From an uncultured Duganella sp. (lineage in GTDB: Bacteria > Pseudomonadota > Gammaproteobacteria > Burkholderiales > Burkholderiaceae), in contig CAMLRG010000067.1 of NCBI GenBank assembly GCA_946482335.1, forward strand, positions 1-27,101: a stretch of DNA of 27,101 nt, read 5' to 3'. The position numbers and the translations under genes are program-made. Positions within the stretch are counted from its first letter, which is position 1; each line of letters opens with the position of its first letter. The notes beneath the pieces were generated by a model. That model saw only the letters and a list, made by a program, of their open reading frames with translations, ran no database searches and was not told where the DNA came from. Positions 1-27,101 of this stretch are shown in pieces.

Positions 1-1
1 C

Positions 2-2149
2 GATGCGGCCGTCGAACTGGCGCAGCGAACGTTCGCGCAAGGCGTAGGTATCGGTCAGGATGGACATCTTGTTGCTGTCAAATACATCGGTAGCATTGAC
101 CACCAGCGACAGTTGCGGTGTGACGGCATGGCGCCAGCTCAGGTTCAGCGTGGTGTTCGGTTCGCGGTATCCCTGGCCGGTCAGCATCTTGCCTTGTGCC
201 TGGACTGCGGCTTGCAGCATGTCGGCACTGGTCGCTTGCCAGTTCAGGCGCAGACGGCCGCTCAGCGAGGATGCATTGCGTTTGGTCTGGTCGCCATTCG
301 TTTCAAGCACGGTCTGCTCGAAGCGGGCCACATTGCCGCTGACATTCAGCGACAGCGATGGGAGCAGCTTGCCGGTCAAGGTGAATTCCATGCCGCCGGA
401 GCGCGTGCTGCCGGCATTCTCGCGGGTGGTCAGCAGCACGGTGTCGCTGATGAAGTATTTGCGGTCGAGGATGGAGTCGGTCTCGTCGCGCAGGTAGCCG
501 CGCAGGTTGGTCTCCAGCCCGAACAGGCGGGTTTCGTAGCCCAGCTCCAGCGAATCGGTTTTGGCCGGTTTCAGCTTCGGGTTGCCGGACGAGACATTCA
601 ATTCATCGCGGTAAATCACGAAGGGATTCAAGTCTTGCGCGTTAGGGCGGCGCAGGCGATGCGCGTAAGCGAAACGCAGCTGCGAGTTCTCGTTCATCTT
701 ATAAGTGACGAAGAAGCTCGGGATCAGGTTGGTGTAGCTGTTGCCGGCCACGACCTGGCTGGTGAGCTGGTCGATCTCCATTTCGGTGTGTTCGGCGCGC
801 AAACCGGCTTGCGCGCCCCACTGTTCGTTGAAACGCATCTGGTAAGAGCCATAAGCGGCGTAGATGGTTTCCTTCATCTCGAACTGGTTGCTGCGCAGCG
901 CGTTGGGCGAACCTTCCTGCGTGATGGGATCGACGTTCGTGTAATCGATGCTCGCATCGGTATTGTTCCGCACGATCTTGTAACCGAGCTTGGTCACGCC
1001 GCCGAACATTGCCGCCTCGTAATCGCCGGTGAAGTCGATGATCCCGGTCTTGTTGCGGCTCTTCTGGGCGCTGTCCATCACGCCACCGCTTGGAGGACGT
1101 ACCACGTAGGTATTGCGGTAAGCGCTGTCGAAATCGTTGGTGGCCGACGAAAAGCGCAAGTCCGCCTTGAAGGTTTCGCCCGGCTGGTCGCCCTTGTGGT
1201 CCCAGCGTGCACCCCACGACCAGTTCTTGCTTTCGCCTTCACGCACGGTGTCGCGCCGGTAATTGTCGGTGACGGTGCCGGTTTCGTCCTGGGACAGGTA
1301 GTCGTCGGTCGAGCGTGCGTCGTTGGTGCGCTGGAAGTAGGCAAGTTGCGCGCCGACGGTGTCGTTGGCGCCGAGGTTGTAAGTGACGCCGCCATTCAGC
1401 GCCGCATTGTCATTCAGACCGCTCGACCGGGAAGCCTGGGTACTGTGCGACAGGGCGCCATTGCGCGGGTCGATGCGGTCGCGCACCGTCTCGCCGGTGG
1501 AGTCGCGGCCATCGTGGCGCACGTTGAGGCCGCCCTGGAAGCCCCACAAGCCTTCGTTATAGGTGCCGGACAGCGCCCCGTTGTAGCGGCCCGCCGTGCC
1601 GTAATTGGCATTGGCCACGCCGAAGCCGCCCGGTTTGCGCGAGCGCTTCATCACCAGGTTGATGATCGGCCCACCGCCGCCTTCATTGCCGAACTGGGCG
1701 CCCGGGTTGTTGATCACTTCCACCGATTCCAGGTCGTCGGCAGGGATGGCTTGCAGTGCCGGGCCGCGGTTATCACCTTGCAGCATGGCGGATGGCTTGC
1801 CGTCGACGTAGACCTGCACATTGCTGCTGCCGCGCAGGGTCAGCGAGCCGTCCGGATCGACGTTGACGGAAGGGACGTTGTTCAAGGCCTCGGCGGCGGA
1901 GCTGTTGCTGCTGGAGGCGTCGGATTTCACATCGTAGACCTGGCGGTCGATGCGGTTGGTGGGGCGCTCGGCCGATACGGTCACGCTGGGGACCGTGCCG
2001 GCGGGCGGGACTTCCTTCTTTACAGTTGCTGGCGCGGCGTCGGCGTTGGCTGGCTGGGCTGGCTGGGTTTGGGCAGCTGCGCTGCCACAGCACAGAAGGA
2101 GCAAGAGAGAGCCGGCGCAGTAGCGCGAGTAACGGTATTGGGTAGTCAT
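2..2149 (-). CDS. TonB-dependent outer-membrane receptor, C-terminus cut by window edge
   Basis: Seen: the frame stays open from the ATG at 2149 to the left edge, giving 716 residues with no stop. It begins with a signal peptide (hydrophobic LLLLL core, likely cleavage after AAA at about residue 26). A plug domain follows at roughly residues 55-165, with the segments LTLRGSSNVQVYVDGKPS and ESVEVINNPGAQFGNEGGG. A long beta-barrel part contains the typical SSGNPKLKPAKTDSLELGYE stretch near 550-630. Family knowledge: such proteins import scarce ligands across the outer membrane using TonB-ExbBD energy. The plug and barrel resemble the 'outer membrane beta-barrel' receptor group (PF14905-like). 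Ligand unknown. The gene starts 68 bp after the PLP-enzyme gene on the same strand, so it may be the last gene of the GntR operon. No good Shine-Dalgarno precedes the ATG; a hairpin ends directly at it. Confidence 0.9.
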   Translation of the reverse strand, partial: MTTQYRYSRYCAGSLLLLLCCGSAAAQTQPAQPANADAAPATVKKEVPPAGTVPSVTVSAERPTNRIDRQVYDVKSDASSSNSSAAEALNNVPSVNVDPDGSLTLRGSSNVQVYVDGKPSAMLQGDNRGPALQAIPADDLESVEVINNPGAQFGNEGGGGPIINLVMKRSRKPGGFGVANANYGTAGRYNGALSGTYNEGLWGFQGGLNVRHDGRDSTGETVRDRIDPRNGALSHSTQASRSSGLNDNAALNGGVTYNLGANDTVGAQLAYFQRTNDARSTDDYLSQDETGTVTDNYRRDTVREGESKNWSWGARWDHKGDQPGETFKADLRFSSATNDFDSAYRNTYVVRPPSGGVMDSAQKSRNKTGIIDFTGDYEAAMFGGVTKLGYKIVRNNTDASIDYTNVDPITQEGSPNALRSNQFEMKETIYAAYGSYQMRFNEQWGAQAGLRAEHTEMEIDQLTSQVVAGNSYTNLIPSFFVTYKMNENSQLRFAYAHRLRRPNAQDLNPFVIYRDELNVSSGNPKLKPAKTDSLELGYETRLFGLETNLRGYLRDETDSILDRKYFISDTVLLTTRENAGSTRSGGMEFTLTGKLLPSLSLNVSGNVARFEQTVLETNGDQTKRNASSLSGRLRLNWQATSADMLQAAVQAQGKMLTGQGYREPNTTLNLSWRHAVTPQLSLVVNATDVFDSNKMSILTDTYALRERSLRQFDGRI

Positions 2150-2182
2150 GGTGCCGGCAATTCTAGCCAAGAAACCGGCACC
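2150..2182 (-). promoter_or_regulatory. Hairpin abutting the start codon of the TonB receptor
   Basis: Perfect 8-bp inverted repeat, GGTGCCGG at 2150-2157 and CCGGCACC at 2175-2182, with a 17-nt loop. In the minus-strand mRNA the 3' arm ends at the base before the receptor ATG, where the ribosome must bind. There is no run of T after it and coding starts at once, so a terminator is unlikely. A role in translation control is inferred. Confidence 0.4.
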
Positions 2183-2217
2183 AAAACTGCGGATTTACGT
2201 GAAATTACATTTGAAAC

Positions 2218-3369
2218 TTAGCGTTGCGGTAGTAAGGTTTCGAGCGACTGGAGGACGTCGGCCAGCAGATCGTTTGGGTCTTCCAGACCGACGTGCAGGC
2301 GGATCAACCAGCCCTCTTGCGGCGGCCGACGCGGCGCCACTGCAACCAGGCTATGGACCGCGCCCCAGCTGTTCCCCAGCCTGAAATAGCGCAAGGCCGC
2401 CACAAACGCTTCCACTGCCGCCAGGCTCCGGTCGTGCAGCGTGAACGAGAATAGTCCGCTGCCCAGTTTGAAATCCCGCCGCCACAGGGCGTGTCCAGGA
2501 TCGGACGGCAGCGGCGGATAGTGCAGGCTGGCCAGCGCGGGATGCCCCACCAGGGCGCCAGCGATCTTGAGCGTCGAGCTGAAGTGCCGTTCCAGCCGCA
2601 GCGCCAGTGTCGGCAAGCCGCGCAAGGCCAGGAAGCACTCGTCGCTGGACACGTAATAGCCCAGCAGTTCAGCCGTTTCCCGCAGCTGCTTGTAACGCTG
2701 TGGATCGCGCGTGGTGACGGCGCCCATCAGGATATCCGAATGCCCGCCCACGTATTTGGTCAAGGCCTGGATGGAAAAATCCACGCCATGGTCCAGTGGC
2801 CGGAAACCGAGCGGTGTCGCCCAGGTGTTATCCATCGCCACCAAGGCGCCATGGGCACGCGCCGCCGCAGCGATCGCCGGCACGTCCTGCATTTCCAGGC
2901 TGTTGGAAGCGGGGCACTCGACCCACACCAGCCGGGTGCGCGCCTCGAACAGCCGCGCGATATCGGCGCCGGCATCGTTGGGATACGTGGAGCAGCGCAC
3001 GCCCCATTTGCCGAACAATTCCTGGGTCACGTGGCGCGTCGGGCCATAGACCGCTTCCGGCAGCAACACGTGGTCGCCGGCCGACAGCACACAACTGCTC
3101 ACCAAGGTGATCGCGGCCAGTCCGCTCGGCACCAGCACGGTCTGGCCGCCGCCTTCCAATTGCGCCAGCTTTTCCGCCAGGGCGTAATGGGTGGGCGTGC
3201 CATTCTGGCCGTAGTTGTAGCCGACATTGGCTTGCGCTTGGCGGTCCAGGAACGAAGCAACGTCCGGAAACAGGATGGTCGAGGCGTGGAATACGCCTTG
3301 CGACAGCGATGCGAAGCCAGGCGGAATGTGCTCGGCTGGCTGCAGCAATTCGGTGGCAATGTCGGCCAT
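2218..3369 (-). CDS. metC: Cystathionine beta-lyase-like PLP enzyme (Cys/Met metabolism family)
   Basis: 383 residues from the ATG at 3369, which has GGAG 8 bases upstream; in-frame codons further upstream lie inside the neighbouring hydrolase gene and are rejected. Seen: YNYGQNGTPT near residue 51 (cofactor-phosphate region of the partner subunit), PSGLAAI near 81, Asp180 in AMDNTWATP (pairs with the PLP ring nitrogen) and Lys205 in SIQALTKYVGGHSD, the Schiff-base lysine. Length and motifs fit the MetB/MetC fold-type I family. MetC cleaves cystathionine to homocysteine, pyruvate and ammonia in the cytoplasm. Close relatives act on other sulfur substrates, so exact specificity is open. Lies 4 bp after the isochorismatase-family gene and shares its promoter, a setting that suggests catabolism or a special sulfur substrate. 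Confidence 0.87.
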   Translation of the reverse strand: MADIATELLQPAEHIPPGFASLSQGVFHASTILFPDVASFLDRQAQANVGYNYGQNGTPTHYALAEKLAQLEGGGQTVLVPSGLAAITLVSSCVLSAGDHVLLPEAVYGPTRHVTQELFGKWGVRCSTYPNDAGADIARLFEARTRLVWVECPASNSLEMQDVPAIAAAARAHGALVAMDNTWATPLGFRPLDHGVDFSIQALTKYVGGHSDILMGAVTTRDPQRYKQLRETAELLGYYVSSDECFLALRGLPTLALRLERHFSSTLKIAGALVGHPALASLHYPPLPSDPGHALWRRDFKLGSGLFSFTLHDRSLAAVEAFVAALRYFRLGNSWGAVHSLVAVAPRRPPQEGWLIRLHVGLEDPNDLLADVLQSLETLLPQR

Positions 3370-3373
3370 GGCC

Positions 3374-3901
3374 TTACTCCGCGCCGAAGCGTATGGCGCT
3401 GCTCTCGAGCAGTTCGATTCCGCCAAATAGGCTCCAGGTGGCGTTATGGTGTTCGATGATGCGCGCGGCGTCGAGGTGGGGGCGGTCCCGCGTGGTGTGC
3501 GCATCGGCTGCGACCACCACTTCCAGGCCGCTGCTCGCGGCATGGCGCACATTGGTGTCGATGCAGAATTCCGTTGCATAGCCACAGATCACCACGCGCC
3601 CGATGCCTTGCTCGCTCAGGTGCGCCAGCAAGGCGGTGCCGAAGAATGCATCGCACTGTGACTTGGCGCTGACGAAGTCGCCGGGTTGCGGCGCAATCGG
3701 CGCCGGGAAATGCCAGCCCTCTCCACCGGCCTCCCACTCACAGCCGGCTTCCTCGTGCTGGACATAGATGACGGGCGTCGACGAGGCGCGCGCCGCGGCA
3801 ATCAGCTTGCCGATGCGGTCCATCACGATCTGAACCTGATGGGCGGGAGGGTCCTGGAAGACGGCGTTCTGGAAGTCGATCACGATCAGGGCGGTGCGCA
3901 T
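3374..3901 (-). CDS. Isochorismatase-family cysteine hydrolase
   Basis: 175 residues, full length for the family. Seen: the catalytic triad of the fold, Asp9 in IVIDFQN, Lys80 in SAKSQCDAF, and Cys113 in CGYATEFCIDTNVRHAAS. The segment before the cysteine carries the usual non-proline cis-peptide region. No signal peptide, so cytoplasmic. Family members include isochorismatase, nicotinamidase and various amidases or carbamoyl hydrolases; the sequence does not tell me which. AAAGGA sits 8 bases before the ATG, and the stop of the regulator gene lies between them, so the two genes are coupled. Its position between a GntR regulator and a PLP lyase suggests a small catabolic pathway with an amide intermediate (inference). 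Confidence 0.88.
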   Translation of the reverse strand: MRTALIVIDFQNAVFQDPPAHQVQIVMDRIGKLIAAARASSTPVIYVQHEEAGCEWEAGGEGWHFPAPIAPQPGDFVSAKSQCDAFFGTALLAHLSEQGIGRVVICGYATEFCIDTNVRHAASSGLEVVVAADAHTTRDRPHLDAARIIEHHNATWSLFGGIELLESSAIRFGAE

Positions 3902-3904
3902 GGA

Positions 3905-4576
3905 TTAGTCCTTTGCAGAAGGTGAGGGTAAGCTGTCGGGTTGCCATTCCCAGTTGCGTTGCATTGCGGCGCAGGCGGCGTCGGCATCGCCTCGCCGTAG
4001 GGCATCCAGGATTTCGTCGTGGTCGGCCGCCGATTGCAACGCCACGGGCTGGTTACCGAAGTAGGCCAGTTCGATACGCTGGATGCGAGGGCGTAACGAG
4101 TCCAGAATCCTGGCGATTTCCTGGTTGCCGCTGCGTTCAACCAGCAGCGCATGAAACGCCATGTCGGCTTCCGTTGCCGCCGGACTGTCGCGCCGCTTGA
4201 TCGCTTTCGCCATGACGAGGTTGGCCTGCCCCAGGCGCGCAAAGTCTTCGTTCGACAGATGCGGCATCGCCAGGCGCACGGCAGCCGCTTCCAGCGCCGC
4301 AACGACGGGGTAGAGATTCTGCACTTCGTTTAGATCCGCTGGCGCCACCTTGGTCCATTTGTGGAAGCTCGTGACGATCAGTCCCTCGTCTTCCAACTGG
4401 CGCAAGGCTTCCCGCACCGGCGTGCGCGATACGCCCAGGCGTTCGGCCAGGTCGTGGTCGCGGATGATTTCGCCCGGCGCCAGCGTCAGGTCGACGATCC
4501 ATTGTTTCAGGGTGCGGTAGACCTCCGCGCGGGCGAGCGAGCGTGGAATGGCGGCGGCAGCGTCGGGAATGGGCAT
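3905..4576 (-). CDS. GntR-family transcriptional regulator (FadR/FCD subfamily)
   Basis: 223 residues from the ATG at 4576; a TTG at 4588 would add four residues and cannot be excluded. Seen: N-terminal winged helix-turn-helix at about residues 15-75 with HDLAERLGVSRTPVREALRQLEDEGL, the GntR signature. An all-helical C-terminal FCD ligand domain follows at about 85-215, including the metal-site region AFHALLVERSGN. Family knowledge: these regulators usually repress a neighbouring catabolic operon and are released by a pathway metabolite, often an organic or amino acid. It is the first gene of the operon with the isochorismatase-family hydrolase and the PLP lyase, 3 bp from the next gene. A 27-bp palindrome overlaps its promoter, so autorepression is likely (inference). 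Confidence 0.88.
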   Translation of the reverse strand: MPIPDAAAAIPRSLARAEVYRTLKQWIVDLTLAPGEIIRDHDLAERLGVSRTPVREALRQLEDEGLIVTSFHKWTKVAPADLNEVQNLYPVVAALEAAAVRLAMPHLSNEDFARLGQANLVMAKAIKRRDSPAATEADMAFHALLVERSGNQEIARILDSLRPRIQRIELAYFGNQPVALQSAADHDEILDALRRGDADAACAAMQRNWEWQPDSLPSPSAKD

Positions 4577-4595
4577 GACATCGTTCAAATTTCAG

Positions 4596-4622
4596 ATCTG
4601 TAGTGTGTAATATACTACAGAT
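4596..4622. promoter_or_regulatory. Probable operator of the GntR regulator
   Basis: Palindrome with perfect 9-bp arms, ATCTGTAGT at 4596-4604 and ACTACAGAT at 4614-4622, and partly symmetric bases between. Centre at 4609. It covers the -10 region of the regulator promoter. AT-rich palindromes with a TGTA..TACA core are common operators of FCD-type GntR proteins, so binding by the adjacent regulator is the simplest reading. Confidence 0.65.
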
Positions 4623-4639
4623 TCGTCCCGCACTGTCAA
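4609..4639 (-). promoter_or_regulatory. Sigma70 promoter of the GntR-hydrolase-lyase operon
   Basis: On the minus strand a perfect -35 TTGACA (4634-4639) is followed 19 bases later by TATATT (4609-4614, 5 of 6 to consensus); TAGTAT with a 16-base spacer is an alternative -10. The -35 box overlaps the comM stop codon, so the operon starts directly behind comM. The -10 lies within the operator palindrome, which would let the repressor block polymerase. Confidence 0.6.
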
Positions 4640-6156
4640 AACTGCCGGAGAGCGCGGCGCAACTGGATGGCTTCAGAAATGTGTTTGGCGCCGACGTGCT
4701 TGTGGCCCTCCAGGTCGGCCACGGTGCGGGCGACCCGCAGCACGCGGTGGTAGGCGCGGGCTGACCAGAGCATCTTTTGCATCGTGAAGCGCAGCACCGC
4801 CTGGCCGGCGGCATCGGGCTTGCAGAAGCGGTCGATCTCGCGCGAAGTCAGTTGCTGGTTGGTTTTGCCTTGGCGCGCCAGTTGGCGCTCGAAGGCGGCG
4901 TGGACGCGAGCGGCGATCAGTTCCGATGGCTCGCCGTTGGCATCGGCCTGCAGCACATCCGGCGGCACCGGACCGACTTCGATCTGCATGTCGATGCGGT
5001 CCAGCAGAGGGCCGGAAATGCGGTTTTGGTAACGCATGATCTGGTCGGGTGTGCATTGGCAAGTGCCTAGTGGATGCCCCAGGTAGCCGCAAGGGCAGGG
5101 ATTCATCGCGGCGATCAGCTGGAAGCGGGCGGGAAAGTCGGCGTGACGGGTGGCGCGGGCGATGGTGACGCGGCCCGATTCCAGCGGCTCGCGCAGCACT
5201 TCCAGCACGCGGCGGTCGAACTCGGGCAGTTCGTCGAGAAATAACACGCCGCAGTGGGCCAGCGAGATTTCGCCGGGACGCGGCACGCTGCCGCCGCCGA
5301 CCAGGGCGGCGCCGGACGAGGTGTGGTGCGGCGCGCGGAACGGGCGCACCTTCCAGCCATCGACGCTGAAGCCGCTGATCAGGGACTGGACCGCGGCCGC
5401 TTCCAGCGCTTCGTCGTCCGTCATCAGGGGCAGCAGGCCGGCAAAGCGGGTTGCCAGCATGGTCTTGCCTGCGCCTGGCGGGCCGACCAAAAGTACCGAA
5501 TGGCGTCCGGCGGCCGCGATCTCCATGGCGCGCTTGGCCATGACTTGTCCCTTGACGTCGGCAAAGTCGGGAATGGCGGGCGGCAGCGGCAGGGGCTGGG
5601 ATACGTGGCGGGACAAGGCGAAGCTGGCGTCCATCTCGGCGCTGAAGTGGGCACAAACCTGCAGCAGCGTGGCTGCAGGATAGATGGCGGCGCCGGCGAC
5701 GAGCGCCGCTTCGTCGGCATTGGCCATCGGCAGGATGAAGCCGCGCCCACTAGTGCCGGCGGAGCGCTGCATGGCGTACGTCATGGCGAGGGCACCGCGG
5801 ATGGGGCGCAACTCGCCGGTCAGCGAGAGTTCACCCGCGAACTCGAAGCGCTCCAGGCCCGCATCGGGTATCTGGCCGGAGGCGGCCAGGATGCCGATCG
5901 CGATCGGGAGGTCAAACCGGCCCGATTCCTTGGGCAGGTCGGCCGGCGCCAGGTTGACGGTGATGCGGTGTTCCGGCAATTTGAAGCCGGCATTGGTGAT
6001 TGCGGCGCGCACGCGGTCGCGTGACTCCTTCACTTCAGTGTCGGCCAGGCCGACGATGGTAAAGGCGGGCAGGCCGTTGGCGAGATGGACTTCGACGCTC
6101 ACTTCAGGCGCTTGCATCCCGGCCAGCGCGCGGCTCTTGATGACGGATATGGTCAT
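4636..6156 (-). CDS. comM: ComM/YifB family Mg-chelatase-like AAA+ ATPase
   Basis: 506 residues, the usual family length. Seen: N-terminal ChlI-like domain (residues 1-125, with AFTIVGLADTEVKESRDRVRAA type sequence), Walker A GPPGAGKT at 225-232, Walker B VLFLDE ending at 309, a four-cysteine cluster (Cys354, 356, 366, 368) in the CPCGYLGHPLGTCQC stretch, and the C-terminal helical Mg_chelatase domain. Family knowledge: ComM is a hexameric helicase that promotes branch migration during natural transformation, so the organism may take up and integrate DNA. GGAGG lies 7 bases before the ATG and is contained in a possible hairpin. ubiK and comM are usually close together; here three extra genes lie between them. 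Confidence 0.95.
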   Translation of the reverse strand: MTISVIKSRALAGMQAPEVSVEVHLANGLPAFTIVGLADTEVKESRDRVRAAITNAGFKLPEHRITVNLAPADLPKESGRFDLPIAIGILAASGQIPDAGLERFEFAGELSLTGELRPIRGALAMTYAMQRSAGTSGRGFILPMANADEAALVAGAAIYPAATLLQVCAHFSAEMDASFALSRHVSQPLPLPPAIPDFADVKGQVMAKRAMEIAAAGRHSVLLVGPPGAGKTMLATRFAGLLPLMTDDEALEAAAVQSLISGFSVDGWKVRPFRAPHHTSSGAALVGGGSVPRPGEISLAHCGVLFLDELPEFDRRVLEVLREPLESGRVTIARATRHADFPARFQLIAAMNPCPCGYLGHPLGTCQCTPDQIMRYQNRISGPLLDRIDMQIEVGPVPPDVLQADANGEPSELIAARVHAAFERQLARQGKTNQQLTSREIDRFCKPDAAGQAVLRFTMQKMLWSARAYHRVLRVARTVADLEGHKHVGAKHISEAIQLRRALRQF

Positions 6157-6162
6157 GGCTTA

Positions 6163-6195
6163 CCTCCACGGCGATTCCGTCATCGTAGGTGGAGG
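6163..6195 (-). promoter_or_regulatory. Hairpin that could hide the comM ribosome binding site
   Basis: CCTCCAC at 6163-6169 and GTGGAGG at 6189-6195 form a perfect 7-bp inverted repeat with a 19-nt loop. In the comM mRNA the 3' arm holds the Shine-Dalgarno GGAGG and the 5' arm is its exact complement. Translation control of comM is inferred from this arrangement only. Confidence 0.45.
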
Positions 6196-6225
6196 CGTCC
6201 GCGTGACCTTTGAGATGGCGCAAGC

Positions 6226-7803
6226 TTAGGGCATGCTGATCTCGAACCACAGTTCGTGTTCTTCCACGGCAGCCTTGAATTGCTGGCGGGCTGCGGCGGA
6301 TAGCTTGCCGAGACTTTCTTCGGGAGGGCGGACCTCGTCGGCCACCAATAGGCGGCCGAACGTCTTTTCCTTCAAGCGCTTGACCAGGGGGCTGAAGGGC
6401 ATCCCCATCCAGCGGTTCTTCATGGCCTCTTCCTTCGACACCGGGATGAAGGCGACCAGGTCTTCGCTGGTCATCTGTTCCAGCCCCAGTGTGCGCAAGG
6501 TGGCGTTGTGGCTGCCATGGTGGCCGACCTTGTAGAACACGGTGCGTGCCAGCAAATCCGGGCCGGTGACCACCTGGCTGCCGACCTTCCAGCGCAATTC
6601 CTGCCACGACAGCCAGTTGCCGACTTGCGCGTCGGCCGGGAACAGCATCACTTCGCCAGTCTCGGCGAACTCGAAGGCCAGCACCAGGCAGGTATTGTTG
6701 GTGTGGCTGTCCAGGTTCAAGGCCAGTGTTTCCGCCGCCTGCATCCAGTCGGCTTCGATCTGGCGCCATTCGTCGCCGGGCGCGTCCCATACGGTGCGCA
6801 CCAGCATGTCCAGCGCCTGCGAGCTGCGGCTGCCGCCGGTATGGCGGTCGCGCCGCAAGCTGGGGTCGAAGGGGCAGTCGTTGAAGCGGTCGTCGCAGCC
6901 GGGGATGCCGCTGGCAAGGCGGGTGAAGGCGGCGTCGAGGTTGCTCGCCAGGGCCAGTTCGGCGCCCAATTCGTAGGCTTCCTTGTTCTTACGCGAAGGC
7001 GTGCTGCGCTTGATCAGGAATTCATCCTGCGGCGGGCCGAGCACGTAGACGCGCACGCCACCGACTTCGGGCAAGCCCCGCGGCGCATGGTCCGGCGACA
7101 GGTAGCGCGTCTTCACATCCTGCTTGCCTTGCAGGTACTCGAAAGCATCCCGGGTGCGGCCGATGCGGGTGCCGGGAGGCTCGCCTGGCTTCAGGCCGAA
7201 GAAGCCCAGCATGCCGCCTAGCTCCTTGGCGCGCGATTCCATGCCCGGCATATGGGCGAAGGCGTTGACGGCGCTGGCCAGGGCGTTGAGCTTTTCCGCG
7301 CGCTCGGCGCGCAGGCGCCGGCCCAGTTCATTGCGCGGATCTTCCGTCCAGCCATACCAGACTTCGCCGATCGACATGGCGTCGAACACTGCACGTGCCT
7401 GGCTGGCATGGAAGCCGGATACATGGTCCCAATGTTCGTGCGTCATCACCACCACGTCCAGACGGCCGTTGCACGACTTCTCGATGTCCTGTGCCACGCG
7501 CAGCATCTTCTCCTTCGGCTTTTCTGCGACCGAGATCAGGCCGCAGTCGATCAGCACGTTGAAGGTCCCTTCGCCGTCATCCTTGCGAAAGCGCAGCAGG
7601 ATGCAGTCGCCAAGACCGTGCCGGTACAGCCGGATGCGCAGGCGCGCCTCGACCTTGGGCGCGCTGCGCGGGCGCCGCGCTGCACGGGTGGCGGGTTTGT
7701 CGGCCACGGCATGGCTGGCGGGGACTTTGCCGCGTGCCGCGACAGGCGGCTTGGCTTTGGCCTTGCTTTTGGTGGCGGGGCGGTGGTGGGTGGCGGTAGG
7801 CAT
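6226..7803 (-). CDS. MBL-fold metallo-hydrolase, third gene of the patatin-protease-MBL cassette
   Basis: 525 residues. Seen: a basic low-complexity N-terminal tail (about residues 1-55, rich in K, R, A, P), then a metallo-beta-lactamase fold. It has the metal motif HEHWDH at 122-127, a later FPADAQ aspartate, and KVGHHGSHNAT from about 425, like the end of ComEC-type MBL domains. A charged insert of roughly 200 residues separates these motifs. No signal peptide or membrane segment. MBL enzymes of this type hydrolyse phosphoesters, nucleotides or other esters; the substrate is unknown. The Shine-Dalgarno TGAGGT contains the TGA of the protease gene, so translation is coupled. Possible roles include a nuclease or cyclic-nucleotide hydrolase in a conflict system, but nothing in the sequence proves this. 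Confidence 0.85.
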   Translation of the reverse strand: MPTATHHRPATKSKAKAKPPVAARGKVPASHAVADKPATRAARRPRSAPKVEARLRIRLYRHGLGDCILLRFRKDDGEGTFNVLIDCGLISVAEKPKEKMLRVAQDIEKSCNGRLDVVVMTHEHWDHVSGFHASQARAVFDAMSIGEVWYGWTEDPRNELGRRLRAERAEKLNALASAVNAFAHMPGMESRAKELGGMLGFFGLKPGEPPGTRIGRTRDAFEYLQGKQDVKTRYLSPDHAPRGLPEVGGVRVYVLGPPQDEFLIKRSTPSRKNKEAYELGAELALASNLDAAFTRLASGIPGCDDRFNDCPFDPSLRRDRHTGGSRSSQALDMLVRTVWDAPGDEWRQIEADWMQAAETLALNLDSHTNNTCLVLAFEFAETGEVMLFPADAQVGNWLSWQELRWKVGSQVVTGPDLLARTVFYKVGHHGSHNATLRTLGLEQMTSEDLVAFIPVSKEEAMKNRWMGMPFSPLVKRLKEKTFGRLLVADEVRPPEESLGKLSAAARQQFKAAVEEHELWFEISMP

Positions 7804-7812
7804 GGCTATACC

Positions 7813-9768
7813 TCAATGGTCGGCATGGAGGAAGCAGAACGGCTCGGCGCGCGCGCCGGCGTGGCGGTCGAAATAGGTGGCGCGCAATGCCGTGCCGAGG
7901 TCGTGCCGTACGCGCCGGTGGGCACGAATCGCCTCGAGCCGCTTCACATCGTTGATGGGGCGCGTGATGGCGTAGCGCAGCGTGGGCACGACGCGGCCGG
8001 CTTCACCGGCTTCGCCTTCCAGGTCGAAGATCAGGGTGCTGCCGCCGGGGAATTCGAATTCGCCCAGGTCAGGATCGGCCTCGTCGACTGGCACCTTGCG
8101 CAGGCGTTGCGTGACCGAGATGATCAGCTGCTTGAGGATGTCGCCGTCGGGCGTGACGCGCAGGCAGGGCAGCACCGAGTGCACTTCGAAGCTCGGCATG
8201 CCGTCGCGCTTGTAGCGCAGGTTGGGCACGGCACCATCGGGGCGCAAGTCGAGGCCGGTGACGCGCATGAAGTTGTCGCGCTGTTGCGTGTTGCCGGAGC
8301 GGAGCAGGGCATCTTCCAGGAAGTCATGGGCACTGGCGCGCGCCTGTTTCAGCGTGTAGAACACGTCGCGCCGGTTGCGCTGGTAAAGCGAATCCTTGAC
8401 CAGGTCGCCCAGCGTCGCCGCCAACTCGGCCAGGGCATTCCATTGCTCGCCGTCGTATCCGGCCAGCTCCAGTTTGGCATAGGGCCAGCGCAGCTGTTCT
8501 TCCGACAGCGCCTTCAATCCTTCCGGCACGATACCCCAGCGGCGGAACGATTCGATCAGCGCCACGCGGTAGCCGTAGCGGTCGTTGGGCACCATGTCGT
8601 AATCGGCAGTGACCAGGGCGCGCAGGTAGTCGCCGAAGGTGATGTCGAACGGCGGACAGTAATCGAGGGCGCGGATCGACATTTGCAGGAAGTGGCGCGC
8701 AATCTTGGTCGCTTCGGCCGCGAGCGTATCGACCAGCACCGGATGCAAGGCGCCGTCGGGCAGCTTGCCGGTACCGGCGCTGGCCAGCGACACGATACCG
8801 GCCGAGCGCAGCTTGTACATTTCGATGAAGGCGGCGAACATCGCGGCCACCAGGATGGCGCCACGGTCGTGCGGCTCGAAGGTTTGCGCCAGGCGCGTGG
8901 GATCGGGCTGTACGCGGTGCCACATGCCGTTTTCATCGGTCTCGCCGATGGCGTTGCGCAGGGCGCCGTAGCTGCCGGTGGCAATGCCGAACTCCTGTGC
9001 CAGTTCGCCCAGCAGGGACTGCGATTCCAGGTTGCCGCGCGTGTGCGCGATCTGGTGCTTCAGCACTTCAGGGAAAGTGAAGTGCTGGAACAGCGCCACC
9101 AGGTCGGCGAAGGCTTCGTGGAAGGCCAGCGTGTCCGGATGGTTGTCGTCGATGTAGCGGCGGTGCATGCCGTCCAGCAGGGCATGCGTGGTCTCGTGGG
9201 CCACGATGTCCTGCGACAGGCAGGAAAACACCATCCCGCTCGGCCCCTGGAAGTAGCCGAACAGCAGCGCCTTTTTCTGCGGGCTGTAATAGGCGTTGGC
9301 GGCACGCAATGCGTGCGGGTAAATGCGCAGCGCCTTGACGAATTCCTCGTTGCGGTAAGCGTCTTCGCGCGGCGACCATTGCACTTGCCGGCCCAGTGCG
9401 CGTTCGAAATGCGAAATGGTGCTCATCGCCACCGCATACACCATCTGCTGGTGGAATTGCGGGTTGCCTTCGGACGGTGGAAAGCCGTCCTGGGCCAGCA
9501 GGTGTGTGCCGTTCAAGTCCACCGGGTCGTACCAGCATCCGCTGGCGGGATCGTAGTCCACCACTTCCACGTACTCGCCGCATGGACCGGGCGCCAACTG
9601 ATCCTCCCACGGCACGTCGAAGATGCGGTGGTTGATGGCGGCGGTATCGAGCTTGAGCGACAGGCTGGGATCGAAGGCATAGCCGCGCAGGCGGCGGAAG
9701 GGCGGGCGCTTGGCGCCCTGCTCGATGGTTTCCTGGCTGTAGTCGAGGCTGCTGGCTGAGGAGTACAT
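7813..9768 (-). CDS. Thermolysin-like (gluzincin) zinc metalloprotease, second gene of the cassette
   Basis: 651 residues. Seen: HETTH at 191-195 (two zinc ligands and the general base), followed by EAFAD at 218-222, the ExxxD motif that gives the third zinc ligand in gluzincins such as M4 peptidases. The N-terminal 180 residues include RGYAFDPSLSLKLDTAAINH and a tryptophan/aspartate-rich stretch. The C-terminal 400 residues match no domain I can name. There is no signal peptide or propeptide, unlike secreted M4 proteases, so it probably acts inside the cell. The SD AGGAG overlaps the TAG of the patatin gene. The usual reading is a peptidase; the target may be another cassette product or a host or phage protein (inference). 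Confidence 0.82.
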   Translation of the reverse strand: MYSSASSLDYSQETIEQGAKRPPFRRLRGYAFDPSLSLKLDTAAINHRIFDVPWEDQLAPGPCGEYVEVVDYDPASGCWYDPVDLNGTHLLAQDGFPPSEGNPQFHQQMVYAVAMSTISHFERALGRQVQWSPREDAYRNEEFVKALRIYPHALRAANAYYSPQKKALLFGYFQGPSGMVFSCLSQDIVAHETTHALLDGMHRRYIDDNHPDTLAFHEAFADLVALFQHFTFPEVLKHQIAHTRGNLESQSLLGELAQEFGIATGSYGALRNAIGETDENGMWHRVQPDPTRLAQTFEPHDRGAILVAAMFAAFIEMYKLRSAGIVSLASAGTGKLPDGALHPVLVDTLAAEATKIARHFLQMSIRALDYCPPFDITFGDYLRALVTADYDMVPNDRYGYRVALIESFRRWGIVPEGLKALSEEQLRWPYAKLELAGYDGEQWNALAELAATLGDLVKDSLYQRNRRDVFYTLKQARASAHDFLEDALLRSGNTQQRDNFMRVTGLDLRPDGAVPNLRYKRDGMPSFEVHSVLPCLRVTPDGDILKQLIISVTQRLRKVPVDEADPDLGEFEFPGGSTLIFDLEGEAGEAGRVVPTLRYAITRPINDVKRLEAIRAHRRVRHDLGTALRATYFDRHAGARAEPFCFLHADH

Positions 9769-9777
9769 GGGGCGCTC

Positions 9778-10788
9778 CTATTGCAAGAGTTCCGGCGCAT
9801 AGCGCTGCAGGCGCGCCGCCACCAGGGCGCCGCCATGGCGCGCCAGCACCATGCGTTCCGCGGCGGTCAGCGCCTTCAAGTGGGTGCCGATGGCGGAGGC
9901 AAAGGTGGCGTCGCCCGGCTGCTGTTCGCCTTCCGTCGAATCGATGGAAAACCATAATGGCCGCGGTCCGGCGCCGGCTTTGTGGCGGTGTTCGATGCGG
10001 TCGAACTGCAGGCCGCGGATTTGCTCCATCATGATGTCCAGTCCTTCTTTCAGCACCAGCGCACTGGACTCGGTGGGTTCGATCTTGATTTCGTAAGGCT
10101 TGCCGCCATCGCTGACGATCAGGTAATCGAGCTGGTTCTGCTGGCTCAGGCCAGGATTCACGCCCAGGTTGTCGTACACGCCGCCGTCGCTGAGCGTCAC
10201 GTAGTCGCAGCGCACTGCGGGGGCATAGGCATCGGCATCCAGCCGCAGTGGCGGGAACACGGGTGGGAAGGCGGAGGAGGCGGCCACTGCGCGCGCGATC
10301 GGGAATCCGGGTGCGGGCACCACGCCCAGTTCATGCTCGCCCATCTCACAAGGCAGGCCGCCGCCGGCCACGAAGAAGAACATATTCCCGGTCGCCAGGT
10401 TGGTGGAATTCAGGTAGATGCGCGGGCCGCCGGAAAGCTTGTCCAGCGTCTTGCCCTGGAATAGGTCGCGGTCGTAGCTGGCAGCCAGTTTGTCCAGGCG
10501 GGATTGGAAGGGATCGAGCACGCCGCCGATCACCGAGCCGACGGCGATCGAACGCGTGGCCAGGTATTGTTCCAGCTTGTCGAGCACTTGCGGATCGCCC
10601 CAGTGCAGGGCGAGGAAGGCGCCGGCGATGCTACCGCCGCTGACGCAGGACAGCAAGTCGATCTTATCGAGCAGATTGCGTTGCTTGAGGGCGCGCAACA
10701 CGCCAAGGTGGAAGCCGGCGGCGCGGAATCCCCCGCCGGACAAGGTGAGCCCGATGCGCTTGCTGCCACCGTTGATCGTGATAGCCAT
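9778..10788 (-). CDS. Patatin-like phospholipase, first gene of the cassette
   Basis: 336 residues from the ATG at 10788, chosen because GGAGG stands 6 bases upstream; an ATG at 10821 lacks such a site. Seen: oxyanion loop SGGGFRAAGFHLG at 18-29, nucleophile Ser53 in SCVSGGSIAG, and catalytic Asp201 in SDGGVYDNLG. The elbow reads G-G-S-I-A rather than strict GxSxG, a variant I recall from other bacterial patatins. No signal peptide, so cytoplasmic. Patatins cleave acyl esters of phospholipids; in several anti-phage systems (for example CBASS CapV) they destroy the membrane once activated. Here it heads a tight operon with a metalloprotease and an MBL-fold enzyme. A housekeeping lipase role is also possible. 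Confidence 0.9.
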   Translation of the reverse strand: MAITINGGSKRIGLTLSGGGFRAAGFHLGVLRALKQRNLLDKIDLLSCVSGGSIAGAFLALHWGDPQVLDKLEQYLATRSIAVGSVIGGVLDPFQSRLDKLAASYDRDLFQGKTLDKLSGGPRIYLNSTNLATGNMFFFVAGGGLPCEMGEHELGVVPAPGFPIARAVAASSAFPPVFPPLRLDADAYAPAVRCDYVTLSDGGVYDNLGVNPGLSQQNQLDYLIVSDGGKPYEIKIEPTESSALVLKEGLDIMMEQIRGLQFDRIEHRHKAGAGPRPLWFSIDSTEGEQQPGDATFASAIGTHLKALTAAERMVLARHGGALVAARLQRYAPELLQ

Positions 10789-10823
10789 GGGATACCTCCG
10801 CAAAGGTGGCGTGGACCCCATGG

Positions 10824-10889
10824 CTAGGAATCATCCCTAGTGCGTAGGGCGACTCCTAAAGGTTAAACAGTTTAATAGTGAGAATTCTC
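10824..10889. promoter_or_regulatory. Palindrome-rich control region of the patatin cassette
   Basis: Four symmetric elements lie between ubiK and the patatin gene. Two are TAGG-n7-CCTA (10825-10839) and TAGG-n6-CCTA (10845-10858), about two helical turns apart. A perfect TTAAACAGTTTAA lies at 10863-10875 and a perfect GAGAATTCTC at 10880-10889. On the minus strand GTGACA (10896-10901) and TATTAA (10872-10877), 18 bases apart, could be a weak sigma70 promoter. Operator function is inferred. Confidence 0.45.
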
Positions 10890-10909
10890 GCGAATTGTCA
10901 CACTGTTGC

Positions 10910-11152
10910 TTATTTGTCAGCGAGTTTTGCTTCCAGTTCGGCCAGGCGGGTTTCCAGCAATTCCAGCTTGGCGCGGGCCTTGGCCAGCATCTGGGCCTGG
11001 ATATCGAATTCCTCGCGGGTCACCAGGTCCAGCTTGGCGAAGCCCTGGGTCATCATTGCCTTGACGTTTTTCTCAATATCCTTGGCCGGCGAGTTTTCGA
11101 TGACCTGGCTGACCTTCTGTTGCAGATCATTGAAGAAGGCATTCATGTCCAT
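10910..11152 (-). CDS. ubiK: Ubiquinone biosynthesis accessory factor UbiK (BMFP family)
   Basis: 80 residues from the ATG at 11152 (AGGA upstream); a longer frame starting at 11245 would run through the NtrC site and is rejected. An ATG two codons later is also possible. Seen: FFNDLQQKVSQVIENSP at the N-terminus, then DIEKNVKAMMTQGFAKLDLVTREEFDIQ, then a C-terminal leucine/glutamate coiled coil (about residues 50-78) ending in LADK. This is the DUF526/YqiC pattern. Family knowledge: UbiK forms trimers and works with UbiJ in aerobic ubiquinone synthesis at lipid surfaces. It is divergent from the torF-glnK-amtB operon; the NtrC site of that operon lies only 26-44 bases before its start codon. 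Confidence 0.9.
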   Translation of the reverse strand: MDMNAFFNDLQQKVSQVIENSPAKDIEKNVKAMMTQGFAKLDLVTREEFDIQAQMLAKARAKLELLETRLAELEAKLADK

Positions 11153-11177
11153 GTTCTTTTTCCTGAGATGTGAGTTT

Positions 11178-11196
11178 TTGCACCACGGCGGTGCAA
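11178..11196. promoter_or_regulatory. NtrC binding site (strong)
   Basis: Perfect palindrome TTGCACC-ACGGC-GGTGCAA, matching the NtrC consensus TGCACC-N5-GGTGCA at every defined base. It lies about 60 bp upstream of the sigma54 promoter, a normal enhancer position. Confidence 0.85.
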
Positions 11197-11199
11197 CTT

Positions 11200-11216
11200 T
11201 GGATTTAAATGGTGCG
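11200..11216. promoter_or_regulatory. Second, degenerate NtrC site
   Basis: The right half GGTGCG matches NtrC in 5 of 6 positions; the left half TGGATT is poor. Its centre is 21 bp from that of the strong site, two helical turns, which would allow two NtrC dimers to bind side by side. Confidence 0.5.
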
Positions 11217-11255
11217 AAAGGCTGTCGGAACGTCAATTCACGCACGAATTCAGGC

Positions 11256-11271
11256 TGGCACGCATTCTGCT
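11256..11271 (+). promoter_or_regulatory. Sigma54 (RpoN) promoter of torF-glnK-amtB
   Basis: TGGCACGCATTCTGCT has GG at 11257-11258 and GC at 11269-11270, exactly 10 bases apart as RpoN requires, and fits TGGCAC-N5-TTGC with one mismatch. The transcript should start near 11281, about 65 bases before the first ATG. Confidence 0.85.
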
Positions 11272-11345
11272 ACTAGTGCAGGGAAGCTGTTGACGAATAC
11301 TGAATTTTAAACCGCAATAAAAGTTCACTCAAAAGGAAAATCGCC

Positions 11346-12459
<1,114 letters not shown>

Positions 12460-12470
12460 GGGGAACCGTG

Positions 12471-14021
12471 ATGCTACTCAAAAAAATATTGGCGGGGATG
12501 ACTGTACTGTTGGCCTTCAGCGCCGCACTGCCCGCGCTGGCCCAGGATGCCAAACCGGCGGAAGCGCCGGCCGCTGCAGCGACCGCGTCCGCTCCGGCTG
12601 ATGCTGCTGCCGCACCTGTACCTGCTGCCGCTCCTGCGGCTGCCACGCCAGCCGCTGCGGCACCTGCCGAGGCTGCACCTGCCGCCCCTGCCGCGCCAGT
12701 GGCCCAAAAGGGCGACACCGCCTGGATGTTCGTGGCGACCCTGCTGGTGATCCTGATGACCATCCCTGGCCTGGCCCTGTTCTACGGCGGCCTGGTACGC
12801 ACCAAGAACATGCTGTCGGTGCTGCTGCAAGTGTTCTTCATCTTCGCGCTGATCATCGTGCTGTGGTGCCTGTACGGCTACTCGCTGGCGTTCACCGAAG
12901 GTAATGCCTTCTTTGGTGGCTTCGGCCGTGCGCTGCTGGCCGGCATCTACGACCCAGCCAAGGGCTTCGCCATGGCGGCAACCTTCAGCAAGGGCGTGGT
13001 GATCCCGGAGTTCATCTTCGTCGCCTTCCAGGGCACGTTCGCGGCCATTACCTGCGGCCTGATCGTCGGCGCCTTTGCGGAGCGCGTACGCTTCTCCGCC
13101 GTGCTGGCCTTCATGGTGCTGTGGTTCACCTTCAGCTACCTGCCGATCGCCCACATGGTCTGGTTCTGGACCGGCCCTGACGCGATCACCGACGCTGCCG
13201 CAGCGACCACCGAAGCAGCCAAGGCTGGTTTCATCTTCCAGAAAGGTGCGCTGGACTTCGCCGGCGGTACTGTGGTGCACATCAATGCCGCAGTGGCTGG
13301 CCTGGTAGGCGCCATCCTGATCGGCAAGCGCGTTGGCTACGGCCGCGATTCCATGGCTCCGCACTCGCTGACCATGACCATGATCGGCGCATCGCTGCTG
13401 TGGGTGGGCTGGTTCGGCTTCAACGCCGGTTCGGCACTGGAAGCTGGTGACATCGCTGCACTGGCCTTCGTCAACACCCTGCTGGCAACCGCTGCCGCCA
13501 CCGTGTCGTGGGTCTTCGGCGAATGGATCGCCAAGGGCAAGCCTTCCATGCTGGGTGGTGCCTCCGGCGCCGTGGCCGGCCTGGTGGCAATCACCCCGGC
13601 GGCCGGCTTCGTCGGACCGATGGGCGGCCTGGCCATCGGCCTGCTGGCCGGCCTGATCTGCCTGTGGGGCGTGAATGGCCTGAAGCGCATGATCGGCGCC
13701 GACGACTCGCTGGACGTGTTCGGCGTGCACGGCGTGGGCGGCATCCTGGGCGCCATCCTGACCGGCGTCTTCGCTGCACCATCTTTGGGCGGCCAGGGCA
13801 TCTGGGACTACGTTGCCAATAAGGCAAGCGCCGATTACTCGATCGGCGGCCAGGTGGTGACCCAGCTGACCGCAGTGGGCATCACCATCGTCTGGTCGGC
13901 AGTCGTAGCCTTCATCGCCTACAAGCTGGTCGACATCGTGATCGGCCTGCGCGTACCGGAAGAGGAAGAGCGCGAAGGCCTGGACATCACCAGCCACGGC
14001 GAGTCCGCTTACCACGCATAA
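12471..14021 (+). CDS. amtB: Ammonium transporter AmtB with Ala/Pro-rich N-terminal extension
   Basis: 516 residues from the ATG at 12471 with AAGGGG upstream; the GTG directly before it is an alternative. Seen: a signal peptide (cleavage near AQ at 25-26), an Ala/Pro-rich stretch at about 27-79, then 11 predicted membrane helices starting at DTAWMFVATLLVILMTIPGL. The twin pore histidines lie in VVHINAAVAG and FGVHGVGGILGA. A polar tail with EEEEREG ends the protein. Family knowledge: trimeric inner-membrane channel for ammonium, shut by GlnK. The extension should lie in the periplasm once the signal peptide is cleaved; I know of no role for it. Confidence 0.96.
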   Translation: MLLKKILAGMTVLLAFSAALPALAQDAKPAEAPAAAATASAPADAAAAPVPAAAPAAATPAAAAPAEAAPAAPAAPVAQKGDTAWMFVATLLVILMTIPGLALFYGGLVRTKNMLSVLLQVFFIFALIIVLWCLYGYSLAFTEGNAFFGGFGRALLAGIYDPAKGFAMAATFSKGVVIPEFIFVAFQGTFAAITCGLIVGAFAERVRFSAVLAFMVLWFTFSYLPIAHMVWFWTGPDAITDAAAATTEAAKAGFIFQKGALDFAGGTVVHINAAVAGLVGAILIGKRVGYGRDSMAPHSLTMTMIGASLLWVGWFGFNAGSALEAGDIAALAFVNTLLATAAATVSWVFGEWIAKGKPSMLGGASGAVAGLVAITPAAGFVGPMGGLAIGLLAGLICLWGVNGLKRMIGADDSLDVFGVHGVGGILGAILTGVFAAPSLGGQGIWDYVANKASADYSIGGQVVTQLTAVGITIVWSAVVAFIAYKLVDIVIGLRVPEEEEREGLDITSHGESAYHA

Positions 14022-14034
14022 GCTGGAAAACTCC

Positions 14035-14089
14035 GGGTCTGGCACCCAACAAGACATGGCGGCGCCATGTCTTGTCAGGGGCCAGACCC
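14035..14089. repeat. Palindromic element downstream of amtB
   Basis: Inner perfect inverted repeat with 13-bp arms (14049-14061 and 14063-14075) around a single G, framed by outer arms GGGTCTGGC (14035-14043) and GCCAGACCC (14081-14089). The outer arms belong to the same GGGTCTG/CAGACCC family as the element at 15493-15592. Confidence 0.7.
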
Positions 14090-14096
14090 CGCGTGC

Positions 14097-14118
14097 GCCC
14101 CCTTTGGGGGCTTTTTTT
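14097..14118 (+). terminator. Rho-independent terminator of torF-glnK-amtB
   Basis: Six-bp GC stem GCCCCC/GGGGGC with a TTT loop, followed by seven T (14112-14118). It lies 75 bp after the amtB stop and before gshA. Confidence 0.8.
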
Positions 14119-14194
14119 GTTCCAAAGTATCTTTTAATTGCCGGTTTTGCCCCAAAATGGAGGGTCTGCGAATACCAATCAGCAAGGAAGTCAC

Positions 14195-15493
14195 ATGGTT
14201 CCCCATCTCGTCACGGCCCTGACCGGACCGTTACTGGATCTTGAAGAAAAGATCATTGCCGCGACCCCAGCCATTGAACGGTGGTTCCGCCTCGAGTGGC
14301 AGGAACATACCCCGCCGTTCTATGCCTCGGTGGACTTGCGCAATGCCGGCTACAAGCTGGCGCCGGTGGATACCAACCTGTTCCCGGGCGGCTTCCACTA
14401 CCTGGCCAATGAAATGCTCCCCCTTTCGGTGCAAGCGGCGATGGCCGCCATCGACAAGTATTGCCCGGACGCCCGCAACCTGCTGCTGATCCCGGAAATC
14501 AAGCCGCGCCACCCGACCTATTTCCAGGGCGTGGCGCGCCTGATGCAGATCTTCCGCCAGACCGGCCTGAACGTGCGCTTTGGTTCGCTGGACCCGTCGG
14601 TCACCCAGCCGACGCCGCTGGCGCTGCCTGACGGCAACATGCTGGTGGTCGAGCCGCTGGTGCGCTCGCCGAACGGGCGCCGCCTGGGGCTGAAGGATTT
14701 CGATCCGTGCACCATTTTGCTGAACAATGACCTGTCGGCGGGCATCCCGGACATCCTGACCAACCTGCACGAGCAAAGCCTGTTGCCGCCGCTGCACGCG
14801 GGTTGGGCGATGCGCCGCAAGTCCAACCATTTCAATGCCTATGACGAGGTGGCGAAGAAGTTCGGCAAGCTGATCGGCGTCGATCCATGGATGGTCAATC
14901 CTTTCCATGCCAAGTGCGGGGCGGTGGACCTGGCCACGGGGGAGGGGCAGGAATGCCTGGCGTCTTCGGTGGATGCGGTGCTGGCCAAGATCCGTAAGAA
15001 GTACAAGGAATACGGCATCAAGGAGAAGCCTTTCGTCATCATCAAGCCGGACGCGGGGACTTACGGCAAGGGCATCATCACGATCCGCGATGCGGCGGAG
15101 CTCAAGGAATTGTCGGACGAGCAACGCGCGCGCATGACGGTGATCAAGGATGGCAAGGCGGTCACCGACCTGAACATCCAGGAAGGGGTGCCGACCTTTG
15201 AGAGCATCAAGGAGGCCTTCGCGGAGCCGGTGGTGTATATGATCGACCGCTATGTGGTGGGTGGCTTCTACCGCGTGCATGGGGAGAAGGGGCCGGACCA
15301 GAATCTGAACGCGCCGGGGTCGCAGTTCGTGCCGCTGGCGTTCGCGCAGCAGCATGCGGTGCCCGATGTGAAGGCCAAGCCGGGGACCGCGGCGCCGAAC
15401 CGGTTCTACGTCTACGGCGTGGTGGCGCGGCTGGCGCTGCTGGCCGCGTCGCTGGAGATGGAGCGCACGGATCCGGATCCGGAGGTCTATTAA
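14195..15493 (+). CDS. gshA: Glutamate-cysteine ligase, proteobacterial GshA type
   Basis: 432 residues from the ATG at 14195, preceded by AAGGAAG; the longer frame from 14138 starts just behind the terminator and has no ribosome site. Seen: FYASVDLRNAGYKLAPVDTN near 42-61, LIPEIKPRHPTYF near 98, and a glycine-rich IIKPDAGTYGKGIITI at about 282-297 that resembles a nucleotide loop. The whole fits the GshA family of Acidithiobacillus and Burkholderiales (TIGR02049), unrelated in length to the E. coli enzyme. It joins glutamate and cysteine with ATP, the first step of glutathione synthesis, in the cytoplasm. gshB follows after 135 bp, most of it a large inverted repeat. Regulation is not evident. 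Confidence 0.93.
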   Translation: MVPHLVTALTGPLLDLEEKIIAATPAIERWFRLEWQEHTPPFYASVDLRNAGYKLAPVDTNLFPGGFHYLANEMLPLSVQAAMAAIDKYCPDARNLLLIPEIKPRHPTYFQGVARLMQIFRQTGLNVRFGSLDPSVTQPTPLALPDGNMLVVEPLVRSPNGRRLGLKDFDPCTILLNNDLSAGIPDILTNLHEQSLLPPLHAGWAMRRKSNHFNAYDEVAKKFGKLIGVDPWMVNPFHAKCGAVDLATGEGQECLASSVDAVLAKIRKKYKEYGIKEKPFVIIKPDAGTYGKGIITIRDAAELKELSDEQRARMTVIKDGKAVTDLNIQEGVPTFESIKEAFAEPVVYMIDRYVVGGFYRVHGEKGPDQNLNAPGSQFVPLAFAQQHAVPDVKAKPGTAAPNRFYVYGVVARLALLAASLEMERTDPDPEVY

Positions 15494-15592
15494 AACCGGT
15501 AAACCGGGGTCAGACCCAAGGGTCAGACCCCCGCCGGCATACCTGGGGTCTGACCCTTGGGTCTGACCCCGCCGTACCGGTTTACCTGGTTT
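15493..15592. repeat. Large inverted repeat with four GGGTC(A/T)GACCC palindromes
   Basis: Perfect 26-bp arms at 15506-15531 and 15545-15570 with a 13-nt loop. Outer arms of the form AAACC(A)GGTAAACC match with one gap. Each 26-bp arm holds two 11-bp near-palindromes; the four copies start at 15507, 15520, 15546 and 15559, i.e. steps of 13, 26 and 13. It fills most of the gshA-gshB gap. No T run follows, so it is not a standard terminator; it looks like a dispersed palindromic element. Confidence 0.85.
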
Positions 15593-15628
15593 AAGCTAGA
15601 ATCAGTTGTTACATTTTTGGACTAATCC

Positions 15629-16579
15629 ATGAAAATCGCCTTCCTCGCCGACCCGCTGTCCAGCTTCAAGATCTACAAGGATTCCACCTTCGCGATGATG
15701 GCCGAGGCGGCGCGCAGGGGGCATGAGGTGTACGCCTTCCAGCAGCGCCACATGGCGCTCAAGGAAGGCAAGGTCACGGCCCACGTCTCGCGCATCGAGC
15801 TGACCGGCGACCAGGACGACTGGTACAAGGCCGCGCCGTCCGAAGACACCAGCCTGGCCGCCTTCGACGCCTTGATCCAGCGCAAGGACCCGCCGTTCGA
15901 CATGGAATACGTCTACGGCACCTACCTGCTGCAGCTGGCCGAGAAGGAGGGCGCCAGGGTCTTCAACAAGCCCTCCGCCATCCGCGACCACAACGAAAAG
16001 CTGGCCATCGCCCAGTTCTCGCAGTTCACCGCCCCGACCCTGGTCAGCAGCGATGAAACCCGCCTGCGCGACTTCCAGGCCGAACACGGCGACGTGATCC
16101 TGAAGCCGCTGGACGGCATGGGCGGCGCCGGCATCTTCCGCATCAAGGGTGATGGCCTGAACCTGGGCTCCATCATCGAAACCCTGACCCAGCACGGTGG
16201 CCGCACCATCATGGCGCAGCGCTACATCCCCGACATCGTCAAGGGCGACAAGCGCATCCTGCTGATCGACGGCAAGCCGGTGCCCTACTGCCTGGCGCGC
16301 ATCCCGCAGGCCGGCGAAGTGCGCGGCAACCTGGCGGCCGGCGGCACCGGCGTGGCCCAGCCCCTGTCGCAGCGCGACCGCGAGATCGCCGAGGCCCTGG
16401 GCCCGGAATTGGCTTCGCGCGGCCTCTTGCTGGTAGGATTAGACGTGATCGGCGATTACCTCACCGAGGTGAACGTCACCAGCCCAACCTGCTTCCAGGA
16501 GATCACGCAGCAGACAGGCTTCCAGGTCGCGTCGATGTTCATCGACGCGGTGGAAGCCCGGGCAGGCAAGCAAGGATAA
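15629..16579 (+). CDS. gshB: Glutathione synthase
   Basis: 316 residues, normal for bacterial GshB. Seen: MKIAFLADPLSSFKIYKDST, the N-terminal substrate domain, then the ATP-grasp domain with VILKPLDGMGGAGIFRI at about 155-171. The metal-binding stretch EVNVTSPTCFQEI lies near the C-terminus. It adds glycine to gamma-glutamylcysteine with ATP. Cytoplasmic. The ribosome site is weak. A TAGAAT at 15597-15602 may be part of a promoter between the inverted repeat and the gene, but I see no good -35. The next gene, PTS EIIA, starts 2 bp after its stop, so glutathione synthesis and the PTS genes share a transcript. Confidence 0.96.
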   Translation: MKIAFLADPLSSFKIYKDSTFAMMAEAARRGHEVYAFQQRHMALKEGKVTAHVSRIELTGDQDDWYKAAPSEDTSLAAFDALIQRKDPPFDMEYVYGTYLLQLAEKEGARVFNKPSAIRDHNEKLAIAQFSQFTAPTLVSSDETRLRDFQAEHGDVILKPLDGMGGAGIFRIKGDGLNLGSIIETLTQHGGRTIMAQRYIPDIVKGDKRILLIDGKPVPYCLARIPQAGEVRGNLAAGGTGVAQPLSQRDREIAEALGPELASRGLLLVGLDVIGDYLTEVNVTSPTCFQEITQQTGFQVASMFIDAVEARAGKQG

Positions 16580-16581
16580 AC

Positions 16582-16983
16582 ATGGTAGGGATTTTATTGA
16601 TGACGCATGCGCCGCTGGGCCAGGCTTTCCTGGCCGCCGCGGCCCATGTGTTCCGGGCCCCGGTGGAGAAGCTGGAGGCGATCGACGTGGTGGCGGACCA
16701 GGACTTGAACGAAGTGCAGCAGCTGGCGCGCGAGGCCATCAAGCGCCTCGATTCCGGTGCCGGGGTGCTGGTCATGACCGATATCAAAGGCGGCACGCCC
16801 GCCAATTGCTGCAACAAGCTGGCCGACGCGGGCCGGGTCGAGGTGGTTGCGGGCATCAGCTTGCCGATGCTGCTGCGCGCCATCACCTACCGTACCGATA
16901 CGCTGGACGTGGTGGTGGAAATGGCCCTGGCCGGCGCGCAGAACGGCGCCGTCAAAGTCGACAATCGTATCCGAGTCAACTAA
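16582..16983 (+). CDS. PTS EIIA component, mannose/fructose type
   Basis: 133 residues, a single EIIA-Man domain without a IIB part. Seen: the phosphorylated His9 in ILLMTHAPLG and the stabilising Asp67 in VMTDIKGGTPAN. AAGGA precedes the ATG. It accepts phosphate from HPr. No IIB, IIC or IID gene is nearby, and many betaproteobacteria have exactly this set (EIIA-Man, HPr, EI) as a regulatory phosphorelay; a sugar transport role is therefore uncertain. Two bp behind gshB and 12 bp before the HPr gene. Confidence 0.92.
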   Translation: MVGILLMTHAPLGQAFLAAAAHVFRAPVEKLEAIDVVADQDLNEVQQLAREAIKRLDSGAGVLVMTDIKGGTPANCCNKLADAGRVEVVAGISLPMLLRAITYRTDTLDVVVEMALAGAQNGAVKVDNRIRVN

Positions 16984-16995
16984 ACAAACTAAAAC

Positions 16996-17265
16996 ATGAT
17001 TCAGCAAGAACTTGAAATTATCAACAAGCTCGGATTGCATGCACGTGCTTCTGCAAAATTCACCCAGCTGGCCGCCAAGTTCCAGAGCGACGTCTGGCTG
17101 TCGCGCAACGGCCGCCGCATCAACGCCAAGTCCATCATGGGCGTGATGATGCTGGCCGCCGGCAAGGGCGCCAAGGTCCTGCTGGAAGCGGACGGCGCCG
17201 ACGAACAGGATTGCATCAACGCCCTGACCGCACTGGTCAACGACAAGTTCGGCGAAGGCGAGTAA
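16996..17265 (+). CDS. ptsH: Phosphocarrier protein HPr
   Basis: 89 residues. Seen: His15 in KLGLHARASAKF (phosphorylated by EI) and Ser46 in NAKSIMGVMML, the site that HPr kinase/phosphorylase modifies; such a kinase occurs in many betaproteobacteria but is not in this window. Normal length. The leader before the ATG is A-rich without a clear Shine-Dalgarno. The stop TAA is followed at once by the ATG of the EI gene, so the two are coupled. It passes phosphate from EI to the EIIA protein encoded upstream. Confidence 0.95.
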   Translation: MIQQELEIINKLGLHARASAKFTQLAAKFQSDVWLSRNGRRINAKSIMGVMMLAAGKGAKVLLEADGADEQDCINALTALVNDKFGEGE

Positions 17266-19032
17266 ATGCGGGACGGCAGCCCGATGGCATCGTTCTCCCT
17301 CCACGGCATCCCGGTTTCGCGCGGCATCGCGATCGGACGCGCGCACATCCTGGCGCCGGCGGCGCTGGATGTGAAGCATTACCTGATCGCCGAGGAGCAC
17401 GTGGAAGCGGAAGTGCGGCGCCTGCAGCAGGCGCTGGCCGCCGTGCACCGCGAACTGCAGACGCTGTGGAATGAGTTGCCGAAGGATGCGCCGACCGAAC
17501 TGGGCGCCTTCATCGACGTCCACGCCCTGATCCTGTCGGACCCGATGATTTCCGAGGCGCCGCTGGACATCATCCGCAGCCGCCACTACAACGCCGAGTG
17601 GGCGCTGCTGACCCAGATCGACGAACTGTCGGCGCAATTCGACGAAATCGAAGACCCATACCTGCGCGAGCGCAAGGCCGACATCCAGCAGGTCGCCGAG
17701 CGGGTGCTGAAAGTCCTGATGGGCAGCGAGCCGCTGCTGCCGAAGCAGGCCGAACTCGAAGGCGATGAATTCCTGGCCCAGATGATCGTGGTGGCCCACG
17801 ACATCTCGCCGGCCGACATGCTGAAGTTCCGCGACCGTTCCTTCATCGGCTTCGTGACCGACGTGGGCGGCCAGAACTCGCACACTGCCATCGTGGCCCG
17901 TTCGCTGGACATCCCGGCCGCCGTCGGCATGTCGCAGGCATCGACCCTGATCCAGCAGGACGACTGGGTGATCATCGACGGTGACGCCGGCGTGGTCATC
18001 GTCACGCCAAGCGCGCAAGTGCTGGAGCAATACCGCGAACGCCAGCTGGCCGCCATGCGCGCCCGCAAGAAGCTGGGCAAGCTGAAAAAGACGCCGGCCG
18101 TCACCAAGGATGGCACGCAGATCGCGCTGATGGCCAATATCGAGCTGCCGGACGATTGCGAGCATGCCATGGAGTCGGGCGCCAACGGCGTTGGCCTGTT
18201 CCGTTCCGAATTCCTGTTCATGGGCCGCGGCGGCGACATGCCATCCGAGGACGAGCAGTACGAGCAATACAAGAAGGCCGTCGTCGCCATGAAGGGCCGT
18301 CCGGTGACGATCCGCACGCTCGACATCGGCGCCGACAAGCCGCTGGACCAGATGGAGCACACGGCGCTCAATCCGGCCCTGGGCCTGCGCGCCATCCGCT
18401 ATTGCCTGGCGGAGCCGCAGATCTTCCTGACCCAGCTGCGCGCCATCCTGCGCGCGTCCGAGCACGGCAAGGTGCGCATCCTGATCCCGATGATGGCGCA
18501 TGCTTTCGAGATCGAGCAGTCGCTGGCCATGATCAAGCGCGCCAAGGCGCAGCTGGACGAGGCGGGGCGGAAGTACGACCCGGAAGTGCCGGTTGGTGCC
18601 ATGATCGAAATCCCCGCCGCTGCGCTGGCGCTGCCGATGTTCGTCAAGAAGATGGATTTCCTGTCCATCGGCACCAATGACCTGATCCAGTACACGCTGG
18701 CGATCGACCGCGTCGACTACGAAGTGGCACACCTGTACAATCCGCTGCACCCGGCCATCCTGCAACTGATCTCGATGACCATTGCCGCCGGCCACAAGGC
18801 CGGCATCGAAGTGGCGGTGTGCGGCGAGATGGCGGGCGACACCAAGCTGACCCGCCTGCTGCTGGGCATGGGCTTGCGCGAATTCTCGATGCACCCGTCG
18901 CAGCTGCTGTCGGTCAAGCAGGAAATCCTGAACAGCGACATGGCGCAGATCATGCCGCAGATGCGCAAGATCATGCGCACCATGGATCCCGAGGCGATCG
19001 CCGACGCTGTCATCGCCCTGCAAGCCCTGTAA
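17266..19032 (+). CDS. ptsI: PTS enzyme I (phosphoenolpyruvate-protein phosphotransferase)
   Basis: 588 residues from the ATG that touches the HPr stop; a second ATG at 17284 ([14 protein letters not shown]) fits the family start better and may be the true one. Seen: the N-terminal HPr-binding domain, the phospho-histidine His206 in [19 protein letters not shown], the PEP-binding barrel with [31 protein letters not shown], and the catalytic cysteine in [10 protein letters not shown]. It transfers phosphate from PEP to HPr in the cytoplasm. No extra GAF domain, so it is classical EI and not PtsP. metX follows after 20 bp. Confidence 0.95.
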
Positions 19033-19052
19033 CTCTCATTCAAATTATTCAC

Positions 19053-20210
19053 ATGCCTTCGATTGGAATCGTCTCGCCGCAGACCATGCACTTTGCGGAA
19101 CCCCTTCAGCTGCAGAGCGGCGCAACCCTGCGCGACTATATGCTGACGTACGAGACCTATGGCACGCTGAATGCGGACAAATCGAATGCGGTGCTGGTCT
19201 GCCATGCGCTGAACGCGTCGCACCACGTGGCAGGCTATTACGCCGACAACCCGAAGAACGTGGGCTGGTGGGACAATATGGTCGGTCCCGGCAAGCCGCT
19301 CGACACCGACAAATACTTCGTCATCGGCGTCAATAACCTGGGCTCATGCTTCGGCTCCACCGGGCCGATGCACATCAACCCGGAAACCGGCAAGCAATAC
19401 GGCGCCGCCTTCCCGGTGGTGACGGTGGAAGACTGGGTGGCCGCGCAGGCGCGCCTGGCCGACCAGCTGGGCATCAGGCAGTTTGCCGCCGTCATGGGCG
19501 GTTCGCTGGGCGGCATGCAGGCGCTGGCCTGGTCCATCATGTACCCTGACCGCCTGCGCCACTGCCTGGTGATCGCCTCCACCCCGAAGCTGTCGGCGCA
19601 GAACATCGCGTTCAACGACGTGGCGCGCCAGGCCATCCTGTCCGACCCGGACTACCATGGCGGCGATTTCTATGAACACAGCGTGGTGCCGAAGAATGGC
19701 TTGAAAGTGGCGCGCATGATCGGCCACATCACCTACCTGTCCGACGACGACATGGCCGAGAAATTCGGCCGCAAGCTGCGCGACATCGCGGCCAGCGGCG
19801 GCGACTACAAGTTCGGCTTCGGCATCGACTTCGAGATCGAGTCCTACCTGCGCTACCAGGGCGACAAGTTCGCGGAATACTTCGACGCCAACACCTACCT
19901 GCTGATCACCAAGGCGCTCGACTACTTCGACCCGGCGCGCAAATTCGACGGCGACCTGACCAGGGCCCTGGCCGGCACCAAGGCCAAGTTCTTCCTCGCT
20001 TCCTTCACCACCGACTGGCGCTTCTCGCCGGAGCGCAGCCGCGAGATCGTGCAGGCGCTGCTGGCCAACCGCCGCGAGGTGACCTATGCCGAGATCGATG
20101 CGCCGCACGGCCATGACGCCTTCCTGCTCGAAGATGCGCGCTATATGAACATGGTGCGCGCCTATTACGAGCAAGTGTGGAAAGAAACGAACAAGGAACA
20201 AGCAGCATGA
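19053..20210 (+). CDS. metX: Homoserine O-acyltransferase MetX (probably succinyl-CoA using)
   Basis: 385 residues. The start at 19053 is set by homology ([18 protein letters not shown]); the upstream frame lies inside the EI gene. No Shine-Dalgarno is visible. Seen: alpha/beta-hydrolase fold with nucleophile Ser151 in [14 protein letters not shown], Asp321 in FTTDWRFSP and His354 in PHGHDAFL; CoA/homoserine region [13 protein letters not shown]. It acylates homoserine, the first committed step to methionine. In betaproteobacteria this family generally uses succinyl-CoA; I infer that here and cannot prove the acyl donor. It overlaps metW by ATGA. Confidence 0.94.
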
Positions 20211-20833
20211 CTTTCGATGACCTGAGCAGCGCCCGTCCCGACCTGGCCTTCATTGCGCACTGGGTGCGCGAGGGCGCCCATGTGCTCGACGTGGGCTGCG
20301 GCGATGGCGTGATGATGGATTACCTGCAGACCGGCAAGCGCTGCACCGGCTACGGCCTGGAGCTGGCCGACGAGCAAGTGCTGGCCTCGACCCGGCGCGG
20401 GGTGCGCGTGATCCAGCAGGACTTCGAAAAAGGCCTGGGCATCTTCGGCGACAATTCCTTCGACACCGTGTTGTGTCTTTCGTCGCTGCAAATGATGAAG
20501 CACGTGGAAGACTTGCTGCGCGACATCGTGCGCGTCGGCCGCGAAGCCATCGTATCCTTCCCCAACTTCGCCTACTGGCCGCACCGCGTGGCGCTACTGC
20601 AGGGGCGCATGCCGGTGTCCAAGTCGCTGCCTTATCAATGGCACGACACGCCAAACGTGCGCTGCGCCACGATCTACGACTTCCAGGAGCTGGCGGAAGA
20701 GGTGGGGCTGGAAGTGATCGAATGCGTCGCCTTGGCTGAGGGCAAGACGGTATCCGTGCTGCCCAACCTGCGCGGCGACCTGGCTGTGTTCCGCCTACGG
20801 AAAAAGCAGTCCGGACAGCCTGTGGTATCGTAA
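20207..20833 (+). CDS. metW: Methionine biosynthesis protein MetW
   Basis: 208 residues from the ATG in the ATGA overlap with metX. Seen: a class I methyltransferase fold with motif [10 protein letters not shown] at about 26-34, then [15 protein letters not shown] near 94-108 and [20 protein letters not shown], a stretch typical of MetW. Its reaction is not firmly known; in relatives it acts with MetX and is required for its activity in methionine synthesis. The overlap implies equal production of both proteins. The next gene follows 5 bp later. Confidence 0.94.
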
Positions 20834-20838
20834 TCGCC

Positions 20839-21735
20839 ATGAAGAAGTTCACGCTTTCCACTGTCGTGTTGTCGCTGGCGCTGAGCGTCGGCCCGGCCGT
20901 TGCCCAGCAGCCGGCCCCCATGAATCCGAATGCCGATGGCATTCCCGTTACGCGTCTGTCCCGCCTGCGCGTATTCGCCGACGAGCAGCAAATCGACCAG
21001 CAATCCAAGCTGCAATACGCCCAACTGCTGGAGCAGGCGAGGGCGAAGGAAGCCTTGGTGCCGGAAAGCCATCCGCAGGTCAAGCGCCTGCGCGCCATCG
21101 CCGCCCGCATCGTGCCCCATGCCCAGCGCTGGAACCCGGCCGCAGCCAACTGGAATTGGGAAGTCAACCTGCTCAATTCCGACCAGGTCAACGCTTTCTG
21201 CATGCCGGGTGGCCGCATCGCCTTCTTCAGCGGCATCCTGACGAAACTGAACTTGACCGACGATGAAGTGGCCATGGTCATGGGTCATGAAATCGCCCAC
21301 GCCTTGCGCGAGCACTCCCGCAAGCGCGCCGTGCAGTCGACCGCGGTGTCGATCGCCAGCAAGCTGGGGGGGGCCGTGCTGTCGCAGTACCTCGGCATCG
21401 ACCCGCGCATCACCGATGCCGGCGCAAATGTGGCGGGCCAGTTGACAGTAATGAAATTCTCGCGCGGCGATGAAACGGAATCCGACCTGGTCGGCATCGA
21501 CCTGGCGGCGCGCGCCGGCTTCGATCCGCGTGCCGGCGTGGCGCTGTGGCAGAAGATGGCTGCGGTCAACGCGATGCAGCCGATGGAGTTCCTGTCGACC
21601 CACCCGAGCGGCAATTCCCGTATCAAGGATATGCAGAAGCAGATGCCATTGGTGCTGCCGGTCTATGCCCGCGTGCGCGGGCTGGACGTCAATAAGCTGC
21701 CGCCTTACCAGACCTCCCCGCTGCCGCGCTCCTGA
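20839..21735 (+). CDS. M48-family metalloprotease, exported
   Basis: 298 residues. Seen: a signal peptide cleaved after AVA-Q near residue 22, no lipobox, then the M48 domain with HEIAH at 150-154 and ETESD (212-216) giving the third zinc ligand, plus AFCMPGGRIAFFSGIL before it. The C-terminal THPSGNSRIKDMQ is also typical. It lacks the TPR repeats of BepA, so it resembles LoiP/YggG-like periplasmic quality-control proteases. It lies 5 bp behind metW and 1 bp before the pseudouridine synthase gene. There is no obvious functional link to methionine synthesis. Confidence 0.93.
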   Translation: MKKFTLSTVVLSLALSVGPAVAQQPAPMNPNADGIPVTRLSRLRVFADEQQIDQQSKLQYAQLLEQARAKEALVPESHPQVKRLRAIAARIVPHAQRWNPAAANWNWEVNLLNSDQVNAFCMPGGRIAFFSGILTKLNLTDDEVAMVMGHEIAHALREHSRKRAVQSTAVSIASKLGGAVLSQYLGIDPRITDAGANVAGQLTVMKFSRGDETESDLVGIDLAARAGFDPRAGVALWQKMAAVNAMQPMEFLSTHPSGNSRIKDMQKQMPLVLPVYARVRGLDVNKLPPYQTSPLPRS

Positions 21736-21736
21736 T

Positions 21737-22645
21737 ATGGCGCGTCCCAAGCAAGACCAGGGCAGGCCGCCGTTGCCGATGCGCGATGGCGTCACGCCCA
21801 GCTATTTGTGGCTGCCGGACGGCGATTGGCCCGACATGATCACCTTCATGGCGGCCAACTATCCCGCCGTGACGGAAGCGCAATGGCGCGAACGCATGGC
21901 GCGCGGCGACGTGGTGGACGGCAAGGGCGCGGCGGTGCGGCCCGAATCGCGCTACGTGCGCGGCGCCCGCATCTGGTACTACCGCGAGCTGGACCACGAG
22001 ACCCCGATCCCCTTCGAGGAAGAAGTGCTGCACCAGGACGAGCACATCGTGGTCGTGGACAAGCCGCACTTCCTGCCCACCATCCCGTCCGGCCGCTTCG
22101 TGAAAGAGACCTTGCTGGTGCGCGTGCGGCAAAAGCTCGGCATCGAAGACCTGGTGCCGATCCACCGCCTGGACCGCGAGACGGCCGGGCTGGTGATCTT
22201 CTCGTGTAACGCCCGCAGCCGCGGCGATTACCAGTCGCTGTTCCAGAAACGCCTGGTGCAGAAGGAATACGAAGCGCTGGCAGGACCGCTGCCGGGCCGC
22301 GAATTCCCCTTCATCTACCGCAGCCGCATGGTGGAGGGGGACAAGTTCTTTACGATGAAAGAAGTGCCGGGCGAACCGAATTCGGAAACCATGATCGACG
22401 TGGCCGAACAGCGCGGCGAGCACGTGCTGTACCGCCTGTGGCCGCACACTGGACGCCAGCACCAGTTGCGCGTGCACCTGTCATCGCTCGGCATCCCCAT
22501 CGTCAACGACGTCTTCTATCCTGTCGCCCTGCCTTGCAAGCAGGACGACGTCTCGGCGCCCCTCAAGCTGCTGGCCAAAGCCATCGGCTTCCCCGACCCG
22601 CTGACCGGCGAGTGGCGCTACTTCGAAAGCCGGCGCAGTCTCTGA
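21737..22645 (+). CDS. RluA-family pseudouridine synthase
   Basis: 302 residues from the ATG one base after the M48 stop; the frame upstream of it overlaps the protease gene. Seen: an N-terminal S4-like RNA-binding part (about 30-85), then the catalytic domain with HRLDRETAGL (Asp146 is the nucleophile), DKPHFLPTIPSG before it, and HTGRQHQLRVHLSSLGIPIVND near 237-258. It isomerises uridine in rRNA or tRNA; the target site cannot be told from sequence. Last gene of the long plus-strand run; the next gene is convergent, with only 3 bp between the stops. Confidence 0.93.
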   Translation: MARPKQDQGRPPLPMRDGVTPSYLWLPDGDWPDMITFMAANYPAVTEAQWRERMARGDVVDGKGAAVRPESRYVRGARIWYYRELDHETPIPFEEEVLHQDEHIVVVDKPHFLPTIPSGRFVKETLLVRVRQKLGIEDLVPIHRLDRETAGLVIFSCNARSRGDYQSLFQKRLVQKEYEALAGPLPGREFPFIYRSRMVEGDKFFTMKEVPGEPNSETMIDVAEQRGEHVLYRLWPHTGRQHQLRVHLSSLGIPIVNDVFYPVALPCKQDDVSAPLKLLAKAIGFPDPLTGEWRYFESRRSL

Positions 22646-22648
22646 GCC

Positions 22649-23143
22649 TCACTCCTGGCGCAACGCCTGGTTGATGTTGTCGGCGATTTCCGGCAGCAGG
22701 TTTTCGTTGTAGCCGCGATGCACGGCAACGATGCGGCCGTCGCGGCCGATGATCACCATGTGGGGAATGCCTTTGACGCCATAAGCGGCCCGGATCTCGC
22801 CATCGTCGTCGTGGGCCATGCCGATATCCAGCTTTGCCAGCGTCTTGGACACGCGCCAGAACACCTCGTACTCCTCGGTGTTCACTGCGATCACCTGGAT
22901 GCGGTCCTTGCCGGCCCGTTGCTGGATGTTGTGCAGGATCGGCAACTCTTTCAGGCAATACGGGCACCAAGTTGCCCAGAACGAAAGCACGATGGCCTTG
23001 CCCTGGTAGGCGCTCAGGCGGACTTCCTTGCCGTCCCTGTTGAGGCCCACCAGGTCGGGCGGAATGTCGCCATTGCCCGGCGATGCAGCAGCGGCGGTGA
23101 CGAAGGCTAGTTGGAGCAGCAGGGCTTGCAATACCTTCGCCAT
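22649..23143 (-). CDS. TlpA-like thiol-disulfide oxidoreductase, exported
   Basis: 164 residues from the ATG at 23143, chosen because AAAGGA lies 6 bases upstream; the ATG two codons earlier is too close to it. Seen: a signal peptide ending near AAAAS (residue 21), and a thioredoxin fold with CPYC (Cys60, Cys63) in SFWATWCPYCLKELP and the cis-proline in GIPHMVII. It probably reduces disulfides in the periplasm. It lies 11 bp behind a small secreted protein of unknown function, with which it is probably co-transcribed. Confidence 0.9.
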   Translation of the reverse strand: MAKVLQALLLQLAFVTAAAASPGNGDIPPDLVGLNRDGKEVRLSAYQGKAIVLSFWATWCPYCLKELPILHNIQQRAGKDRIQVIAVNTEEYEVFWRVSKTLAKLDIGMAHDDDGEIRAAYGVKGIPHMVIIGRDGRIVAVHRGYNENLLPEIADNINQALRQE

Positions 23144-23154
23144 GGCCATTCCTT

Positions 23155-23556
23155 TCAGTGTGCGGGGGATGACTTGGTCTTGTACTGCGTACCCGGCGGC
23201 GCCCAGAACAGCGGGCCGCGCGGGGAAATTTCGAGGTGGGTGCTGAGCCCTTGCTTTTCGAGACCCTTGCGCAAACCTTCGATGCCGTCTTCGCTCTCGA
23301 TGACGAAGGCTTCGTCGATCACATCGCCGTAATGCTTGTTGGTGTTTTCGACGGCCAGTTCGACGATGTCGTCGGCGGCTTCGATCGACCACAGGTGCAC
23401 GTCTTCGTCCACCGCGAAGGTCTTGATGCGCCAGGTGCCCTTGTCCGTCTGCACGAACTGGATGGTGTCGAACTGTTCGTCCGTCGCTTCCGATTCGTCA
23501 TCATTGACGTAGCTGCTCTTGATACTGAGAAGGAAAAGGACCAAAACTGCTTTCAT
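23155..23556 (-). CDS. Small, possibly exported protein of unknown function
   Basis: 133 residues from the ATG at 23556 with GGA 7 bases upstream; a longer frame starting at 23586 would begin at the promoter-like TATAAT and is less likely. I do not recognise the family. Seen: a short hydrophobic N-terminus (MKAVLVLFLLSI) that may be a signal sequence without a clear cleavage site, an acidic DDESEATDEQ stretch, then a mixed alpha/beta domain with WRIKTFAVDEDVHLWSIEA, and no cysteines. It stands between a secreted VCBS-like protein and a TlpA-like thioredoxin, all on one strand. Confidence 0.65.
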   Translation of the reverse strand: MKAVLVLFLLSIKSSYVNDDESEATDEQFDTIQFVQTDKGTWRIKTFAVDEDVHLWSIEAADDIVELAVENTNKHYGDVIDEAFVIESEDGIEGLRKGLEKQGLSTHLEISPRGPLFWAPPGTQYKTKSSPAH

Positions 23557-23586
23557 AGGTATTCCGGCGATGAGTTGAATCGCCAT

Positions 23587-23592
23587 ATTATA
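23587..23592 (-). promoter_or_regulatory. Possible -10 box for the small protein-tlpA pair
   Basis: A perfect TATAAT on the minus strand 31 bases before the ATG at 23556. No good -35 hexamer at the usual distance, so support is partial. Confidence 0.35.
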
Positions 23593-23625
23593 TGCCCCGG
23601 CTGTTCACTGCCGGATGGCCTGCGC

Positions 23626-24324
23626 TCAGCAGCCGCAGGCGGCTTCCCGGCCGTGAGTGTGCGCCGCCTTGCGCAGCAAACTGCCTTGTGGCGCGCCGGT
23701 AGACAAGTACAGCCTTTCGTCATAGCCGCAGTTGTCATCCGGGATGGCAAGCAGCAGGTCGAGTTTGCCGTCGCCATCCAGGTCGCCGGACCAATAGACA
23801 ACTGGTGTGGTGTCGCCGCCGTAGTGGCCCTGGGCATCGGTAGCGAACAGGAACTGCCGGGTGGCGCCATCGCCGAGGTGGTAGCGCTTGCGGCCCTCAG
23901 CGGTCTTGACCCATGATAGCGTCAAGGGCCGCGGGCCCCAAGGCAGTGTCCATTTGCCAAGCTTGTTCAGCCGTGCATAGGCCGCGCTGGCGAAATATTC
24001 CGCATCGTCCATGGCGTGCCAGGTGACGACCTTACCCGGCTTGAACGGCAGGTTGGCGAAAATGGCGAGTGGACTGCCATCGAACATGACGCGGTCAAGC
24101 TCCTCGTCTTCATCCACGATGTTCTTTGCGATATCGACCGCGATTTTCACGCTGACGGGGCGCAGTTCGCATTCGACCTTCTGGCAGAACAGGCCAAGCC
24201 ATTGCGCATTGCGCGGGATGGAATGCGGCGCGAACTGCCGACTGCTATCGATGATGACCCCCGTGTCGGCGGCGCCGGCCGCGCCGGCGCATGAGAGCAG
24301 CAGGGCAGGCAACGCGTGGCGCAT
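23626..24324 (-). CDS. Exported protein with one VCBS/FG-GAP-like calcium repeat
   Basis: 232 residues. Its ATG shares one base with the xthA stop (TGATG), so translation is coupled to xthA. Seen: a signal peptide cleaved after AGA-A near residue 18, two cysteines in LFCQKVECELRP that may form a disulfide, an SWVKTAEGRKRYHLGDG stretch, and near residue 185 a single DLDGDGKLDLLLAIPDDN, the calcium-binding turn of FG-GAP/VCBS repeats. The C-terminus ends ACGC. Function unknown. The name FG-GAP refers only to that motif; a whole beta-propeller does not fit in this length. Confidence 0.78.
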   Translation of the reverse strand: MRHALPALLLSCAGAAGAADTGVIIDSSRQFAPHSIPRNAQWLGLFCQKVECELRPVSVKIAVDIAKNIVDEDEELDRVMFDGSPLAIFANLPFKPGKVVTWHAMDDAEYFASAAYARLNKLGKWTLPWGPRPLTLSWVKTAEGRKRYHLGDGATRQFLFATDAQGHYGGDTTPVVYWSGDLDGDGKLDLLLAIPDDNCGYDERLYLSTGAPQGSLLRKAAHTHGREAACGC

Positions 24325-25094
24325 CAAGGGTGGTATTCGATGATCAGCGGCGCGTGGTCGGAGAACTTCTCTTCCTTGTAGACCGACACGGTGTGCGCCT
24401 TGGCGGCGATGCCTGGCGTGGCGACGTGGTAATCGATGCGCCAGCCCACGTTCTTCGCGTACGCCTGGCCACGGTTGGACCACCAGGTGTATTGCTCTTC
24501 GCGCGGATCGAGGCCGCGGTGCACGTCGACATAGCCGATCTCGTCGAACAGCTTGGTCATCCAGGCGCGTTCCTCGGGCAGGAAGCCGGAGTTCTTCAGG
24601 TTGCCCTTCCAGTTTTTCAGGTCGATCTCCTTGTGGGCGATGTTCCAGTCGCCGCAGATCACGAACTCGCGGCCTTCTGCGCGCAATTGCTGCAGATGCG
24701 GCATGAACAGGTCCATGAAGCGGAATTTGGCTTGTTGGCGTTCGTCGGAGGACGAGCCGGAAGGGCAGTACACCGAAATCACGGTCAGGTTGCCGAAATC
24801 GGCGCGCACGTAGCGGCCTTCGGCGTCGAACTCGGGGCTGCCGAAGCCGATCATCACGCGGTCGGGGGCGGTCCTGCTATAGATGCCAGTGCCGGAATAA
24901 CCCTTCTTTTCCGCGTAGTGGAAGTGGCCATGGTAGCCGTGCGGGTTGAGGAATTCTTCGGTCATGTCGGGCGCCTGCGCCTTCAATTCCTGCACGCAGA
25001 CGATGTCGGCGTCGATCGTGCCCATCCAGTTGAAAAAGCCCTTCTTGGCGGCGGAGCGGATACCGTTCAGGTTCGCGGAAATGATTTTTGGCAT
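24324..25094 (-). CDS. xthA: Exodeoxyribonuclease III
   Basis: 256 residues from the ATG at 25094. A much longer open frame extends upstream to 26459, but it runs antisense through pyrE and is not coding. Seen: all catalytic motifs of the family: NLNGIRSA (8-15), Glu36 in VQELKA, Tyr109 in SVYCPSG, Asp149 and Asn151 in GDWNIAH, and Asp246/His247 in FSDHAPLII. It cuts DNA at abasic sites and removes 3' blocks in base excision repair, in the cytoplasm. Divergent from pyrE with a 48-bp gap. Confidence 0.96.
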   Translation of the reverse strand: MPKIISANLNGIRSAAKKGFFNWMGTIDADIVCVQELKAQAPDMTEEFLNPHGYHGHFHYAEKKGYSGTGIYSRTAPDRVMIGFGSPEFDAEGRYVRADFGNLTVISVYCPSGSSSDERQQAKFRFMDLFMPHLQQLRAEGREFVICGDWNIAHKEIDLKNWKGNLKNSGFLPEERAWMTKLFDEIGYVDVHRGLDPREEQYTWWSNRGQAYAKNVGWRIDYHVATPGIAAKAHTVSVYKEEKFSDHAPLIIEYHP

Positions 25095-25142
25095 AGGTGT
25101 TCCGGTTAAAATACTGGCACTTTGAACTGAGATGGGTGCACT

Positions 25143-25799
25143 ATGAGCAATTTGAGGCAAGAGTTTATCGCGTTTTCCGTACAGGCGGGAGTGCTGAAGT
25201 TTGGCGAGTTTACGACCAAAGCAGGGCGGCAATCGCCCTATTTCTTCAACGCCGGCCTGTTCCACGACGGCGCGACCCTGGCTAAGCTGGCCGACTTCTA
25301 CGCCCAGACCCTGCTGGATTCCGGCGTTGAATTCGACATGCTGTTTGGCCCGGCCTACAAAGGCATCACCCTGGCATCGGCGACTGCGATGGCGCTGGCC
25401 GGCAAAGGCCGCAACACTTCCTTCGCCTACAACCGCAAGGAAGCCAAGGACCATGGCGAAGGCGGCACCCTGGTCGGCGCCAAGCTGTCCGGCAAGGTGG
25501 TGATCATCGATGACGTGATTTCGGCCGGCACGTCGGTGCGCGAATCGGTGGAAATGATCCGCAATGCCGGCGCCGAGCCATGCGCGGTACTGATCGCGCT
25601 GGACCGCATGGAGCGTGGCGGCAAGGATGGCCAGATGTCCGAACTGTCCGCTGTGCAGGAAGTCAGCAAGAATTACGGCATCCCGGTGGTCTCGATCGGC
25701 AACCTGTCCGACCTGTTCACCTACCTGTCGGCCGACCCTGCGCTTGCACAATACAAGGATGCGGTGGCCGCCTACCGCGGCAAGTACGGGGTGGCGTGA
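25143..25799 (+). CDS. pyrE: Orotate phosphoribosyltransferase
   Basis: 218 residues. Seen: FSVQAGVLKFGEFTTKAGRQSPYF type N-terminus, substrate region GPAYKGITLASATAMAL (69-85), the flexible lysine loop NRKEAKDHGEGG, and the PRPP-binding motif VVIIDDVISAGTSVRES (119-135). It makes orotidine 5'-phosphate from orotate and PRPP in pyrimidine synthesis. Length is standard. Start set by GAGATGG upstream. Divergent from xthA. Confidence 0.97.
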   Translation: MSNLRQEFIAFSVQAGVLKFGEFTTKAGRQSPYFFNAGLFHDGATLAKLADFYAQTLLDSGVEFDMLFGPAYKGITLASATAMALAGKGRNTSFAYNRKEAKDHGEGGTLVGAKLSGKVVIIDDVISAGTSVRESVEMIRNAGAEPCAVLIALDRMERGGKDGQMSELSAVQEVSKNYGIPVVSIGNLSDLFTYLSADPALAQYKDAVAAYRGKYGVA

Positions 25800-25871
25800 A
25801 CCGGACTGGCGCCCGACGCAGCGTGTGCTAGACTGTAATTGCTTCCTTACAACATTAAACCGAGGAAAGTA

Positions 25872-26246
25872 ATGAACATTGCAACGCTCAAGGTGTATGG
25901 CGATGAGTCCGCGGTGGCGGATGTGCGCGACGGGCTTCCCAGTGAGCCCGACAGCGACTGGAAGAAGGGCGATACCAGCCCGACCGGCCGCACCCGCCTC
26001 GACCACGGCTTTTACGCCACGCTGGGCACGGACCGCAATCCCGACGCCCTGATGCGCCAGGTCCGCGCCTACCTGCACGAGTGCCAGGCGCGCGGCATCA
26101 CCTTCGACGTGGCGCCGATCCAGGCGGAATTGCGCATTGCCTTCGTCCCCGCCGCGGCCGACCAAGGCTCGCCCACCCTCGATTTCACGCTGGCCGATCT
26201 CACGCTGCTGCTGGAGATGGGCATTGCGCTGAGCATTACCTCCTGA
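25872..26246 (+). CDS. Small cytoplasmic protein, DUF4279-like
   Basis: 124 residues from the ATG at 25872, which has GAGGAAAG 4 bases upstream; a longer frame from 25839 has no such site. Seen: ATLKVYGDESAVADVRDGL at the start, then SDWKKGDTSPTGRTR, then a helical DALMRQVRAYLHECQARG and a final strand. The order (GD strand, WKKGD, helix, hydrophobic C-terminal strand) reminds me of DUF4279 proteins, sometimes seen as immunity-like proteins, but the match is from memory. No signal peptide. It is 3 bp before the hydrolase gene and likely co-transcribed. Confidence 0.75.
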   Translation: MNIATLKVYGDESAVADVRDGLPSEPDSDWKKGDTSPTGRTRLDHGFYATLGTDRNPDALMRQVRAYLHECQARGITFDVAPIQAELRIAFVPAAADQGSPTLDFTLADLTLLLEMGIALSITS

Positions 26247-26249
26247 CGC

Positions 26250-27101
26250 ATGAACCGATTCTCCGAAGACCGCTTCGCCACGTTCAAGGGGCGCAATGGC
26301 GCCGAGCGCAAGATCCATATCTGGGAACCGCAACAGCCGGTGGCCGGCGTACTGCTGGCGATCCACGGCGGGCTGGCGCATGCGGGCGACTATGTGACGC
26401 CGGCCCTGTATTTCAAACAGCACGGGTATGCCACCGTGGCGTTCGACCTGTGCGGGCATGAGAACGCACGCCGCGTCGATATTCCCGATTTCGGCATCTT
26501 CGTGGAGGAAGTCGCGTTATTCCTGCATTGGGTCAAGCAGCACTTCCATGGCGTGCCGGTGTTTATCATGGGGCATTCGATGGGGGCGCTGATCGCTACC
26601 CGCTTCGGGCTGGAAAGGCTGGAGCGCGATCCCCTGGTGAAGGGCTTTGTGCTGTCGTCGCCGTATTACGTGAATGCGATCAAGGTGCCGGCTGTGCTGG
26701 AGAAGCTGTCCGGTGTGCTGGCGGCGCTGGCGCCGACCATGAAGGTGCCGATGGCGTCGTTGACCGATGTGCTGACGCATGATCCGGCCATCACGGCGCG
26801 CCATCACCGCGACGAGGCGGACGGGGTGCGTGCGACGGAGTGCACCGTACGCTTTGGGGTGGCGTTGCAGGGGGCGCAGAAAGGGTTGGCGGAAAAGATG
26901 CCGACCTGGCGCTGGCCTTTGTACGTGGTGGTGGCCGGGGACGACAAGCTGGCGGACCCGAAGGCGACGCTGGATCTGCTGGCGATGGTTGATCCGAAGC
27001 TGCTGGAATGCCATGTGCAGCACCAGAATTATCACGAGAACTTCAATGAGCTGAACCGGGAGGAGATCTTCGCGGATATTTTGCGGTGGATTGAGAACCG
27101 G
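26250..27101 (+). CDS. Alpha/beta hydrolase (monoacylglycerol lipase-like), 3' end outside window
   Basis: 284 codons visible, open at the right edge. Seen: AIHGGLAHAGDY near 38 (oxyanion strand), FDLCGH, nucleophile Ser110 in IMGHSMGALIA, acid Asp232 in AGDDKLADP and His262 in NYHENFNE, in the order and spacing of the serine aminopeptidase S33/monoglyceride lipase family. Only a few residues are probably missing. No signal peptide. Substrate unknown, likely an ester of a fatty acid or a similar small ester. Starts 3 bp after the DUF4279-like gene. Confidence 0.9.
   Translation, partial: MNRFSEDRFATFKGRNGAERKIHIWEPQQPVAGVLLAIHGGLAHAGDYVTPALYFKQHGYATVAFDLCGHENARRVDIPDFGIFVEEVALFLHWVKQHFHGVPVFIMGHSMGALIATRFGLERLERDPLVKGFVLSSPYYVNAIKVPAVLEKLSGVLAALAPTMKVPMASLTDVLTHDPAITARHHRDEADGVRATECTVRFGVALQGAQKGLAEKMPTWRWPLYVVVAGDDKLADPKATLDLLAMVDPKLLECHVQHQNYHENFNELNREEIFADILRWIENR

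What the first reader, a model, noticed from the sequence alone, without database searches (positions are those of the whole stretch)
6226..10788. Three-gene cassette: patatin phospholipase, cytoplasmic HExxH protease, MBL-fold hydrolase
Three hydrolases of different classes (lipid, peptide, ester/phosphoester) are encoded in one strict operon. All catalytic residues are visible (Ser53/Asp201; HETTH plus EAFAD; HEHWDH plus GHHGS) and none of the three has an export signal. Patatins and MBL enzymes occur separately as effectors or regulators in known anti-phage systems. I know of no described system that combines them with a large gluzincin. A conflict or defence role is a hypothesis; a stress-linked membrane or protein turnover module is the alternative.
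Basis: partly seen in the sequence, partly recalled or inferred. Interest (0 to 1): 0.75.

Follow-up and report, generated by a model that had tools for sequence, protein, structure and literature searches.

The report
Protease–nuclease cassette with swappable partner enzyme
A small movable gene set couples an intracellular relative of thermolysin to a DNA-uptake-type nuclease fold carrying two extra stretches, plus a lipase that other bacteria exchange for different enzymes; it looks like a new variety of bacterial self-destruct or anti-virus module, though it is untested.

The parts
9778..10788 (-). Patatin-like phospholipase, 336 aa; dyad Ser53/Asp201; the exchangeable partner gene
   Evidence: Pfam PF01734 71.2 bits, cut-off 27.7; Ser53 and Asp201 invariant in 20 relatives, window included
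7813..9768 (-). Cytoplasmic thermolysin/fungalysin-like zinc protease, 651 aa: HETTH 191-195, Glu218, His300; extra C-terminal domain about 430-650
   Evidence: No Pfam/PADLOC/NCBIfam family; 0 of 57 relatives in PADLOC; fold match residues 21-426 to M36 and M4 proteases; active-site residues invariant in 57
6226..7803 (-). MBL hydrolase, 525 aa, ComEC nuclease-domain-like; H122 H124 D126 H127 D391 H428/H429
7063..7410 (-). MBL region with insertion 1 (within residues about 132-247): 129 residues between HxHxDH and GPP against 47-52 in ComEC; predicted mostly folded (helical)
   Evidence: five ComEC domains; pLDDT block means 60-95 there
6709..7020 (-). MBL insertion 2 (residues about 262-365): 110 residues between GPP and NNTCLVL against 8-12 in ComEC; partly low-confidence; holds D309-C-P-F-D313, Phe312 codon 6868-6870, candidate cut site
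   Evidence: P311 in 54 of 54, position 312 Phe in 52 and Leu in 2 of 54
10827..10856 (-). Leader hairpin GGAGTCGCCCT...AGGGATGATTCC before the patatin; possible operator or RNA element
   Evidence: stretch folds at -18.6 kcal/mol; counterparts in L001 and L005 fold at -14.1 and -12.8; similar stretch read by eye in L087
10910..11152 (-). ubiK, upstream flank of the insertion site (not part of the system)
   Evidence: Pfam BMFP 93.2 bits
4636..6156 (-). comM/yifB, downstream flank of the insertion site (not part of the system)
   Evidence: Pfam Mg_chelatase/ChlI; ubiK and comM 76-405 nt apart in 18 of 30 relatives' loci

Best explanation
A mobile, immune-type (probably abortive) cassette whose core is a cytoplasmic thermolysin-like protease and a ComEC-like MBL pro-nuclease. 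SHOWN by sequence: the pair is adjacent and co-diverges; both active sites are intact; the MBL carries two long insertions relative to ComEC; a third enzyme is swapped. INFERRED: the insertions gate the nuclease; when an unknown trigger activates the protease, it cuts at least the second one (candidate site: Pro311-Phe/Leu312, nearly fixed in an otherwise variable, low-confidence loop) and the freed MBL degrades DNA. The partner enzyme adds a second blow or a second proteolytic step: patatin on membranes here; subtilase, caspase-amidase or another lipase elsewhere. The infected or damaged cell dies or stops growing. Where the amidase-caspase protein is present, it takes the place of the MBL.
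Against: No assay. PADLOC neighbours of chromosomal copies are not enriched over control (32 families against 62 in control), and the window's own site lies between housekeeping genes. No sensor/NTPase is recognisable in the trio. In the model insertion 1 is mostly helical and fairly confident (block means 60-95), unlike the disordered gating loops described for HamM; only insertion 2 has disordered parts (block means 42-81). Active-site burial could not be measured, and HamM/CanC sequences were not aligned here, so gate homology is by position only. The 7 amidase-caspase loci show that the protease can work without the MBL. Two distant MBL matches (L072, L073) are weak, 128 and 89 bits over the N-terminal half. 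Confidence was lowered slightly on recheck for the folded insertion 1 and because Phe312 is not strictly invariant.
Confidence: 0.48

Rival explanations
1. Conflict cassette with parallel effectors: patatin, protease and MBL each attack a different polymer (lipid, protein, nucleic acid) after a shared trigger, with no proteolytic activation between them.
For: Exchanged partners and neighbours are themselves degradative: patatin, PLD, LCAT-like and DUF2235 hydrolases, subtilase, amidase-caspase. Patatin evolves loosely from the core. Insertion 1 of the MBL looks folded.
Against: The protease-MBL pair is far tighter (r 0.93-0.97) than either with patatin, as expected of enzyme and substrate; the long MBL insertions need an explanation.
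Confidence: 0.25
2. A stress or housekeeping turnover module (membrane and protein repair) without a conflict role.
For: Window copy lies between ubiK and comM, near glnK-amtB and glutathione genes; chromosomal copies have no defence-gene excess.
Against: Present in about 1.5-3.5% of sampled genomes, on plasmids of five phyla, absent from the same site in close relatives, frequent partner exchange, a decayed copy in L006.
Confidence: 0.13
3. Effectors of a type VI secretion system delivered to other cells; DUF2235, PLD, patatin and amidase are T6SS effector folds (recalled).
For: Partner enzyme types resemble known T6SS toxins (recalled); some Rhizobium plasmid loci neighbour lysozyme, GH25, amidase or cell-wall hydrolase genes.
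Against: A VgrG model matches in 17 of 30 host genomes; by coordinates no match lies within 100 kb of the cassette on the same contig (nearest about 105 kb, G1081; draft contigs limit this), and 13 of 30 cassette genomes have none. No hydrophobic N-terminus.
Confidence: 0.04

Closest known systems
Gated MBL pro-nuclease + trypsin-like protease pairs (HamM with protease-HamA, Avs1a with Avs1b; also Lamassu, DRT), PMC12799240
   Same: ComEC-like MBL next to a protease gene, two insertions relative to ComEC, pair co-evolves and moves between genomic settings
   Different: Protease is a thermolysin/fungalysin-type metalloprotease in a separate gene, not a trypsin fused to HamA/Avs/LmuA; MBL is downstream, not upstream; insertion 1 is predicted folded; no helicase, STAND or SMC sensor in the window
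Canu (caspase-nuclease, CanABC), PMC12799240
   Same: Stand-alone protease gene upstream of the MBL gene; defence-island setting reported there and seen on plasmids here
   Different: No caspase in the window; in this family the amidase-caspase protein occurs only in loci that lack the MBL (7 of 7)
Patatin-like effectors of anti-phage systems (CBASS CapV type; NCBIfam DS2_1)
   Same: Patatin fold with Ser-Asp dyad, no export signal
   Different: No cyclase partner in the operon; 18.1 bits against a cut-off of 400 for DS2_1
Secreted M4/M36 proteases (thermolysin, fungalysin)
   Same: Fold over residues 21-426 and HExxH...E residues
   Different: No signal peptide; an additional C-terminal domain; no Pfam match in the window protein; short matches in the same family of genomes, read as ordinary M4 genes, cover residues ~95-276 only (80-113 bits)

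Membership tests
Gated pro-nuclease-protease pair | MBL of the ComEC nuclease type | tested here: met
Gated pro-nuclease-protease pair | Two insertions relative to ComEC | tested here: met
   129 against 47-52 residues between HxHxDH and the GPP/HP motif; 110 against 8-12 between it and NNTCLVL (five ComEC domains)
Gated pro-nuclease-protease pair | Insertions are disordered gating loops | tested here: inconclusive
   insertion 2 partly low-confidence (42-81), insertion 1 mostly confident helices (60-95)
Gated pro-nuclease-protease pair | Insertions block the active site and are cut by the partner | not testable with these tools
   needs biochemistry
Gated pro-nuclease-protease pair | Protease gene adjacent and co-evolving | tested here: met
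   48 of 55 loci; Mantel r 0.93, n=43
Gated pro-nuclease-protease pair (as described so far) | Protease is trypsin-like or a caspase | tested here: not met
Avs1a / 6A-MBL / LmuA nucleases | Passes the curated cut-off (Avs1a, 6A-MBL) or matches the library model over its length (LmuA) | tested here: not met
   Avs1a 26.5 bits against 420, 6A-MBL 33.7 against 220; PADLOC LmuA model matches 54 of 54 relatives, but in the window only residues 55-150, model positions 3-92 of 345
Lamassu | LmuB SMC-like ATPase in the operon | tested here: not met
   absent from the window operon; an AAA/SMC-like gene stands directly upstream in two Hymenobacter loci (Pfam on one)
Canu | Caspase with MBL nuclease | tested here: not met
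   no caspase in the window operon; amidase-caspase profile and MBL exclude each other in 55 loci
Peptidase M4/M36 (Pfam) | Score above the Pfam cut-off | tested here: not met
   0 matches in the window protein; 2 of 57 relatives hit M4 and 1 of 57 hits M36, weakly
Gluzincin fold | HExxH + downstream Glu in a thermolysin-like domain | tested here: met
Patatin-like phospholipase | Pfam PF01734 and Ser-Asp dyad | tested here: met
   71.2 bits; Ser53 and Asp201 invariant in 20
T6SS effector cluster | VgrG close by | tested here: not met
   no VgrG match within 100 kb on the same contig in 30 genomes, draft assemblies included
Any anti-phage system | Phage restriction on expression | not testable with these tools
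   no assay

The most novel reading that the evidence does not exclude
A new branch of bacterial immunity with an intracellular thermolysin-type protease as its hub: one protease scaffold that in different hosts is wired to a gated DNase plus a lipase, to a fused subtilase, or to a caspase-amidase protein, giving a protease-cascade cell-death pathway that uses metalloproteases where others use trypsins or caspases.
Probability: 0.38. Interest if true: 0.82.

Novelty: new variant of a known kind. Interest (0 to 1): 0.62.

Why it matters
It would add a third, unrelated protease class to the protease-gated nuclease principle published in 2025, and it points to a large protein group (7,989 database proteins at E up to 0.001, a list that may include ordinary M4 proteases) for which the window protein finds no Pfam, NCBIfam or PADLOC family. 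Partner swapping predicts which enzymes act together. [quoted passage not shown] this case shows co-evolution and insertions (blocking untested) and gives specific residues to mutate.

Tried and rejected
Ordinary secreted M4 proteases: rejected as the family, since matches read as such cover residues ~95-276 only at 80-113 bits, while true relatives reach 167 bits or more over 320-650 residues.

Phage cargo: one search found 2 of 50,697 phage records. L014 is an unverified faecal contig with protease and MBL; by eye one of its other ORFs looks like a STAS protein, so it may be bacterial. L174, the only locus from one scan of viral contigs, has only a distant protease core and no MBL. No good case for phage carriage.

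Defence islands around chromosomal copies: tested (130 of 194 neighbour ORFs against 130 of 226 control ORFs), no excess; the control had more families (62 against 32), mostly from a few reverse-transcriptase, Cas1 and homing-endonuclease models. Plasmid copies: 130 of 154 neighbour ORFs against 130 of 173 control ORFs from 5 of the host plasmids, strong excess. PADLOC families overlap, one protein can match many, and CBASS loci supply many of them; the tool does not report the number of proteins hit.

T6SS linkage: rejected. ComEC by sequence search of the PDB: not among the matches; found by fold.

The C-terminal domain of the protease (430-650): weak Foldseek hits at E 1.3-2.1 to proteins that I recall as NTF2-like, not claimed. 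The VIA list covers 21-426 only, so nothing is said about its fold.

Papers: searches (PMC open licences only). Only PMC12799240 was relevant: outline, whole-text parts 1 and 2 of 6, Discussion and figure legends read, six terms searched (none of metalloprotease, patatin, peptidase, gluzincin, subtilisin, phospholipase occurs at the start of a word). Its supplement (fig. S2, where other protease families may be listed) was not read. No description of this cassette was found in those searches; most subscription papers and bioRxiv were not searchable.

Rows dropped: L006 (frameshifted) from tree and distances; L065, L096, L101, L102 (split or cut MBL) from the Mantel test. L010 has an annotated patatin two genes downstream of the MBL on the other strand that my profile did not match; it is counted as 'other'. 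The subtilase profile, built from the fused kind, missed the separate subtilase of L104, which Pfam showed, so other separate subtilases may have been missed; annotated S8 genes stand near L063 and L073. The amidase-caspase profile was built from 4 of the 7 loci it is counted in. ComEC domains were recovered from 5 of 8 genomes (the script's pattern missed 3).

Full report
WHAT IS THERE. The window carries, on the minus strand between ubiK (BMFP) and comM/yifB, three genes 9 nt apart: a patatin-like phospholipase (9778-10788), a 651-aa HExxH protease (7813-9768) and a 525-aa MBL hydrolase (6226-7803). Pfam recognises the patatin (71.2 bits) and, barely, the MBL (24.2 bits, cut-off 22.7); the protease matches nothing in Pfam, PADLOC or NCBIfam. 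None has a hydrophobic N-terminus.

THE UNIT IS A PAIR PLUS A PARTNER. With profiles built here, an MBL frame follows the protease, on the same strand, in 48 of 55: in two of these the MBL is split (L065, L096), in two cut by a contig end (L101, L102), in two the match is weak and partial (L072, L073), and in L006 the MBL frame is open but patatin and protease are broken. The remaining 7 (L069, L089-L093, L108) all match, just upstream of the protease, a profile of ~990-aa proteins with an Amidase_2 and a caspase domain (Pfam run on L089 and L093; the profile was built from 4 of the 7), and show no MBL. Patatin is present in 20 of 55 by profile: upstream on the same strand in 15 (in L109 with one ORF between), downstream in 3, on the opposite strand in 2; L010 has a further, unmatched annotated patatin nearby. 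A subtilase is present in 11 (10 fused to the N-terminus of the protease; 1 separate and upstream, L104). In none of these loci did I find patatin and subtilase together, but the subtilase profile can miss separate ones. Other upstream neighbours are a PLD-like enzyme, an SMC-like ATPase, an LCAT-like hydrolase and a LigT-like phosphoesterase; DUF2235 hydrolases lie downstream in two. As an independent glance, 30 of the 56 best protease hits (P0001-P0056) share the length of their longest contig with an MBL hit listed (counted by eye).

CO-EVOLUTION AND SWAPPING. Distance matrices of protease and MBL correlate at r 0.93 (43 loci). In the 19 loci that also have a patatin, protease-MBL is 0.97, protease-patatin 0.52, MBL-patatin 0.56 (each p 0.001 by 999 permutations, which do not correct for shared ancestry). 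On the protease tree of 55 rows (54 loci and the window) the patatin label needs at least 9 changes (6 forced by starred branches), the subtilase label 3, the amidase-caspase label 1 (quick tree, some long branches). Close to the window's own clade, Noviherbaspirillum has kept protease (64-72% identity to L001, L002, L003, L005, L087, L105) and MBL (57-60%) but has a patatin of another lineage (29-33% to theirs, 54-57% to rhizobial ones).

MOBILITY. Long relatives are sparse: 10 of 294 genomes in the family of Massilia sp. H-1 (5 of these with the MBL arrangement, 5 with amidase-caspase), 6 of 398 across the phylum (centre genome included), 7 of 247 and 7 of 250 in two other families; 70 further genomes of the first sample have only short 80-113-bit matches, read as ordinary M4 enzymes. 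On plasmids, 63 of 72,556 records match, 25 over at least 80% of the protein; those I opened come from Pseudomonadota, Bacteroidota, Deinococcota, Cyanobacteriota and Planctomycetota. At the window's site, comM was sought in 60 genomes of the genus of G005 (57 with a match) and 30 loci were read: ubiK lies 76-405 nt upstream of comM in 18, including the two with the most similar comM (about 90%); about 1.35 kb upstream in 2; not within 1.5 kb in 10, of which one (L114) shows the cassette's MBL (minus-strand gaps recomputed by hand). L001 and L005 carry the cassette there with 4.7 kb between ubiK and comM; in G292 the end of ubiK precedes the cassette (read in the leader) and comM lies about 16 kb beyond the MBL. 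The site is therefore occupied in some relatives and empty in others; gain or loss is not decided.

SURROUNDINGS. Around plasmid copies: CBASS cyclase with SAVED or ImmA genes, SIR2, multiubiquitin/ThiF, JAB, DUF1837-helicase pairs. In a random 130 of 154 neighbour ORFs, 100 PADLOC families matched at 1e-10; in 130 of 173 ORFs from 45-kb stretches of five of the same plasmids, 4 did (one control stretch has an annotated Shedu gene). One CBASS locus can supply many of the 100. Around chromosomal copies the same test gave 32 families against 62 in control, each driven by few proteins: no excess.

MECHANISM. PMC12799240 (read in part) shows that MBL nucleases of ComEC type in Hachiman and AVAST are proenzymes with two insertions that block the active site, cut by a trypsin-like protease encoded next door, and that caspases play this role in canu. 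The present pair has much of that anatomy, with a metalloprotease instead. Thermolysin-type enzymes favour cutting before Phe or Leu (recalled), which fits position 312. I therefore propose protease-gated nuclease activation, with the third gene as a second effector or second protease. Against it, insertion 1 does not look like a disordered loop. What senses the trigger is unknown; the protease's C-terminal domain and the partner are candidates (inference). Proteolysis, nuclease activity and defence are all untested.

WEIGHING. T6SS effectors are unlikely. I rate it a new variant of a known kind, interesting because the protease class is new to the principle (on the literature searched) and the prediction is sharp.

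Noticed in passing
window 10827-10856, minus strand; counterparts in L001, L005, L087: Conserved hairpin in the patatin leader (GGAATCGCCCT...GGG-TGATTCC type) in copies at the ubiK site; not seen by eye in the leaders of L002, L003, L004 or the rhizobial copies printed. Operator or RNA element unknown.
   Followed up: partly
L089-L093, L069, L108: About 990-aa proteins with an N-terminal Amidase_2 domain and a C-terminal caspase domain (Pfam on L089 and L093) just upstream of an MBL-less relative of the protease; a second, unexplored architecture.
   Followed up: partly
ubiK-comM intergenic site, L111-L140: The interval between ubiK and comM is variable: 76-405 nt in 18 of 30, larger or no ubiK within 1.5 kb in 12; G292 has about 16 kb between MBL and comM. 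Possible insertion hotspot.
   Followed up: partly
L006 (Massilia sp. H-1): Decayed copy: patatin and protease broken by frameshifts or stops, MBL frame still open.
   Followed up: no
L063 9587-10690: A second ORF whose start resembles an MBL hydrolase by eye, placed directly after the protease-MBL pair in Hymenobacter sp. APR13.
   Followed up: no
L065, L012, L073 (Rhizobium plasmids): Lysozyme, GH25, amidase or cell-wall hydrolase genes close to the cassette; may be cargo or functionally linked.
   Followed up: no
window 12121-19032: Ordinary chromosomal genes by Pfam: P-II protein, ammonium transporter, glutamate-cysteine ligase, glutathione synthetase, PEP-utilising enzyme.
   Followed up: partly
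window 24324-26459, minus strand: 711-aa protein with a C-terminal endonuclease/exonuclease/phosphatase domain (Pfam 103.5 bits); not examined further.
   Followed up: no
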